Part shown: positions 1 through 64,000 of the stretch, in pieces
How the letters are laid out: every line of letters starts with the position of its first letter
Numbering within the stretch: the stretch's first letter is position 1
Source: Pannonibacter carbonis
GTDB taxonomy: Bacteria > Pseudomonadota > Alphaproteobacteria > Rhizobiales > Stappiaceae
Direction of reading: 5' to 3'
Length of the DNA: 64,000 nt
NCBI RefSeq assembly: GCF_003012935.1
Contig: NZ_PUDR01000011.1
Span: 1-64,000, forward strand
Notes under the pieces: generated by a model
What the model was told of the DNA's origin: nothing
The model's input: only the letters and a program-made list of their open reading frames with translations
Databases searched by the model: none
Program-made: the position numbers and the translations under genes

Positions 1-343
1 CCACGCCGCGACGTTGCAGCGCGTGGAAAGGCCAATGAAGCGTCGTCGAGAGGCCGATCGTGGGGATGGGGAACGGCGTGGATGCCATGGTCAAGCCATG
101 GCATGACGAAGGAGAAGGGATGGGCTGGGGAGAAGCCTGGACGGCCACAGGTATCGCTGTCCGGTTTCCGGTGCGGGTCGGATCCTCGTTCCCCCTGTCG
201 TCATGCCATGACTTGATCATGGCATCCATGCCGAGACTTTGCAGCGCAGGGAGAGGCCAATGAAGCGTCGTCGAGAGGCCGGTCGCGGGGACGGGGAACG
301 GCGTGGATGCCATGGTCGAGCCATGGCATGACGAAGGAGAGGA
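1..343. repeat. Direct repeat of about 118 bp in the gene-free stretch before lgt
   Basis: Positions 1-118 and 226-343 are near-identical copies at a constant offset of 225 bases. Both hold the core GCCAATGAAGCGTCGTCGAG and a palindromic end in which GCCATGG is answered by CCATGGC. A further palindrome, ATGCCATGACTTGATCATGG, lies at about 203-222. Short ORFs here have no recognisable product. I see no gene in 1-451. The first copy may continue upstream of the window. It looks like an intergenic repeat family of the kind common in Hyphomicrobiales. Confidence 0.8.
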
Positions 344-451
344 TGGAGGGGCAGTGGGGCCGGCGACTTGACGCATGGCGACGAATGCGCAAGGTCTCAC
401 ACGGTCGCGCCACTGGCTGCAGAGGCAGTGCGGACCTTTTGAGGATGACCG

Positions 452-1276
452 ATGACACCGCTTCTCGCCCTGCCCTTTCCGGCCATTGATCCGGTGCTGA
501 TCGAAGTCGGCCCCTTTGCGATCCGCTGGTATGCGCTGGCCTATATCGCCGGGATCCTGCTCGCCTGGCGCTACATGGTGATGGTGGTGCGCAGGGACCG
601 GGTCTGGGCCGGAACGCCGCGACCGACGCCAGTTGATATTGACGACTTTGTCATGTGGGGCACGATCGGCATCGTTGTCGGTGGCAGGCTGGGCTACGTG
701 CTGTTCTACAACCCCGCCTATTACCTGCAGAACCCGTTTGAAGCGCTGGCGATCTGGTCCGGCGGCATGTCGTTCCATGGCGGTTTTGCCGGAACCGTTC
801 TGGCGATGGTACTTTATGCGCACAAGCGCGGCCTGAATGTCTGGACCCTGTTCGACCTTGCCGGAATTGCCGCTCCCATCGGCCTGTTTTTTGGCCGCAT
901 CGCCAATTTCATCAATAGCGAGCTGTGGGGCCGGCTGAGCGACGCGCCCTGGGCGGTGGTGTTCCCCAATGGCGGGCCATTTCCGCGCCACCCGAGCCAG
1001 CTCTATGAGGCTGCACTTGAAGGCATTTTGCTGTTTGTCGTGCTGCGCCTGCTGTCGCACCGGGCAGGTCTGCTGCAAAAGCCCGGCTTTATTGCCGGCG
1101 CCTTTGCCGCCGGCTATGGCATCACCCGGTCGATGGCCGAGTTCTTCCGCGAGCCGGATGCCCATATCGGTTTCCTCTCCGGCGGGCTCACCATAGGCAT
1201 GCTGCTGTCGGTGCCGATGATCCTGGCCGGGATCGCGCTGATGGTCTGGTCGGCCCGCAGGGCCCGCAGCGCATGA
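452..1276 (+). CDS. lgt: Prolipoprotein diacylglyceryl transferase
   Basis: Lgt transfers diacylglycerol from phosphatidylglycerol to the lipobox cysteine of prolipoproteins in the inner membrane, the first step of lipoprotein maturation. The 274-residue protein has about seven hydrophobic segments and the family signature [14 protein letters not shown] at about residues 150-163, plus the MSFHGG segment with a conserved His near residue 108. The length is normal for the family. ATG 452 is preceded by GAGGA at 441. The stop overlaps the start of the next gene (ATGA), so the two are probably translationally coupled. A lipoprotein substrate candidate lies downstream at 4915. Confidence 0.97.
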
Positions 1277-2385
1277 GCACAAACCGGCTGAAAGCACGGC
1301 TTGAGGACCGGATCCGGCTGACCGGGCCGATCAGTGTGGCGGACTACATGACCACCTGTCTCGCCGACCCCGAGGACGGCTACTACACCACCAGCCCGGA
1401 ACCCTTCGGCCGCGATGGCGATTTCATCACTGCGCCCGAAGTGAGCCAGATGTTTGGCGAGCTGATCGGCGGCTGGGTGGTGGCGACGTGGATTGCCATG
1501 GGCGCTCCCAGTCCGGTGCGTCTGGTCGAACTTGGCCCCGGGCGCGGCACGCTGATGGCCGACATCCTGCGCACCGCGCGGCTGCGTCCGGCCTTCATGG
1601 ACGCTGTCGCGGTGCATCTGGTCGAGGTCAGCCCGAAGCTGCGCCACCGGCAGGGCGAAACGCTCGGCGGCGTCGCGGGGGCGTTGAAGAGCGCACCGCA
1701 GTGGCATGATCATCTCTCCGCCGTGCCGGAGGGACCGACGATCCTGATTGCCAACGAGTTCTTCGATGCCCTGCCAATCCGTCAGTTCGTGAAGACCGCC
1801 AAGGGCTGGTGCGAGCGCGTTGTCGGGCTGGATGCCGCAGGCCATCTGGCCTTCGGCGTCAGCAGCGTGGCGCTGGCAGAAGGCCTGGTGCCCGCCTCCG
1901 CGCGAGCGGCGGCAGTTGGCGCCATCCTTGAGGTTTCGCCGGCATCCGCTGCCATCACGGCCGAAATCGGGACGAGGATCGCTGCCCAGCGCGGGGCGGC
2001 CTTGCTGATTGATTACGGTTATCTCCGCTCTGGCGAAGGGGATACGCTGCAGGCCCTGTCGCGTCACGCCTTTGCCGATCCGCTGGCCGAACCGGGCAAG
2101 GCGGACCTGACGGCGCATGTGGACTTCGAGGCTCTGGCGCGGGCGGGAATGCAGGCCGGAGCGGACGCGATGGCGCCGCTGACGCAGGGCGAATTCCTGC
2201 TGCGGCTCGGCCTGCTGGAGCGGGCCGGACAGCTGGGCGCGGGCAAGGACGCTGCAACTCAGGAACGGCTGCGCGGCGAAGTCGAGCGGCTGGCCGCGCC
2301 GGACCAGATGGGCGAGCTGTTCAAGGTTCTGGCCCTCGCAACCCCGGGTCTGGTCCCGCCCGGCTTCGAGCGGCGTGGGAAATGA
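1273..2385 (+). CDS. MidA/NDUFAF7-type SAM-dependent methyltransferase
   Basis: A 370-residue class I methyltransferase of the DUF185/COG1565 family. The SAM-binding motif [16 protein letters not shown] lies at about residues 81-96, and [12 protein letters not shown] at about 161-172 is the second family hallmark. Eukaryotic NDUFAF7 methylates an arginine of the NDUFS2 subunit during complex I assembly; a similar role in bacteria is an inference. The gene overlaps lgt by four bases (ATGA), an arrangement common in alphaproteobacteria. The pair is followed by 500 bases of repeat DNA before pgeF, so co-transcription with pgeF is uncertain. Confidence 0.93.
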
Positions 2386-2402
2386 GGGCGAGGAAGGCGG
2401 GG

Positions 2403-2776
2403 TGCCACGGACGCTGGCAGTTGATGGTCTTTGCAGGGTGAAAGGAAACAACGTCTTCGGCTTTGGCCGGGGCTGGCTCCGCCCCCCCACCCCCAACCCC
2501 TCCCCACGAGGGGGAGGGGAGCGATGGGCTGTGCCACGGGGCGGGAATGAGGTGACGGCAGCGGATCGTGGAAGCAGATTGGCCGAGGCCTCTCAGCCCC
2601 CCTCCCCCTCGTGGGGAGGGGTAAGGGGTGGGGGGAGCCACGGACGCAAGGCCTAGACGGTCTTTACAGGGTGGGCGGGATCAACGTCTTCGGCTGCTGC
2701 CGGGGCTGGCTCCGCTCCCCCCCACCCCCGGCCCCTCCCCACGAGGGGGAGGGGAGCGAAAGGCCGTGCCAAGGGA
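2403..2776. repeat. GC-rich palindromic repeat cluster, three copies, between midA and pgeF
   Basis: Positions 2403-2539 and 2636-2773 are direct copies of a unit of about 137 bp. Each contains GTCTTCGGC, GGGGCTGGCTCCGC and the palindromic core CCCCTCCCCACGAGGGGGAG. Between them, at about 2585-2636, the core and the C-run lie in the opposite direction. The transcript could therefore fold into large hairpins. The same core recurs near 11810, 11950, 17990 and 18110. The many ORFs over it are composition artefacts. I see no gene in 2386-2898. Confidence 0.85.
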
Positions 2777-2898
2777 ACAAATCCCTGCCGCCCGGACTTG
2801 CAGGATCAGGTTGAAGCGGACTGCGAGCTTCACAAATTTGACAGGCCCGGCCAAGCGCCGCAGGATCGGCGCGCCTGGGACAGACACGGAGAGTGCTG

Positions 2899-3669
2899 AT
2901 GATCACGTCTGACCTTCTTGCTCAGTCCGGGGGGATCCGGCACGGGTTCTTTACCCGGCAGGGCGGCGTGTCCGGGGGGATTTACGAGAGCCTGAACATT
3001 GGTCTGGGGTCCGACGATGACCGGGCCCATGTGCTGGAAAACCGGGCGCGGATTGCCGGGAAGCTGGCGGTGGCGCCGGAGCGGCTGGTGTCGCCCTATC
3101 AGGTCCACTCGCCTGATGTGATCACCGTCGAGGCCCCGTTTGCGGCGGACGCCGACCGGCGGGCCGATGCGCTGGTGACCGCGACGCCCGGACTGGCGCT
3201 TGGAATCTCGACGGCAGACTGCGGACCGGTGCTGTTTGCCGACCTGCAAGCGCGGGTGATCGGCGCAGCCCATGCCGGCTGGCGCGGGGCGCTGACCGGG
3301 GTGCTGGACAACACGATTGCGGCAATGGAAGCGCTGGGGGCCGAGCGCGGCCGGATCCGGGCCGTGCTGGGGCCGACGATCTCGCGCACCGCCTACGAGG
3401 TCGGCCCGGAGTTTCATGCCCGGTTCCTGGAGGAGGCAGAAGGCAGCGGCGTGTTCTTCAGCCCGTCGCAGAAACCTGAGCATTTCATGTTCGATCTGCC
3501 GGCCTTCATCCTCGCCCGGCTGGCGGCCGCCGGTGTTGGCGCAGCGGAAAGCCTTGGCCTTTGCACCTATGCCAACGAGGCGCGGTTCTTTTCCTATCGC
3601 CGGACCACCCATCGCAAGGAACCCGACTATGGCCGGCTGATGTCGGCCATAGTCATCGAAGGAGCGTGA
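2899..3669 (+). CDS. pgeF: Purine nucleoside phosphorylase / laccase-domain protein (YfiH family)
   Basis: A 256-residue multicopper-oxidase-like (DUF152) protein. Family members act as purine nucleoside phosphorylase/adenosine deaminase, and E. coli PgeF also edits peptidoglycan precursors. Motifs in order: HGFFTRQGGVS near the start, YQVHSPDV (zinc-ligand His), STADCGPVLF (ligand Cys), GAAHAGWRG (ligand His) and LGPTISRTAYEVG. I chose ATG 2899 because GGAG at 2888-2891 sits 7 bases before it; a GTG at 2893 is in frame but too close to that site. The M24 gene starts three bases after the stop, which indicates an operon. Confidence 0.94.
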   Translation: MITSDLLAQSGGIRHGFFTRQGGVSGGIYESLNIGLGSDDDRAHVLENRARIAGKLAVAPERLVSPYQVHSPDVITVEAPFAADADRRADALVTATPGLALGISTADCGPVLFADLQARVIGAAHAGWRGALTGVLDNTIAAMEALGAERGRIRAVLGPTISRTAYEVGPEFHARFLEEAEGSGVFFSPSQKPEHFMFDLPAFILARLAAAGVGAAESLGLCTYANEARFFSYRRTTHRKEPDYGRLMSAIVIEGA

Positions 3670-3672
3670 CGC

Positions 3673-4830
3673 ATGGCGCTGCATTTTTCAGACGAAGAAT
3701 TCGCGGCCCGTCTCGGCCGGCTGCAGGGACGGATGGGCGAGGAAAAGCTCGATGCCATGCTGCTGTTTGCGCAGGAGAGCATGTACTGGCTGACCGGCTA
3801 CGACACGTTCGGCTTCTGCTTCTTCCAGTGCCTGGTGGTGACCGCCGATGGCCGGCAGGTGCTGCTGACCCGCTCGGCCGACCAGCGGCAAGCACGGCAC
3901 ACGTCCAATGTCGCCGATGTGCGGATCTGGGTGGACCGGGGCGGCGCAAGCCCGGTGGCGCAGCTGAAGGAGCTGCTGTTCGAGATGGACCTGCTCGGTG
4001 CCAGGCTTGGCGTCGAGTATGACACCCACGGCATGACCGGAAAGATCGGCCGGGAGTTGGACGAGGCGCTGCGCTCCTTTGCCGAGCTGCGCGATGCCTC
4101 GACGCTGATCCCGCGCCTGCGCGCCGTGAAAAGCCCGGCCGAGCTGGACTATGTGCGCGAGGCGGCAAGGCTGGCCGATGCGGCCTATCTCGCCGCCCGT
4201 GACGAGATCCGCCCCGGCGCCGACGAGGGCCGCATCCTCGCCATGCTGCAGGGCACGATCCTGGAAGGCGGCGGCGACTATCCGGGCAACGAGTTCATCA
4301 TCGGCTCGGGCCGCGATGCGCTGCTGTGCCGCTACAAGGCCGGGCGGCGGCAGTTGTCCGCGCGCGACCAGATCACGCTGGAATTCGCCGGAGCCTTTCG
4401 CCACTACCATGTCGCCCTGATGCGCACGGTGATCGTTGGCGAGCCGACGCCGCGCCACCTCTACATGCACGAAGCCTGCACTGCGGCCCTCTCGGCGGTG
4501 GAGACGAAGCTGGTGCCCGGCAGCAGCTTCGGCGAGATCTTTGACGCCCACGCCGAGGCGATGGACGCGCGAGACCTGATGCCGCACCGGCTCAACGCCT
4601 GCGGTTATTCGCTTGGCGCGCGGTTCACCCCAAGCTGGATGGACTGGCCGATGGCCTATCGCGGCAACGAGGCGGTGGTGGAGCCGAACATGGTCATCTT
4701 CATGCACATGATCCTGGCCGATTCGGCCACCGAGACGGCGATGACGCTGGGCCGGACCTATCTGACCACCGAGAGCGGAGCTGTGCCCTTGTCGGCGCTG
4801 CCTCTCGACCTCGACGTCAAGGCAGGCTAA
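3673..4830 (+). CDS. M24-family (creatinase / ectoine-hydrolase-like) protein lacking metal ligands
   Basis: 385 residues with the pita-bread fold of M24: a creatinase N-terminal domain (about 1-150) and a catalytic-like domain (about 155-380). By alignment to PepP by eye, all five metal ligands are replaced: the two Asp positions read E237 and A248 (EFAGAFRHYHVALMRT), the His position is Tyr312 (GYSLG), and the two Glu positions read His and Gly. Loss of metal ligands is typical of creatinase and ectoine-hydrolase relatives, which hydrolyse C-N bonds of small molecules, so an Xaa-Pro peptidase activity is unlikely. AAGGAG at 3659-3664 overlaps the end of pgeF and supports ATG 3673. The substrate is not known. 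Confidence 0.88.
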   Translation: MALHFSDEEFAARLGRLQGRMGEEKLDAMLLFAQESMYWLTGYDTFGFCFFQCLVVTADGRQVLLTRSADQRQARHTSNVADVRIWVDRGGASPVAQLKELLFEMDLLGARLGVEYDTHGMTGKIGRELDEALRSFAELRDASTLIPRLRAVKSPAELDYVREAARLADAAYLAARDEIRPGADEGRILAMLQGTILEGGGDYPGNEFIIGSGRDALLCRYKAGRRQLSARDQITLEFAGAFRHYHVALMRTVIVGEPTPRHLYMHEACTAALSAVETKLVPGSSFGEIFDAHAEAMDARDLMPHRLNACGYSLGARFTPSWMDWPMAYRGNEAVVEPNMVIFMHMILADSATETAMTLGRTYLTTESGAVPLSALPLDLDVKAG

Positions 4831-4914
4831 ACCAAGGCTGACACAGGGTGTTTGCGCCGCAAGGCGTGGCGCTTGAGGACTGACCGGACCGCAACACGCG
4901 ACCCAAGAGACAAG

Positions 4915-5490
4915 ATGACGACGACCTTGCCCGCCGCCACCCGGCGCTTCGCTGCTGCTGCCCTCCTGTTGCTGGTTGCCGCCTGCGGCCCCTCGCCCCA
5001 GCCGCCACGTCCGGTGACCGCGCCCGCGCCAAGCGCTACTGCACCGACGACGCCGGCGCCCTATGTGGCCAGCGAGCAGGCGACGTTTGCCTTCGAGCCC
5101 TTCATCGGCGCCCCTGGCAATGTGGCCGACGACCTGTCGCGCCAGATTGGCACCCGTGCCCGCGATGAGGGCCTGACACTTGTGCGCCGCATCGACCTGC
5201 AGGCGACCTTCCGCGTCAAGGGCTACCTGTCGGCAACAGGCTCCCCGGCCTCCTCGGCGCTGTTCTATGTCTTTGACGTGTTTGACGCCCATGGCCTGCG
5301 CGTGACGCGGATCTCCGGCAGCGAGTTGACGCAGGGCGTCAGCGGCGACCCATGGCGCAGCGCCGACAACGATGCACTGAAGCGGATTGCAGCAACATCG
5401 GTGATGCAGCTGAAGGCCTGGCTCTACAGCCGCCCGGCCCCCGCCGGTGCGAGCTCGTCTGCCCTGGCGGGACGGCCGCGGGCGGGCTGA
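4915..5490 (+). CDS. Putative lipoprotein
   Basis: A 191-residue protein that starts MTTTLPAATRRF, followed by an Ala/Leu-rich segment and the lipobox LVAAC (Cys at about residue 24), then a Pro-rich linker to about residue 55. The remainder has no domain I recognise. ATG 4915 is chosen because it places the signal peptide at the N terminus; an in-frame TTG at 4852 would add an unlikely hydrophilic extension. It would be a substrate of the Lgt encoded at 452. It sits 84 bases after the M24 gene and upstream of prs on the same strand. Confidence 0.8.
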   Translation: MTTTLPAATRRFAAAALLLLVAACGPSPQPPRPVTAPAPSATAPTTPAPYVASEQATFAFEPFIGAPGNVADDLSRQIGTRARDEGLTLVRRIDLQATFRVKGYLSATGSPASSALFYVFDVFDAHGLRVTRISGSELTQGVSGDPWRSADNDALKRIAATSVMQLKAWLYSRPAPAGASSSALAGRPRAG

Positions 5491-5740
5491 TCCGGGTCTT
5501 TAGCCGGCAAGATTAGCCATATCGTCAGGTTCGGCTAAAAAAACGCGTCCATTGTGCACCTGCGCTGTTGTCGGCAGGACGGGAGGTTGTTACAACGCCG
5601 CCGCCCGGCCAGGCATGTGGACCGGGACTCAGACTGCCGCGAAGGCAGCTGAAACAGACGCGGACCATCGACGACCCCCCTGACGAGGACGTCCCTGCCG
5701 GGCGTGCCTTGCCTCGTCGCATCTAGAGGACTGGCGGCCC

Positions 5741-6673
<933 letters not shown>

Positions 6674-6696
6674 TCCGGGTAATCCTAGCTTTCTGC

Positions 6697-6721
6697 AAAA
6701 GGCGCCCAACGGGCGCCTTTT
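6697..6721 (+). terminator. Intrinsic terminator of prs
   Basis: A perfect 11-base stem, AAAAGGCGCCC / GGGCGCCTTTT, with loop AAC lies 24 bases after the prs stop and ends in a T-rich tract. Confidence 0.9.
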
Positions 6722-6847
6722 GTGTTCTGCATCTCAAGAACTTGCGTCATCGCTGGCGTGGCGCAGCGAAGACCCGGGGCCTGCTCATTCGCAGGGCGCT
6801 TGTTGCACCTGCTTCTGTAGGTTCTTCAACAATCCTCCCCTCCGCGC

Positions 6848-6976
6848 TGTCCCGGCCGTGTGCCGGGACCTGTCATGTGGGGCAAGGCCCTGAGCCAGAA
6901 CTTCTCGCCACTGCCTCGGCTTGCATATCTCTCCGGCCCAATACGTCCCTCACAGGTCCCGGCACACGGCCGGGAC
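6848..6976. repeat. Inverted pair of palindromic repeats between prs and the MOSC gene
   Basis: CCCGGCCGTGTGCCGGGACC at about 6851-6870 reappears inverted as GGTCCCGGCACACGGCCGGG at about 6955-6974. Each arm is itself palindromic and the arms are separated by about 85 bases, so the RNA can form one long or two short hairpins. Nothing else is evident in the 440-base gap 6674-7113 apart from the prs terminator. Confidence 0.85.
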
Positions 6977-7113
6977 GGCGCGGTGGGGAACGCGACACGC
7001 GTAAAGCGCCAGAGGTCGGCCTGTCTTGTCGTAGGCTTGTCTTGTCTGTGGCGAATTGCGTGTTGCCGCTGACCGGCCGTCGCCATAATTTCAGCCTTCA
7101 AAGGAGACCCGAG

Positions 7114-7806
7114 ATGATTGAGACACTTGAGGCCACCATCCTGGGCGTGTTCACCGGCAAGGCGCGCGAGCGCTGGGATGGCAAGGCGCCAAGCGCGATT
7201 GCCAAGCAGGCGGCAACAACATCGCTGTGGCTGTCAAAGACCGGTATCCTCGGCGATGAACAGGCCGACACCGCTGTGCATGGCGGGCCGGAAAAGGCGC
7301 TGCATCACTACGCTGCCGACCATATGCCGCATTGGGCAAGCCAGTTTCCCGAAAGTGGCGACTTCTTCAAGCCGGGATGCTTCGGCGAGAACATCTCGAG
7401 CCTCGGACTGACGGAAGCGAACCTGTGCCTCGGCGATATCCTCAAGATGGACGGGGCGACCGTCGAGATCTGCCAGGGCCGGCAACCGTGCTGGAAGCTG
7501 AACCTGCATACCGGGATCGCCGCGATGGCGCCCCAGTTCCAGCGGACCGGCTTTACCGGCTGGTACTACCGGGTGATCGAGGAAGGCGAGGTTGCCGCTG
7601 GCGGACCGATCCGGCTTCTTCAGCGGCAGCAACCCGACTGGCCCCTGCAGCGGCTGATCAAGGCCCGGTTCGACCCGCGCTTGCCGGCAAGCGAAGCCGA
7701 GGAACTGGCCGGGCTCAGCGTACTTGCCGAAGCCTGGCGCGCCGCCTTTGCCCGCAAGATGGACCCGGCCTTCACGGAAAACACCGACAGGCGGCTGAAG
7801 GGATGA
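7114..7806 (+). CDS. MOSC-domain molybdenum-cofactor protein, YiiM-like
   Basis: A 230-residue MOSC protein resembling YiiM (N-hydroxylated purine reductase), with the C-terminal 3-alpha domain of that family (about 170-225). The motif GRQPCWKLN at about residues 126-134 holds the conserved Cys expected to bind molybdenum, and HGGPEKALHHY and CFGENIS are family signatures. The likely role is reduction of N-hydroxylated bases such as 6-hydroxylaminopurine in the cytosol, taking electrons from a partner reductase not encoded nearby. AAGGAG at 7101 supports ATG 7114. It converges with the chemoreceptor gene, whose stop lies 9 bases away. Confidence 0.9.
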   Translation: MIETLEATILGVFTGKARERWDGKAPSAIAKQAATTSLWLSKTGILGDEQADTAVHGGPEKALHHYAADHMPHWASQFPESGDFFKPGCFGENISSLGLTEANLCLGDILKMDGATVEICQGRQPCWKLNLHTGIAAMAPQFQRTGFTGWYYRVIEEGEVAAGGPIRLLQRQQPDWPLQRLIKARFDPRLPASEAEELAGLSVLAEAWRAAFARKMDPAFTENTDRRLKG

Positions 7807-7815
7807 TCTGAACAG

Positions 7816-9939
7816 TCAGTTGGCCGCTACGCGGGCAAGGAACCCGTCAACACGCTGGCGCAACAAGCTGGCGCTGGCATTGACTTCCTGCGCGACTGAA
7901 AGCACATCACCCGCCGTCCGGCTCGTCGTGCCGGCCTTAGCCGAAATCTCGCCCATCAGAACCGCCACATGGCCGGTCCCCCGCGCCGCATCACGCACGC
8001 TGACGGAAATCTCGGTGGTCGCGCTGCCCTGTTGCTGGACGCCACCAGCGATCGCTGTGGTGTAGCCATTGACCGTGGACATCGCCTGCGTGATCCGGCC
8101 GATCGATTGCACCGCTTCCTGGGTCGCACTCTGGATGCCGGCGATCTGGGTGCCGATCTCTTCGGTGGCCCGGCTCGTCTGGGTTGCCAGATCCTTGACC
8201 TCTGCAGCAACCACGGCAAAGCCCCGTCCGGCTTCGCCAGCCCGGGCCGCCTCGATTGTGGCATTGAGGGCCAACAGGTTGGTCTGATGCGCGATCGACG
8301 TGATGAAGCCGACGACATCACCGATACGGCCTGCCGCAGCAGCGAGTTCTCCGATCCGATCATTTGTAGTCAGCGCATCTTCCAGCGCCGATGCCATCAT
8401 TCCGGTCACCTCGGCAACCTGGCGTGATATCTCCGAGATCGACGCGGAAAGCTCCTCGGCTGCCGCAGCCACCGTTTCAACATTCGAGGACGCATCCGAC
8501 GACACACCGGAGGCGGCATTGGCGCCATCGGTGGTTTCTCCGGAAATCTGTGTCAGGTTCTGGGCGAGAGCCTGCATCCTGTTGCCGGTCCCCCCGACTT
8601 GCTCAAGCACCCGTCCGATCTCATCGCGAAAATCGGCGATAAGCTGCTGCATGGCAGCAACTTTATGCTCGCGTTCGAGTTGAACCTGCTGCTGCTCGGC
8701 CTGCAGACGCAGCCGTTCAAGCGCCGTATCGCGAAACACCAGAACGGCCTGGCCCATGTCATCGATTTCATCAACATCGCGCACGTCCGGCAGCGGGGCC
8801 TCGTTTTCGCCCTTTGCCAGAAGCGTCATCGCATTGGCAAGGCCCTTTAGCCGGTTGCAAAGCTGGCGCGAGAACACGAAGGACAGGATACCGACGATCA
8901 AGCCGCATCCGAGGGCAATGGGAAGGATCCAGTTTCGCAGGGTCTGCAGGGGGGCAAGAACCTCGCCCACGGCCTGCGTGATCACTACGGCATAGCGCCG
9001 CCCATCGACCTCGAACCGCGATGTGGCGACACTAAAGGAGTTGCCGTCGCTTGCCACGAACTCGCCAAGCCGCGGCAGATCCGCCTCGCCGGGCACATAC
9101 CCGGCCGTCAGAAACTGTGATGCCAGACGATCGTTCTCAACCGTGCGCGGGCTGTCATTCTGGATAAGCCCGGCCTCATTGAGAAGATACTTGTTGCCTG
9201 TCTCGCCCAAGCCCGAGACGCCGCTCAGAACCCGGTCGAGGCCAGCTTTCGGTGCGCCGAACACAAGGGCGCCCATCACTTTCGATCCGATTATGATCGG
9301 GGTCGCAAGATAGGCCTCCGGGCGGTTCTCAAGCACAGGATCAGGCGCAAAGTCGGACGCGAAGACCTCCAGCGCCTCGCCGTTGAGTGCCGCATTCGCG
9401 ACCTTGCCAAATGGCGTTGCAGCAATGGCAGGTTCGGTCACGTTAAGGGCAAGATTCGCCTGCTTGCGGACGCTATAAAGAACATTGCCATCGCGAGAGA
9501 CCAGCAAAATATCCGACAGGCCACCGTCGTGCATCTGGTCACGCAGCAGCGCGTGATAGGTCTTGTGGACTTTCTCGTAGGGTTTGCGTCCCGACTTGTC
9601 AAAGGCGTCACGCGTTTCCGCCGGCTCGGGGTTCCGGGTGATGTAATTCTCGATGATGGTCGCCGCCGGAGCATCGCCATAGGCTTCCCATCCGGATGCA
9701 AACTCGGCCAGGGCAGTGCGGACGGTGACCCCACCCGCACTGGCAACCAAGGAGGTTCGTATCTCGGCAAAGTGATCGGCCATGGCGTCAGCATGGCTGT
9801 CGGCAAGAGCCATCAACCGTTCATCGCCCTGCCCGCGAATGATCGTGGACGCGACCAGATAACTGGAGACAGCGACCACAAGGACGCACAGCATACTCGT
9901 GCCGATCATCACGAGAGGCAACTTGACCGAAATACGCAT
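7816..9939 (-). CDS. Methyl-accepting chemotaxis protein with large periplasmic sensor
   Basis: 707 residues: transmembrane helix 1 (about 8-31), a periplasmic region of about 300 residues that looks Cache-like, helix 2 ([20 protein letters not shown], about 336-355), HAMP, and a signalling domain with the hairpin tip [20 protein letters not shown]. Ligand binding outside the cell would control CheA through the cytoplasmic hairpin. No C-terminal CheR/CheB-tethering pentapeptide is visible. It lies 59 bases downstream of a secreted Cache-type protein on the same strand, and the two are probably co-transcribed. The ligand is unknown. Confidence 0.95.
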
Positions 9940-9998
9940 GACTGTTCCCGCTGGACGGTTTGCACGACGAGACCGGATTGAAGGGTGATCCGGGTCCC

Positions 9999-10568
9999 TC
10001 AGAGCTTGTCGACGTTGACCCCGAAGGTGACGGCACCAATGACCTCGCCCGTCGCGGGATCAACAATCGACGTACTCACCTGAGCCTGAAGCATCTGGGT
10101 GGACTCATCCTTTTCAAGTTCGCTGATGTGGACAGCACCAGGCCCGACAAGGAAAGTCTGTTGCCACTTGTCCTCGTCGCCCTGCCAGTAATCAGAGGTG
10201 ACCTCGCTCTGGCCGACGTTCAGCCCTTTGGCATCCATCACAAAGATTTCGGTGTATTTGCCACCGCTGGCCTCCTGAGCCGCGAGAAGATAGGCGGACA
10301 GAGCGTTGTCCAGAACCTTGTCGATCATCGGCTGATCACTGGCCTTCACCTCCGCACGCCAGGTCTTGTCCAACTCGTCGATCTTCGCCTGGTCAAAAGC
10401 CGCGGTTTCTGCGTTCTGCGCCTTGATCGCGGCGACCACTTCGGGCGCCTGAACGATGTCCGCAATCGGCCCTTTCGCCAGAGCCGTCAGTTCCTTGGTG
10501 AATTCATTGGCAAAGGCGGAAGCGGACATCAACACACTAAGCGACACAATTGCGAGCATGCGTTTCAT
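9999..10568 (-). CDS. Secreted Cache/PDC-type sensor protein without a signalling domain
   Basis: A 189-residue protein with a cleavable signal peptide ([20 protein letters not shown]) and then a single domain that resembles a PDC/single Cache fold: [25 protein letters not shown] and [20 protein letters not shown] match the end strands of such domains. It ends there, with no transmembrane or cytoplasmic part, so it should be free in the periplasm. GGAGG at 10575-10581 (complement) supports the ATG. It is the first gene of an apparent operon with the chemoreceptor at 7816, which suggests that it binds a ligand and presents it to that receptor. This is inference; an independent role is possible. 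Confidence 0.85.
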
Positions 10569-10861
10569 GGCAAAGTCCTCCGTTTATCTGGACACCCATA
10601 TAATATCGACATTGATTAACAAATTTCAGACCAAACCAAATTCCGCTGAGGTATTTAAAGTTATATTTCCAAAAGCCGACTTTATACATGAGAACTGTTA
10701 AAATTTACAAGGATCAAACAGGAAACATTCTCCATCGACCCGAATTTGCAGCACCGGCTTGTGCCACGCCCACTCACGATCAACCTTGCCTCGCCTTGCC
10801 AGTTCCCGGCGGAGAGGCCATGAAGGCAGGCATGGCTGCGGGGCGAATGATCTGGGAACCG
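10569..10861. other. Divergent intergenic region, AT-rich at its left side
   Basis: The segment 10590-10720 is clearly richer in A and T than its surroundings and must carry the promoter of the minus-strand Cache/chemoreceptor operon. I could not pick out a convincing -35/-10 pair or operator for it. The right part leads into the rplY promoter at 10862. No gene is evident in it. Confidence 0.5.
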
Positions 10862-10890
10862 TTGCCCTTTCCAGTCGCATCGCGTATAAG
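10862..10890 (+). promoter_or_regulatory. Candidate housekeeping promoter of rplY
   Basis: TTGCCC (10862-10867) and TATAAG (10885-10890) are separated by exactly 17 bases and point at rplY. A start near 10897 would give a leader of about 105 nucleotides. Confidence 0.6.
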
Positions 10891-11001
10891 CCGGCTCGCG
10901 CCCGCACCCCTGGAGGCGGCGCCAAGGGGCCGATTCCGGTTTCCGCGCCGAAAGGCACGGGATGCCGCCGGCCTGTTTTTGCATCCGAAGGAGTACTACC
11001 C

Positions 11002-11595
11002 ATGGCCACCGGCTTTGAGCTGAAGGCATCGGTACGGAACCGGGTGGGCAAGGGGGCCGCTCGTGCACTGCGTCGCGAAGGTCTCATTCCCGCTGTCATC
11101 TATGGTGACAAGCAGCCGGCACTGCCGATTTCCATCCCGGTCAAGGAAACCACGCTGGCCCTGCACAAGGGCGGGTTCCTGACCCACATCGCGACCGTTG
11201 AAGTTGACGGCGTCAAGCACCAGGTCATCGCCAAGGATTACCAGCTGCATCCGGTCACCGACAAGGTCGTCCACGTCGACTTCCTGCGCGTGTCCGCCAA
11301 TGACAAGCTGACGATCGACATCCCGGTCCACTTCCTGAACCAGGACACCTGCCCGGGCATCAAGCTTGGCGGCGTGCTGAACGTTGTCCGTCACACGGTC
11401 GAAATGGTCGTCCCGGCGCTGGCAATCCCCGAGTTCATCGAAGTTGACCTGGCCAAGTCCAAGGTCGGCGACTCGCTGCATATCTCGGCCGTGAAGCTGC
11501 CGGAAGGCTGCCACCCGACCATCACCGACCGCGACTTCACCATCGCAACGATCGTCGCTCCGGCTGGCGGTCTGACCGAAGAAGCCGCCGGCTGA
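11002..11595 (+). CDS. rplY: 50S ribosomal protein L25, long CTC form
   Basis: The 197-residue general-stress (CTC) form of L25, which binds 5S rRNA in the large subunit. The N-terminal domain (about 1-95) has the L25 pattern [21 protein letters not shown], and the C-terminal TL5-like beta domain (about 96-190) is complete. ATG 11002 follows AAGGAG at 10988. In many alphaproteobacteria rplY, pth and ychF are neighbours; here rplY and pth are separated by 2.6 kb holding a regulator and small genes. A strong terminator follows at 11618. Confidence 0.97.
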
Positions 11596-11617
11596 TCTGG
11601 CCGCAGGCATTCCTTCG

Positions 11618-11647
11618 AAAGGGGCGCGATTTTCGCGCCCCTTTTTT
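11618..11647 (+). terminator. Intrinsic terminator of rplY
   Basis: GGGGCGCGA (11621-11629) pairs with TCGCGCCCC (11633-11641) around a TTT loop. It is flanked by AAA/TTT that extend the stem and followed by a run of T. It lies 22 bases after the rplY stop. Confidence 0.92.
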
Positions 11648-11803
11648 GTTAGTGCCGTCCCATGACGCCACCGGCGCGCGAACAGCATCTGGACACCGGA
11701 ACCGTTACCCCGTCACCGGATGACATCTCTCCCCCTCTGTCCGCATTCCCTGGCACCTCTCTCAAGGACGAGGCTGTTGCAGATGTGGTGAGACGGATTT
11801 CGA

Positions 11804-11982
11804 GGCCTCTCCGCCCCCCTCCCCCTCGTGGGGAGGGGTAAGGGGTGGGGGGCACGGAAGAACACCAGACCGAGAAAAATGTGGAGTGCGCCGGTGAAGA
11901 AACGTAAGATTTCCCGTGTTTTAAGTCTGCTCCCCCCCACCCCCAACCCCTCCCCACGAGGGGGAGGGGAGCGGAGAGGCTC
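11804..11982. repeat. Inverted pair of the CCCCTCCCCACGAGG repeat
   Basis: The core seen at 2403-2776 occurs here inverted at about 11804-11855 and forward at about 11929-11982, enclosing about 75 bases. The arms can pair over some 45 bases. Apart from the rplY terminator I see nothing else in 11596-12113. Confidence 0.85.
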
Positions 11983-12113
11983 CAACGGGTCAAACTTTAC
12001 GGGCGCGGTCCTTCACATCGAGCATGTGCCAGACCGCAAATGCGTCAGCCTGCCCCTTAAGCGGGCGAGGACGCTCCTTTCATGTCCTGCCTGAAAAGGT
12101 CCGCGAGAGGCAA

Positions 12114-12572
12114 TCAGGCAAGGAAATGCAGGCCCGTACTATCCCTGAGCGACCTTAGGGCGTCGATCTCGGCCTGCGTGCTTGCGATAATGATGTCCGT
12201 TCGATCACGGCCGCCGACGACACGGACCTTTGGGCCCGAGAAATAGACATCCATCAGACGCTGTTCTCGAAGGCTCGCGATGATGACATCATCGAATGCC
12301 TGTGATGGGCAGACGAGGGAACGACGGGGACCTGGGTGATTGCACGTGCAGCCCTGTTGCGCCAAGGCAGCGTAGAAACGTTGAAACTGCGCCTCACCAG
12401 CCATGTAAGACGTCATTTCACCTGCTGATATTGCCGATGAGTAGAACATTATGGGACACGTTTCGGCTTCGGCCTCGCTCAGCCAATGATCAAAGACCGA
12501 CACGAAGGTCCACACGTAGCCGAGCGGCTTCAAGTCATTCACCGTTTCGAATTCAGGGAAATAGCGATCCAT
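12114..12572 (-). CDS. Hypothetical protein, 152 residues, downstream of the OxyR-like gene
   Basis: I do not recognise this protein. It is soluble, with no signal peptide or membrane segment, and has three cysteines around residues 75-88 (GCTCNHPGPRRSLVC), which could be a small metal or redox site. The start ATG 12572 lacks a good ribosome-binding site. It lies 39 bases after the stop of the OxyR-like regulator on the same strand, so it may be the second gene of that unit. Base use is slightly less GC-rich than in the neighbours, so recent acquisition is possible. That it is a real gene is likely but not certain. Confidence 0.55.
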   Translation of the reverse strand: MDRYFPEFETVNDLKPLGYVWTFVSVFDHWLSEAEAETCPIMFYSSAISAGEMTSYMAGEAQFQRFYAALAQQGCTCNHPGPRRSLVCPSQAFDDVIIASLREQRLMDVYFSGPKVRVVGGRDRTDIIIASTQAEIDALRSLRDSTGLHFLA

Positions 12573-12611
12573 CGTTTGGCTTTCAAAAGCAGTCCTGACG
12601 TATGCAAGCGT

Positions 12612-13547
12612 CTACCGGGATACAGGCTCTACCCCCTCCAGCACCGCGGACGAAAGGGCGTTGCGGGCGAGGATGGCGAGGCGCTGGAAGTGCAGCTGGC
12701 GCGGGGAGCCGGCGCGCCAGGCGAGAACAACGCGTCGCTGCATCGGCCAGTCGGAGAGTTCACGCAGCAAGACACGCCGTTCCTTGCCGAATTCGGATGC
12801 CACATAGGCTGCGGGGAACAGCGACAGACCCATGCCGATCGATACCATCTGGCGGATCGCATCGAGGCTGGTGCCTTCATAATCCTCGCCCATGGCGGCC
12901 CCAGATACGGCGCAGAGCGCCTGAACCTCGTCGTAAAGCCGGTGGCCGCGGCCAAGGGTCAACATGCGTTCGCCGCCGAGCGCCGCCCCCGGAATCTCGG
13001 CAAGACCTGCCAGAGGGTGGCGCACGGGGACGCCGAGATAGATCCTCTCTTGGCAGATTTCCTCATGCACCAGCCGCTCGTCGCGCAGCGGCAGGGGGGT
13101 CAGGGCACAGTCCAGAACCCCCTCCCGCACCGCTGGTTCCAACTGCGCCGGACGCTCCTCGCGGATGTAAAGTTCCAAACCTGGAACATGCTCCTGCAGA
13201 TATTCCAGCACCGAAGGCAGGAGATAGGGCCCGACCGTCGGCGCAACGCCGAGCCGGATCAGGCCACCAAGTCCCGTATCGGCATCGCCGGCGAGCCTGA
13301 CCATCTCGTCCAGCGTTTCAAGCACGGACCGCGCGAGCGGCAGCAGGGTCTGGCCGGCCGGCGTCGGCTGGACAGTGGCGGCACCCCTGTCGATCAGCAC
13401 GACGCCGAGCCGGTCTTCCATCAGTTTCAGCTGCGCCGACAGGGTCGGCTGGGACACGTGACAGGCGCGCGCGGCGACGCCGAAATGGCCATGATCGGCG
13501 ACGGCGACAAGGTACTCGAGCTGGCGATGGGTCGGGCGATAGGGCAT
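12612..13547 (-). CDS. OxyR-like LysR-family transcriptional regulator, peroxidatic Cys replaced
   Basis: 311 residues: an N-terminal winged HTH (about 1-62, HGHFGVAARACHVSQPTLSAQL) and a LysR effector domain. It aligns closely with OxyR, including the redox region: GHRLYDEVQALC here against GHCLRDQAMGFC in E. coli. The position of peroxidatic Cys199 is Arg203 (codon CGG), while the Cys208 equivalent, Cys212, is kept at the same spacing of nine. Normal H2O2 sensing by disulfide formation therefore seems impossible. ATG 13547 is chosen because MPYRPTHRQLEYLV matches OxyR N termini; a start at 13613 would add 22 residues over the operator. An OxyR-type box lies at 13551. Confidence 0.88.
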   Translation of the reverse strand: MPYRPTHRQLEYLVAVADHGHFGVAARACHVSQPTLSAQLKLMEDRLGVVLIDRGAATVQPTPAGQTLLPLARSVLETLDEMVRLAGDADTGLGGLIRLGVAPTVGPYLLPSVLEYLQEHVPGLELYIREERPAQLEPAVREGVLDCALTPLPLRDERLVHEEICQERIYLGVPVRHPLAGLAEIPGAALGGERMLTLGRGHRLYDEVQALCAVSGAAMGEDYEGTSLDAIRQMVSIGMGLSLFPAAYVASEFGKERRVLLRELSDWPMQRRVVLAWRAGSPRQLHFQRLAILARNALSSAVLEGVEPVSR

Positions 13548-13550
13548 GAC

Positions 13551-13587
13551 ATAGATAATATCTATCGTGGCGATACAGTCTATGTAT
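13551..13587. promoter_or_regulatory. OxyR-type operator with four half-sites
   Basis: ATAG (13551-13554) - N7 - CTAT (13562-13565) - N7 - ATAC (13573-13576) - N7 - GTAT (13584-13587). The E. coli OxyR consensus is ATAG-N7-CTAT-N7-ATAG-N7-CTAT; all four half-sites have the right spacing and only two bases differ, symmetrically. It begins four bases from the regulator's start codon and 61 bases before the divergent ydcH-like gene, so it can serve both directions. Confidence 0.75.
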
Positions 13588-13648
13588 TTCAACAATCGGA
13601 CAGCACCTCCCATCTCTTTGGAGCAAGGCCAACGAAAGGAGGACAGCC

Positions 13649-13852
13649 ATGCACCGCAAACTGGTGACCCTGCGCATCCGTCACGCCATTCTCGATGCCA
13701 AGATCGAGCGGGAAAGCCGCCGGCCGCATACCGATACGCTGCGTCTGACGGCGCTGAAGAAACTGCGTCTGCGCCTGAAAGAGGAAATCACCCGGCTCGA
13801 GCGGGAATTCTTCCGCAAGCCCGCAGCACGCAACGGCGTGGTGACCGCATGA
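13649..13852 (+). CDS. YdcH family (DUF465) small protein
   Basis: A 67-residue, strongly charged, probably helical-hairpin protein with the DUF465 pattern: RIRHAILDAKIERE, then LTALKKLRLRLKEEITRLE at about residues 32-50. The function of DUF465 is not established. The ribosome-binding site AAAGGAGGA just before ATG 13649 is near perfect, which suggests high expression. It is divergent from the OxyR-like gene across the 13551 operator, and its stop overlaps the next ORF (ATGA), so the two small proteins should be made together. Confidence 0.88.
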   Translation: MHRKLVTLRIRHAILDAKIERESRRPHTDTLRLTALKKLRLRLKEEITRLEREFFRKPAARNGVVTA

Positions 13853-14064
13853 GCCACGCGACCGTCATGCCCTTCTGGTTCGCCATGCGCGGGATGGGCA
13901 CCCGCAAGCCACGCAGCCGGCGGACGGAACGCCTGGCAGAACTCGACAGCCGGATGACAGAGTTCCTGGCTGAAAAACACGACACCGGCAGTCTGGATGT
14001 GATCCGTCACGTCGCCGGCGAAAGGGCCAGGATCCGCTCCGACCTGAAGGACGGCGCGATCTGA
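13849..14064 (+). CDS. Hypothetical 71-residue basic protein coupled to the ydcH-like gene
   Basis: Starts at the ATGA overlap with the previous gene. It begins MSHATVMPFWFAMRGMG, followed by a basic stretch (TRKPRSRRTERL) and an amphipathic helical part rich in Asp, Glu and Arg. I recognise no family. The four-base overlap, shared strand and the hairpin 33 bases after its stop argue that it is a genuine second gene of a two-gene unit controlled from the OxyR-type box. Confidence 0.7.
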   Translation: MSHATVMPFWFAMRGMGTRKPRSRRTERLAELDSRMTEFLAEKHDTGSLDVIRHVAGERARIRSDLKDGAI

Positions 14065-14096
14065 TCCGAGCAGCGCCGCCAAGGCGCATTCCGGTT

Positions 14097-14120
14097 GGGG
14101 CGGCCACAAGAGGCCGCCCC
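14097..14120 (+). terminator. Hairpin after the small-gene pair, possible terminator
   Basis: GGGGCGGCC (14097-14105), loop ACAAGA, GGCCGCCCC (14112-14120). The stem is very stable but no T run follows, so Rho-independent termination would be weak. Confidence 0.5.
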
Positions 14121-14244
14121 ATCGCCATTTCCGGGCGCGCGATCGCCCCGGAAAGCTGCCCCGGCTCGACACGCAGCCGGACGTCCTGTAAGCGGGCAGG
14201 ATCTTGAGACGCGCCGGACTGCCGGCAAGCTGAACGGACCCGCC

Positions 14245-15066
14245 ATGCAGATCATCGTCGGCCTCGGCAATCCCGGCGGGCAATATGCCCGCAACCGCCA
14301 CAACATCGGTTTCATGGCCGTGGACGAGATCCACCGCCGCCATTCCGGCTTTGCCCCCTGGCGCAGCCGCTTCCAGGGCGAAGTGAGCGAAGGCAGCCTC
14401 GAGGGCACCAAGGTCATGCTGCTGAAGCCGATGACCTACATGAACGAGAGCGGCCGGGCAGTTGGCGAAGCGATGCGCTTCTACAAGCTGGAGCCGAAGG
14501 ACATCATCGTGCTCTATGACGAGCTGGACCTGCCGGCGGCAAAGTTCCGCATGAAGACCGGCGGCGGCCACGGTGGCCACAACGGCCTGCGCTCCATCAC
14601 GGCGCATATTGGCGATGCCTATCGCCGCCTGCGCCTCGGCATCGGCCACCCGGGCGACAAGAAGCTCGTCTCCAATTACGTGCTCGGCGATTTCGCCAAG
14701 GTGGATGCGGAGTGGATCGAGCCGCTGCTCACCGGCATTGCCGACAACGCCGGCATGCTGGCGCGCGGCGAGGACAGCCAGTTCGCCAACAAGCTGACCC
14801 TTCTGCTAGAGCCGGAAAAGGCACGCCGGCCGGAAAAGGCAGCAAAGACGGAAAAGACAGCCAAGGCAGAGAAGGCGGACAAGACCGCCGCCGGGCCAGG
14901 CGAGCCGTCAGCCTCCCTGCCGCCGCAGGCCGACATGCCACAACGCACCGCCCCGAAAGGCCAGAGCCACATCCGCCAGGCCCGCCAGCCCAAGGGTCCG
15001 CAGATGGCCACCAGCGGCCCGATGGCCGAAATGCTGAAGAAGCTGCTGGGCAAGGGTGAGGACTGA
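14245..15066 (+). CDS. pth: Peptidyl-tRNA hydrolase with long lysine-rich C-terminal tail
   Basis: Releases peptides from peptidyl-tRNA dropped by ribosomes. The catalytic domain (about 1-190) is complete: [18 protein letters not shown] with the catalytic His near residue 20, [10 protein letters not shown] with Asn near 68, DELDLP with Asp near 93 and [12 protein letters not shown] with Asn near 114. Typical enzymes end near residue 195; this one continues to 273 with an [18 protein letters not shown]-type repeat, a Pro/Gln-rich linker and a final [14 protein letters not shown] helix. The tail is basic and likely disordered and could bind RNA. ATG 14245 gives the standard [11 protein letters not shown] start. 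Confidence 0.96.
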
Positions 15067-15198
15067 TCGGCGTTGCAAGTATAAGCCCTCATGCACTATC
15101 CTGCGTTGAAGAATCTTCACCGCTAGGGTGGCCCGTTCGGTGGTGAGACGCGACAACGAGGACTGATTAGCACACGCAGCCTGCTCCTTGCGAGCATC

Positions 15199-15606
15199 AT
15201 GCCGATAGGGTTTTTCCCACCGGCCGGACAAATTCTTGTCTGCGACTTTTCCGGTTTTCAGCCTCCGGAGATGATCAAACATCGACCCGTGATCATTCTG
15301 TCGCCAAAGCTGCCAAACAGAAGCGAGATCGTTACCCTCGTCCCGCTCAGCACGACCGCTCCAAGGCATAACCTTCCGTTTGTCGTTCGGCTGTCGAGGA
15401 ATTATCACCCACTGGAGGACGACACGCTGGCCGTTTGGGCAAAGTGCGACATGGTCATGAACGTATCGCGCCAACGTCTGGACGGGTTCAAAATCGGGCG
15501 CCGCAAATGGGCTACGCCCATGGCCAGTGAAGAAGATCTGCATGCCGTGCGCATCGGCGTGATCCACGACCTCGGGTTGCGGGACTTGCTGAAAACACAA
15601 GTGTGA
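15199..15606 (+). CDS. PemK/MazF-like toxin-family protein, no antitoxin nearby
   Basis: 135 residues with the PemK/MazF pattern: GQILVCDFSGF at the first strands, KHRPVIILSPKL, VTLVPLSTTAP and a helical C terminus. Family members are ribosome-independent or ribosome-linked mRNA endonucleases neutralised by a small antitoxin. No antitoxin-sized gene lies within the 132 bases upstream or the 264 bases downstream. It is inserted between pth and ychF, which are often adjacent. No clear ribosome-binding site precedes ATG 15199. It may be an orphan toxin or a domesticated family member; activity cannot be judged from sequence alone. Confidence 0.75.
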   Translation: MPIGFFPPAGQILVCDFSGFQPPEMIKHRPVIILSPKLPNRSEIVTLVPLSTTAPRHNLPFVVRLSRNYHPLEDDTLAVWAKCDMVMNVSRQRLDGFKIGRRKWATPMASEEDLHAVRIGVIHDLGLRDLLKTQV

Positions 15607-15717
15607 CTTATCTTGTGAGGGTATCCCGGTCTTCGGGCTTTAAGACCTAGCTTGCTAGGCAGGTTGCTCAATCGGCGATGACAAGCCACGAGCAACCGAA
15701 CTGCTTTTGTCCACAAG

Positions 15718-15744
15718 CCCCGCCTCGCGCGGGGTTTGTTGTTT
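15718..15744 (+). terminator. Probable terminator between the PemK-like gene and ychF
   Basis: CCCCGC (15718-15723) pairs with GCGGGG (15729-15734), followed by TTTGTTGTTTT. The stem is short but the T-rich tail is good. It lies about 110 bases after the toxin stop. Confidence 0.6.
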
Positions 15745-15870
15745 TGCGCAGCACCGATCCAAACCCTAGTGCAAGCTCCGTCGAGCGACAAACACCCCGC
15801 AAAGCTTGACGTTCCGTGCCCCCTCGGGCAAGAAGCGGCAACTCTTCGATCCAACCGAAAGCGATCTCCC

Positions 15871-16971
15871 ATGGGTTTCCAGTGCGGCATCGTCGGGCTG
15901 CCCAATGTCGGCAAGTCCACGCTCTTCAACGCGCTCACCAGAACGGCTGCCGCGCAGGCTGCCAACTATCCGTTCTGCACCATCGAACCGAACACCGGTG
16001 AAGTCGCCGTGCCGGATCCGCGCATGGCCGCGATCGCCAAGATCGCCGGCAGCAAGGAACTGATCCCGACGCGCATCACCTTCGTCGACATCGCCGGCCT
16101 TGTCCGCGGTGCATCGAAGGGCGAAGGCCTCGGCAACCAGTTCCTGGCCAACATCCGCGAAGTGGACGCCATCGTTCACGTGCTGCGCTGCTTCGTCGAT
16201 GACGACATCACCCACGTCGAAGGTAAGATCGATCCGATCTCCGACGCCGAGACCGTCGAGACGGAACTGATGGTCTCCGACATGGAGAGCCTGGAGCGCC
16301 GTCTTGCGCCGATGAAGAAGAAGGCCCAGGTCGGCGACAAGGACGCCAAGGCGATTGCCCCGATCATGGAAGCAGCGCTGGCGTTGCTGCAGGAAGGCAA
16401 GCCGGTTCGCACGCTGAAGCTGGCCGATGCCGAGGAAGAGAAGATCCTGCAGGGTCTGAACCTCCTGACCTCCAAGCCGGTGCTTTACGTGTGCAACGTC
16501 GAGGAAGCCTCGGCCGGAACCGGCAACGAGCTGTCGGCCAAGGTCGCCGAAATGGCCAAGGCGCAGGGCGCAGGCTCGGTCGTGATCTCGGCCGCCATCG
16601 AGGCGGAAATCTCGCAGCTCGGCAATGACGAGCAGGCGGAGTTCCTTGAGACGCTCGGGATCGAGGAACCGGGTCTCGACCGACTGATCCGCGCTGGCTA
16701 CGATCTCCTGGGTCTCATCACCTATTTCACCGCAGGCCCGAAGGAAACCCGCGCCTGGACCATCACGCGTGGCACCAAGGCGCCGCAGGCGGCCGGTGTC
16801 ATCCATTCGGACTTCGAACGCGGCTTCATCCGCGCGCAGACGATTGCCTTTGACGACTACGTCAGCCTGAACGGCGAAGTCGGTGCCAAGGAAGCCGGCA
16901 AGGCACGAGACGAAGGCAAGGAATACGTCGTCAAGGACGGCGACGTGCTGCTGTTCAAGTTCAACACCTGA
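15871..16971 (+). CDS. ychF: Redox-responsive ribosome-associated ATPase YchF/OLA1
   Basis: 366 residues of an Obg-related P-loop protein that binds ATP rather than GTP and associates with the ribosome. The P loop GLPNVGKSTLFNALT lies at about residues 9-23, DIAGLVRGASKGEGLGNQFL is the G3 region, and NVEE in place of NKxD at the G4 position explains ATP preference. A coiled-coil insert (about 130-200) and a C-terminal TGS domain (about 280-365) complete it. The start ATG 15871 matches the conserved MGFQCGIVGLPN but has only a weak ribosome-binding site. Confidence 0.97.
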   Translation: MGFQCGIVGLPNVGKSTLFNALTRTAAAQAANYPFCTIEPNTGEVAVPDPRMAAIAKIAGSKELIPTRITFVDIAGLVRGASKGEGLGNQFLANIREVDAIVHVLRCFVDDDITHVEGKIDPISDAETVETELMVSDMESLERRLAPMKKKAQVGDKDAKAIAPIMEAALALLQEGKPVRTLKLADAEEEKILQGLNLLTSKPVLYVCNVEEASAGTGNELSAKVAEMAKAQGAGSVVISAAIEAEISQLGNDEQAEFLETLGIEEPGLDRLIRAGYDLLGLITYFTAGPKETRAWTITRGTKAPQAAGVIHSDFERGFIRAQTIAFDDYVSLNGEVGAKEAGKARDEGKEYVVKDGDVLLFKFNT

Positions 16972-17009
16972 GATCCGGGACAGAGAAGCCGGGGGGCGGT
17001 CTGGCACCA

Positions 17010-17168
17010 ACTTCTCTCCCCCCCTTGCGGGGGAGATGTCTGCGTCAGCAGACAGAGGGGGGTGGCGGCGCTTCGGCATAACACCACCTCACGCATGAAC
17101 GGACAGTCTGTCACCCCCCTCTGCCCCCTGCCGGGGGCATCTCCCCCTCAAGGGGGGAGAGGGGGGCT
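17010..17168. repeat. Inverted repeat pair between ychF and the FAA hydrolase gene
   Basis: At 17010-17070 CTCTCCCCCCCTTGCGGGGG is followed by an AGACAGAGGGGGGTG tract. The inverted arm at about 17111-17168 reads CACCCCCCTCTGCCCCCTG, then CTCAAGGGGGGAGAGGGG. This core differs from the one at 2403. It fills most of the 276-base gap. Confidence 0.8.
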
Positions 17169-17247
17169 GCAGTTAAACGCAAGGCAGTGAATATACTCCA
17201 TCGACCGTCCGGTCCGAACGTGACCCCTACCCCACACGGAGCACAGC

Positions 17248-17934
17248 ATGACCAGCTTTGTGATCGACATCCCGAAGGTTCCTGCCCTCCCCGTCGATGG
17301 TGAGGCTGGGCTGTTTCCGGTGCGGCGGGTGTATTGCGTCGGCCGCAACTATGCCGCCCATGCGGTGGAGATGGGGCACGACCCCAGCAAGGAACCGCCG
17401 TTCTTCTTCCAGAAGAACCCGGACAACCTCAATCCGTCGCGCAGCTTTCCCTATCCGGGCAAAACGGCGGATGTGCATCACGAGGTGGAACTGGCCGTGG
17501 CGCTGAAGTCCGGCGGCAGCAACATCGCCGTGGCGGATGCGCTGAGCCATGTCTATGGCTATGCAGTCGCGCTCGACATGACACGGCGTGACCTGCAGGC
17601 GGAAGCCAAGGATCTTGGCCGCCCCTGGGACACGGCAAAGGCTTTCGAACACTCGGCGCCGATTGGCCCGATTGTTCCGGCGAACCGCATCGGCCACCCC
17701 AGCGCGGGTGACGTGAAGCTGAGCGTCAACGGCACCACACGCCAGAGCGGCGACCTGAACCAGATGATCTGGAAGGTGCCGGAAATGATCGCCTATCTGT
17801 CCGAGTATTTCACGCTCGCTGCCGGCGACGTGATCCTCACCGGCACCCCGGCTGGCGTTGGCCCGGTCGCGCGCGGCGACCGGATCGAAGCCCGGATCGA
17901 GGGCTTTGCGCCGCTCGTTGTCGAGGTGGTCTGA
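17248..17934 (+). CDS. Fumarylacetoacetate hydrolase family protein
   Basis: 228 residues of the FAH fold, which cleaves or decarboxylates beta-diketo acids using Mg2+ or Ca2+. Signatures are VYCVGRNYAAHAVEMG (about 29-44), FFFQKNPDNL, the metal-binding HHEVELAV (Glu residues near 76 and 78), GYAVALDMTRRDLQ (Asp near 110) and the final TGTPAGVGPVARGD. The size fits fumarylpyruvate or acylpyruvate hydrolases better than true FAH. No aromatic-degradation genes lie nearby, so the substrate is open. GGAG at 17238 supports ATG 17248. Confidence 0.93.
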   Translation: MTSFVIDIPKVPALPVDGEAGLFPVRRVYCVGRNYAAHAVEMGHDPSKEPPFFFQKNPDNLNPSRSFPYPGKTADVHHEVELAVALKSGGSNIAVADALSHVYGYAVALDMTRRDLQAEAKDLGRPWDTAKAFEHSAPIGPIVPANRIGHPSAGDVKLSVNGTTRQSGDLNQMIWKVPEMIAYLSEYFTLAAGDVILTGTPAGVGPVARGDRIEARIEGFAPLVVEVV

Positions 17935-17964
17935 GCGAGGCTCTTGCTTAGGGGCCAAACGGCT

Positions 17965-18135
17965 GTCGAGGTCCCTCAATCCCCCCTCCCCTCGTGGGGA
18001 GTGAGGGGTGGGAGCACCGGCGGCAATCAATTCACAAAGTGTCTGCAGTCAGCCTGGTCACGTCAGCAACGGGGGTGAAAGTCCGCTCCCCCACCCCCAA
18101 CCCCTCCCCACGAGGGGGAGGGGAGCTTCGAGGCT
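17965..18135. repeat. Inverted pair of the CCCCTCCCCACGAGG repeat
   Basis: An imperfect inverted copy at about 17965-18018 and a forward copy at about 18084-18135 enclose about 65 bases. It separates the convergent FAA hydrolase and AraC-type genes and could act as a bidirectional transcript barrier. Confidence 0.8.
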
Positions 18136-18146
18136 GCGACAAAGCA

Positions 18147-19043
18147 CTATCCTTTCAGCGGCAGGCAGATGTCGGTGAGGATATCGGCAGGGGCCGTGTC
18201 GCGCGGATTGCTGATGTAGATTTCCATCACCGGCGCATCGGCCAACTCCTCGCCTGAGGTCGGCAGCCAGGTGCCGTAGAGCCAGTCATAGGCGGCCCTC
18301 ATATCGGCATAAGGTCCCTTGTGCCGCAGGACGGCATAGCGGCTCGCCGGCATTTCAAACCGCTGCAAGGGGGCCTCAAAAGCGATTTCCTCCGTGAGTT
18401 CCATGGTCGCCATGGATTGCAGATCCGGCTCGGGCACGACGGAAGGATCGCTGTAGTAGAAGCCGAACATCTGACCCGTCTTGCCCATCAGGCCGCGGCT
18501 GGCGAGACTGCCGATCAGATGTTCGAAGGCACGGCCGATTTCGATATACGGGCCTTTGTGAGGAATGCTGGCGAAAAGGCGTTGCGGCTCGTGGCGAATG
18601 GTGACGTCCTGCATCGGATACGCTCCTGTAGTGTCCGCCCCTGACGGGATCGGCGGGGTCCAGTCCTTGTCAAAGCGGCGATGCGATCCTTCCTGGCGGT
18701 AGGTTGCCGGCGGCAAGCCGTAGGACTGGCGGAACGCACGGGTGAAGGCGGCAAGGCTGCCATAACCGGCCTCCCGGGCCAGCCGTTCGAGATCCGTCTC
18801 GCCATGGGCCAGCGCCGAAGCGGCCCGGTGCAGGCGCAGGCGCCGCACCATCGCCACGACGCTTTCCCCAAAGACCGCCTGCCACACCCGATGCCAATGC
18901 CAGCGCGACAGGGCAGCGATATCGGCGAGCTGATCGAGATCGAGCGGCTCGTCGAGATGGGCATGCACATGCTCGATGACACGGGCAAAGCGCCGTTCGT
19001 AGGCAATGGCCCGGGTCAGGTCCGGTTGGGTCTGGAAGGTCAT
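18147..19043 (-). CDS. AraC-family regulator with GyrI-like effector domain
   Basis: 298 residues: two helix-turn-helix motifs of the AraC DNA-binding domain (about 15-115, LDQLADIAALSRWHWHRVWQ and LEREAGYGSLAAFTRAF-like) at the N terminus and a GyrI/Rob-type effector-binding domain at the C terminus (about 145-298). Such proteins often respond to hydrophobic compounds. ATG 19043 is chosen; an in-frame GTG at 19052 would add three residues. The gene is divergent from mbfA with about 105 bases between, but a link to iron is not evident. Target genes are unknown. Confidence 0.9.
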   Translation of the reverse strand: MTFQTQPDLTRAIAYERRFARVIEHVHAHLDEPLDLDQLADIAALSRWHWHRVWQAVFGESVVAMVRRLRLHRAASALAHGETDLERLAREAGYGSLAAFTRAFRQSYGLPPATYRQEGSHRRFDKDWTPPIPSGADTTGAYPMQDVTIRHEPQRLFASIPHKGPYIEIGRAFEHLIGSLASRGLMGKTGQMFGFYYSDPSVVPEPDLQSMATMELTEEIAFEAPLQRFEMPASRYAVLRHKGPYADMRAAYDWLYGTWLPTSGEELADAPVMEIYISNPRDTAPADILTDICLPLKG

Positions 19044-19148
19044 GTCGCTCACTCACTTTGACGCACTCGGCCTATCATGGGTGGTTTTGACATATCTTGC
19101 GGTTTAGATTGAGGGCTGTTTCCTCCCCCTTCTCCCGATTGGATCCTG

Positions 19149-20135
19149 ATGATGTTGTCCCGGTTCCTGACGAGCGGCCGCCGCGATTTCTCGACCCTCA
19201 GCGAGGCTGAAATCCTGGCGCTGGCGATCTCCTCCGAAGAGGACGATGGGCGCATCTACAATGCCTATGCCGACGGGCTGCGCGAGACCTATCCCGCCTC
19301 AGCTGCCGTGTTCGATGCCATGGCGGCCGAGGAAAGCGAACACCGGCACCGGTTGATCGAGCTGTTCCGGGCACGCTTCGGCGAGACCATTCCGCTGATC
19401 CGGCGCGAACATGTGCGCGGCTACTACACCCGCAAGCCGGACTGGCTGGTCCGTCCCCTCGGCCTTGAAAAAGTCCGGGCGATGGCGGAGGAAATGGAGC
19501 TTCAGGCTGCCCGCTTCTACGAGGAGGCGGCCAAGCGCACCACGGATGCGGCCACGCGCAAGCTGCTCGGCGATCTGGCGCTGGCCGAACGTGGCCATGA
19601 AAAGAAGGCCATAGCGCTTGGCGAAGCCCTGACCCCGGCAGATGTGCGCCAGGAAGAAGACAAGTCCGAGCGGCGGCAGTTCATCCTGACCTATGTGCAA
19701 CCGGGGCTGGCCGGCCTGATGGATGGCTCGGTCTCGACGCTTGCGCCGATCTTTGCGGCGGCCTTTGCAACGCAGGACACCTGGCAGACGTTCCTCGTCG
19801 GCCTATCGGCCTCGGTGGGCGCCGGCATCTCGATGGGCTTCACCGAGGCCGCCCATGACGATGGCGTCTTGTCCGGGCGCGGTTCACCGCTGAAGCGCGG
19901 CCTTGCCTCCGGCATCATGACCACCATTGGCGGGCTTGGCCATGCCCTGCCCTACCTGATCCCGGACTTCTGGACAGCGACCAGCCTTGCGACTGCGGTG
20001 GTGTTCATCGAGCTGTGGGCCATCGCGTGGATCCAGAATCACTACATGGAGACACCCTTCTGGCGCGCTGCACTGCAAGTTGTGCTCGGCGGATCGCTTG
20101 TATTTGCAGCCGGCGTGCTGATCGGCAACGCCTGA
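19149..20135 (+). CDS. mbfA: Membrane-bound ferritin-like iron exporter MbfA
   Basis: 328 residues: an N-terminal rubrerythrin/ferritin-like domain (about 1-165) with the diiron-type motifs AAEESEHRHRL, EEMELQAARFYEEA and LAERGHEKKA, fused to a C-terminal VIT1/CCC1-type membrane domain (about 175-328). Bradyrhizobium and Agrobacterium MbfA exports iron and protects against peroxide, under control of Irr. A TTTAGA half resembling part of an Irr (ICE) box lies near 19103, but I do not see a full site. The start could be 19149 or the next ATG at 19152. Confidence 0.92.
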   Translation: MMLSRFLTSGRRDFSTLSEAEILALAISSEEDDGRIYNAYADGLRETYPASAAVFDAMAAEESEHRHRLIELFRARFGETIPLIRREHVRGYYTRKPDWLVRPLGLEKVRAMAEEMELQAARFYEEAAKRTTDAATRKLLGDLALAERGHEKKAIALGEALTPADVRQEEDKSERRQFILTYVQPGLAGLMDGSVSTLAPIFAAAFATQDTWQTFLVGLSASVGAGISMGFTEAAHDDGVLSGRGSPLKRGLASGIMTTIGGLGHALPYLIPDFWTATSLATAVVFIELWAIAWIQNHYMETPFWRAALQVVLGGSLVFAAGVLIGNA

Positions 20136-20201
20136 CGGACGCCGGCCGGCTCATCCTTCAGCGTATGGTCCTGCCGATTGCGCCGCGCTATAGAGGATTG
20201 C

Positions 20202-20660
20202 ATGAGCACCTATCGCCATTTCGAAGACTTCACGCCCGGCGACACCATCGACCTGGGCAGCCGCAGCGTGACGCGGGACGAGATCATCGCCTTCGCGTCC
20301 GAGTTTGATCCGCAGCCGTTTCACCTCAGCGAGGAAGCGGGCAAGGCCTCGCTGCTCGGCGGCCTTGCGGCGTCGGGATGGCACACCGCATCGATCTTCA
20401 TGCGGCTCTTGGTGGACGGATTGCTGGGCCAGGCCGCCGGACAGGGGGCGCCGGGCATCGACAAGCTGATGTGGCGGCGGCCCGTCTATGCCGATGACAC
20501 CCTGTCGGCCAAAGCCGAAGTACTGACCAGCCGCCCGCTGCGCTCGAAGCCCGGGCTTGGCGTCGTCAGCTTCCGCTTTACCGTTACCAACCAGCGCGGC
20601 GATGTGGTCATGACGCTGGAAAACCCGATCCTGTTTGCCTGCCGGGAGACGGCCCAATGA
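20202..20660 (+). CDS. MaoC-like (R)-hydratase domain protein, first of tandem pair
   Basis: 152 residues with a single hot-dog MaoC domain: ASEFDPQPFHLSEEAGKASL carries the conserved Asp and His of the hydratase motif, followed by GGLAASGWHTASIFMRLL. Family members hydrate 2-enoyl-CoA or related acyl-CoA thioesters. AGAGGA precedes ATG 20202. The stop overlaps the second MaoC gene by four bases (ATGA), and the two proteins are clearly homologous, so they may form a heterodimer. No CoA ligase or thiolase is nearby, so the pathway is unknown. Confidence 0.92.
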   Translation: MSTYRHFEDFTPGDTIDLGSRSVTRDEIIAFASEFDPQPFHLSEEAGKASLLGGLAASGWHTASIFMRLLVDGLLGQAAGQGAPGIDKLMWRRPVYADDTLSAKAEVLTSRPLRSKPGLGVVSFRFTVTNQRGDVVMTLENPILFACRETAQ

Positions 20661-21142
20661 GCGCCTGGTTCGAAGACATGGCGATTGGCGACCGGCTGGA
20701 GCTGGGCAGCTATCTGTTCACCGCCGAAGACATCATCCGCTTTGCGCGCCAGTTCGACCCGCAGCCGTTCCATCTGAGTGAAGAAGGTGCGGCGGCAACG
20801 CATTTCGGCCGGCTCTGCGCGTCCGGCTGGCATACGGGCGCGGTGTTCATGCGGTTGCTCGTGCTGACGCACCAGCGGCTGGACGAGGAGGCACGCCAGC
20901 GCGGCGACATGCCGGTGCCGCGCGGCCCTTCCCCGGGCTTTGAAAACCTCAAGTGGGTGAAGCCGGTCTATGCCGGCGACACGATCCGTTATGCCAGCGA
21001 AGTGACGGGCAAGATCGAGACGACGGGACGGCCCGACTGGGGCGTCATCCTGGGCGTCAACGAGGGGATCAACCAGCACGGCGACGTGGTGTTCAGGTTT
21101 GACAGCAAGGTCTATATCCCGAAGCGGCCCGTGGCGGGCTGA
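20657..21142 (+). CDS. MaoC-like (R)-hydratase domain protein, second of tandem pair
   Basis: 161 residues, homologous to the preceding protein: FARQFDPQPFHLSEEGAAAT gives the Asp and His active-site pair, then GRLCASGWHTGAVFMRLL. It has an extra 10-15 residues between the two halves (RQRGDMPVPRGPSPGF). The tandem arrangement with a four-base overlap suggests duplication and a shared complex. A repeat-filled gap follows, then genes on the other strand. Confidence 0.92.
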   Translation: MSAWFEDMAIGDRLELGSYLFTAEDIIRFARQFDPQPFHLSEEGAAATHFGRLCASGWHTGAVFMRLLVLTHQRLDEEARQRGDMPVPRGPSPGFENLKWVKPVYAGDTIRYASEVTGKIETTGRPDWGVILGVNEGINQHGDVVFRFDSKVYIPKRPVAG

Positions 21143-21167
21143 GGAAGGGCGGAGGCCCACAGGCTGC

Positions 21168-21274
21168 GGTCATCCCCGTCTCGTGCGGGGATCTCACTTG
21201 CAGGGCGGTAGCCTCCGCAAGCGTTCCTGCCTGATCTCAGACCGGATGGATCCCCGCACCAGGCGGGGATGACT
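21168..21274. repeat. Pair of palindromic repeats after the MaoC genes
   Basis: CATCCCCGTCTCGTGCGGGGAT at 21171-21192 and GATCCCCGCACCAGGCGGGGATGAC at about 21249-21273 (given in two parts: GATCCCCGCACC, AGGCGGGGATGAC) are each hairpins with near-identical GC arms. They form an inverted pair about 55 bases apart, between convergent genes. Confidence 0.75.
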
Positions 21275-21317
21275 CAGAGGTTGGGGTAACCGTCTGAAAT
21301 GAAAAACCGACCCGGCT

Positions 21318-21797
21318 TCAGATCTCGCGGCCGAAGACGATCTCGTCGTGCAACGGAATGCCGTATTCACCAATGATCGGGATTTCCGGCTTGAGGCGGC
21401 GTTCGGCGTCGATGACGCCCGGGACGACCCGTTCAAGACGGAAGCCACGGCGCTGGTAGAAGCGGAAGGCGTCGAGATTGTCGTTGGAGGTGCGGACCAT
21501 CAGGCGGGTCAGGCCCTGGCGGCGCGCATCCTGCACCACAGCGTCGAGCAGCTGGGTGCCGGTTCCGGCCCAGCGGCTGAGCGAATCGAGCGTCAGGATC
21601 TCCCATTCGGTGTCGCGCTTGATCAGCGTGACGAGGCCGACCAGGTCGCCAGTGTCCTCTGCCAGAAAGCCCGGCAGGGCTGAAGCGTCGATCATTTCGC
21701 CTTCGATCAGGATGTCCGGCGAGGCCCAGCGGTCGGTCAGAAGGCGGGTGACGGCCGGACGATCAGCTTCCTCAATGGCACGGATCAGGGCGGGCAT
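21318..21797 (-). CDS. GNAT-family N-acetyltransferase
   Basis: 159 residues with the GNAT fold. The acetyl-CoA-binding region is SRWAGTGTQLLDAVVQDARRQG (positions about 77-98, a variant of the Q/RxxGxG/A motif), and DAFRFYQRRGFRLER at about 115-129 is the usual motif B end. The substrate is unknown. ATG 21797 is chosen because MPALIRAIEEADRPA begins the domain; longer in-frame starts run into bluB. It lies eight bases after the bluB stop on the same strand, so it shares a transcript with bluB and apt. Confidence 0.88.
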   Translation of the reverse strand: MPALIRAIEEADRPAVTRLLTDRWASPDILIEGEMIDASALPGFLAEDTGDLVGLVTLIKRDTEWEILTLDSLSRWAGTGTQLLDAVVQDARRQGLTRLMVRTSNDNLDAFRFYQRRGFRLERVVPGVIDAERRLKPEIPIIGEYGIPLHDEIVFGREI

Positions 21798-21805
21798 GGG
21801 CGGTC

Positions 21806-22459
21806 CTATCGGCTGAGAAGGCGTGTGGAAAGCGGCGTGCGGGCCTGCCAGCCTTCGCGCTCGAGTTCCGGATCGATGTGTTCCTCTACCGGATACCCGA
21901 GGCAGAGATAGGCCACAAGCTGCCAGTTTGGCGGAACATCCAGCGCGCTCTGCACGGCCTGCGGGTCGAGGATCGAGACCCAGCCGACACCGACGCCGAG
22001 CATCCGCGCGGCCAGCCACAACGCCTGGACCATGCCGGCAACGGAATGGGCCAGCGTGGCGGGCATGGTGGCGCGGCCAAGGCCCTGCCCCTGCAAGGGA
22101 TCGGGATCGCAGAAGATGGCGAGCTGAACCGGCGCCTCCTTCAGCCCGGCCAGCTTGAGCCGGGCATAAAGGGCGGACCGCTCGCTGTCATAGGCCTCGG
22201 CGGCACGGGCATTTTCGGCCTCGAAGCTGGCCTGGACGGCGGCCCGGACCGGGGCGCTCTCAACAAGCACGATGCGCCAGGGCTGGCTGTTGCCGACCGA
22301 GGGCGACAGATCGGCAAGGCGCAGGATCTCCTCCACCAGCCCGGCGTCCAGCGGATCGGTCCGGAAGCGGCGGACATCGCGGCGCCAGCGCAACAGTGTC
22401 TCGAACTCCGCGCGGAAGCGGGCGTCGAACCTGGGCGGGGCTCCGGTGGGGGCGGTCAC
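21806..22459 (-). CDS. bluB: 5,6-dimethylbenzimidazole synthase
   Basis: 217 residues of the BluB branch of nitroreductases, which cannibalise reduced FMN with O2 to make the lower ligand of vitamin B12. Diagnostic stretches are RRDVRRFR (about 26-33), LSPSVGNSQPWR (about 51-62), LKLAGLKEAPVQLAIFCD (about 102-119) and LGRATMPATLAHSVAGMVQALWLAA. The catalytic Asp of the family is expected in the RRDVRRFR segment. It is two bases downstream of apt and upstream of a GNAT gene. No other cobalamin gene is in the window. Confidence 0.92.
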   Translation of the reverse strand: MTAPTGAPPRFDARFRAEFETLLRWRRDVRRFRTDPLDAGLVEEILRLADLSPSVGNSQPWRIVLVESAPVRAAVQASFEAENARAAEAYDSERSALYARLKLAGLKEAPVQLAIFCDPDPLQGQGLGRATMPATLAHSVAGMVQALWLAARMLGVGVGWVSILDPQAVQSALDVPPNWQLVAYLCLGYPVEEHIDPELEREGWQARTPLSTRLLSR

Positions 22460-22461
22460 GG

Positions 22462-23010
22462 TCAGTGGCCCGGGAAAGCCACCAGCGTGCGAACGGGCAC
22501 ACCCAGGGCCTCCAGCTTGGCGCGGCCACCCAGATCCGGCAGGTCAACAATGAAACAGGCAGCGACGATCTCCGCCCCCTGCCCGCGCAGAAGCTTGCAG
22601 GCCGCCTCGGCGGTGCCACCCGTGGCGATCAGGTCGTCGACGACGATCACCTTGTCGCCCGGCTGGATGGCGTCCTTGTGCATTTCCATCTCGTCGAGGC
22701 CATATTCGAGCGAATAGGCAATGCGGACGGTTTCGTGCGGCAGCTTGCCCTTCTTGCGGATTGGCACGAAGCCGGCCGAGAGCTGATGTGCCACCGCCCC
22801 GCCGAGGATGAAGCCGCGCGCCTCGATGCCGGCGATCTGCTCGACCTTGGACCCGGCCCAGGGCTGGACCAGCGCGTCGACGGCACGGCGGAAAGCGCGG
22901 GCATTGCCGAGCAGCGTCGTGATGTCACGGAAGAGGATGCCGGGCTTGGGATAATCCGGAATGGTGCGGATGGCCTCGATGAGTTCGTCCGAAACGCTGG
23001 GCATGTCCAT
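22462..23010 (-). CDS. apt: Adenine phosphoribosyltransferase
   Basis: Converts adenine and PRPP to AMP, a purine salvage step. The 182-residue protein has the PRPP-binding loop [17 protein letters not shown] (about 127-143), the [18 protein letters not shown]-terminal signature and the base-binding [11 protein letters not shown]. It begins with two in-frame ATGs (23010 and 23004). The next gene, bluB, follows after two bases. mtnP, 0.8 kb away on the same strand, releases adenine from methylthioadenosine, so the two enzymes form a salvage route although they are separated by an exporter gene on the other strand. Confidence 0.96.
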
Positions 23011-23173
23011 GTCTGCGGTCCACCTGAAAAAGCTTTACCTGCCGCCCTGTTGGCCGGCTGTTTTGCCGGTTATACAGGAGTTGCGGCAGCCGGTACCAGC
23101 TCCCTTGCCGCCTGCCCCCAGCTTGGGCGCGCCGGTCAGCACCGGACACCGCCCCTCTCCGACCGGATCGTTC

Positions 23174-23809
23174 ATGTTCGACTATTCCCTGCTGCACTGG
23201 ACCACGTTCTTCACCGCAGCCCTGTTGCTCAACCTGTCGCCGGGGCCGGACTTCGCCTTCATCCTGGCGCAGACCGCGGCGGGCGGGCGAAAGGCGGGCT
23301 TTGCAGCGATGTTCGGGATCTGGACGGGGGCCTTCGGTCACGTGCTGATGGCTGCTGCCGGGCTGTCCGCCATTCTGGCTGCCTCCGCAGTAGCCTTTTC
23401 CATCGTGAAATGGGCGGGCGCTGCCTATCTGATCTGGCTCGGCATCCAGGCGCTGCGCTCGAAGGGCAGCGTGTTGCTGGCCGGCAAGGCGATGGACGAG
23501 CGGAAGGTGTTGGCGATCTACCGGCAGGGCGTGATCGTGTCGCTGCTCAATCCGAAGGTCGGCATGTTCTTCCTTGCCTTCCTGCCGCAGTTCGTGGTGC
23601 CCGGCGCCGGGCCCGTCGGGGCCCAGCTGTTCCTGCATGGCTTTCTCGTGGTGCTCATCGCTGCCTGCATCGAACCGCCGCTGGTGCTGGTCGGCGAACG
23701 GTTGACCAGCCATCTGCGGCAGAGCCCGCGCCTGGCCATGTGGATGGACCGGGGCCTCGGCGCGATCTTCGTCGGCCTTGGCCTGCGGCTGGCGATGCAG
23801 CAGCGCTGA
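23174..23809 (+). CDS. LysE/RhtB-family amino-acid exporter
   Basis: 211 residues with about six transmembrane segments and the family N-terminal motif LNLSPGPDFAFILAQT (about 19-34). These inner-membrane proteins export amino acids such as lysine, threonine or homoserine lactone. The short N-terminal hydrophobic segment and the LNPKVGMFFLAFLPQF stretch (about 124-139) are typical. ATG 23174 is chosen by homology to the usual start; no strong ribosome-binding site precedes it. It is divergent from apt and convergent with mtnP. The substrate is unknown. Confidence 0.92.
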   Translation: MFDYSLLHWTTFFTAALLLNLSPGPDFAFILAQTAAGGRKAGFAAMFGIWTGAFGHVLMAAAGLSAILAASAVAFSIVKWAGAAYLIWLGIQALRSKGSVLLAGKAMDERKVLAIYRQGVIVSLLNPKVGMFFLAFLPQFVVPGAGPVGAQLFLHGFLVVLIAACIEPPLVLVGERLTSHLRQSPRLAMWMDRGLGAIFVGLGLRLAMQQR

Positions 23810-23833
23810 GGCCATTGCTCCTGAGATTTGGCC

Positions 23834-24709
<876 letters not shown>

Positions 24710-24856
24710 GCTGCGCTCCCTTCTATCCGGCTGATTCCCGCAGACTAGTGTGGCTGCCTGACACAAGGAAGACAGCCGGCTTATGAGGTGGCGCATCCAG
24801 CGCAAGAGTAGGATCTCGCATCAGGGCCATGGGGATCAGCCCGTCCACCCACCCCT

Positions 24857-25008
24857 CGTCGCTCCTGCGAAGGCAGGAGCCCAGAAATCGGTGCGGCTGG
24901 ATGCGGCGCACAAGCGGCAACCCATACCGTCTTGGGGGCTGACACACCCGCTCAACTCACTACCTAAGACCGGGGTTACTGGGCTCCTGCCTTCGCAGGA
25001 GCGACGAA
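24857..25008. repeat. Inverted repeat pair between mtnP and petC
   Basis: GTCGCTCCTGCGAAGGCAGGAGCCCAG (about 24859-24885, described here as two parts: GTCGCTCCTGCGAAGG and CAGGAGCCCAG) returns inverted at about 24979-25005 as CTGGGCTCCTGCC plus TTCGCAGGAGCGAC. Each arm is a hairpin and the arms pair with each other across about 95 bases. With the petC terminator it accounts for the notable content of 24710-25142. Confidence 0.8.
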
Positions 25009-25083
25009 GAAATGATGTCTCCGGACAGGCTTATCCGGGAGAGGCCTGCGGTATCTGTCCGGAATGGCGGCGCTGCCCCAAAA

Positions 25084-25115
25084 GCAAAAAGGGCCGCCGT
25101 GGTGCCACGGCGGCC
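25084..25115 (-). terminator. Intrinsic terminator of the petABC operon
   Basis: On the minus strand GGCCGCCGTGG and CCACGGCGGCC form an 11-base near-perfect stem with a tiny loop, followed by CTTTTTGCTTTT. It lies 27 bases after the petC stop. Confidence 0.9.
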
Positions 25116-25142
25116 TTGATGAGATCGCAGAACGTGATGCCC

Positions 25143-25985
25143 TTAGTGGGCGATGTTGCGCCAGATCTTCTTCTTGGTGAAGTAGAGCAGCGAGGCGAAG
25201 ACGAGAAGGAAGACGATGACGCGGAAGCCCATGGCCTTGCGCTCTTCCAGCTTCGGTTCGGCAGCCCACATCATGAAGGCGGCGACGTCGCGGGAATACT
25301 GGTCGACGGTCATCGGTGTGCCGTCGGTGTACTCCACCTGCTCGTCCGAGATCGGCGGGGCCATGCCGATGGCATTGCCGGCCAGGAACTTCGGGTTGTA
25401 GTACTGACCCGCGTTGATGACCACGCCTTCCGGAACGTTCTCGTCGTAACCGGTCAGCAGGGCATAGATGTAGTCTGCCCCCTGCTCATTGTACTGCGTG
25501 AAGGCATCGAAGACGAACCACGGGAACCCGCGGTGCGCCGCACGGGCCTTGGCCAGAAGCGAGAAGTCCGGCGGATAGGCACCACCGTTGGACGCGCGCG
25601 CCGCTTGCTCGTTCGGGAACGGCGACGGAAACTTGTCGGCGAGGATGGCAGGACGCTCGTACATGTCGCCGTCATCATTCGGACCATCGACAACCGTGTA
25701 TTCGGCTGCGATGACCTTGGCCTGCTCCTCGGTGAAGGACGGACCGCCCTCCTGGGCCAGGTTGCGGAAAGCAACCTGACGCAGGCCGTGGCATGACGCG
25801 CAGACTTCCTTGTAGACCTTGAAACCGCGCTGCAGCTGCGCCCGGTCAAAGGTGCCGAACGGACCTGCGAAGGACCATTGCTGGCGTTCGATATGCGGGC
25901 CCGAACCGGCAGCGAATGCCGGTGCGGTGGCCGCGAGGACGACGGCGGCGGCAAGGGCGCGGACCGTCTTGATCATGATGCTCAT
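25143..25985 (-). CDS. petC: Cytochrome c1 of the bc1 complex
   Basis: 280 residues: a Sec signal peptide (about 1-25), a periplasmic haem-c domain with the CASCHG attachment motif at about residues 62-67 and the Met ligand region AIGMAPPISDEQ (about 208-219), and a C-terminal transmembrane anchor (about 254-272) ending KKKIWRNIAH. It passes electrons from the Rieske protein to soluble cytochrome c. AGGAG nine bases upstream supports ATG 25985. It is the last gene of the three-gene operon, 30 bases after petB, and is followed by a strong terminator. Confidence 0.97.
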   Translation of the reverse strand: MSIMIKTVRALAAAVVLAATAPAFAAGSGPHIERQQWSFAGPFGTFDRAQLQRGFKVYKEVCASCHGLRQVAFRNLAQEGGPSFTEEQAKVIAAEYTVVDGPNDDGDMYERPAILADKFPSPFPNEQAARASNGGAYPPDFSLLAKARAAHRGFPWFVFDAFTQYNEQGADYIYALLTGYDENVPEGVVINAGQYYNPKFLAGNAIGMAPPISDEQVEYTDGTPMTVDQYSRDVAAFMMWAAEPKLEERKAMGFRVIVFLLVFASLLYFTKKKIWRNIAH

Positions 25986-26015
25986 GTTCAAAAACTCCTG
26001 AACCTTAACCGTCAC

Positions 26016-27281
26016 TTACTTGGATTGCGGTGCTGCAACAGCAGCCGCAGGCTTTCCGGCCCCACTCGCCAGCACCGCGTCCGAAATCGATGCCGGGATC
26101 GGCAGCGGCTTCTCAAGGAAGCCGAGCAGCGGCAGGATCACGAGGAAGTGGGCGAAATAGTAGACGGTGCAGATCCGCGACAGGATCACGTAGATGCCTT
26201 CCGCCGGCATGGCGCCGAGGTAGCCGAGGGCAAGAGCGTTGATCGCGAAGATCCAGAAGAACTGCTTGAACAGCGGGCGATAGACACCGGAGCGAACCTT
26301 GGACGTATCCAGCCAGGGCAGGATGAACAGGACCGCAATGGCACCGAACATGGCCAGCACGCCGCCGAGCTTGTCCGGAACCGCGCGCAGGATCGCGTAG
26401 AACGGCAGGAAGTACCATTCCGGAACGATATGCGCCGGCGTCACGAGCGGGTTCGCCTCGATGTAGTTGTCCGGGTGCCCCATGTAGTTAGGCACGTAGA
26501 ACACAAAGTAGGCGAACAGGATCATAAAGACCACGATCGCGAACAGGTCCTTGATCGTGTAATAGGGGTGGAACGGCAGCGTGTCCTGGTTGGACTTCGG
26601 CTGCACGCCGGTCGGGTTGTTGTTGCCGGTGGTGTGGAAAGCCCACACGTGCAGCAGAACGACGCCGAAGATCATGAACGGCAGCAGGTAGTGCAGCGAG
26701 AAGAAGCGGTTCAGCGTCGGGTTATCGACGGCGAAGCCACCCCAAAGCCAGGTGCGCACAGCCTCACCGACCACCGGAATGGCCGAGAAGAGGTTGGTGA
26801 TCACGGTCGCACCCCAGAAGGACATCTGGCCCCACGGCAGCACGTAGCCCATGAAGGCGGTGCCCATCATGATGAGGAAGATCACCACGCCCAGGATCCA
26901 CGAGATCTCGCGCGGCGCCTTGTAGGAGCCGTAATAGAGACCGCGGAAAATGTGGATGTAGACAGCGATGAAGAACAACGACGCGCCGTTGGAGTGCATG
27001 TAGCGCAAAAGCCAGCCGAAATTCACATCACGCATGATGTGCTCGACGCTGTCAAAGGCAGCTGCAGTGCTCGGCGTGTAGTGCATCACCAGCACGATGC
27101 CGGTGATGATCTGCGAGATGAGCATGAAGAACAGGATACCGCCGAAGGTCCACCAGTAGTTGAGGTTCTTCGGGGTCGGGAAATCGACGAAGGATCCGCG
27201 AACGAGCGAAATGACTGGCAGGCGGCTTTCAAGCCACTTTGCCGCCGCGCTCTGCGGAACGTAATTGGAATGTCCAGCCAT
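26016..27281 (-). CDS. petB: Cytochrome b of the bc1 complex
   Basis: 421 residues with eight transmembrane helices. The haem ligands lie in [11 protein letters not shown] and [11 protein letters not shown] (helix B) and in FSLHYLLPF and [11 protein letters not shown] (helix D). The quinol-oxidation motif PEWY is at [11 protein letters not shown] (about residue 298). It oxidises ubiquinol at the Qo site and reduces quinone at Qi. GAGGAG precedes ATG 27281. It sits 23 bases after petA. The C terminus ends in an Ala/Pro-rich tail ([14 protein letters not shown]). Confidence 0.98.
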
Positions 27282-27304
27282 GGCTGTCTCCTCAGGGCTG
27301 CGGC

Positions 27305-27865
27305 TCAACCGATGGTGATCTTTGCGTCGTCAACGAACGCATAGGGCGGGACCAGCAGGTTTTCAGGTGCAGGCCCGACACGGATGCGGCCGGCGGTATC
27401 ATAGTGCGACCCGTGGCACGGGCAGAACCAGCCACCGAAGTCACCGGCATCGCCGATCGGTACGCAGCCGAGGTGGGTGCAGATCCCGACCATCACCAGC
27501 CAAGGCTCCTTGCCTTCAGCTGCGCGGTTGGTGTCGGTTGCCTCGGCCGTGTCCGGCAGGTTCGAGTTACGGGCCAGCTTGTCCGGCAGCGCGCTGATCG
27601 GAACGGCCTTGGCCTCTTCGATTTCCTTTTCCGTACGGTGACGGATGAAAACCGGCTTGCCACGCCACTTCACGGTGATCGACTGCCCAACCTCGACGGC
27701 GGACACGTCCACCTCGATGGAAGCCAGAGCCAGCGCAGACGCATCCGGGTTCATCTGGTCGATGAAGGGCCAGGCGACGGCGCCTGCGCCGACAACGCCC
27801 ATTGCGCCCGTCGCAAGATAGAGGAAGTCACGGCGGGTCGGTTCCGCCGAATGGGTATGTGCCAA
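27305..27865 (-). CDS. petA: Rieske iron-sulfur subunit of the bc1 complex
   Basis: 186 residues: a twin-arginine signal-anchor ([19 protein letters not shown], near residues 10-28) and a periplasmic Rieske domain with CTHLGCVP and CPCHGSHYD, which supply the two Cys and two His ligands of the 2Fe-2S cluster. No ATG precedes the Tat motif; a TTG at 27865 has GAGGA seven bases upstream and gives a normal N terminus, so a TTG start is preferred. A longer form from 27910 is possible but lacks this support. It is the first gene of the bc1 operon. Confidence 0.94.
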
Positions 27866-28167
27866 GGTCGCGTCCTCTCGATACTTGTTCCACGTATACC
27901 GAATGCCCACAGGCAGACTGCTGCGGCTCTCAAGTGAACCTTAGGCAGCCCGGCGCAGGCATCAACGGCAGACGGGTGCGGCATTCACCCGCACCTCACC
28001 AAGTGGCTCGTCTTTTTGCACCCTTCTACGGGCTTGTCCAGATCGCCAGTGGATGCAGTCCCAAATGTCGCACCGCTTCCCGTCTCGCCCTCGCCCCTTT
28101 GATGCCGCGAAAGCGCCGGGATTGGAAGGGGGGAACGGCGCACAAGGCTCCATCCCCCGCTTTATGT
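27866..28167. other. Gap upstream of the bc1 operon
   Basis: The 302 bases between the ABC exporter stop and petA must hold the bc1 promoter if it has its own. TTGATG and TAAGGT with a 16-base spacer near 27940-27967 (minus strand) is the best candidate, but it is weak. A CTGCATGCGAAGGCAGG segment near 28178, inside the end of the exporter gene, resembles one arm of the repeat at 24857. No gene is evident. Confidence 0.4.
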
Positions 28168-30006
28168 TCAGGCTTCTGCATGCGAAGGCAGGAATCCACC
28201 GGACTGATGCGTCCAGAGCTGGGCATAGAGCCCGCCTGCCGCCAGCAGATCCTCATGCCGGCCCATCTCGATGATTCGCCCCTTTTCGAGGACGATCAAC
28301 CGGTCCATGGCGGCAATGGTCGACAGGCGGTGGGCGATGGCGATCACCGTCTTGCCCTCCATCAGGTCGAACAGGCTGTCCTGGATCGCCGCCTCGACCT
28401 CGGAATCGAGGGCTGAGGTTGCCTCGTCCAGAACGAGAATGGGGGCGTTCTTGAGCAGCACCCGGGCAATGGCGATGCGCTGGCGCTGTCCGCCGGACAG
28501 CTTGACGCCCCGCTCGCCGACCTGGGCCGACAGCCCCCGCCGGCCATCCTTGTCTTCCAGCTGGCCAACGAAGTCGAGTGCGTGGGCCTTGCGCAGCGCT
28601 TCCAGCACGTCCGCTTCCGACGCATCCGGCGCCCCATAGGAGACGTTCTCGAAGATCGAGCGGTGCAGCAGGGACGTATCCTGTGTCACCACGCCGATGT
28701 TGGCACGCAGGTCATCCTGACGGACTTGCGAAATGTCCTGGCCATCGATCAGGATCTGGCCGCTTTCCACGTCGTAGAAACGCAGCAAAAGATTGACCAA
28801 GGTCGACTTGCCAGCCCCGGAGCGGCCGATCAGGCCGATCTTCTCGCCCGGACGAATGTCCAGGGAAAGCCCCTCGATCACGCCGCCGGTCTTGCCATAG
28901 TGGAAGTTGACATTCCGGAAGGAAATCTCGCCATGTGGCACCGACAGCGGCCGGGCTTGCGCGATATCGGCAACGTCCCGTTCGCGCGAGATGGTGCCAA
29001 TGCCGTCCTGCACCGTGCCGACGTTTTCAAACAGGCCCGAGACTTCCCACAGGATCCATTGCGACATGCCCTGAAGACGCAGGATGAGCGCAATGGCGAT
29101 TGCGATGTCGCCGGTGGTGACCACATCGATCTGCCACAGGTAGATCGCCATTGCCCCCGTCGAGAACAGCAACAGGTTGTTGATCAAGGTCAGCGTCGAG
29201 TTGAGGATCGTCACCAGCCGCATCTGCCCAAAGACAGAGTCGAGAAACACCGTCATCGACTTTCGGGCGTAGGTCTCTTCCCGGTCGGCATGGGAGAACA
29301 GCTTGACGGTGGCGATGTTGGTATAGGCATCGACCACATGACCGGTCATCACCGAACGGGCATCGGCCTGTTCCTGGGAAATATCCTTCAGGCGCGGGAT
29401 GAAGACCCGTAATACCGCCAGATAGGCCGCCAGCCACACCAGCAACGGCAGGGCCAGATAGAGATTTGCATCGCCAACGACGATCACGGCGCTGGTGAAA
29501 TAGACGACGACATAGACGAAGATGTCGACGATCTTGGTCACCACCTCACGCACGGCCAGCGCCGTCTGCATCATCTTGTTGGCGATGCGGCCGGCGAAGT
29601 CATTGTGATAGAAAGTCATGCTCTGGCGCAGCAGATAGCGGTGCACGCGCCAGCGGATCGACATCGGATAGGGGCCGAGCAGGCTCTGGTGCATCAGCAA
29701 TTCGAACAGCACCTCGATCACCGGCAGGAACAACAGGATCACGAGGCCCATCCACAAGAGATGATGCCAGTTGTCGGCCAGGAACGTGTCCCGGTCCGCC
29801 GTCGACAGCCAGTTCACCAGATCACCGAGATAGGTGAAGATCGTCACCTGCAGCACCGCGATGAGCGCCGCGAACAGCGCCACCGCCAGCAGGATCGGCA
29901 TCACCGGCCGGGTATAGTACCAGCAGAAGGCCGCAAAGCCCTTCGGCGGCACGGACAGGTCCGTGTCGACGAAGGGATCGACCATGCGTTCAAATCGCGA
30001 GAACAT
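28168..30006 (-). CDS. ABC exporter, fused membrane and ATPase domains
   Basis: 612 residues: six transmembrane helices (about 25-320) and a nucleotide-binding domain (about 350-600) with Walker A GRSGAGKST, signature LSGGQRQRIA, Walker B ILVLDEATSALDSE and switch His in AIAHRLST. This half-transporter type works as a dimer and exports lipids, drugs or other hydrophobic compounds. Its start overlaps a two-helix membrane protein gene by 17 bases, so the two are coupled. It is about half identical by eye to the exporter at 32724, indicating an old duplication. The substrate is unknown. Confidence 0.94.
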   Translation of the reverse strand: MFSRFERMVDPFVDTDLSVPPKGFAAFCWYYTRPVMPILLAVALFAALIAVLQVTIFTYLGDLVNWLSTADRDTFLADNWHHLLWMGLVILLFLPVIEVLFELLMHQSLLGPYPMSIRWRVHRYLLRQSMTFYHNDFAGRIANKMMQTALAVREVVTKIVDIFVYVVVYFTSAVIVVGDANLYLALPLLVWLAAYLAVLRVFIPRLKDISQEQADARSVMTGHVVDAYTNIATVKLFSHADREETYARKSMTVFLDSVFGQMRLVTILNSTLTLINNLLLFSTGAMAIYLWQIDVVTTGDIAIAIALILRLQGMSQWILWEVSGLFENVGTVQDGIGTISRERDVADIAQARPLSVPHGEISFRNVNFHYGKTGGVIEGLSLDIRPGEKIGLIGRSGAGKSTLVNLLLRFYDVESGQILIDGQDISQVRQDDLRANIGVVTQDTSLLHRSIFENVSYGAPDASEADVLEALRKAHALDFVGQLEDKDGRRGLSAQVGERGVKLSGGQRQRIAIARVLLKNAPILVLDEATSALDSEVEAAIQDSLFDLMEGKTVIAIAHRLSTIAAMDRLIVLEKGRIIEMGRHEDLLAAGGLYAQLWTHQSGGFLPSHAEA

Positions 30007-30427
30007 CAGTCAACTCCGAGCGGGCATCTTGAGCCCGGGTTTTGGCCCGCGCACGGCGGACAGGGGCAAGCGTCTTCGACCGGCGCGCCGACAAGACCAC
30101 AGCCAGCGCAAAGCTGACCAGGGCGCCTGACAGCACCATCGTGCCAAGGAACAGCGACAGCAGGCGGTCGGTGTACTGGGCCATCAGCATGACCTGACCA
30201 TGACGCTGCACGGCCTGCAACGACATCAGGTCATGCAGCAGCACAGGCATGAACAGGACTGCCGCGACGACAGCGACAACGGCGGCAAAGCCCGCAACGG
30301 CCAGAACGGCAAGGCGCAACCGGCGGGCCGGCGACACGGCTGCCGGGCGGCGGGCGCCGGCAAAAGGGAAGTCTACATCCGGACCGTTCGGCAGCGCGAA
30401 CGGGTCCATCGGGTAACGAACGGTCAT
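29990..30427 (-). CDS. Hypothetical two-helix membrane protein coupled to the ABC exporter
   Basis: 145 residues, not recognised. It has a basic/Pro-rich N terminus, a transmembrane helix at about 38-63 (LAVLAVAGFAAVVAVVAAVL), a short loop with QRHGQVMLMAQYTDR and a second helix at about 90-112, then a basic tail (ARRSKTLAPVRRARAKTRAQ). CTGGAG before ATG 30427 supports the start. It overlaps the exporter start by 17 bases. It may be an accessory subunit or regulator of the exporter; this is inferred from position only. Confidence 0.75.
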   Translation of the reverse strand: MTVRYPMDPFALPNGPDVDFPFAGARRPAAVSPARRLRLAVLAVAGFAAVVAVVAAVLFMPVLLHDLMSLQAVQRHGQVMLMAQYTDRLLSLFLGTMVLSGALVSFALAVVLSARRSKTLAPVRRARAKTRAQDARSELTDVLAI

Positions 30428-30559
30428 GGGTCTGCTCCAGGCAGGAAAGATGTCAGAATGCCACCGGAAAACAGGAACCGGAAAAAGGCGGCTGCAGCCC
30501 GTCGTCTTGGCGACGCGGCTTGGACCGGTGACAGATCAGCTGGAGTTTTGAGCTTTGGG

Positions 30560-30643
30560 TCAGGCCTGCGGGGAGCAGGCAGACTTGGCGATCGAGCCCA
30601 GATGCAGGGCGACGGTCATGCAGACGCGCGACGCAATGGTCAT
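30560..30643 (-). CDS. Candidate 27-residue leader peptide before the exporter operon
   Basis: A 28-codon ORF, too short for normal gene calling, with a near-perfect ribosome-binding site (AGGAGG, seven bases before ATG 30643). The peptide begins MTIASRVCMTVALHLG and ends SIAKSACSPQA, with two Cys. It ends 132 bases before the membrane protein and ABC exporter genes. Between them lies a hairpin-prone stretch ending in a run of T on the minus strand (30482-30486). This looks like a translated leader that may control the operon. It could also be an independent small protein. No other gene is evident in 30428-30814. Confidence 0.5.
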   Translation of the reverse strand: MTIASRVCMTVALHLGSIAKSACSPQA

Positions 30644-30814
30644 GTACACCCTCCTGAGGTTCGATTTGGGGTCAAAGTGCCAAGGTGCATCCGCCACCGG
30701 ATGCGAGGAAAGACATAGCCGAATCGGCTCTATAGGAAAAGCTATACAATGCGGCCACAGGCGCGTTTTGACGCAGCTGTGGCCATTCAGCAACAAACTG
30801 GGGTTGCAGAGCCG

Positions 30815-32158
30815 TCAGGCTGCGCGGATGCTCGTGAGGAACTGGCGGACCTGCGCCTGCAACTCACCTGACAGGCTTCCAAGCTGGCCGGACGCGGATT
30901 GCATCTCGTCGGTGGCGCGGGAACTGGCCTGCATGGCGCCGGCAAGCTGGTCAACGTTGCTGTCGACGCGGGCGGTGCTGGAGGTCGCGACCGAGACTGA
31001 ACGGCCGATCGCATCGGTTGCCTCGGCCTGCTGCTGGATCGAGGCACGGATGGTGTTCGAAATGTCGCTGATCCGGTCGATGGTTCCGGCGATGGAGCGG
31101 ATCGCGCCGACGGCCTGATCGGCCACGCTCTGGACCGATGCCACCTGCGCGGTGATTTCCTCGGTAGCCTGGGTGGTCTGCCCGGCCAGCGCCTTGACCT
31201 CGTTGGCGACGACGGCGAAACCGCGCCCCGCCTCCCCGGCCCGCGCGGCCTCAATGGTGGCGTTGAGCGCAAGGAGATTGGTCTGGTTGGCGATCTGGCT
31301 GATCAGTTCAACGACCTCGCCAATCGCGCGGCCGGTTTCAGCCAAGCGCCCGACAATGGCATCGGTCTGGCGCGCCTCCTCGACGGCGCTGCCGGCAATC
31401 AGCGAGGCCTGCTGCACGTCTTCGGTGATACCGGCGATGGACTGGGCAAGCAGATCCGCTGCATCGGACATGCTGCTGACCGATTGCCCGGACTCAGCTG
31501 TCGCCGTGCTGACTTCGGATACCGCACGCGAGGACCGGCTCACGGCATCGCGCAACTCGCCGGCATTGGTACCGACTGCCTTTGCGGTCTCGTCAAGGGA
31601 TTGCACGGCGGTCAGGACGGACCGCTCGAAATCATCGGCGATGTCGCGCATCAGCGCCTTGCGCTCTTCCTCGATATGCTGCTGCTGCATCGCCTGGCGG
31701 GAGGATTCCTCGCGGGCGCGCGCGGCCAGCTTGCCACGAAACTCAAGCACCGAACGGGCAATATCCCCGATCTCGTCGGACCGGTCGGCACCGTCGATGT
31801 CGACATCCAGATCGCCATGGGAAAGACGGGTCAGACCGCCCTGAAGCCGCTTCAGCGGCCGGGCAACGCCCAGGGCCAGCATGATGGCAAGGCCGAGAAA
31901 CGCGATGCCCACCGGCGTGCAGACCAGAACGATCTGCAGCATCTGGTCAAGGATCAGACTGTCAACGCGGGCTGCACCGTCTGGCCCGAGGAAGCCTTGT
32001 GCCTCGGTCGGATTGGCAAGGGAGCGGGTCAAGGCCATGCGGAAGACGTAGAAGGCGTATCCTGTTCCCGCGACCATGATCGCAGCCGCAGAGACGACAA
32101 GGATCAGGAAGCGACCGATGATTGGCAGACGCAGGCCAGCATTCAGGGAATGAGACAT
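30815..32158 (-). CDS. Methyl-accepting chemotaxis protein with minimal periplasmic part
   Basis: 447 residues: transmembrane helix 1 at about 13-36, a periplasmic loop of only about 35 residues, helix 2 at about 73-97 ([21 protein letters not shown]), HAMP (about 98-150) and a signalling hairpin with the tip [20 protein letters not shown]. The very small external part suggests that it senses a membrane property, an internal signal or a partner protein rather than a bound small ligand. ATG 32158 is used; an upstream TTG would add 19 unlikely residues. No CheR-tethering pentapeptide is visible. Confidence 0.94.
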
Positions 32159-32263
32159 AGTTTGAACCCGCAGTACGAAAGAAACTGACCTGACCGGCCT
32201 TTCACTCGGGTTCAATACTGGAGAGTTTGAGTAAATTTTCTATGGACGTACGCGCAATGATTG

Positions 32264-32665
32264 CTAGATCAGTTTCTGCGTGAGGTAATATCCGCCAGCA
32301 GCGGCAACGCCGGTCAGCACCGTGCCCCATACGACATCAACAACGACAACGATAAAGGGCCAGTCCCGCATCGTTGCGAAATTGGTCATGTCATAGGTCA
32401 GATAGGCGAAGAAACCGAACAGTCCGCCGTAGACCAGCGCATGCCAGAAGGACTCGTTGCGCAGCGCCGGAAGCACCGCAAAAATAACAATCCCAACGAC
32501 ATAGACAATATAGAAAATCGCTGCCGCACCGAGGTTTGGCTTGTCCATCAGCAGATGGCCAATACGGTCGAAATAGAACCTGGTCGCGATCTGCGACAGC
32601 CAGATCGCATCAATGGCGAGAAAAATTGCAGCGGTCGTGCCATAGGCGACGAGAATCTGGGCCAT
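32264..32665 (-). CDS. DUF2177 family membrane protein
   Basis: 133 residues with four predicted transmembrane helices. The patterns AIDAIWLSQIATRFY, FYIVYVVGIVIFAVLPAL and YGGLFGFFAYLTYDMTNFATMRDW are typical of DUF2177, whose function is not known. AAGGAA precedes ATG 32665; a longer frame reaching into the next gene is rejected. It is 58 bases downstream of an ABC exporter on the same strand and may share its transcript. Confidence 0.9.
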   Translation of the reverse strand: MAQILVAYGTTAAIFLAIDAIWLSQIATRFYFDRIGHLLMDKPNLGAAAIFYIVYVVGIVIFAVLPALRNESFWHALVYGGLFGFFAYLTYDMTNFATMRDWPFIVVVVDVVWGTVLTGVAAAGGYYLTQKLI

Positions 32666-32723
32666 GCGTCCGGTTCCTTTTCCAAGGCTTACGGCGCATG
32701 GCCTGGTATAGATCACCGCAGCC

Positions 32724-34562
<1,839 letters not shown>

Positions 34563-34857
34563 GGCCTTGGGTCCGGTGCTAGGTGCGTATCTCTCCCGAG
34601 GGTCTATGTAGCATCCCACTTCGTGCTGGCCAGCGATTAAGTGTCTCAAGGCTGGTCAGTTCCGGGTGCGACCGGCTGGAACAGCGCACTCCGGTGCATC
34701 ATTCCACGCAGGGTGCCATGCGTGACCGTGGCTCTCCGGTCCCCGCTCGGCGCTTCGCTTTCGCTCAGCTGGGCCGGGATGACGGCCGAGAGGTGGCAGT
34801 TTGCCGGTGAGTTCGTATAGTGCCCTGATTTTCCTGACAAAGGCCCTGTCGCTGTCC

Positions 34858-35331
34858 ATGCCCGATCTCGTTCTCTATCAACCGGATATTCCCCAGAACA
34901 CAGGCACAATGCTGCGCATGGCGGCTTGCCTGAATGTGAAAGTGCATCTGATCGAGCCGGCGGGGTTTCCGCTGTCGGATCATGCGCTGAAGCGGGCGGG
35001 TATGGACTATCTGGAGCGCGCGGCGCTGATCCGGCATGTGACCTTTGAAGCTTTTGAAGACTGGCGGCGCGCACAAGGGCGGCGGCTGGTGCTGATGACC
35101 ACGCGGGGGAGTGTGGCCTACACCGGACATACCTTCGCGGCCGGGGATCTGGTGATGATGGGGCGGGAGTCGGCCGGGGTCCCCGACGCAGTGCATGCGG
35201 TGGCCGATGCGCGGATCGTCATTCCGATGGCGGAGGGCATGCGGTCGCTTAATGTTGCCGTGTCCGCCGGCATGGTTCTGGGCGAAGCGTTGCGGCAGAC
35301 CGGGAACTTTCCGCCGCTCGCGCGCGTTTGA
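34858..35331 (+). CDS. trmL: tRNA (cytidine/uridine-34 2'-O)-methyltransferase
   Basis: 157 residues of the SPOUT class with the C-terminal trefoil knot. Signatures are [20 protein letters not shown] (about 6-25), MGRESAGVP (about 100-108) and [24 protein letters not shown] (about 121-144). It methylates the ribose of wobble base 34 in tRNA-Leu isoacceptors. ATG 34858 is chosen as the family start; no clear ribosome-binding site is visible. hemF follows after 106 bases on the same strand. The 295 bases before it hold a GC-rich palindromic segment (about 34735-34790) and no gene. Confidence 0.94.
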
Positions 35332-35437
35332 AGGCGAGGCGCGGCATTGCTGCGCTTTGCAAGAGAGGCCTCAGGCCGCTAGAACGGCGGCAGGAGAACG
35401 CCGGGCCGGGCCCGGTCACCAAAGGATGCGACAGCCC

Positions 35438-36373
35438 ATGAGCGATAAGACCCCGCAGACCGGACAAGAGCGTGGCGGCCCTGTGCCGGCGGATATCGAG
35501 GCCAAGAAACTCGCCGCGCCCGCCTGGTTTGCCGAATTGCGCGACCGGATCTGCGCGTCGTTCGAAGCGCTGGAGAACAAGATCGGCGCGCTTAACGGCC
35601 CGCTGGCGGACCGGCCGGCCGGCCGGTTCGAGCGCACGCCCTGGGAGCGCACGGATGCGAGCGGCGCCAAGGGCGGCGGCGGTGTCATGTCGATGATGCA
35701 TGGCCGCGTGTTCGAGAAGGTGGGCGTGCATGTCTCCACCGTCTACGGCGAGTTCTCGCCCGAGTTTCGGGGCCAGATCCCCGGGGCGTCGGAAGACCCG
35801 CGCTTCTGGGCCTCCGGCATCAGCCTGATCGCGCATCCGCAGAACCCGCATGTGCCGGCCGTGCACATGAACACGCGCATGGTCGTGACGACGCGGCAGT
35901 GGTTTGGCGGCGGCGCCGACCTGACCCCGGTGCTGGACGCGCGCCGCACCCAGACCGACCCGGACAGCATGGCCTTTCACAAGGCGATGGAAAACGCCTG
36001 CGCGCCACACAAGAATGCGGACTATCCCGCCTTCAAGGCCTGGTGCGACGACTATTTCTTCCTGAAGCACCGCAACGAGCCGCGCGGCATCGGCGGCATT
36101 TTCTACGACTACGTCAATTCCGGCGACTGGGACGCGGACTTCGCCCTGACGCGCGATGTCGGGCTGGCGTTTCTCGACATCTACCCCAAGCTGGTCGAGG
36201 CGAATTTCGAGAAGCCGTGGAGCGAGGCCGAGCGCGAGGAACAGCTGATCCGGCGCGGACGCTATGTGGAGTACAACCTGCTCTACGACCGGGGCACGAT
36301 CTTCGGCCTGAAGACCGGCGGCAATGTCGCCTCGATCCTGTCGTCCATGCCGCCTGTGGTGAAGTGGCCCTGA
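35438..36373 (+). CDS. hemF: Oxygen-dependent coproporphyrinogen III oxidase
   Basis: 311 residues. It decarboxylates two propionates of coproporphyrinogen III to vinyl groups with O2 during haem synthesis. Motifs in order are [20 protein letters not shown], the active-site region [44 protein letters not shown] and [23 protein letters not shown]. The N-terminal 20 residues are variable. AAAGGA at 35421 is somewhat far from ATG 35438. It ends six bases from the convergent membrane-protein gene, with no visible terminator between them. Confidence 0.97.
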
Positions 36374-36379
36374 GAGGGG

Positions 36380-38458
36380 CTAACGCCCCTCGCGGAACCA
36401 GGTAACGGACAGGGCGCCAAGCAGAAGGGCAAGGCCAAGGAGACCGGAGAGAAGCGGGATCCGGTCAATGCCCTTCAGCACGCTGGCGTCCGTCGTCTTG
36501 AGCCCGATCCAGCCGGACCCGGCATAGTCATCGGCCCGCTTCAACGGCACGATGCGCGGGATCGACTGGCCGCCGCCGATGTCGGCAATGCGCAGCGCTG
36601 CGCCTCCGGTCTGGGCGGACAGGGGCCCAAGCTTTTCCGTCGTGGAGAGCACGTCGGAGAACTCGCGCGGGTTCTGCGGCCCGACATGGATGAGGGCCGT
36701 GCGCTGGCCATCCGTGGCCGAGTAGAGCCCGAGTTCGGTTGCCGCCTGGCTGGCGCGCCACAGGCCGGGTTCCGCTTCGCTCAAGGTCAGCACCCGAGTG
36801 CCGCCCGTGGGCAGGGTGAGCGTGACATCGGCCGCCGTGTCGCCCAGGGTCTGGCGCTCAAGGATGAGCTCGGACCCGCGCAGGCTGATCCTGAGCGCTT
36901 CCTCCTCCAGATCCGGTTCCTGCATCAGCCAGTGGCCGAGACGGCGCAGCAGGGGCACATGCGGGCCGCCGCCCTCATAGCCGCGCGCCCAGAGCCAGAC
37001 ATGATCGGACAGCAGCACAGCGACGCGGCCGGCTTCCTCGCGGTTGAGCACAAGAAGCGGCGTGTCTGAGGGGCCGGACATCAGCGACTGACCCGCATCG
37101 ACCTCGGCTTCCACCGCGCGGAACCAGCGGCTCCACTGGGGCGGTTCAGACCGGGCGCCCGGCAGACCGCGCGTGACCGGATGCCGGTTGCCGATGTCGG
37201 AGACGCGGGCATGGTAGGGCATTTCAATGACGTTGCCGGTCGGGCGCGCCGGCAGGACCGGCGCCATGGGTGTCTGGTAGATCGTCGAGCCTTGCGCATA
37301 ATCCGGCCCGCCGGCGATGAGCAGCGCCCCGCCGGCCCGCACATAGCGGGCGATATTGTCGAAATACAGCATCGGCAAGACGCCGCGGTTCACATAGCGG
37401 TCGAAGATGATGAGGTCGAACTGGTCGATCTTTTCCGAGAACAGCTCGCGCGTCGGGAAGGCGATCAGGGACAACTGGTTGACCGGGGTGCCGTCCTGCT
37501 TTTCCGGCGGGCGCAGGATGGTGAAATGCACCAGATCGACCGAGGCATCCGACTTCAGCAGATTGCGCCAGGTGCGCTCGCCCGCATGGGGGGAGCCGGA
37601 GACCAGAAGAACCCGCAGGTTCTCGCGGATGCCATCAATGGTGACGACAACACGATTGTTGAGCGCAGTCAGTTCACCGGGAAGGGTTGCCGCCTCGAAC
37701 TCGAAGATGTTCTGGCCGCCGTGGCCGATCTCGACCGGCACTTCCAGGCGGGATCCCGGACGAAGGCGGAACTCATTGACGAGTTCACCGTCACGCCGGA
37801 CACGGATGGTCGCCGGACTGCCATCCGCACCGGGCAGGTTGCCGCCATCCTCCAGGTTCAGGGTGACCAGTTGCTCCGAGCCGACCAGTCCGAAACGCGG
37901 CGCACGCACCAGCGACAGACGCCGGTCGCTTTCGTCCGGCCTCCCGGTCACGAGAGCATGCAGCGGCGCGTTGAAGCCCAGAGCCGAACTGGAGGCTGGA
38001 ATGTCGTGGACCTGACCGTCTGTCAGGAGGATCGCGCCGCCGACCCGTTCCGGCGGCACATCGGCAAGGCCATCGGCCAGCGCGCCGAACAGGGCGGTGC
38101 CGTCATCGCTCAGCGAGGGGCTGGCCTCGATGCGGCGCAGCTCAAACCCCGGCAAAGCGGCAATGCGGGTCTCCAGTTCGGACAGGGCGGCAGACGTCGC
38201 CGCATCGCGGCCGTCCAGCATCTGGCTCTGGCTCCGGTCGACAACGACCGCAACAACGCTGGAGAGCGGCTCCCGGTCCTCGCGCTCAAGAGCCGGATTG
38301 GCGAGCGCCAAGAGGAGGAGAGCCAAGGCAAATGTGCGCAGGAGGCCGCCGCGCAGGCGCAGAAACAGCGCGACCGCGAGGAACAGCGCAATGAGAGCCG
38401 CGCCCGCCAGCAGGCCCCAGACGGGGACGAAGGGATCAAAGGAGACAGACCAGATCAT
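36380..38458 (-). CDS. VWA/glutamine-amidotransferase-like membrane protein of the MoxR cluster
   Basis: 692 residues: N-terminal transmembrane helices (about 10-60), a von Willebrand-like region with an intact DxSxS metal site (VVDRSQS, about 78-84), a long beta-rich periplasmic part, a class I amidotransferase-like region (GGALLIAGGPDYA) and a C-terminal helix (LLSGLLGLALLLGALSVTWF). ATG 38458 follows GGGAG. It is the last of four minus-strand genes (moxR, DUF58, BatA/DUF4159 and this one) with small gaps or overlaps. Such clusters are thought to act as MoxR chaperone systems at the envelope; the client is unknown. Confidence 0.88.
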   Translation of the reverse strand: MIWSVSFDPFVPVWGLLAGAALIALFLAVALFLRLRGGLLRTFALALLLLALANPALEREDREPLSSVVAVVVDRSQSQMLDGRDAATSAALSELETRIAALPGFELRRIEASPSLSDDGTALFGALADGLADVPPERVGGAILLTDGQVHDIPASSSALGFNAPLHALVTGRPDESDRRLSLVRAPRFGLVGSEQLVTLNLEDGGNLPGADGSPATIRVRRDGELVNEFRLRPGSRLEVPVEIGHGGQNIFEFEAATLPGELTALNNRVVVTIDGIRENLRVLLVSGSPHAGERTWRNLLKSDASVDLVHFTILRPPEKQDGTPVNQLSLIAFPTRELFSEKIDQFDLIIFDRYVNRGVLPMLYFDNIARYVRAGGALLIAGGPDYAQGSTIYQTPMAPVLPARPTGNVIEMPYHARVSDIGNRHPVTRGLPGARSEPPQWSRWFRAVEAEVDAGQSLMSGPSDTPLLVLNREEAGRVAVLLSDHVWLWARGYEGGGPHVPLLRRLGHWLMQEPDLEEEALRISLRGSELILERQTLGDTAADVTLTLPTGGTRVLTLSEAEPGLWRASQAATELGLYSATDGQRTALIHVGPQNPREFSDVLSTTEKLGPLSAQTGGAALRIADIGGGQSIPRIVPLKRADDYAGSGWIGLKTTDASVLKGIDRIPLLSGLLGLALLLGALSVTWFREGR

Positions 38459-38471
38459 TGCCGTGTCTCCC

Positions 38472-41324
38472 TCACTGGCCAAGCCGTTCGAGCAGGGCCG
38501 GCACGTGGACCTGATCGGCCTTGTAGTTGCCGGTCAGGCTGTACATCACGATGTTGACCCCGGCACGATAGGCATATTCGCGCTGGCCCGGATCATCGGG
38601 AACGGTCGGGTAGAGCGGGTTGCCACCGGTATCCACCGCCCAGGCCGCGGCAAGATCATTGCCGGTGATGAGGATCGGCGTCACCCCGTCACCGGAACGG
38701 ACGGGGCGCTCGCTGTCCAGCGGACCGGCCTCCGTGGCCTCGACCCAGAGCGGACTGGTGGCAAAGCGGCCAGGGAAACTGTCGAGCAGAAAGAAGGCCT
38801 TGGTCAGGACGTGATCATCAGGCACCGGCTCCAGCGCCGGGACATCAAGGCCTTCAAGGATCTCGCGCAGCTTCAGCGTCGCCGGCATGCCGGACAGGCC
38901 GGTGGCCGAGGTGGTGATATGGTCGCGGGTGTCGAAGAGGATGGTGCCGCCACCGCGCATGAAGCCATCGATGCGTCCCATGGTACGCGCATCCGGCTTG
39001 GGGCTCGCCGGGTCGATGGGCCAATAGAGCAAAGCGAAAAAGGCCAGTTCATCGCTGGAAATGTCGAGCCCGATAGGAGCACCCGGCTCCAGCGCCGTCC
39101 GGGCGGCAAGGTAACGCGACAGGCCGTCAAGACCGGCACGGCTGGCTTCGTCGATCTCCGGATTGCCGGTGATGACATAGGCCAGCCTGGTCTCGGTCGT
39201 TGCCTCAAGCGCCTTCAGGTCCTCGGACGAGGTCGCCTGCGCCCGGGCCGGTCCTGACGGTGTCATCAGGATTGCTGCAGTGCCGCCAATCGCCAGCGTG
39301 CAGACCACAGCGGATGCCATACGGGCCAGCCGCAGGCGGCTGAGCATCCCGGCCATCAGGAGAACGATGAGCGCATCCAGCGCCAGCAACAGGAAGGCTG
39401 CCGAGAACAGACCGGCGCGCATATCAACCGGCTCGGCATCGAGATAGGGCCGGACATCAAGGTTGGAACCGAAGGCGCTGGTGTCGAGGGGCATGAGGCG
39501 CTCCCCACCCGAAAGGAGGTTGAGGGCGCGGTAGCCATCTTCGGTGCCATAAAGGCCGGGCGGCGTGTCGCGGCTGGCGCGGGCTGCTGCAAATCCCGCC
39601 GCAGGAATGGAGGTGACGTCCCCGCGCGGCGGGACGAAGGCACCGAACCCATCGAGCAGCCGCAGCGGCGGCAGAACGGAGCGCACCTCGGTTTCCGCTG
39701 CTGTACCAGCCGGCAGAGCTTCGCCGGCATCAGGCGCAGCGGCCACGGCGCTGGCAGAGGCCACGATGCGGCGCAGCATGTCGACATAGGTGCCGGAGAG
39801 CGGCAGATTGGACCAGGCACTGTCCGCTGTCACATGGAACAGGACGATGGCACCCTCCCCGCGCCGGCCTGCGGTGACGAGCGGCGTGCCATCCGTCAGC
39901 ATGGCCCAGCTGCGCTCGGGCAGATCGGCCGTCGGCTCGGCCAGCACCTGACGCGACACCAGCACCTCATCTGGAACAGCCAGGCCGGCAAAGGGCGAAG
40001 CTGCGGGGAACGGCGCCAGTTTCTGCGGCTGCTCCCAGGACAGGCTGCCGCCAAGCGTGCGGCCGCCGGCGCGCAGGGCAACCGGCAGAAGATCATCCGT
40101 ACTGCCCGCCGTGCGCGGCCCGGCAAAGCGGACCAGCAACCCGCCACCGCGCACCCAGCGGTCCAGTGCCTCGACCGCCGGATCCGGCAGACGGCCGACA
40201 TCGGCCAGCATGACGACAGAGACGCCCTGCTCCAGCAGCTCCGGGATTGCCGCTCCCAGATCGGTGGAGCGCGGCAAGCGCAGATCCGCAAAGGGCGCCA
40301 GCGCCCGCTGGAGATAATACAGCGGCGAAAGAAGAGGCTGGGCTTGATCGGCCCCAGCGCCGGAGATCAAGCCGACCGTGCGCCGGCGCCAGCTGTCGTC
40401 AATCAGCTTGACGGCTCCGGCCGCCCGCTCCCCGTCGATCTCGAGACGGGCAATGTCATTGCGCAGTTCGCTGGGCAGGGTGAAACTCGCAGAGGCCTCG
40501 GCAGCATCTGCCTCGAACCGGGCAATAGCCTCGCCGAGGACGAGACCCTTGGGGTCCAGTGCCCTGAGCTTGACATCGGCGGCGGCGGCGCCAGGCATGC
40601 GGATCAAGGTTGCGGTCAGGGCATCGGCCGTGCTGGACAACGCGGCGATGCCCTGCGGCGTGCGCGCACCGGTGTAGAGCGTCAGCGGCTTGGCACCGGC
40701 CAGGACGGCCAGGTCGCGCTGGAAGGCCCCGGCAGATGGATCCTCCAACCCGTCGGAGATCCACACGATATGGCCGGGCGGTGTTTCGGCCATGGCCTTG
40801 CGCAGGGCGGTCACCAATTCGGCGCGCTGCCGGTCCCAGGGCAGCGGTGCCATGGCGCGCAACCGTTCAGCGGCCAAAGTGGCGGATGTCGGGGTCAATG
40901 GCTGGGCAGGACCATCTGCCGTGGCAGCGAGGATCACCGGCACCGCGGCAGTCTCGGCCAGTTCCAAGACACTCCGGGCGGCGGTCAACTGGCGCTCCCA
41001 GTCCGCTGCCGAGGTCCAGCCGTTGTCGAGAAGAATGAGCACCGGGCCATCGCCGAACGCGATGCGGTCGGCAGGGCGCCACATCGGCCCGGCGAGCGCC
41101 AGGATCAGCAGCGCAGCGATGAGCAGGCGCAGCAAGGTGAGCCACCACGGGCTCTTCTGCGGCGTTTCCTCGCGCTTCTCGATGTCGATCAGCAGCCGGG
41201 TTGGCGGAAAGGTCACCTCGCGCGGGCGCGGTGGAGTGAAACGCAGCAGCCACCAGATTACCGGCAGCAGGACGAGGGCACCCAGAACAAGCGGCGTGGC
41301 GAAGGCGAGCGGCAGGCCAAACAT
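38472..41324 (-). CDS. BatA-like / DUF4159 membrane protein
   Basis: 950 residues: two N-terminal transmembrane helices (about 8-27 and 60-80) of the BatA aerotolerance type, with the PPRPREVTFPPTRLL signature; a VWA-like domain whose metal site is degenerate (LLDNGWTS instead of DxSxS); amidotransferase-like regions; a further helix pair (about 675-730); and the C-terminal DUF4159 domain (about 750-950, with MRGGGTILFDTRD). ATG 41324 overlaps the DUF58 stop (ATGA), and the next gene follows after 13 bases. A role as scaffold for MoxR action is inferred from family context. Confidence 0.9.
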   Translation of the reverse strand: MFGLPLAFATPLVLGALVLLPVIWWLLRFTPPRPREVTFPPTRLLIDIEKREETPQKSPWWLTLLRLLIAALLILALAGPMWRPADRIAFGDGPVLILLDNGWTSAADWERQLTAARSVLELAETAAVPVILAATADGPAQPLTPTSATLAAERLRAMAPLPWDRQRAELVTALRKAMAETPPGHIVWISDGLEDPSAGAFQRDLAVLAGAKPLTLYTGARTPQGIAALSSTADALTATLIRMPGAAAADVKLRALDPKGLVLGEAIARFEADAAEASASFTLPSELRNDIARLEIDGERAAGAVKLIDDSWRRRTVGLISGAGADQAQPLLSPLYYLQRALAPFADLRLPRSTDLGAAIPELLEQGVSVVMLADVGRLPDPAVEALDRWVRGGGLLVRFAGPRTAGSTDDLLPVALRAGGRTLGGSLSWEQPQKLAPFPAASPFAGLAVPDEVLVSRQVLAEPTADLPERSWAMLTDGTPLVTAGRRGEGAIVLFHVTADSAWSNLPLSGTYVDMLRRIVASASAVAAAPDAGEALPAGTAAETEVRSVLPPLRLLDGFGAFVPPRGDVTSIPAAGFAAARASRDTPPGLYGTEDGYRALNLLSGGERLMPLDTSAFGSNLDVRPYLDAEPVDMRAGLFSAAFLLLALDALIVLLMAGMLSRLRLARMASAVVCTLAIGGTAAILMTPSGPARAQATSSEDLKALEATTETRLAYVITGNPEIDEASRAGLDGLSRYLAARTALEPGAPIGLDISSDELAFFALLYWPIDPASPKPDARTMGRIDGFMRGGGTILFDTRDHITTSATGLSGMPATLKLREILEGLDVPALEPVPDDHVLTKAFFLLDSFPGRFATSPLWVEATEAGPLDSERPVRSGDGVTPILITGNDLAAAWAVDTGGNPLYPTVPDDPGQREYAYRAGVNIVMYSLTGNYKADQVHVPALLERLGQ

Positions 41325-42280
41325 CACAGTCGCCCTCCCTTGGCCGCAAGGGCATCCGAATGGCCGCTGAGGCGCTCGTGCAGCGCCAGCAGAGGCTCGG
41401 TAGCCGAGCGATCGGTGTGGTGCAGGATGTAGCTCCAGCCGGCGCGGGTGGCGATCTGGCGCAGGGCATCCTTGCGCTCGGCAAGGCGCGCCTGATAGGC
41501 CGCACGCCAGCCCTCGGCGCGTCCCGTCGTCAGCTTGAGGCCGCTCTCGGGATCGCGGAACTCGACCCGGCCATCGAAGGGGAACGTTTCCTCGATCGGG
41601 TCCAGCACCTGGACAAGCGCGCCGCGTGCCCCGGTTCCGGCCACCCGGTTGACCCACTCGGCAATGTCAGCGATCGGGTCGAGGAAATCGGCGATCAGCA
41701 CCACGTCCGAAAAGCGCCGAATGCCGGTGGCGTCGGGCAAGGCGGCAGGCTTTGCCAGATGCACCAGCGCATCGGCCAGCCGCTCGGCCGCATTGCGGTC
41801 TGCCAGCGGACGGGTCACGCCCGGCAGGCCGATGCGCTCGCCGCTGCCGGCCAGCATATCGGCCAGCGCAAGCATCAGGACAACCGCCCGGTCGCGCTTT
41901 GACACGGCACTGAGACTGGAGCGGAAGGCCATGGACGAGGACAGGTCGGCCCAAAGCCAAAGTGTATGCGCCGCCTCCCATTCCCGTTCGCGGACGTAGA
42001 GATGGTCATCGCGGGCCGACCGGCGCCAGTCGATGCGGCGCGCCGGCTCACCCATGGTGAAGGGGCGGAACTGCCAGAACGTCTCACCGGGGCCGGAGCG
42101 GCGGCGTCCATGCCAGCCGGCGGACACGGTGTTGCCGATGTGGCGCGCGTCAACAAGGAGATCCGGCAAGGCGTCCGCAAGGCTGCGGGCCTCGCCCATG
42201 GTGGCAGGGCCGGCAAGCGAGGGGCTTGCGGCGGTGTCCCGCTCGGTCCTGGATGTGGCTGTCTCCGCGCCGCGCGCCAT
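41324..42280 (-). CDS. DUF58 domain protein
   Basis: 318 residues. The DUF58 core is clear: RRSGPGETFWQFRPFTMGEPARRIDWRRSAR at about residues 59-89 (shown here as a region), LYVREREWEAAHTLWLWADLSSSM with a VWA-like DLSSS site, and a Ser/Asp-rich C-terminal half. DUF58 proteins are routinely encoded next to MoxR ATPases and VWA membrane proteins. It starts 14 bases after moxR (GGGAGAG precedes the ATG) and overlaps the next gene by ATGA, so the four genes form a single operon. Confidence 0.93.
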   Translation of the reverse strand: MARGAETATSRTERDTAASPSLAGPATMGEARSLADALPDLLVDARHIGNTVSAGWHGRRRSGPGETFWQFRPFTMGEPARRIDWRRSARDDHLYVREREWEAAHTLWLWADLSSSMAFRSSLSAVSKRDRAVVLMLALADMLAGSGERIGLPGVTRPLADRNAAERLADALVHLAKPAALPDATGIRRFSDVVLIADFLDPIADIAEWVNRVAGTGARGALVQVLDPIEETFPFDGRVEFRDPESGLKLTTGRAEGWRAAYQARLAERKDALRQIATRAGWSYILHHTDRSATEPLLALHERLSGHSDALAAKGGRL

Positions 42281-42294
42281 TCAGCTCTCCCGCC

Positions 42295-43308
42295 TCAGCC
42301 GATCCTGGACTTCAGCCGGCCGATCACGTCCCGGACGGTGTGACCGTCGGCACGTGCGGCGAAGGTCAAGGCCATGCGGTGTTGCAGCACGGGCTCTGCC
42401 AGCGCCAGGACGTCGTCGATGGACGGGGCAAGCCGTCCTTCCAGCAGGGCGCGGGCACGAACCGTCAGCATCAGGGCCTGGCTGGCGCGCGGGCCCGGGC
42501 CCCAGGCGATGAGGCGCTGCAGGTCATCGCCGGCGCCGGCGTCAGCCGGGCGGGCCGCCCGCACGAGCGTGAGGATCGCCTCGACGACGCTTTCGCCAAC
42601 CGGCATGCGGCGGACGAGGGTCTGGATCGCGGCGAGTTCCTCGCCGTTCAGGACGCCCTTGGCCTTGGCTTCACCCGCCCCGGTGGTTTCCAGAAGAATG
42701 CGCCGTTCGGCCTCAAGCGAGGGGTAATGCACGTCGATCTGCATCAGGAAACGGTCAAGCTGGGCTTCCGGCAGAGGATAGGTGCCTTCCTGCTCCAGCG
42801 GGTTCTGGGTGGCCAGGACGTGGAACGGGCGCGGCAGGTCATGCGGCTGGCCGGCAACGGTGACGTGGTATTCCTGCATCGCCTGCAGCAGGGCCGACTG
42901 GGTGCGCGGGCTGGCGCGGTTGATTTCATCGGCCATCAGGAGCTGGCAGAACACGGGCCCGGCGATAAAGCGGAAGGCACGGGCGCCATCGGCCGACTGT
43001 TCCATGACTTCGGCGCCAAGAATGTCGGAGGGCATCAGGTCCGGGGTGAACTGGACGCGGCGGGCGTTGAGGCCAAGCACCGTGCCGAGCGTGTCGACCA
43101 GCTTGGTCTTGGCAAGGCCGGGAACGCCGACAAGGAGCCCGTGGCCGCCGGCAAGGATGGTCACCAGAGCGCGCTCGACGACGCTTTCCTGACCGAAGAT
43201 GACGCGGGCGATATCCGCTTTCGCCTCGCCGATCCGGGCAACGGCCTTTTCGGCCTCGGCCACGATCGCGGCGGGATCCGTTTCTGGGGAGGGGCTGATT
43301 GCGCTCAT
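42295..43308 (-). CDS. MoxR-family AAA+ ATPase
   Basis: 337 residues: Walker A variant GVPGLAKTKLV (about 66-76), the MoxR hallmark RRVQFTPDLMPSDILGAEV (about 87-105), Walker B LLMADEINRASPRTQSALLQ (about 127-146), ATQNPLEQEGTYPLPEAQLDRF with the sensor and arginine-finger region, and a C-terminal lid. These ATPases act as chaperones for VWA-domain complexes. ATG 43308 follows AGAGG; the longer frame to 43377 is not supported. It is first in the four-gene operon and divergent from the DUF1285 gene. Confidence 0.95.
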   Translation of the reverse strand: MSAISPSPETDPAAIVAEAEKAVARIGEAKADIARVIFGQESVVERALVTILAGGHGLLVGVPGLAKTKLVDTLGTVLGLNARRVQFTPDLMPSDILGAEVMEQSADGARAFRFIAGPVFCQLLMADEINRASPRTQSALLQAMQEYHVTVAGQPHDLPRPFHVLATQNPLEQEGTYPLPEAQLDRFLMQIDVHYPSLEAERRILLETTGAGEAKAKGVLNGEELAAIQTLVRRMPVGESVVEAILTLVRAARPADAGAGDDLQRLIAWGPGPRASQALMLTVRARALLEGRLAPSIDDVLALAEPVLQHRMALTFAARADGHTVRDVIGRLKSRIG

Positions 43309-43543
43309 CGCGGACCTCTTCGCTTTGCCTGCATCACCACCGGACGGACTGGCCGAACGGGCCATTGGTCCTGCCACTCTGACAGCATATCTTTACACCC
43401 GTAAGCCGCTAATTCTGGCAAGCAGGGCTATGCTGAGGCTACGCGGCAGACCGACGGGACAGATCACAGCGCCGGGACATGGCGGAACAATGGCGCGGCC
43501 GCGGCTCAGGATCGACAAGCCAGCGGCACAACGGGACAAGACG

Positions 43544-44143
43544 ATGACGCAACTGGATGCAGGACTGACCGCGCTGCTGGCCCGTGCCGGCGCCGGCAAT
43601 GGCCGCAAGCCGCCGGTGGAGCGCTGGAACCCGCCATTCTGCGGTGATCTCGACATGCGCATCGCGGTTGACGGCACCTGGCACTACATGGGCTCCCCCA
43701 TCGGCCGGGAGGCCCTGGTGCGCCTGTTCGCCTCGGTGCTGCGGCGCGACGAGGACGGCGCTCACTATCTTGTGACCCCTGTGGAAAAGGTGCGCATCCG
43801 GGTCGATGACGCCCCTTTCCTGGCGGTCGAACTGCACGCGGAGGGCGAGAGTGCAGCGCAGCGACTCACTTTGCGCACCAGTGTCGGCGATGTGGTGACA
43901 GCGGGGCCGGAGCATCCCCTCCGCTTCGTGGTGGAGCCAGAGACTGGAGGCCTGAAGCCCTATGTGCTCATTCGCGGGCGGCTTGAGGCGCTGCTGTCGA
44001 GGCCACTGCTCTACGAGCTGGCTGCGCTTTTCGACGTCCGAAATGGCCAAACCGGCGTATGGAGTGAGGGAACCTTCTTTGCCTTGCCACCGGAGGCGCT
44101 GACTGTGCTGAGCGAAGACACGACCGGGGAGACTGCAGCGTGA
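43544..44143 (+). CDS. DUF1285 family protein
   Basis: 199 residues of DUF1285, a two-barrel fold of unknown function. Clear family patterns are WNPPFCGDLDMRIAVDGTWHYMGSPIGREALVRLFASVLRRDEDG (a stretch at about residues 28-72, key residues CGDLDM, WHYMGSPI and LVRLF) and the C-terminal ALFDVRNGQTGVWSEGTFF. GGGACAAG precedes ATG 43544. It heads a tightly packed operon: the Nudix gene starts within its stop codon, then DUF6111 and the CCA-adding enzyme follow with overlaps. Confidence 0.92.
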   Translation: MTQLDAGLTALLARAGAGNGRKPPVERWNPPFCGDLDMRIAVDGTWHYMGSPIGREALVRLFASVLRRDEDGAHYLVTPVEKVRIRVDDAPFLAVELHAEGESAAQRLTLRTSVGDVVTAGPEHPLRFVVEPETGGLKPYVLIRGRLEALLSRPLLYELAALFDVRNGQTGVWSEGTFFALPPEALTVLSEDTTGETAA

Positions 44144-44778
44144 GTGTTCTCGACCTTGCCCCCTTCGGCGTTGCGGAATTCCGGACCCGGGCCAGCGCCC
44201 GCCTGCCCGTGCCGGCGGACCTGGTGACGGGCGACCATGTTCTCAATCCGGACATGGGGCCTTATGCCAAGTGGACCGGCGCGCCGCGCGAGGCGGCCGT
44301 GCTGATCCCAATTCTTGACCGGGGACAGGGGCGGGCCAGCATGCTGTTCACCGAACGCACCGCCCATCTCAATGCCCATGCCGGCCAGGTGGCGTTTCCC
44401 GGCGGCAAGATCGACCCGGAAGACGGGACGCCGGAAATGGCGGCCCTGCGCGAGGCCGAGGAGGAAATCGGCCTCAGCCGCGATCATGTCGAGCCCTTCG
44501 CCCGGCTTGCCCCCTATCTCACCGGCTCGGGCTACCGGGTGACACCGATCATCGGCTTCGTCAGCGGCGATCCGGTTTTGACGCCGAACCCCGGCGAGGT
44601 GGCGGATGTGTTCGAGGTGCCACTCGGCTTCTTGATGGATCCGGCAAATCATTTGCGCCAAAGCCGGGACTGGCAGGGGAAGGCGCGCTATTTCTACGCA
44701 ATGCCCTATGAAACCAGATACATCTGGGGCGTGACCGCGGGCATTGTCCGCTCCCTTTACGAAACGGTGTATGGCTGA
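44140..44778 (+). CDS. Nudix CoA pyrophosphatase
   Basis: 212 residues. The Nudix helix lies at about residues 87-112 with the coenzyme-A-type variant GGKIDPEDG then ALREAEEEIGL, preceded by LNAHAGQVAFPGG, the NudL/CoAse signature. It hydrolyses CoA and derivatives to 3',5'-ADP and phosphopantetheine compounds. The start is GTG 44140, whose last two bases begin the TGA of DUF1285, so initiation depends on coupling. The stop overlaps the next ATG by one base. Confidence 0.94.
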   Translation: MSVLDLAPFGVAEFRTRASARLPVPADLVTGDHVLNPDMGPYAKWTGAPREAAVLIPILDRGQGRASMLFTERTAHLNAHAGQVAFPGGKIDPEDGTPEMAALREAEEEIGLSRDHVEPFARLAPYLTGSGYRVTPIIGFVSGDPVLTPNPGEVADVFEVPLGFLMDPANHLRQSRDWQGKARYFYAMPYETRYIWGVTAGIVRSLYETVYG

Positions 44779-45038
44779 TGCTGCGCGTAGTTCTCACCCA
44801 GCTCTTGTTCTTCCTGATGCCGTTCATTGGCTATGCGATGTGGCTGTGGTTCACCCGCAAGGGACAAACCGCCGACAACTGGCGCAATGGTCCGGTGTTC
44901 TGGCTCATTTTCAGCGGCCTGTTGATCAGCGTTGGCAGCTTCGTGCTGATGGCAAGCTTTGACCGGATGCCGCAGGACAAGGAGTACAAGCCCGCCGAGT
45001 TCCGCGACGGCGTGCTCGTGCCCGGACGCTATGAATAG
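44778..45038 (+). CDS. DUF6111 family small membrane protein
   Basis: 86 residues with two transmembrane helices (about 4-25 and 40-60) and a short polar C terminus (DKEYKPAEFRDGVLVPGRYE). This small protein is widely conserved next to the CoA hydrolase and CCA-adding genes in alphaproteobacteria, but its function is unknown. It overlaps its neighbours on both sides (one base upstream, eight bases downstream), which argues for coupled translation within the operon. Confidence 0.9.
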   Translation: MLRVVLTQLLFFLMPFIGYAMWLWFTRKGQTADNWRNGPVFWLIFSGLLISVGSFVLMASFDRMPQDKEYKPAEFRDGVLVPGRYE

Positions 45039-46266
45039 CGCATTGCCCTCGCTGGCGTCAGCCGCCTGGCTGACGGCCCCTGCCCTGCAGCGCGTCTTTG
45101 CCGCCATCGGGCGTGAGGGCGACGAATTGCGCGCGGTCGGCGGGGCGGTGCGCAACAGCCTGATCGGCGAACCGGTCATGGATGTCGACCTGTGCACGAC
45201 GGCCCTGCCGCAGCAAGTGATGCAACGGGCGCAGAAAGCCGGGCTGAAGGCCATCCCGACCGGCATCGACCACGGCACGGTGACGGTGGTGAGTTCGGGC
45301 GAGGCCTTCGAGATCACCACCTTGCGCGAGGACGTGGAGACCTTCGGGCGCCACGCGGTGGTGCGGTTCGGGCGCGACTGGACGCATGACGCGGCCCGGC
45401 GCGATTTCACGCTGAACGCGCTTTATTGCTCCGCCGATGGCACGCTGCATGACCCCTTGGGCGGGCTTGCCGATTGCCTTGCGCGCCGGGTGCGTTTCAT
45501 TGGCGATGCCAGCCAGCGCATCCGGGAAGACTATCTGCGCATCCTGCGTTTTTTCCGCATGCATGCGAGCTACGGCCGGGGGGATCTGGACGCCGAGGGC
45601 CTCAGCGCCTCGATTGCCCTGCGCGATGGTCTGCGCCAGTTGTCGGCCGAGCGGATCGGGACAGAGCTGAAGCGGCTGGTCACGACGGCGGGGGCCGCAC
45701 CCGTCGTCCATCTGATGGAGGACAGCGGGATCCTGGAGATCGTCACCGGCGGGGTTGCGCGGCTTGCCGATTTCGAGGCGCTGAAGCACTTGCAGCCGGA
45801 TCTGCCGGAGGCCGCCGCAGCGCCGGTCTGCCTCGCTGCGCTGTTCGGTTTCGGGACCGATGACCTTGAACGGCTGGCGGAGCGCCTGCGGCTGTCCAAT
45901 GCCGAACGCGAGCGGATGGTTGGCGCAAGACAGGCAGCCGATCACATCGTGGCGGCCCCGGATGCGCAGCGCGTCGTCAAGGCGCTTCTTGTCGACGAGG
46001 GCGTAGCGACGGCGGCCGATGGTCTGGCACTGGCGGCCGCGATGCTGAGGGCCAGAGGCGAGGATGAAGGGCAGCTTGCCGCCTCGCGGGCCTTGCTGAC
46101 GGACTGGACGGTGCCGGTGTTTCCGGTAACGGGACGCGACCTGATCGAGCTTGGGCTGGAAAAAGGCCCGGCGCTCGGGGCAGAGCTGGCGCGCCTCAGG
46201 ACGGCCTGGGCTGACAGTGACTACACCGCCAGCCGCACCGACCTGCTTGCCCTGATGCGGGCTTAA
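45031..46266 (+). CDS. CCA tRNA nucleotidyltransferase / poly(A) polymerase family
   Basis: 411 residues of the class II nucleotidyltransferase superfamily. The active site GGAVRNSLIGEPVMDVDLCT (about 28-47) holds the DxD metal ligands, and RRDFTLNALYCSADGTLHDPLGG and RIREDYLRILRFFRMHASYG are the base-selection and RNA-binding motifs. It adds or repairs the CCA end of tRNA. It is last in the operon that starts at 43544. Its TAA overlaps the TAA of the convergent acetyltransferase gene within a shared TTAA. Confidence 0.94.
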   Translation: MNSALPSLASAAWLTAPALQRVFAAIGREGDELRAVGGAVRNSLIGEPVMDVDLCTTALPQQVMQRAQKAGLKAIPTGIDHGTVTVVSSGEAFEITTLREDVETFGRHAVVRFGRDWTHDAARRDFTLNALYCSADGTLHDPLGGLADCLARRVRFIGDASQRIREDYLRILRFFRMHASYGRGDLDAEGLSASIALRDGLRQLSAERIGTELKRLVTTAGAAPVVHLMEDSGILEIVTGGVARLADFEALKHLQPDLPEAAAAPVCLAALFGFGTDDLERLAERLRLSNAERERMVGARQAADHIVAAPDAQRVVKALLVDEGVATAADGLALAAAMLRARGEDEGQLAASRALLTDWTVPVFPVTGRDLIELGLEKGPALGAELARLRTAWADSDYTASRTDLLALMRA

Positions 46267-46790
46267 GCCGCTCCGCCGCGAACGAGACCGGACGGCATCG
46301 GCGAGCCGTCCAGCATCGCGACCAGCAACCGGTTCGGATCGACCGGCCCGGGCATGACAATGCGGCCAAAGGGCACCGGATCGAAGCCGAAGGGTCCGTA
46401 ATAGGGCGGATCACCCACCAGCAGCACGGCAGTCTCGCCGAGCCGCCGCGCCTCATCGAGCGCCGTGCGCATCAGGAGCTTGCCAAGACCCCGGTTCTTG
46501 TACTCCGGCGCGACAGTCAGCGGCCCGAGCAGCATCGCCGGCGTGTCGCCGATGCGGATGCGCGTCAGACGGACGGAACCAGCGACCTGATCGCCGGCCA
46601 GGCCGACGTAGCTGAGGCGCTCGTCATGCGGGATGCCCTCGCGGATGCGGAAGGCAGTGCGGGCAAAACGGCCAGGGCCAAAGGCTGCGGCTTGCAGGGC
46701 ATCAACTGCGGCCTCGTCGCAGGGGTGCTCGAGGCGAATGAACCAGGTGTCGGCTTTCATGATCATGGGATCCGGGGCAGATATGGACAT
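46263..46790 (-). CDS. GNAT-family N-acetyltransferase, YhbS-like
   Basis: 175 residues with the acetyl-CoA-binding motif EYKNRGLGKLLMRTALDEAR (about 96-115) and the preceding beta strands AMLLGPLTVAP typical of the YhbS branch, ending in GDPPYYGPFGFDPVPFG. The substrate is unknown. Start choice is uncertain: 46790 gives MSISAPDP, while 46766 and 46760 give shorter forms; none has a strong ribosome-binding site. It overlaps tail to tail with the CCA-adding gene by four bases. Confidence 0.88.
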   Translation of the reverse strand: MSISAPDPMIMKADTWFIRLEHPCDEAAVDALQAAAFGPGRFARTAFRIREGIPHDERLSYVGLAGDQVAGSVRLTRIRIGDTPAMLLGPLTVAPEYKNRGLGKLLMRTALDEARRLGETAVLLVGDPPYYGPFGFDPVPFGRIVMPGPVDPNRLLVAMLDGSPMPSGLVRGGAA

Positions 46791-47010
46791 CAGTCGCGTC
46801 CGTTGCCCGGAACCGCCGAAGCGGGCGATCCGCTCAGCAGCCAGCAACCAGACGTGCGAAGGCGGACGAGAACGGATCTCGCCGGCAACGTCGTCGTCGT
46901 TGGTCGTGGCACGCGGTCATCGCATATCCTGCAGCTGGCTTCTGAAGCGAAGCCATAAAAATCCGACTATCACGCACAGGCGGACGAGGTCCACGAAAAA
47001 ATCATCCGGC

Positions 47011-47493
47011 TCACCAGATCGCGCTCGGCGCCAGATGCCCGGCAATCTCGTCGAGGCGCCGCCGGGTGGCGCTGGTCACGTCCGCCGGCAAGGCGAGCGG
47101 GGAAAAGAAACGGGCCTCGGCGATCTCGGCATTGGGGACGGGGCTGCGGTTCGGCGGGGTCCACTCCGCAATCTCGAACAGCGCCACGTGATCGCGGCGG
47201 GTGGTTTCGCGGTTGTGGTAGAGGCCGAGCAGGACGGGCTCGCTGCGGGCCGTGATGCCGGTTTCCTCAAAGATCTCGCGTCGCGCCGCCTCGCTCAAGG
47301 TCTCGCCCACATCCACACCGCCGCCGGGGAAGTACCAGCCGGGCAGATAGGTGTGACGGACGAGCAGGACATAGCCGGAGGCATCGCGCACCAGGACACG
47401 CACCCCGAGCGTATGCGCATGGCGCAGGAGCGCAGCGCCGTGGATGAGGCGGCGGGTCAGGCGGGCGGGAAGGAACGACAGAAGCGAATGCAT
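47011..47493 (-). CDS. Nudix hydrolase
   Basis: 160 residues with a perfect Nudix box, GGGVDVGETLSEAARREI followed by FEETGI, at about residues 70-93. The N terminus (HSLLSFLPARLTRRLIHGA) is amphipathic. Substrates of this ADP-ribose-pyrophosphatase-like branch cannot be predicted from sequence. ATG 47493 is chosen because the longer frame to 47577 adds residues of poor character. The 220 bases on its downstream side, up to the acetyltransferase gene, hold nothing I recognise. Confidence 0.9.
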   Translation of the reverse strand: MHSLLSFLPARLTRRLIHGAALLRHAHTLGVRVLVRDASGYVLLVRHTYLPGWYFPGGGVDVGETLSEAARREIFEETGITARSEPVLLGLYHNRETTRRDHVALFEIAEWTPPNRSPVPNAEIAEARFFSPLALPADVTSATRRRLDEIAGHLAPSAIW

Positions 47494-47613
47494 GGGACAC
47501 TTATGCGCAGACCCAGCCGCGAGACAAGCCTTGCGGAGCGGCAACCGGCCAGTTGCTAACGGCCGGAAACCGGCCATGCGGAAAACGCAGCCCTGCCCTA
47601 CCGGAAAGCTGGA

Positions 47614-47641
47614 TTGTGCACGTGCGAAGAAAGGTTATATA
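47614..47641 (+). promoter_or_regulatory. Candidate promoter of the 38-residue protein gene
   Basis: TTGTGC (47614-47619) and TATATA (47636-47641) are 16 bases apart in an otherwise GC-rich area and point towards the small ORF at 47723, giving a leader of about 75 nucleotides. Confidence 0.45.
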
Positions 47642-47722
47642 TCGCGCATTCCGATCAAAAAGCGGGCAGCGACTTGCACAATCCCTGCGCAAGGCTCTCG
47701 CCGGAAACCAAAAGAGTTCAAA

Positions 47723-47839
47723 ATGTTCACCGCTCTGTTCACGCGCCGTCGCCGCACTCGCCGCTTCGCATGGAAGCCGGAGATTGACCTGAGCAACCCG
47801 CGCATTCGTGCCACCCTGTCGACCTTCAGCGCCAACTAA
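47723..47839 (+). CDS. Small basic protein of 38 residues
   Basis: A short ORF flanked by its own candidate promoter and a strong terminator 26 bases after its stop. The peptide starts MFTALFTRRRRTRRFAWKP and ends in a polar segment (SNPRIRATLSTFSAN). The hydrophobic-then-RRRRTRR start suggests contact with membrane or nucleic acid. An AGAG lies just upstream of the ATG. I recognise no family. The transcript could instead be a small RNA, or both. Confidence 0.55.
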   Translation: MFTALFTRRRRTRRFAWKPEIDLSNPRIRATLSTFSAN

Positions 47840-47864
47840 GGCTGCGAAGCACCGACACAAAAAG

Positions 47865-47892
47865 ACGCCCGGCCTCCCCCGGGCGTTTTTTT
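47865..47892 (+). terminator. Intrinsic terminator after the 38-residue protein gene
   Basis: ACGCCCGG (47865-47872) pairs with CCGGGCGT (47879-47886) around a CCTCCC loop and is followed by seven T. Confidence 0.9.
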
Positions 47893-47943
47893 ATGGGCAC
47901 GCGGCAGGGCTTTTTCCTTGACCGGCGCGTGCTGACAGCGAAC

Positions 47944-48864
47944 ATGCGGCCCATGTTTCGACTGGCGCATTTTTCCGACCCGCATCTTGGCCCCCTGCCG
48001 GACCCGAGCCTCTGGCAACTCGCTTCCAAACGCGTGCTCGGCTTCGTCAACTGGCGCCGCAACCGGTTGCGCGCCATGGGCGGCGATACGCTCGCCCGGC
48101 TGCTCGACGACATGGAAGCGGCCGAACCCGACCACATCGCCCTGACCGGCGACCTCGTCAACATCGCCCTGCCGGCCGAAATCAGCGCGGCCCGCGACTG
48201 GCTCACCGCCGTCGCGGCGCCGGACCGGTTGTCCGTGGTGCCCGGCAACCACGATGCCTATGTGCCCGGCGCACTCCGCAGCGCGATGCAGGCCTGGCAC
48301 GCCTACATGACCGGCGACGACAGCGCCATGACACAGCATGGCGCAGCGCACTTCCCCTATTTGAGGCGGCGCGGGCCGGTTGCCATCATCGGGGTCTCGA
48401 CGGCCAAGGCCACCGCGCCCGGCTTTGCCTCCGGACGGGTCGGCGTGCGCCAGACGCGGCGGTTGATGCAGATGCTGGATATGCTGGGTAAGGAGCAGGT
48501 GTTTCGGGTGGTGCTGATCCACCATCCGCCGTTCAAAGGCGCGACGAGCTGGTACAAGCGGCTGGAAGACGCATCCCGCGTGCGTGCTGCCGTCAAGCGC
48601 TCAGGCGCTGAACTGGTGCTGCATGGCCACACACATCTTGACAGCCGGACGGTGATCGAGGGGCCCAACGGGCCGGTCCCGGTCATCGGCGTACCGTCGG
48701 CCAGCCAGGGCCCGGGCGGGCGCAAGCCTGGCGCGCGCTACAACCTGTTCGACATTGCGCGCGGAAACGCCGGATGGATCTGCCATATGGAAGAACGCGG
48801 ATTTGTCGAGGCCGGTGGCGGAATCGAGGTCATCGACCGGCTGAACCTGACCATCCCCGGATAG
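47944..48864 (+). CDS. Calcineurin-like metallophosphoesterase
   Basis: 306 residues with all five metallophosphoesterase motifs: SDPHLG (about 10-15, a DxH with Asp and His ligands), LTGDLVN, VPGNHDAY, IHHPP and HGHTH. The enzyme hydrolyses phosphoesters with a two-metal centre; the class III cyclic-nucleotide phosphodiesterase branch is closest, but the substrate is not known. ATG 47944 is used; ATG 47953 (MFRLAHFSDPH) is equally possible. A start at 47893 would lie inside the terminator hairpin. Confidence 0.92.
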   Translation: MRPMFRLAHFSDPHLGPLPDPSLWQLASKRVLGFVNWRRNRLRAMGGDTLARLLDDMEAAEPDHIALTGDLVNIALPAEISAARDWLTAVAAPDRLSVVPGNHDAYVPGALRSAMQAWHAYMTGDDSAMTQHGAAHFPYLRRRGPVAIIGVSTAKATAPGFASGRVGVRQTRRLMQMLDMLGKEQVFRVVLIHHPPFKGATSWYKRLEDASRVRAAVKRSGAELVLHGHTHLDSRTVIEGPNGPVPVIGVPSASQGPGGRKPGARYNLFDIARGNAGWICHMEERGFVEAGGGIEVIDRLNLTIPG

Positions 48865-48883
48865 GTTCTTGAATGGGCAGCCC

Positions 48884-49480
48884 TTACCCCATCGGGTTGG
48901 CGAACCAGGCATAGGCGATGAGGCCGATCATGCCGGCAAGGATGCCGCCGAGAAAGGCGACAAGCACCGGACCCCAGATCACGCCACCCCGTGCCGCAGC
49001 GGCAGGCTGACCGTTGATGGCCGCCTTCATGCGCTTGTCGAGCCAGTCGCCCTCAAGGGCCCGCTCGCGCTCGATGATGCGCTCGGCGATATATTCCGTG
49101 ACGCAGTCGGCCATGTCGTCGATGTCCGCGGTTTCGAGGATCACGACACGGCCAAGCCTTGTGTCCTTCAGGAAGCGGTAGGTGCGCCGGTCTCCGGCCA
49201 CGGCAATGTGGCTTGTCATGTCGATCCACAGGCGCGGCGTCGTGCCCGGGACGATCTGGAACGAGAACTGGTCGTCGTTCTCGGGCACTTCCTTGAACAC
49301 ATCGGTCAGCTCGTCGGCGAGCATCTCCAGCCGCGTGCGTTCGGTCTCCTGCAGCTCGATCACCACATCGGCCCGCTCGGCCTCGCCAAGGCGGACCTTG
49401 CGGATTGCATCGCGCAGGTTTCGCACCTTTGCGTGGGGCACGACATTCGTCGGTGAACCGCTGGTCTGTTCGTTGGCCAT
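48884..49480 (-). CDS. Conserved hypothetical protein with C-terminal membrane anchor
   Basis: 198 residues, family not recognised. A soluble N-terminal domain (about 1-160) rich in charged residues includes LRDAIRKVRLGEAERADVVIELQE and a beta-rich middle (PGTTPRLWIDMTSHIAVAGDRRTYRFLKDT, about residues 78-107). A single transmembrane helix (about 168-190, GPVLVAFLGGILAGMIGLIA) ends four residues from a short tail, giving tail-anchored topology. The ATG at 49480 has a weak site. TTAA-N7-TTTACCC at 49511 is CtrA-like. Confidence 0.8.
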   Translation of the reverse strand: MANEQTSGSPTNVVPHAKVRNLRDAIRKVRLGEAERADVVIELQETERTRLEMLADELTDVFKEVPENDDQFSFQIVPGTTPRLWIDMTSHIAVAGDRRTYRFLKDTRLGRVVILETADIDDMADCVTEYIAERIIERERALEGDWLDKRMKAAINGQPAAAARGGVIWGPVLVAFLGGILAGMIGLIAYAWFANPMG

Positions 49481-49510
49481 GGTGATTCCAGGTTGAGGAC
49501 GTCGCTTTTG

Positions 49511-49529
49511 TTAAGCGGACTTTTACCCA
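49511..49529. promoter_or_regulatory. CtrA-like site upstream of the 198-residue protein gene
   Basis: TTAA (49511-49514) - N7 - TTTACCCA (49522-49529) differs from the CtrA consensus TTAA-N7-TTAACCAT at three positions in the second part. More TTAA elements at six-base spacing occur at 49600-49626. It is suggestive only. Confidence 0.35.
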
Positions 49530-49652
49530 ATTGCGCGGCAGTTAAAACCGCACTGACCGGCCCCCCGGCACTCGTCCACCGGCAATGTCGGCAGTTTGGT
49601 TAACCCTTCTTAAGACATTTTAACCGTTACCGCCAGCGCTGGGGCCGGCAGT

Positions 49653-50267
49653 TCACCGATCCGGCCGGATGATCGGCAGATGCGGGCCGACGCTGTCCGG
49701 CAACAGGCCGGAAAGGCGCGGGTCATCGATGACTTCCAGCGCGCGACGGTAAGGCGTGAACCCGCTGGCACAATAAAAGCCAAGCGCCGCCGGACTGTCG
49801 CCAGTGCAAGTGTGCACATAGAAGCGCCGCGTTTCGGGCCGCGCCCAGGCCATGTCCAGCCCCGCTTCCATCAGCCAACGGCCAAGGCCGCGACCTGTTT
49901 CCTGCGGCACCAGGCCGAAAAAGGCCAGTTCCACATTGGCCGGATCAGCATAGTCAAGTTCAAGCAACCCCACAGGCCGGCCATCCGCAACGGCAACGTG
50001 GATGGTCCGGGTCTCTTGCGCCAGGATCGCAGCAAGCCGGCCACGCGGCATCAGGAGGCGGGAGAACCAGAGCCATTCGTCGCCAATGGCGCGAAACAGC
50101 GGCAGGTATGTTTCTGGATCCGGCTTTTCCCAACGGGTCAACGTGACGCCCTCCGGAGCGCGCGAAAGCCGCGGGGCCGGCCGGGCAAACATCTCGAGAT
50201 AGGTGACAACAAAGGCGATCTTGCCGGGCGGAAGATCTGTGTATCCGTTCAAATTGAGGGCGGTCAT
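49653..50267 (-). CDS. GNAT-family N-acetyltransferase
   Basis: 204 residues. The acetyl-CoA-binding motif lies in GLVPQETGRGLGRWLMEAGL (about 119-138), followed by RFYVHTCTGDSPAALGFYCASGF, a conserved GNAT end with Tyr. Family members of this length acetylate amines on small molecules or proteins. ATG 50267 has AGGAC nearby; a longer start at 50318 is not supported. The 145 bases between this gene and the divergent 92-residue gene hold a full CtrA consensus site. Confidence 0.9.
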   Translation of the reverse strand: MTALNLNGYTDLPPGKIAFVVTYLEMFARPAPRLSRAPEGVTLTRWEKPDPETYLPLFRAIGDEWLWFSRLLMPRGRLAAILAQETRTIHVAVADGRPVGLLELDYADPANVELAFFGLVPQETGRGLGRWLMEAGLDMAWARPETRRFYVHTCTGDSPAALGFYCASGFTPYRRALEVIDDPRLSGLLPDSVGPHLPIIRPDR

Positions 50268-50374
50268 GAAAAGTCCTGGAGGGTTCTGGCGAGTCCTTGG
50301 GGGCGCAAACAAGACCATCGCTTAGCACCCGCCGCCGACAACCGACAACCGGCATTTGACGCAGATTGCGACCA

Positions 50375-50393
50375 TTAACCCTGTGTTAACCAT
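50375..50393. promoter_or_regulatory. Full-consensus CtrA-binding site
   Basis: TTAA (50375-50378) - CCCTGTG - TTAACCAT (50386-50393) matches the CtrA consensus TTAA-N7-TTAACCAT at every position. It lies 20 bases before the ATG of the 92-residue gene and 108 bases upstream of the divergent GNAT start. Confidence 0.8.
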
Positions 50394-50412
50394 ATGTGCC
50401 CAGCATGAAGGC

Positions 50413-50691
50413 ATGGCAAAGATCGGAAACAATTTCGGTAACAAATTCGGAGGCAGGTCCGGCAACAAGTTCGGGCAGCAGAAAGAACGTGTCACTCTCA
50501 AGGACTACAATGACGCCTGGGCGACTGTCCGCAGAAAATCGATCGAGAAGACCAAGGCGTTGTCGCAGGAAGTCCAGAACTCAATCTACCAGACGACTGT
50601 GACGGTCAGCCAGCAGCAGACATATGATGCCTTCCAGGGCAACAATATCAGCACCGCTTCAGCACTGTCCCGTCTGAACATCCTGGTCTGA
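50413..50691 (+). CDS. Hypothetical 92-residue protein with CtrA site at its start
   Basis: Not recognised. The N terminus has a Gly/Asn/Phe repeat (NNFGNKFGGRSGNKFGQQ), followed by a helical region (VTLKDYNDAWATVRRKSIEK) and a polar, Gln/Ser/Thr-rich C terminus that ends ASALSRLNILV. It has no signal peptide or membrane helix. ATG 50413 is chosen because an upstream start at 50356 would place the perfect CtrA site inside the coding sequence; AAGG sits just before ATG. The gene is convergent with flhA, 35 bases away, so a flagellar or cell-cycle role is plausible but inferred. Confidence 0.75.
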   Translation: MAKIGNNFGNKFGGRSGNKFGQQKERVTLKDYNDAWATVRRKSIEKTKALSQEVQNSIYQTTVTVSQQQTYDAFQGNNISTASALSRLNILV

Positions 50692-50726
50692 CGCGCCTCA
50701 GCCTGAACCACATCCCTGCCCCCGCC

Positions 50727-52880
50727 TCAGATTGATCCGATTGTCTTCAGCTTGACGCGCGGATGCACCTCGTTCTGGCTCATCACGGTCGTGTGGGCGC
50801 GGAAGCGTTCGACAATCGAGCGGACGAAGGGACGGGTTTGCGGTGAAGTCAGAAGCACCGGCACTTCGCCCTGCTGCGCCGCCTTTTCAAAGGCATCACG
50901 CACCAGCGTGACGAACTCCTGCAGTTTCGACGGCTGCATCGCCAGCTGACGGTCATCCCCTTCCCCGACAATCGCCTCGATGAAGGACTGCTCCCATCGC
51001 GGGGACAGGGAGACAAGCGGCAAATACCCCCCCGGCGACATGTTGGCCGCACAGATCTGGCGGGCCAGCCGCGTGCGCACATGCTCGGCGATGGTGTTGG
51101 TATTGCGGGTGAAGCCGGCGGCTTCGGCGACGCCTTCCAGAATTGTGCCGAGATCGCGCACGGAGATGCGTTCGCCCAGCAAGGTCTGCAGCACGCGCTG
51201 GATGCCAGAGACGGTGATCTGGGACGGGATCAGGTCCTCGACCAGCTTGGCCTGCTCCCCTTTCAACTCCTTCAGCAACTTCTGCACATCGGCATAGGTG
51301 AGCAGTTCGGCGACATTGGCCTTGATGGTCTCGGTCAGATGCGTCGACAGGACGGTCGCGGGATCGACAACGGTGTAACCGCGAAGGGACGCATCCTCGC
51401 GATAGATCGCCTCGACCCAGGTGGCCGGGAGGCCGAAAGTCGGCTCGGTGGTGTTGGTGCCGGGGATCTTCACCTGGCCGCCAGCCGGATCCATGACCAT
51501 GAAACGGTTGGGGAACAGCATGCCCTTGCCGGCATCCACTTCCTTGACCTTGATCGTGTAATCATTGGCGCCGAGCTGAATGTTGTCGAGGATGCGCACC
51601 GGCGGCATGATGATGCCCATATCGGCCGCGACCTGCCGGCGCAGGGCCTTGATCTGCTCGGTGAGTTGATCCGGCTGCCCGGTCTGCTGGCCGTTGATCA
51701 GGGGCAGGAGCGCATAGCCAAGCTCGATGCGCAGTTCGTCCATCTTGAGGGCGTCGGTGATCGGTGGTTCGGGAACCGGCTTCGGGGCGGCCTCGACAGC
51801 CTTGACCGCCGCAGCCTGGAAGGCCGTCACCTTTTTCGCGTTGCCCGCCTTGACCGCCAGCCAGCCGGCCAACGCCGCAAGCCCCAGGAACGGCACCATG
51901 GGAATGCCGGGCAGCATTGCCAATGCCACCATGACGAAGGACGACATGCCCAATGCCTTGGGATAGCCGGTGAACTGCGCGACCAGCGCCTTGTCGGCCG
52001 AGCCGCTGACGCCAGCCTTGGAGACGAGAATGCCGGCGGCAGTGGAGACGATGAGCGCAGGGATCTGCGACACCAGACCGTCGCCCACGGTCAGGATCGT
52101 GTAGTTCTGCGCCGCTTCGCCAAAGGTAAGCCCCATCTGGGCCACACCAATGACGATGCCGCCGATGACATTGATGAAGGTGATGAGCAGACCGGCGATG
52201 GCATCGCCGCGCACGAATTTCGAGGCACCGTCCATGGAGCCAAAGAAGGTGCTTTCCTCCTCCAGTTCCTTGCGCCGGCGCTTGGCCTCCGTCTCGTCGA
52301 TCAGTCCGGACGACAGGTCGGCATCGATGGCCATCTGCTTGCCGGGCATGGCGTCCAGGGTGAAGCGCGCTGCAACTTCAGCGATACGCCCGGAACCTTT
52401 GGTGATGACGATGAAGTTCACGATCACCAGAATGGCGAAGACGATGATGCCGATGACGAAGTTTCCGCCCATGACGAACTTGCCGAAGGACTGAATCACC
52501 TGACCGGCTGCCCCGGTCCCCTCATGTCCTCCGGCCAGGATAAGACGGGTCGAGGCCAGGTTGAGTGCCAGGCGCAGCATCGTCGAGATCAGCAGGACTG
52601 TCGGAAAGGACGAGAACTCAAGCGGCTTCTGGATGAACAGGCCCGTCATCAGGATCATCACCGACAGGATGATCGAGATCGCCAGAAAGAAGTCCAGCAA
52701 CATCGCCGGCATCGGCATGATGAGCATCACGAGGATAACCATCACGCCGACCGCCAGGCCGATATCGCCCTTGCGGATGGAATCCAGGAACTCGCCAGCC
52801 GACGGCAAGCCGAAGCTGGGCACGGCCGGCGGGCGCGGCGGTGTCGGCGGTGTCGGCTCGTTGGCGGACGTATCGGTCAT
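50727..52880 (-). CDS. flhA: Flagellar export-gate protein FlhA
   Basis: 717 residues. The N-terminal half (about 40-340) has eight transmembrane helices and the FHIPEP region, seen here as FLAISIILSVMILMTGLFI and FSSFPTVLLISTMLRLALNLASTR (regions at about 62-107). The cytoplasmic C-terminal half (about 360-717) is the nonameric ring that docks chaperone-substrate complexes. It is the last gene of the minus-strand operon fliF-fliG-fliH-fliN-flbD-flhA, 31 bases after flbD. Confidence 0.97.
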   Translation of the reverse strand: MTDTSANEPTPPTPPRPPAVPSFGLPSAGEFLDSIRKGDIGLAVGVMVILVMLIMPMPAMLLDFFLAISIILSVMILMTGLFIQKPLEFSSFPTVLLISTMLRLALNLASTRLILAGGHEGTGAAGQVIQSFGKFVMGGNFVIGIIVFAILVIVNFIVITKGSGRIAEVAARFTLDAMPGKQMAIDADLSSGLIDETEAKRRRKELEEESTFFGSMDGASKFVRGDAIAGLLITFINVIGGIVIGVAQMGLTFGEAAQNYTILTVGDGLVSQIPALIVSTAAGILVSKAGVSGSADKALVAQFTGYPKALGMSSFVMVALAMLPGIPMVPFLGLAALAGWLAVKAGNAKKVTAFQAAAVKAVEAAPKPVPEPPITDALKMDELRIELGYALLPLINGQQTGQPDQLTEQIKALRRQVAADMGIIMPPVRILDNIQLGANDYTIKVKEVDAGKGMLFPNRFMVMDPAGGQVKIPGTNTTEPTFGLPATWVEAIYREDASLRGYTVVDPATVLSTHLTETIKANVAELLTYADVQKLLKELKGEQAKLVEDLIPSQITVSGIQRVLQTLLGERISVRDLGTILEGVAEAAGFTRNTNTIAEHVRTRLARQICAANMSPGGYLPLVSLSPRWEQSFIEAIVGEGDDRQLAMQPSKLQEFVTLVRDAFEKAAQQGEVPVLLTSPQTRPFVRSIVERFRAHTTVMSQNEVHPRVKLKTIGSI

Positions 52881-52911
52881 GGGGTGCCCCTGGCCTGCCC
52901 TGGTTCAGTGG

Positions 52912-54267
52912 TCACGCGCCACGCGCCTCGCCGGGCCCCGGCACCAGGACGCCTTCGTCCATGTACTGGTTCAGCTTGTTGCGCAGGGTGCGGATCGAAA
53001 TGCCGAGAATCTTGGCGGCATGAGTGCGATTGCCAAGACAATGATCGAGGGTGTCGAGAATGAGATCCTTCTCGACATCGGCCACCGTGCGGCCAACGAG
53101 GGAACGCGAGACCGCCTCCGCTGTCTCTACGGCCCGTTCCACCGGGCTGCGGGTCACGGTGAGCGGACTGCCGTCCGGCATGCGGATCGCGTCGACGCCG
53201 ATCTCGGGACCGTTGGCGAGCAAGATTGCCCGGTGCATGGTGTTTTCCAGCTCGCGCACATTGCCCGGCCAGGGATTCCCGGTGAGGGCACGCCGCGCAT
53301 CGGCGCTGATTGGCCGGTCCGGAAGGCCATTCGCCTGGGCATAGTGGCGGGCAAAATAGCTGGCCAGTTCCAGGACATCCGCCGGACGGTTGCGCAGCGG
53401 CGGCAGCTTGAGATTGACCACATTGAGGCGGAACAGAAGATCCTCGCGGAATGTGCCCTGACGGACACTGTCCGCAAGATCCCGGTTCGACGTAGCAATG
53501 ATGCGGATGTCGACAGGGACGGGACGCGTACCGCCAACCCGGTCGATCACCCGTTCCTGGATCGCGCGCAGGAGCTTGGCCTGCAGGCGGACGTCCATCT
53601 CCGAGATTTCGTCCAGCAGCAGCGTGCCGCCATCGGCTTCCTCGAACTTTCCGACACGGCGGGCAACAGCCCCGGTGAAGGCGCCCTTCTCATGGCCAAA
53701 CAGTTCGGATTCCAGCAGTTGCTCCGGGATCGCAGCGCAGTTGATGGAGATGAACGGCTTGCCCGAGCGCGAGGACGAACGGTGGACGTGCCGCGCGATG
53801 ACTTCCTTGCCGGTACCGGACTCGCCGGTGATCAGGATCGAGGCATCAGAGGGGGCAACCTGCTCGGCCAGTTTCACCACCGCCGCCATCGCCTCGTCGC
53901 GGTAGATGAGATCGCCGCGCTCCTGGGCGACAGCGGCCAGAACGGCCGCGATCATCTCCGGATCCGGCGGCAGCGGGATGTATTCCTTGGCTCCGGCACG
54001 AATGGCGGCAACAGCCGCGCGGGCGTCGGTCTCGACACCGCAGGCGACAATCGGCACGTGGATGCGCTCATCGGCAAGGCTTGCGAGAAGCGCGGCGATG
54101 TCGAGCTTCACGTCCACCATCAGCAGATCCGCGCCGCGGCCCGACCGCAGCACCTTCAGAGCGCCCTCAGCATCCTCGGCATGGGTCACCTGGGCACCGC
54201 GCTGCATCGCGATCCTGGAAGCCGTGGTCAGCTGACCACCCAGCGTGCCAACAATCAGCAAGCGCAT
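52912..54267 (-). CDS. flbD: Flagellar sigma-54 activator FlbD with degenerate receiver
   Basis: 451 residues: a receiver-like domain (about 1-115), an AAA+ domain (about 125-365) with Walker A GESGTGKE, the sigma-54 contact loop GAFTGA and Walker B GGTLLLDEI, and a C-terminal Fis-type HTH (LGNRTHAAKILGISIRTLRNKL). The receiver keeps Asp52 but lacks the acidic pair of strand 1 (LLIVGTLGG) and the conserved Lys (YIPLP), as in Caulobacter FlbD, which is controlled by FliX and flagellar assembly. Position after fliN matches the Caulobacter fliF operon. It should activate sigma-54 flagellar genes. Confidence 0.95.
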   Translation of the reverse strand: MRLLIVGTLGGQLTTASRIAMQRGAQVTHAEDAEGALKVLRSGRGADLLMVDVKLDIAALLASLADERIHVPIVACGVETDARAAVAAIRAGAKEYIPLPPDPEMIAAVLAAVAQERGDLIYRDEAMAAVVKLAEQVAPSDASILITGESGTGKEVIARHVHRSSSRSGKPFISINCAAIPEQLLESELFGHEKGAFTGAVARRVGKFEEADGGTLLLDEISEMDVRLQAKLLRAIQERVIDRVGGTRPVPVDIRIIATSNRDLADSVRQGTFREDLLFRLNVVNLKLPPLRNRPADVLELASYFARHYAQANGLPDRPISADARRALTGNPWPGNVRELENTMHRAILLANGPEIGVDAIRMPDGSPLTVTRSPVERAVETAEAVSRSLVGRTVADVEKDLILDTLDHCLGNRTHAAKILGISIRTLRNKLNQYMDEGVLVPGPGEARGA

Positions 54268-54288
54268 CGTCGTCTCCTGCTCAAGCTC

Positions 54289-54630
54289 TTAGCGCTCGGC
54301 CTTGATCATTTCCGTCATGGTCACGCCGAGCTTGTCCTCGACGAGCACCACTTCCCCACGTGCCACAAGGCGGTCGTTGACATAGATGTCGATCGCCTCG
54401 CCAACCTTGCGATCCAGCTCGAGAACGGTCCCCGACGCCAGCTTCAGAAGGTCAGATACATGCAGCCTCGAGTGCCCCAGCACGGCAGAAATCCGCACTG
54501 GAACATCGAACACCGCCTCAAGATCCGCCGCTGACTGCGCGGTCCCGGCGTTTTCATCCCGCTCGTCGCGGCGCCGGCCTTGCGGCGAGAGTTCATCGAG
54601 CTGAATGCCGCGATCACTGTCACTGGTCAT
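54289..54630 (-). CDS. fliN: Flagellar motor switch protein FliN
   Basis: 113 residues. The charged N-terminal 35 residues are variable; the SpoA domain (about 37-110) is typical: DVPVRISAVLGHSRLHVSDLL, then GTVLELDRKVGEAIDIYVND and LVARGEVVLVEDKLGVTMTEM (shown as regions). FliN forms the bottom of the cytoplasmic C ring and binds FliH for export. The start overlaps the preceding fliH stop by four bases, and flbD follows after 21 bases. Confidence 0.96.
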   Translation of the reverse strand: MTSDSDRGIQLDELSPQGRRRDERDENAGTAQSAADLEAVFDVPVRISAVLGHSRLHVSDLLKLASGTVLELDRKVGEAIDIYVNDRLVARGEVVLVEDKLGVTMTEMIKAER

Positions 54631-55331
54631 GCTTCAGTCTCCCTGGCCCCTGCGACGGCAGCCTGCCGGGTTCGTGCCCGTGCAGCGGCCTTGGCCTCGA
54701 AATAGTTGCGAATGGACAGGTCGACTTGCGCCTCGACCGCCTTGCGGTCACGCATGATGCCGCCATCGGCCCATTCAATCCGGCAATCGCCCCGTGCAAT
54801 CTCCGGCTCGCCCAGAAGGACGAGACGCCCGTCAAAGCCCTTTTCCCGCACCACGGGGTCAAGCCGCGCCTTGAGCGGCTCCACATCCCGCTCCGCCACC
54901 CGGATCACCAGATGCGGCGCCTGCCGCAACGGGCCGAGGCATTCCGACACCAGCGCCACGGTTTCACCCAGCGGATTGCGGGCAATCAGATGGGCGCTCA
55001 GACGGCGCGCGACCAGGAATGCCAGCGTCACCGCGTCCTTCTCGGTCTCCTCGCGCGCCTCGTCGAGTGCCCCCAGCAGGCGGGAGACGACCTGGACCAG
55101 GTCGCCAACCTGATCGACCAGGCGACGCTCCTCTCCGGACCGCCCCTCCATCAGCCCTTCCGCGTGCCCCTGGCGACGTGCGTCCTCACGGGCGGCGGCG
55201 ATCAGACGTTCGTGCTCGGCCACGGTCATCATCGGTTCGACGGGTTCCGGCGGCGCCGTTTCCTTGGGCACCTCCGGTACGTTGAAATTCTTGTCGAACA
55301 AGAACTTCGACGGTTTGCTCAGGCGTGACAT
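54627..55331 (-). CDS. fliH: FliH / FlbE-type flagellar export regulator
   Basis: 234 residues between fliG and fliN, where Caulobacter has flbE. The N-terminal 40 residues (MSRLSKPSKFLFDKNFNVPE) are a conserved FlbE-like start, the middle has Ala/Glu/Arg-rich coiled-coil, and the C-terminal domain (about 100-215) has the FliH pattern with DCRIEWADGGIMRDRKAVEAQV. FliH controls the FliI ATPase and links it to FliN. Sequence divergence from enteric FliH is high, so the name rests on position and the C-terminal pattern. Confidence 0.88.
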   Translation of the reverse strand: MSRLSKPSKFLFDKNFNVPEVPKETAPPEPVEPMMTVAEHERLIAAAREDARRQGHAEGLMEGRSGEERRLVDQVGDLVQVVSRLLGALDEAREETEKDAVTLAFLVARRLSAHLIARNPLGETVALVSECLGPLRQAPHLVIRVAERDVEPLKARLDPVVREKGFDGRLVLLGEPEIARGDCRIEWADGGIMRDRKAVEAQVDLSIRNYFEAKAAARARTRQAAVAGARETEA

Positions 55332-55356
55332 ACGCTGATCCTAAGGTTGCCCGAGA

Positions 55357-56406
55357 TCAATAGATGATCTCGTCGTCATTCTTCGACTTCGAAATCATGA
55401 GTTCGCCGCGTGCAGCGAGATCCTTTGCGGTGTTGACCATGCCGGTCTGGGCTTCATCGACATCGCGCAGGCGAACCGGGCCGAGCGCCTCCATATCGTC
55501 CTGCAACATCTTGGCCGCACGGCCAGACATGTTGGAGAAGAAGAACTCGCGCACCGCATCGTTGGAGCCCTTGAGCGCGATCGCCAGCCGATCCTTCTCG
55601 ACGTTGCGCAGCAAGGTCTGGCAGCCGGCCGCATCGAGCTTCATCAGATCGTCGAAGGTGAACATCAGGTTCTTGATGCGTTCGGCAGACTCGCGGTTCT
55701 CTTCTTCCAGCGCCGCCAGGAAGCGGGCTTCCGTCTGGCGGTCGAAGTTGTTGAAGATGTCCGCCATCATCTCGTGGCTATCGCGGCGGCTGGTGTTGGT
55801 GAGGTTCGACATGAACTCCTTGCGCAGGGTCAGTTCGACCTTTTCCAGCACCTCCTTCTGCACCGCTTCCATGCGCAGCATGCGGTTGATCACCTCGAGC
55901 GCCAGATCTTCCGGCAAGATGCCGAGCACCTTGGCGGCATGATCGGGGTCAATCTTCGACAGCACGACGGCAACGGTCTGCGGGTATTCGTTCTTCAGGT
56001 AGTTGGCGAGAACGTTTTCCTGCACGTTGGAAAGTTTCTCCCACATGTTGCGGCCGGCAGGACCACGGATTTCCTCCATGATCGTCGCCACCTTGTCGCC
56101 GGGCAGGAAGGCAGCCAGCAGGCGCTCGGTCGCGTCCACATTGCCCATCAGCGATCCGCGCGACGACAGGCGGCGGACGAAATCGGCAAACAGGTCCTGC
56201 AACATGTTGGGTGTTACCGGGCCAAGCTTGGCCATGGCAGCAGAAATCTGGCGCACCTCGATCTCATCGAGACGGGCCCAGATCTGCTTGCCGTGCACTT
56301 CACCAAGCGCCAGCATGAGAACGGCCGCACGCTCCGCTCCTTTTAGCTCGCGCTCAATCCCGTCGTCGGAGACGGTCAGCTGGTTCTGAAGGGAATCCGT
56401 CGCCAT
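55357..56406 (-). CDS. fliG: Flagellar motor switch protein FliG
   Basis: 349 residues in three domains: N-terminal FliF-binding (about 20-110), middle (about 120-210) with [22 protein letters not shown], including the EHPQ-like motif as EYPQ, and C-terminal torque domain (about 220-340) with [22 protein letters not shown] and charged residues [10 protein letters not shown] and [16 protein letters not shown] that face the stators. It starts three bases before fliF ends, seen from the minus strand, and 25 bases separate it from fliH. All key parts are present. Confidence 0.97.
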
Positions 56407-56409
56407 ATC

Positions 56410-58026
56410 TTATGCCGCCTCATCCAGCCAGCCGCGCACGATGGTCACGGCCTCGGTCGGGTAATCTTCGATCATTGCGCCAACCTTGGCGATGGACGAG
56501 GCCTGCAGCGCGCCTTCGCGCTTGGCCTCTTCCAGCCACTCGATCACGATGCCGTCGTCCTCCTCGACCAGTTCACCGGCCGGCAACTCAGACTGGGCGA
56601 CCAGCGTTCCATCCGGAGCGATGACCAGTTCCTGGGCCGTCTTTTCTTCCGGCGTCACGATCCGCTTGAGCAGCGGGCGCACCACGAAGAGCAGCAGCAG
56701 CAACGAGATCAACATCAGCACGCCAAGCTCGGCAAAGCGCATGATGTCGTCGCGGGTGAAGTCAAACATGCCGGCTTCCGCCGTGTCGAAGTCCGGCTCA
56801 GGCGCGGTGGCAAAGCGCAGGTTCACGACCTCGACCACATCGCCGCGCGCCGCATCAAAGCCAACCGCCGAACGTACCAGCACGGAGATGCGATCCAGGA
56901 CCTCCTGCGGGCGCGGTGCATATTGCATCACGCCTTCCGCATTGGGCTCATAGATCCCGTCTACCAGCACAGCCACCGAAAGGCGTTTGACGCGGCCGGC
57001 CTCGATGACTTCGGTCCGGATCGCCTTGGACACCTCGAAGTTGACGATCTCCTCGGTCAGGCTGGATCCTTCGGTGTCGCCGCCGGCCCCGCCCGCATCC
57101 GCGTTCGGGATCTGGTTGCCGGCCGTCACACCGGCCTGCTGGTTGGTGCGGGTGGTGTTTTCTTCCTTGCTCTGGGTCGAGCGAACGACCTGGCCCTCCG
57201 GATCGAAACGCTCCTGGGTTTCGGTGATCCGGTTGAAATCAACGTCGGCTGCGACACGGACGCGGGCGCGACCCGGCCCGACCACGCTGTTGAGGATTTC
57301 CTCGATCTGGTTGCGCAGCCGCTGCTCGACCTCGAAGGTCCGCTCCTGAATCTTGCCGGCGGACATGTTGTCCGGATTGTCATCTCCGACGGTGGCCAGC
57401 AGGCGGCCGGCATCATCCACGATCGACACGCGCTCAGGCGTCAGGCCGTCAACAGCTGCGGCGACCAGATGCTGGATGGCCCGGATCTCGCTTCCACCGA
57501 GGGAGCCACGAACCTTGATCGCAATCGAGGCAGACGGCGGACGGACGTCGCGCTGGAACAGCTGGCGCTCCGGGATCACCAGATGCACACGCGCCGAGAC
57601 AATGCGGTCGATCGAACGGATCGTGCGCGCCAGTTCGCCTTCAAGCGCACGCAGGTGATTGATGTTCTGGACAAAACTCGTGGCACCGAGCGTATCGGAG
57701 CGGTCAAATATCTCGTAGCCGACCGAGCCTCCCGTCGGCAGGCCCTCCTCGGCAAGGCGCATGCGGGTGCGGGCAATCTGATCCTTCGGAATGAGGATGG
57801 TCGCCCCCTCCTGGCGCAACTGATAAGGGATCGCCAGTTGCTCCAGATTGTTGACGATCTGGGCGGAGTCCTCGATCGTCAGGTTCGAGTAGAGTTGCCC
57901 CATTTCCGGAGCGGTCACCCGGAAGATGATGAAGGCGAACATCCCGACCAGAATTGCCGCCACCGCGCCCATCGCGGCGATGCGCGTTGGACCCATGGTC
58001 CGAATGAATTCGATCAATCCGTTCAC
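56410..58026 (-). CDS. fliF: Flagellar MS-ring protein FliF
   Basis: 538 residues: transmembrane helix 1 (about 18-40), periplasmic ring-building domains RBM1-3 (about 45-430) including EGELARTIRSIDRIVSARVHL and the FEVEQRLRNQIEEILNSVVG segment, transmembrane helix 2 (about 441-460) and a short C-terminal FliG-binding tail (DDGIVIEWLEEAKREGAL). GTG 58026 (VNGLIEFIRTMG) has a GAGCGGG site upstream and matches relatives; an ATG-like start at 58086 would add 20 unlikely residues. It is first in the operon with fliG, fliH, fliN, flbD and flhA. A CtrA-like site is 107 bases upstream. Confidence 0.96.
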   Translation of the reverse strand: MNGLIEFIRTMGPTRIAAMGAVAAILVGMFAFIIFRVTAPEMGQLYSNLTIEDSAQIVNNLEQLAIPYQLRQEGATILIPKDQIARTRMRLAEEGLPTGGSVGYEIFDRSDTLGATSFVQNINHLRALEGELARTIRSIDRIVSARVHLVIPERQLFQRDVRPPSASIAIKVRGSLGGSEIRAIQHLVAAAVDGLTPERVSIVDDAGRLLATVGDDNPDNMSAGKIQERTFEVEQRLRNQIEEILNSVVGPGRARVRVAADVDFNRITETQERFDPEGQVVRSTQSKEENTTRTNQQAGVTAGNQIPNADAGGAGGDTEGSSLTEEIVNFEVSKAIRTEVIEAGRVKRLSVAVLVDGIYEPNAEGVMQYAPRPQEVLDRISVLVRSAVGFDAARGDVVEVVNLRFATAPEPDFDTAEAGMFDFTRDDIMRFAELGVLMLISLLLLLFVVRPLLKRIVTPEEKTAQELVIAPDGTLVAQSELPAGELVEEDDGIVIEWLEEAKREGALQASSIAKVGAMIEDYPTEAVTIVRGWLDEAA

Positions 58027-58132
58027 GTTTGCCCGCTCAACTTGTTTGCCCCGCCGCAGACACCAGGGGAATCGAATCCCCCGCATTGCCGACGCGCCAT
58101 TGTCCGATAGGCAAAATTTGCCCGCCAGAAGG

Positions 58133-58147
58133 TAAACAAGTTATTAA
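58133..58147 (-). promoter_or_regulatory. CtrA-like site upstream of fliF
   Basis: On the minus strand TTAA (58147-58144) - TAACTTG - TTTA (58136-58133), followed by CC, matches TTAA-N7-TTAACC with one change. In Caulobacter the fliF operon is directly activated by CtrA. The rest of the 376-base gap 58027-58402 holds the sciP terminator and one TTAACC element at 58239. Confidence 0.5.
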
Positions 58148-58329
58148 CGAATATCGGCGCCGCGAACGGGAATGGCTGTTTTCAGCCAGTTCTGACTGCC
58201 GCCTCATTTCGCAAAACGGTAGAAAGTGCCGAGCAGCATTAACCAATCACTCATATCTGGCGAAAGGCGGGACCGAATCCGGGCGCGAGGTCGCCCTACC
58301 TCCCTCTTGCCTCGCACGGCGATGGCCAT

Positions 58330-58358
58330 AAAAAAAGCCTGGCCGGTGGGCCAGGCTT
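58330..58358 (-). terminator. Intrinsic terminator of sciP
   Basis: On the minus strand AAGCCTGGCC, loop CACC, GGCCAGGCTT forms a perfect 10-base stem followed by TTTTTTTA. It lies 45 bases after the sciP stop. Confidence 0.92.
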
Positions 58359-58402
58359 AGGTGTTGGAGGTTCAGTCCGTGCGCGCGGGGGGCGCCGGGC
58401 TG

Positions 58403-58678
58403 TTAATTTCGGTACTGCTGAACCCGCGTAGCACGCAGGCCAGCCAGTCCGTGGCGCTCGATTGAGCTCTGCCAGGACAGAAACTCCTCAACCGTCAGCG
58501 TGTAGCGCTGGCATGCTTCCTCCAGCGACAACAAGCCACCACGAACTGCGGCGACGACCTCGGCCTTCCTCCGGATCACCCATCTCTTGGTGCTCGGAGG
58601 TGGCAGATCCGCAATCGTCAGCGGACTGCCGTCAGGCCCAATTACATATTTTACACGCGAACGAATTTGCTCGGTCAT
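58403..58678 (-). CDS. sciP: CtrA inhibitor SciP (DUF1153)
   Basis: 91 residues with the highly conserved core YVIGPDGSPLTIADLPPPST (about 11-30), then KRWVIRRKAEVVAAVRGGLL and SLEEACQRYTLTVEEFLSWQ, a helix-turn-helix. In Caulobacter SciP binds CtrA at promoters and blocks its recruitment of RNA polymerase during S phase. Start ATG 58678 gives MTEQIRSRV; a start at 58693 would add five residues. It sits alone, with its own terminator, between the fliF operon and flgD. CtrA-like sites lie upstream at 58733 and 58842. Confidence 0.96.
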   Translation of the reverse strand: MTEQIRSRVKYVIGPDGSPLTIADLPPPSTKRWVIRRKAEVVAAVRGGLLSLEEACQRYTLTVEEFLSWQSSIERHGLAGLRATRVQQYRN

Positions 58679-58732
58679 TGTACTCTCACACAAACCATGA
58701 CCAGGTTTAAAAGTGAGATTACACGCCGGGAT

Positions 58733-58747
58733 TTAAAATTTACCTAA
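58733..58747. promoter_or_regulatory. CtrA-like site upstream of sciP
   Basis: TTAA (58733-58736) - AATTTAC - CTAA (58744-58747), 55 bases upstream of the sciP start. It has one mismatch in the second half-site and lacks the CCAT extension. Confidence 0.4.
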
Positions 58748-58841
58748 GCAACGATACACCGATGATTAACCACGAAATTGCAATTTCTTCAGTTGTTATT
58801 AAAGTCTTCGTCGCGATTTGCATTGCCTTTGTTCGGACACA

Positions 58842-58860
58842 TTAACGCAGCGCTAACCAT
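58842..58860. promoter_or_regulatory. Strong CtrA-like site upstream of sciP
   Basis: TTAA (58842-58845) - CGCAGCG - CTAACCAT (58853-58860) matches TTAA-N7-TTAACCAT in all but one base. It lies 164 bases upstream of the sciP start and 91 bases beyond the flgD stop, in a distinctly AT-rich stretch (58694-58870). Confidence 0.6.
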
Positions 58861-58950
58861 GAAATGGCGGATGACGCAACGGCTTCAACAAAAAGGCGGC
58901 CGACGCGAAAGCGTCAGCCGCCAGACAGCAAAATGGAAGTACTGAAGATC

Positions 58951-59619
58951 TTAAAGGGCTGTCGAGGAAACCGACTTCACGGATGCGACCGGAATGCGGA
59001 CATCGCCGATTTTCAGGTATGCCGTGCCGCTGGAAATATCAACTTTGTCGACTTTTCCCTTCACTTCGGTCGTGACCGTCTGCTGATTGCTGCCGGAGTC
59101 AAAAACCGAGAACTTGACCGTATACGCTCCCGGGCCTGCAGTTCCGCCCTCGCTCATCTTGCCATCCCAAGTGTAGGTGCCGCTGCCCTTGTTGAGACTG
59201 ACGTCACCGCGATAGACCAGCGCACCGCCGGAGTTGCGCACCTCCACCGTACCTTTGGCATCGTTGGGGACCGAGTAGTTCCAGGTCGCCTGACCGTCAG
59301 CCATCATGGTCGTATCGCCTGAAGCCGAAACATAGGACCCCAGATACGATACATAACTGCTGGCCTGCCCCGACTGGATAACGCTGAGCAGGCTGGCAAG
59401 CTGTTCGTTGGTCTTAATCCCTTGCTCGACGGTCGAATACTGAACCAGCTGCTGGGTATATTGAGCCGGATCCATAGGCTCCAGCGGGTTCTGATTCTTG
59501 ATCTGCGTCGTCAACAAGGTCAAGAACAGATCATAGCTGCCGAACAGGGCCTTGCGGCTCTGTTCGGTTGCCGAGTTTCCGGAAGCTCCCGCTGTGCCGG
59601 CACTGCTGACTGTTGTCAT
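58951..59619 (-). CDS. flgD: Flagellar hook assembly protein FlgD
   Basis: 222 residues. The conserved N terminus (about 25-65) has the FlgD hallmark LFLTLLTTQIKNQNPLEPMD, required for hook capping, followed by a tudor-like/Fn3 C-terminal region (about 90-215) with GTYTWDGKMSEGG and KVDKVDISSGTAYLKIGD. It acts as scaffold for hook polymerisation outside the cell and is exported by the flagellar apparatus. AAGGAG precedes the ATG at 59619. The fliK gene lies upstream on the same strand, 149 bases away, so the two may be co-transcribed. Confidence 0.96.
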   Translation of the reverse strand: MTTVSSAGTAGASGNSATEQSRKALFGSYDLFLTLLTTQIKNQNPLEPMDPAQYTQQLVQYSTVEQGIKTNEQLASLLSVIQSGQASSYVSYLGSYVSASGDTTMMADGQATWNYSVPNDAKGTVEVRNSGGALVYRGDVSLNKGSGTYTWDGKMSEGGTAGPGAYTVKFSVFDSGSNQQTVTTEVKGKVDKVDISSGTAYLKIGDVRIPVASVKSVSSTAL

Positions 59620-59768
59620 GACACTTAAACTCCTTCAGTCGTTCCGCACTTCGGACAGCTTGCCGTTTCGATCAAACGCAGTGCAGCCCGGCCTTTTTTC
59701 TGGCGCGTTTCCAGCCGGAAACGCTGTTTCACTCATCTTGCCGGATGCCAAAGCACCAGCATCCAAGC

Positions 59769-62021
59769 TTAAATCCGAATATCGAGCCCGCCCGATGCGT
59801 TGCCCCGGTAAAGCTGTGCCACACGCTCGCTTGCAAGACGCTCAGCCTGGCTGGCATCGGCCTCAGCCGACTGTCCGTCACCGCCCTGCTGCCGCGAGCC
59901 ATTGTGATCGCTTCCCTCGCCACTGAACGAGAATGAACGCCCCCCCTCATCACGCAGCGAAAATTGCAGACTGCCCTGCTCCGCCTTCAGACCCGCCGCT
60001 TCCAGCGCCCGTTCCAGACTGCGCTGGTCACGCATGAACAGGTCGAGGGTTTCCGACTTGTCGACCGTCAGCTTGGCCTTGACCTCGCCATCCTTGGTGA
60101 CAGTCATCTCCACATCAATGCGGCCGAGTTCAGCCGGGTCGAGACGGATCTGGAACCGGCTCTGGCCCGGCCGGGCCTGCTGCTGCATCTGGGCCGCGAC
60201 CTGCGCTGCCGCGGCCTGGGCCATCTGTGGCCCCGGCAGGTTGGCGGCCTGCGCCTCGGCCCGGGTCATGGGTGTCGCGCCCCGCGCGCCGAACATCGCA
60301 TCAGCATCACTGAGGCTCTCGCCGAATTCAGCCGCCGCGGCGGCTGCCTCCATGGCAATGGCCAGTGCCGGAGCCTCCCCCCGCGACGAGCCGGCTGCCG
60401 CCTGGCCTGTCAAGCGGGCAGCCGCCTCATTTGAGCCGGCCGAGGCCGCATCGGCACCGGCGGTGCCGCGCAGCGACGAGCCTTGCATAAACTGTCCCTC
60501 GGCGGCGGCGGCAAGCCGATTGGCCAGAGGCGAGCGATCTTGCAGCTCAGCCAGATCCGTTGAATCGGGATCAGCAGCCAGAAGACTTGCCTCACTCGCC
60601 AGGCCCGAACGGGTGTTGGGCGCGCGGACAGGGGCCACTTTCGCAGCCTGCGTTGCCGCACCAGCAACCAGAACGGGCGCAGGATCCGCAACATCAAGGC
60701 CAGGCTCCTGAAGGCTGACCGCCTCGACATCAGCATTGGGACCGGTACTGGCCATGGCGAATTGCAGCAGATCCGGCCCTGAGCCGGCAGGCACCACGGC
60801 CGCCTGGGCCGGCGGCACGGTCTGGCTGTTTCCCGACTGGACTGGCTGGGTTGCCTGTGACTGGGCCGGCATGACTTCGGCCTTCAAGGTGAAGGCGCCA
60901 CCAACGGCCTCGGCGAGCCGGGCGAACAGCGGATTGACGTCAGCAGCGTCTGATGCCTGTGCCTGTGCCTGGACTTGTGCAAGCGCCACTGGCCGGACCG
61001 GTTCACGCGGATCGACCGTGCCTTCGGCTGTCGCCCCGGACTTGCCGGTCAGGCGCGCGGGATCAACAGGCTCAGGCGCGGCGAAAAACCGGCTTGTGCC
61101 GTCCTTGCCCGGCTCCGGAACCTGGGTTTCCCAGCTGCCGGGCATCGTCGGCACCGGCTTCGCCGTCAGGACCGGCGCCGCCTCGGCCTCGCCTGCAGGC
61201 GCCTCTGCGGCGGCAGCGGACTGAGCCGGGGCAGATGTCGGCGTCTCATCCCTGTCACCAGGCTGGGCTACGGGGAATGCCAGCGCTGCAGCCTTGACCG
61301 CAGGTTGCGCCATGCCGGGGGCCTGCGCCATGCCAGTGACCTGCGCCGGCATCTGGAGCTGAGGCCCCTGCGGTGCGCTTGCCCCTGTCGTCGGCGCGGA
61401 GCCGGACGGCCGGGCATCGGCCGCGACCTGCCCCGGGCCTGCAGGCCCCGCCGCATCGGACCCAGCAGCCCCGAAAGCAGTCTCGCCCGCGGCAACACCG
61501 GCCCGAGCTTCCGGCACCAGGGCCAGGGGGGCGGCGGGAACGGGCGGCTGCACCGGCACCGGCGGCATCAGCGCCGCCATGGCGAGGGCCGCCTCCAGAC
61601 TGGCAGTCTGAACATAGCCAGCTTCAAGATCAGCCATCCCTGGCGAAATCACTTCAGGCGCATCTGGCCCCGCCGCTGCAGCATCCGGCCCACCGGGCAC
61701 CTTGGCTTGCGCCGGAAGACCGGACGCATTGCCAGCGGAATCCGGGCCAGTGGAACCGGGCAGATCTGCCGCCGTCATGCCTTCCTGCAGCGGCACAGCA
61801 CCGGCAACAGGCACCGTGGCGCCCGGAAGACCGGCCACCTGCTGCGGCTGAGCGACCGCAGGCAAAACGGCAGCGCCGGACGAAGCGGCAGGATCGACTT
61901 CCAGCGCAGCCAGAAGACCGGCAAAGGCGCCGCTGGCCGCATCACCGGACGCAGGATCCGCGACCGCAGCACCGACACCCGCTGCACCCATTTGATCGAA
62001 CCGGAGCTGAAACGCCTGCAC
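59769..62021 (-). CDS. fliK: Flagellar hook-length control protein FliK
   Basis: About 750 residues. Most of it is a low-complexity Ala/Pro/Gln-rich region (about 1-580), as expected for the molecular ruler. The conserved C-terminal domain (about 610-710) reads RFQIRLDPAELGRIDVEMTV and LTVDKSETLDLFMRDQRSLE, followed by LERALEAAGLKAEQG. It switches export from hook to filament. The start is uncertain: GTG 62021 has GAGGG upstream, while ATG 61991 (MGAAGVGAAV) is an alternative. It is longer than many FliK proteins, the extra length lying in the low-complexity part. Confidence 0.93.
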   Translation of the reverse strand: MQAFQLRFDQMGAAGVGAAVADPASGDAASGAFAGLLAALEVDPAASSGAAVLPAVAQPQQVAGLPGATVPVAGAVPLQEGMTAADLPGSTGPDSAGNASGLPAQAKVPGGPDAAAAGPDAPEVISPGMADLEAGYVQTASLEAALAMAALMPPVPVQPPVPAAPLALVPEARAGVAAGETAFGAAGSDAAGPAGPGQVAADARPSGSAPTTGASAPQGPQLQMPAQVTGMAQAPGMAQPAVKAAALAFPVAQPGDRDETPTSAPAQSAAAAEAPAGEAEAAPVLTAKPVPTMPGSWETQVPEPGKDGTSRFFAAPEPVDPARLTGKSGATAEGTVDPREPVRPVALAQVQAQAQASDAADVNPLFARLAEAVGGAFTLKAEVMPAQSQATQPVQSGNSQTVPPAQAAVVPAGSGPDLLQFAMASTGPNADVEAVSLQEPGLDVADPAPVLVAGAATQAAKVAPVRAPNTRSGLASEASLLAADPDSTDLAELQDRSPLANRLAAAAEGQFMQGSSLRGTAGADAASAGSNEAAARLTGQAAAGSSRGEAPALAIAMEAAAAAAEFGESLSDADAMFGARGATPMTRAEAQAANLPGPQMAQAAAAQVAAQMQQQARPGQSRFQIRLDPAELGRIDVEMTVTKDGEVKAKLTVDKSETLDLFMRDQRSLERALEAAGLKAEQGSLQFSLRDEGGRSFSFSGEGSDHNGSRQQGGDGQSAEADASQAERLASERVAQLYRGNASGGLDIRI

Positions 62022-62254
62022 GAGCACCCTCACTTCACCGCCACCGCCACACAACGGCCCGAACATGCCGGGCACGGCGGATTTCACACACGAGTGCCAA
62101 TGCAATGCCCGCGCCAGTTTTCCTCAGGCTAAAATGCTGTTTTGAATCAAGAAAGTGGCAGAGGCCACCGCACAAGCCGCAGCAATCGCGCGCGGCCCAG
62201 CGGCAGAAGTTGCAGGCGCACCCGGCAGAGATTGCCGCCCCGCACCGGGCTGAT

Positions 62255-62283
62255 TTGGCTTTGGCCGCAAGTTTCTGTATAAG
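62255..62283 (+). promoter_or_regulatory. Candidate promoter of mnmA
   Basis: TTGGCT (62255-62260) and TATAAG (62278-62283) are 17 bases apart and point at mnmA, 145 bases away. The remaining 406-base gap between fliK and mnmA must also hold the fliK promoter; I found no convincing sigma-54 site for it. Confidence 0.6.
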
Positions 62284-62427
62284 CGGCGTGTTTCTCGCAA
62301 TCGGACCTGCCGGCCCTGACGTGCCTTGCCAAGGGCAAGCCACCCTGGCTGTGCGCCTGTTGCGGGGCGACATTTCATCCCCGACTGGCGGACCTTGACC
62401 CCGCCAAGGCGCAAGGATCGACCTCAG

Positions 62428-63636
62428 ATGCTGAATTCCCTCGACCTGCCGCGTGCGCCCAAGGACACGCGTGTGGTTGTCGCCATGTCCGGCGGCGTGG
62501 ACTCCTCCGTTGTTGCCGGCCTGATGCAGCGCGAAGGCTATGACGTCATCGGCGTCACGCTGCAGCTGTATGACCATGGCGCCGCCGTGCACCGCGCCGG
62601 CTCCTGCTGCGCCGGCCAGGACATCCACGATGCCCGCCGCGTTGCCGAACGGCTCGGCATTCCCCATTACGTGCTGGACTACGAGCGCCGCTTCAAGGAA
62701 GCCGTGATCGACCGCTTCGCCGACAGCTACATGAACGGCGAGACGCCGGTGCCTTGCGTTGCCTGCAACCAGACCGTCAAGTTCTCCGACCTCCTGGAGA
62801 CCGCGCGCACGCTGGGTGCCGACGTGCTGGCCACCGGGCACTATGTGCGCTCGGAGCAGGAGGGCGCGCACCGGGCGCTGTACCGGCCGGTCGATCTCGA
62901 CCGCGACCAGAGCTATTTCCTCTTCGCCACCACGCAGGCGCAGCTCGACTTCCTGCGCTTTCCGCTCGGCGGCATGGCAAAGCCGGCGGTGCGCGCGCTG
63001 GCACACGAATTCGGCCTCTCCGTCGCCGACAAGCAGGACAGCCAGGACATCTGCTTCGTGCCGAACGGCAAGTATTCCGACGTGATCCGCAAGCTGCGGC
63101 CGGAGGCAGCAGAGCCGGGCGAGATCGTGCATGTGGACGGGCGCGTGCTTGGCCGCCACGACGGCATCATCCATTACACCATCGGCCAGCGCCGCGGCAT
63201 TGGGGTGGCCACCGGCGAGCCGCTCTATGTGGTGCATCTCGACGCGCCGAACCGCCGCGTGCTCGTCGGCCCGCGCGAGGCGCTCGCCACCCGGACGCTG
63301 GAGCTGCGCGATGTCAACTGGCTGGGCGGCACACCGCTTGCCGAGACCATGAGCTGCGACGTCTTCGCCAAGGTGCGCTCGACCCGGCCGCCCACCCCGG
63401 CGCGGCTGACGCTGGACAACGGCCAGGCGCGGGTGGACCTCACCGACGGCGAGACCGGCGTCGCCCCCGGCCAGGCCTGCGTGTTCTTCGACAGCGACAG
63501 CCCCGGCGCGCGCGTGCTGGGCGGCGGCTGGATCGCCCGCGCCCGGTCGGTCGGCCTCACCGCCGCCCCGGACTTTTCCCGCGCGGAGGTGCGCACCCAT
63601 GCGGTGGCTGTCACCGCCACGCCCGTTCGCGGCTAA
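62428..63636 (+). CDS. mnmA: tRNA-specific 2-thiouridylase MnmA
   Basis: 402 residues. It thiolates uridine 34 of Lys, Glu and Gln tRNAs. The PP-loop ATP site [18 protein letters not shown] is at about residues 16-33, the first catalytic Cys lies in the [13 protein letters not shown] region near residue 112, the DRDQSYFLF segment follows, and the second catalytic Cys is in [16 protein letters not shown] near residue 211. The C-terminal beta domain is complete. ATG 62428 has a weak GGAT site upstream. The GCCAGQ insert near residue 60 is typical of the alphaproteobacterial branch. Confidence 0.97.
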
Positions 63637-64000
63637 GACCAGCTCGTGATGAGCCTCACTCACCGGGAGTTGGGCCAAGCCCGGGCGGCGGTTGAGCCTT
63701 TTCAAGGCGTGCTTGCGTCAGCATCTCAGCGCCTTGGTACAAGCCCCGCCCCGGCACCCGGAACGCCGGGGCGTGGCCCCCTCCTCCTCCCCTGGAGCCG
63801 CCCCGGCCCGGCGCGGCGCGGCGACCGGCCAGGCCGGGTCTCGCTCCCCGGCACGTTCATCCACAGCCGGCAAAAAACTCTGATGCGGGAGGCCGCAAGT
63901 CCGCTTGACAGGCCGCCCCGCTCCTTTCTATAAGCACGCCACATCCGGCGTCGCACAAGACGCCGGTCCATCCGACCCCGGCACATTGGCCATGCAAAGC
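63637..64000 (+). promoter_or_regulatory. Gene-free end of the window with a strong outward promoter
   Basis: TTGACA (63905-63910) and TATAAG (63929-63934) are 18 bases apart (17 to CTATAA); TTGACA is a perfect -35. A start near 63941 would be followed by at least 60 bases of leader. Such strong promoters in alphaproteobacteria often precede rRNA, tRNA or ribosomal genes; the gene lies beyond the window. GC-rich hairpins occur at about 63756-63790. I see no gene in 63637-63900. Confidence 0.6.

Follow-up and report, generated by a model that had tools for sequence, protein, structure and literature searches.

A small gene beside flhA in Pannonibacter carbonis and its probable activation by CtrA

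The 92-residue gene that adjoins flhA in the window (the whole stretch of 64,000 nucleotides that was analysed) is probably activated by CtrA and would encode a small, cysteine-free, mostly helical and flagellum-linked protein of a new family. The claim of CtrA regulation, which is drawn from the comparison of genomes, is strong as comparative evidence goes. The features of the gene and of its surroundings are shown in Table 1.

Table 1. Features of the window that bear on the 92-residue gene and its regulation.
Feature	Positions	Strand	Basis
Full CtrA box TTAA-N7-TTAACC	50375..50391	+	Exact match; box with 0-1 mismatch in 68/69 gene-bearing genomes
-10-like element CAGCAT	50401..50406	+	A at -11 and T at -7 of the predicted start
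Predicted transcription start, on the A of the ATG	50413..50413	+	Inferred from box offset 38 and R. sphaeroides spacing
92-residue protein, unnamed family	50413..50691	+	ORF, homologues, dN/dS
flhA, convergent neighbour	50727..52880	-	TIGR01398, 900 bits
GNAT acetyltransferase, divergent neighbour	49653..50318	-	PF00583
CtrA-like box, one mismatch	58131..58147	-	About 45 bp above the start of ORF 56410-58086

The CtrA box and the surroundings of the gene

The first-pass annotation had placed a full-consensus CtrA box at the open reading frame (ORF), and this was borne out by the exact match of TTAACCCTGTGTTAACC (50375..50391, + strand) to the box. The sequence also agrees exactly with the CtrA full-motif consensus TTAA-N7-TTAA(C), as given in the available part of PMC7200025. 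The stretch 50375-50393 reads TTAACCCTGTGTTAACCAT, 19 bases lie between position 50393 and the ATG at 50413, and the distance from the start of the box (50375) to that ATG is 38 nt. The box is the sole exact full CtrA site of the 64-kb window, where TTAA-N7-TTAAC was matched once against 0.03 matches expected and where 2 of 100 shuffles gave any match. The same pattern gave 32 matches across the genome against 6 for the reversed control. The longer TTAA-N7-TTAACC gave 17 matches (two of them overlapping, which makes 16 sites) against none for the reversed control. Two CtrA-like boxes with one mismatch each are also present on the + strand of the window at 49511-49527 and 58842-58858.

Exact TTAA-N7-TTAACC boxes lie 52 bp above a rod gene (PF00460), which we take to be FlgB, and 98 bp above flgI. 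Among the targets that could be assigned, these are the two of the 16 longer-box sites that stand above genes named flagellar by Pfam, and other such sites stand above a DUF2336 gene, an SLT-domain gene and a ParA-like gene. The box of the ParA-like gene (L158, G000:C6:36448; AAA_31, with weaker MipZ matches) is exact and lies 112 nt upstream. Full boxes overlap on both strands at L171/L172 (G000:C33:60498-60516), between the gene of a 195-residue protein that has no Pfam match and a divergent gene.

The position of the gene next to flhA was also confirmed, as the neighbour on the opposite strand is arranged tail-to-tail with it and matches TIGR01398. By gene order, the ORF 56410-58086 is presumably fliF, at the head of the run fliG-fliH-fliN-flbD-flhA; the FliH match in this run falls below its cut-off. 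The genome also has an FlbD of the Caulobacter type (NF050807). A 198-residue ORF at 48884-49480 (- strand) has no match in Pfam or NCBIfam, and its relatives adjoin the GNAT gene in several genomes.

The search for homologues beside flhA that had been proposed was made in the bacterial family of the window. In 50 of the 69 gene-bearing genomes, no more than 100 nt separate the ends of the copy and of flhA. In 18 others (nine of g6, six of g7 and three of g2) the distance is 0.2-4.4 kb, and in G067 no flhA was seen in 11.5 kb. The copy and flhA are convergent wherever both fell in one stretch. Among the 51 genomes of g1, g4 and g6, 49 have the GNAT gene next to the copy and the remaining two have their copy at a contig end; G002 (g2) has two copies beyond its GNAT gene. 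In six g6 genomes (L215-L221), the copy is separated from flhA by 2-4.4 kb. A second partial FlhA-like stretch near the main flhA (G079:C4:265361-265516; 73% identity over 52 residues) is perhaps a fragmentary duplication.

The genomes of g5 have no copy. A flagellar flhA is present in 15 of these 16 genomes, and 14 of the 15 have the GNAT gene no more than about 0.6 kb away. An exact TTAA-N7-TTAA is found in just two of the 15 flhA stretches of g5, and neither of them ends in CC. Because the g5 genomes keep flhA without the gene, the gene is dispensable for flagella in general and its role would be accessory.

The protein family and the conservation of the box

A single-sequence search identified relatives in 26 of the 87 genomes of the bacterial family. 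Profile A1 raised this to 56 of 87, and profile A2, which was built from more diverged copies, identified 43 of 87, including all 14 genomes of g7, 3/3 of g2 and 1/3 of g3. By A1 and A2 combined, 69 of the 87 genomes have a copy, and the 18 without one are all 16 of g5 and two of g3. A later profile (A5) aligned with A1 over about the first two thirds (probability 95.9%, E 6e-9). A2 and A5 give no direct match to the window's own protein, and the link to them runs via A1 (five g7 genomes, E 6e-5 to 7e-4), via A2 matches in g6 and via the profile comparison. A cut fragment with a stop in G066 was excluded. When the first profile was run across the class, the window's own genome was the sole one matched (1 of 240), and a match in G276 (L140, L190) was set aside as chance since it falls within the long frame of another gene, which reads to us like a type II topoisomerase.

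The 92-residue ORF is a real gene by comparison of its homologues. It is short and without a known domain, which could suggest that it is no gene; that reading is given next to no probability and is refuted by conservation, as the frame and the C terminus are conserved and dN/dS was about 0.02-0.33 in all 12 close pairs tested, which denotes purifying selection. An untranslated ORF had been named in advance as grounds for dropping the proposal, and these values speak for the gene. The absence of a known domain was upheld, since the 92-residue protein has no Pfam match even at E 10 and none in NCBIfam. Pfam likewise gave nothing for all 22 members of A1. The FliE, rod and flagellin models of Pfam and NCBIfam were unmatched by the 92-residue protein, and those of Pfam by the 22 A1 members. 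No convincing match for the family came from searches of Pfam, NCBIfam, PHROGs and PDB. In our searches of open papers, we found no account of this family, none that joins CtrA, leaderless mRNA and flhA, and none that joins Pannonibacter and CtrA. The window protein seems to belong, as one branch, to an undescribed motility-linked protein family.

The family shares an MxxxGN motif, a central N-x-x-W-x-x-x-R and a C-terminal end like R[LIV]N[ILV][ILV]V. The Gly/Asn/Phe-repeat N terminus described earlier is present in the window copy, but it does not hold as a family trait: the long repeat is peculiar to this copy, the other four copies of the genus begin with a shorter N terminus and are 80-84 residues long, and the longer N termini in part of g6 have a different sequence. 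No cysteine occurs in the 4949 residues of 56 copies (second copies included), where A, S, Q, N and T are frequent. The mean net charge of these copies is about +9, which is strongly basic; such a charge is unusual for an axial flagellar protein. The predicted model, from a two-sequence alignment, has residues 1-28 disordered and residues 29-91 in one long helix (mean pLDDT 71, pTM 0.38).

In 68 of the 69 gene-bearing genomes the copy is preceded by a box with no more than one mismatch, which is exact in 52, while 3.15% of random 110-nt stretches of other loci, intergenic and otherwise, hold such a box. The best copies of g1, g4 and g6 (51 genomes) have an exact box in 46 and a one-mismatch box in five. 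In g7 the box is exact in six of 14 genomes and has one mismatch in eight of 14. Poor versions of the box (3/4) or none are found in g2 and g3. Contrary to the tie between box and gene, nine second copies in g6 fail the box filter that is given below, and three of these nine (L033, L099 and L103) have a one-mismatch box at -61. The second copies of g6 (L098-L107 and related loci) stand in tandem with the boxed copy, upstream or downstream of it by genome, and are mostly without an exact CtrA box.

Promoter geometry and the predicted start

Sixty-eight distinct copies were taken at the outset, of which three shared a promoter with another copy and 12 failed the box filter (right half exactly TTAA, 30-75 nt). 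The 12 failures are the nine second copies of g6, L065 (promoter outside the stretch) and L086 and L092 of g2. The 53 distinct promoters that remained were aligned by anchoring at the CtrA box. An A is found at offset 27 from the box in 46 of the 53 promoters and a T at offset 31 in 44 of the 53, counts that are inflated by the relatedness of the genomes. Counted from a start at offset 38, these two bases stand at -11 and -7. In the window, the A is at 50402 and the T at 50406, and 23 nt separate the end of TTAA-N7-TTAA (50389) from 50413. By promoter conservation, the window promoter combines a 5' base of the box near -35 of the predicted start with a downstream -10 element. No site was detected at the gene start by a simple sigma-70 scan, which is in line with a CtrA promoter.

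In the available portion of PMC4287350, full CtrA motifs with the 5' base near -35 go with activation (-39 at ctrA P2), while -14 is a repressing position and half sites over the -10 go with repression. In the available portion of PMC6180460, the CtrA promoters of R. sphaeroides have 23-24 nt from the end of the site to the start and an invariant A at -11. The window promoter therefore resembles CtrA-activated flagellar promoters (the Caulobacter ctrA P2/full-motif group and R. sphaeroides fla2) in the same full site, the placement at -35 to -39 and the A at -11 (PMC4287350, PMC6180460, both as far as available). Two differences from R. sphaeroides were identified in the same portion of PMC6180460: its promoters have a G at -4 that is absent from the pattern of the 53 promoters here, and its leaders are 12-33 nt long, whereas the start codon of the window gene coincides with the predicted start.

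In 15 promoters the ATG lies 38-41 nt from the box start, so that it coincides with the predicted start or is at most 3 nt away from it. These short-spacing (class I) promoters are all five of g1, the single one of g4 and nine of g6. In the 33 other g6 promoters, the distance from the box to the ATG is 58-62 nt, and 31 of their leaders contain AGGA as counted by eye. AGGA is the core of the Shine-Dalgarno sequence. The predicted start lies 20-24 nt before the ATG in most of g6. The g7 promoters comprise one at -63, which was counted with the long-spacing class, and four more at -65. On the FlhA tree, which was built from 44 partial FlhA proteins of the 55 loci (11 loci were without a usable FlhA piece), the spacing class changes at least four times, and two of these changes are forced by well-supported branches. 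From this split of the promoters and its changes on the tree, the same CtrA core therefore appears to serve both with and without a leader.

In the genus Pannonibacter, the predicted start falls on the ATG and the mRNA is probably leaderless. A leaderless window gene driven by CtrA has a precedent because CCNA_01391 is a leaderless gene with a CtrA motif at -32 (PMC4287350, in the part available). Leaderless AUG starts are also known in S. meliloti, with 171 of 17,001 starts (PMC3616915, in the part available).

The first-pass annotation had offered two consequences of so close a box, a nearly leaderless transcript or blocking by CtrA. The sequence favours the former, with the predicted start on the ATG, and not the latter, as the box lies at an activating distance. 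If CtrA repressed the gene, RNA polymerase would start upstream of or inside the box and be blocked there. The closeness of the box to the ATG is in keeping with this, and so is the repression that CtrA half sites over the -10 exert in the available text of PMC4287350. However, the window box is a full site and not a half site, both spacing classes have their conserved -10 bases past the box at the distance that goes with activation, and the ATG is shifted while the box-to-(-10) geometry is held where a leader is present. Repression is accordingly judged very improbable, and the published CtrA geometry fits activation of the window gene. It is improbable, too, that the mRNA has a leader, with GAAGG at 50407-50411 serving as the ribosome site of a longer transcript. 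A purine run does stand directly before the ATG, but GAAGG is 1 nt from the ATG and is not kept there in the other class I promoters; a ribosome site at that distance is too close to pair.

Distant relatives and the proposed role of the protein

With profile A5, matches at E <= 0.01 were obtained in 25 of 397 genomes of the order, of which 16 are outside the bacterial family, and most of the outside matches are individually weak; the match in G237 (outside the family) belongs to a row of A5 itself. Fifteen of the 16 outside loci were examined, among them L173, which is a row of A5 and was recovered by its own profile. In eight of the 15 relatives, a CtrA-like box with no more than one mismatch was identified within 110 nt of a start codon, and in five of these eight it stands at -38 or -39, the distance seen in the window. 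Random 110-nt stretches taken from these loci gave such a box in 3.15% of cases; because as many as four start codons were considered per locus, a box was the more likely to be found. None of the distant relatives outside the family was found beside flhA, and their neighbours include ORFs that look to us like fabI, methylmalonyl-CoA epimerase and 3-hydroxybutyryl-CoA dehydrogenase genes.

Six of the 10 outside loci that were checked follow a YjfB-like gene (L176, L177, L179, L181, L182 and L185). The six upstream partners are on the same strand, have 64-72 residues (that of L176 counted from an internal Met of a longer ORF) and end 1-90 nt upstream, and three of them have their own box. For PF14070 (YjfB_motility), the L182 partner passes the cut-off (27.6 against 27 bits) and the L181 and L185 partners fall below it. 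The partners of L176, L177 and L179 gave no PF14070 match and were grouped as YjfB-like by alignment alone.

The PF14070 search matched 14 of 30 chosen genomes, six of them over the cut-off, and B. subtilis alone among 14 control genomes. It matched none in the window's own genome (G000), where a YjfB-like 65-residue ORF at G000:C4:85551 (L210, 85490-85742) was found by its 63% identity to a protein of G007 of the same genus, itself below the PF14070 cut-off. An exact box, TTAACCGGGCGTTAACT, which is among the genome-wide matches counted above, lies 61 nt upstream of this ORF. Of the 13 YjfB-like loci inspected in the bacterial family of the window, 12 carry a box within 130 nt that has no more than one mismatch.

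YjfB is an uncharacterized small protein in the flagellar sigma-28 sub-module in the available part of PMC11607428. The YjfB_motility proteins (PF14070, putative motility protein) are similar to the window protein in their small size and, in this genome and in relatives, in the CtrA-like box upstream. Their genes adjoin diverged relatives of the window protein in other families, and their C-terminal end (LDVTV/LDISV) is similar to that of these relatives. The window protein is unlike them in being longer, with a different conserved core and no Pfam match at E 10. The CP1-4 proteins of the Rhodobacterales fla1 cluster are likewise order-specific unknown proteins of a CtrA-controlled flagellar system and are needed for motility, but they belong to another order and another position, and the likeness is one of description (PMC12363192, as far as available).

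The flagellar link is suggested by the place near flhA, by the CtrA-type boxes in common with the rod gene, flgI and the fliF run, and by the YjfB-like pairing in relatives. The earlier proposal of a new flagellar component gains from this location, CtrA control and pairing, and the role in motility is itself a prediction from sequence. The gene could instead encode a CtrA-controlled protein of another swarmer-stage programme (surface attachment, pili or envelope) that stands beside flhA only as part of a stable CtrA region. The distant relatives in what look like non-flagellar surroundings and the absence of the gene from g5 genomes that have flhA are consistent with such a programme. The gene is near flhA in six genera of the family, however, and its relatives pair with YjfB-like genes, and we regard this alternative as unlikely.

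For a CtrA-activated, flagellum-linked protein, phosphorylated CtrA would bind 50375-50391 over the -35 region and recruit RNA polymerase, and transcription would start at or within a base or so of 50413. The leaderless mRNA would be translated from its 5' AUG. Under shared CtrA control, the protein would therefore be produced in one and the same period of CtrA activity as the products of the fliF...flhA run and of flgB/flgI. It would most likely act at the stage of flagellar export and assembly, as an accessory or exported small protein, with the YjfB-like small proteins. Its predicted disordered N terminus, lack of cysteine and richness in A, N, Q, S and T are traits consistent with a substrate of flagellar type III export, and an exported or export-associated role may be read from size, disorder and composition. 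A broader reading, which is held tentatively and is open to considerable doubt, is that a new superfamily of small CtrA-driven proteins in the order and the YjfB-like proteins form a two-part set that is exported by, or gates, the flagellar export apparatus, and that the mRNAs of the superfamily have repeatedly switched between leaderless and Shine-Dalgarno translation with the CtrA promoter core fixed.

The findings in this work provide a candidate function (motility) and a testable partner (YjfB) for an unannotated family that is present in 69 of 87 genomes of one bacterial family. They also point to a natural experiment in which leaderless mRNAs of some species and leadered mRNAs of their relatives appear to be transcribed from one CtrA promoter core. 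As the CtrA core is common to both types of mRNA, the effect of the leader on cell-cycle-timed expression would therefore be directly comparable.
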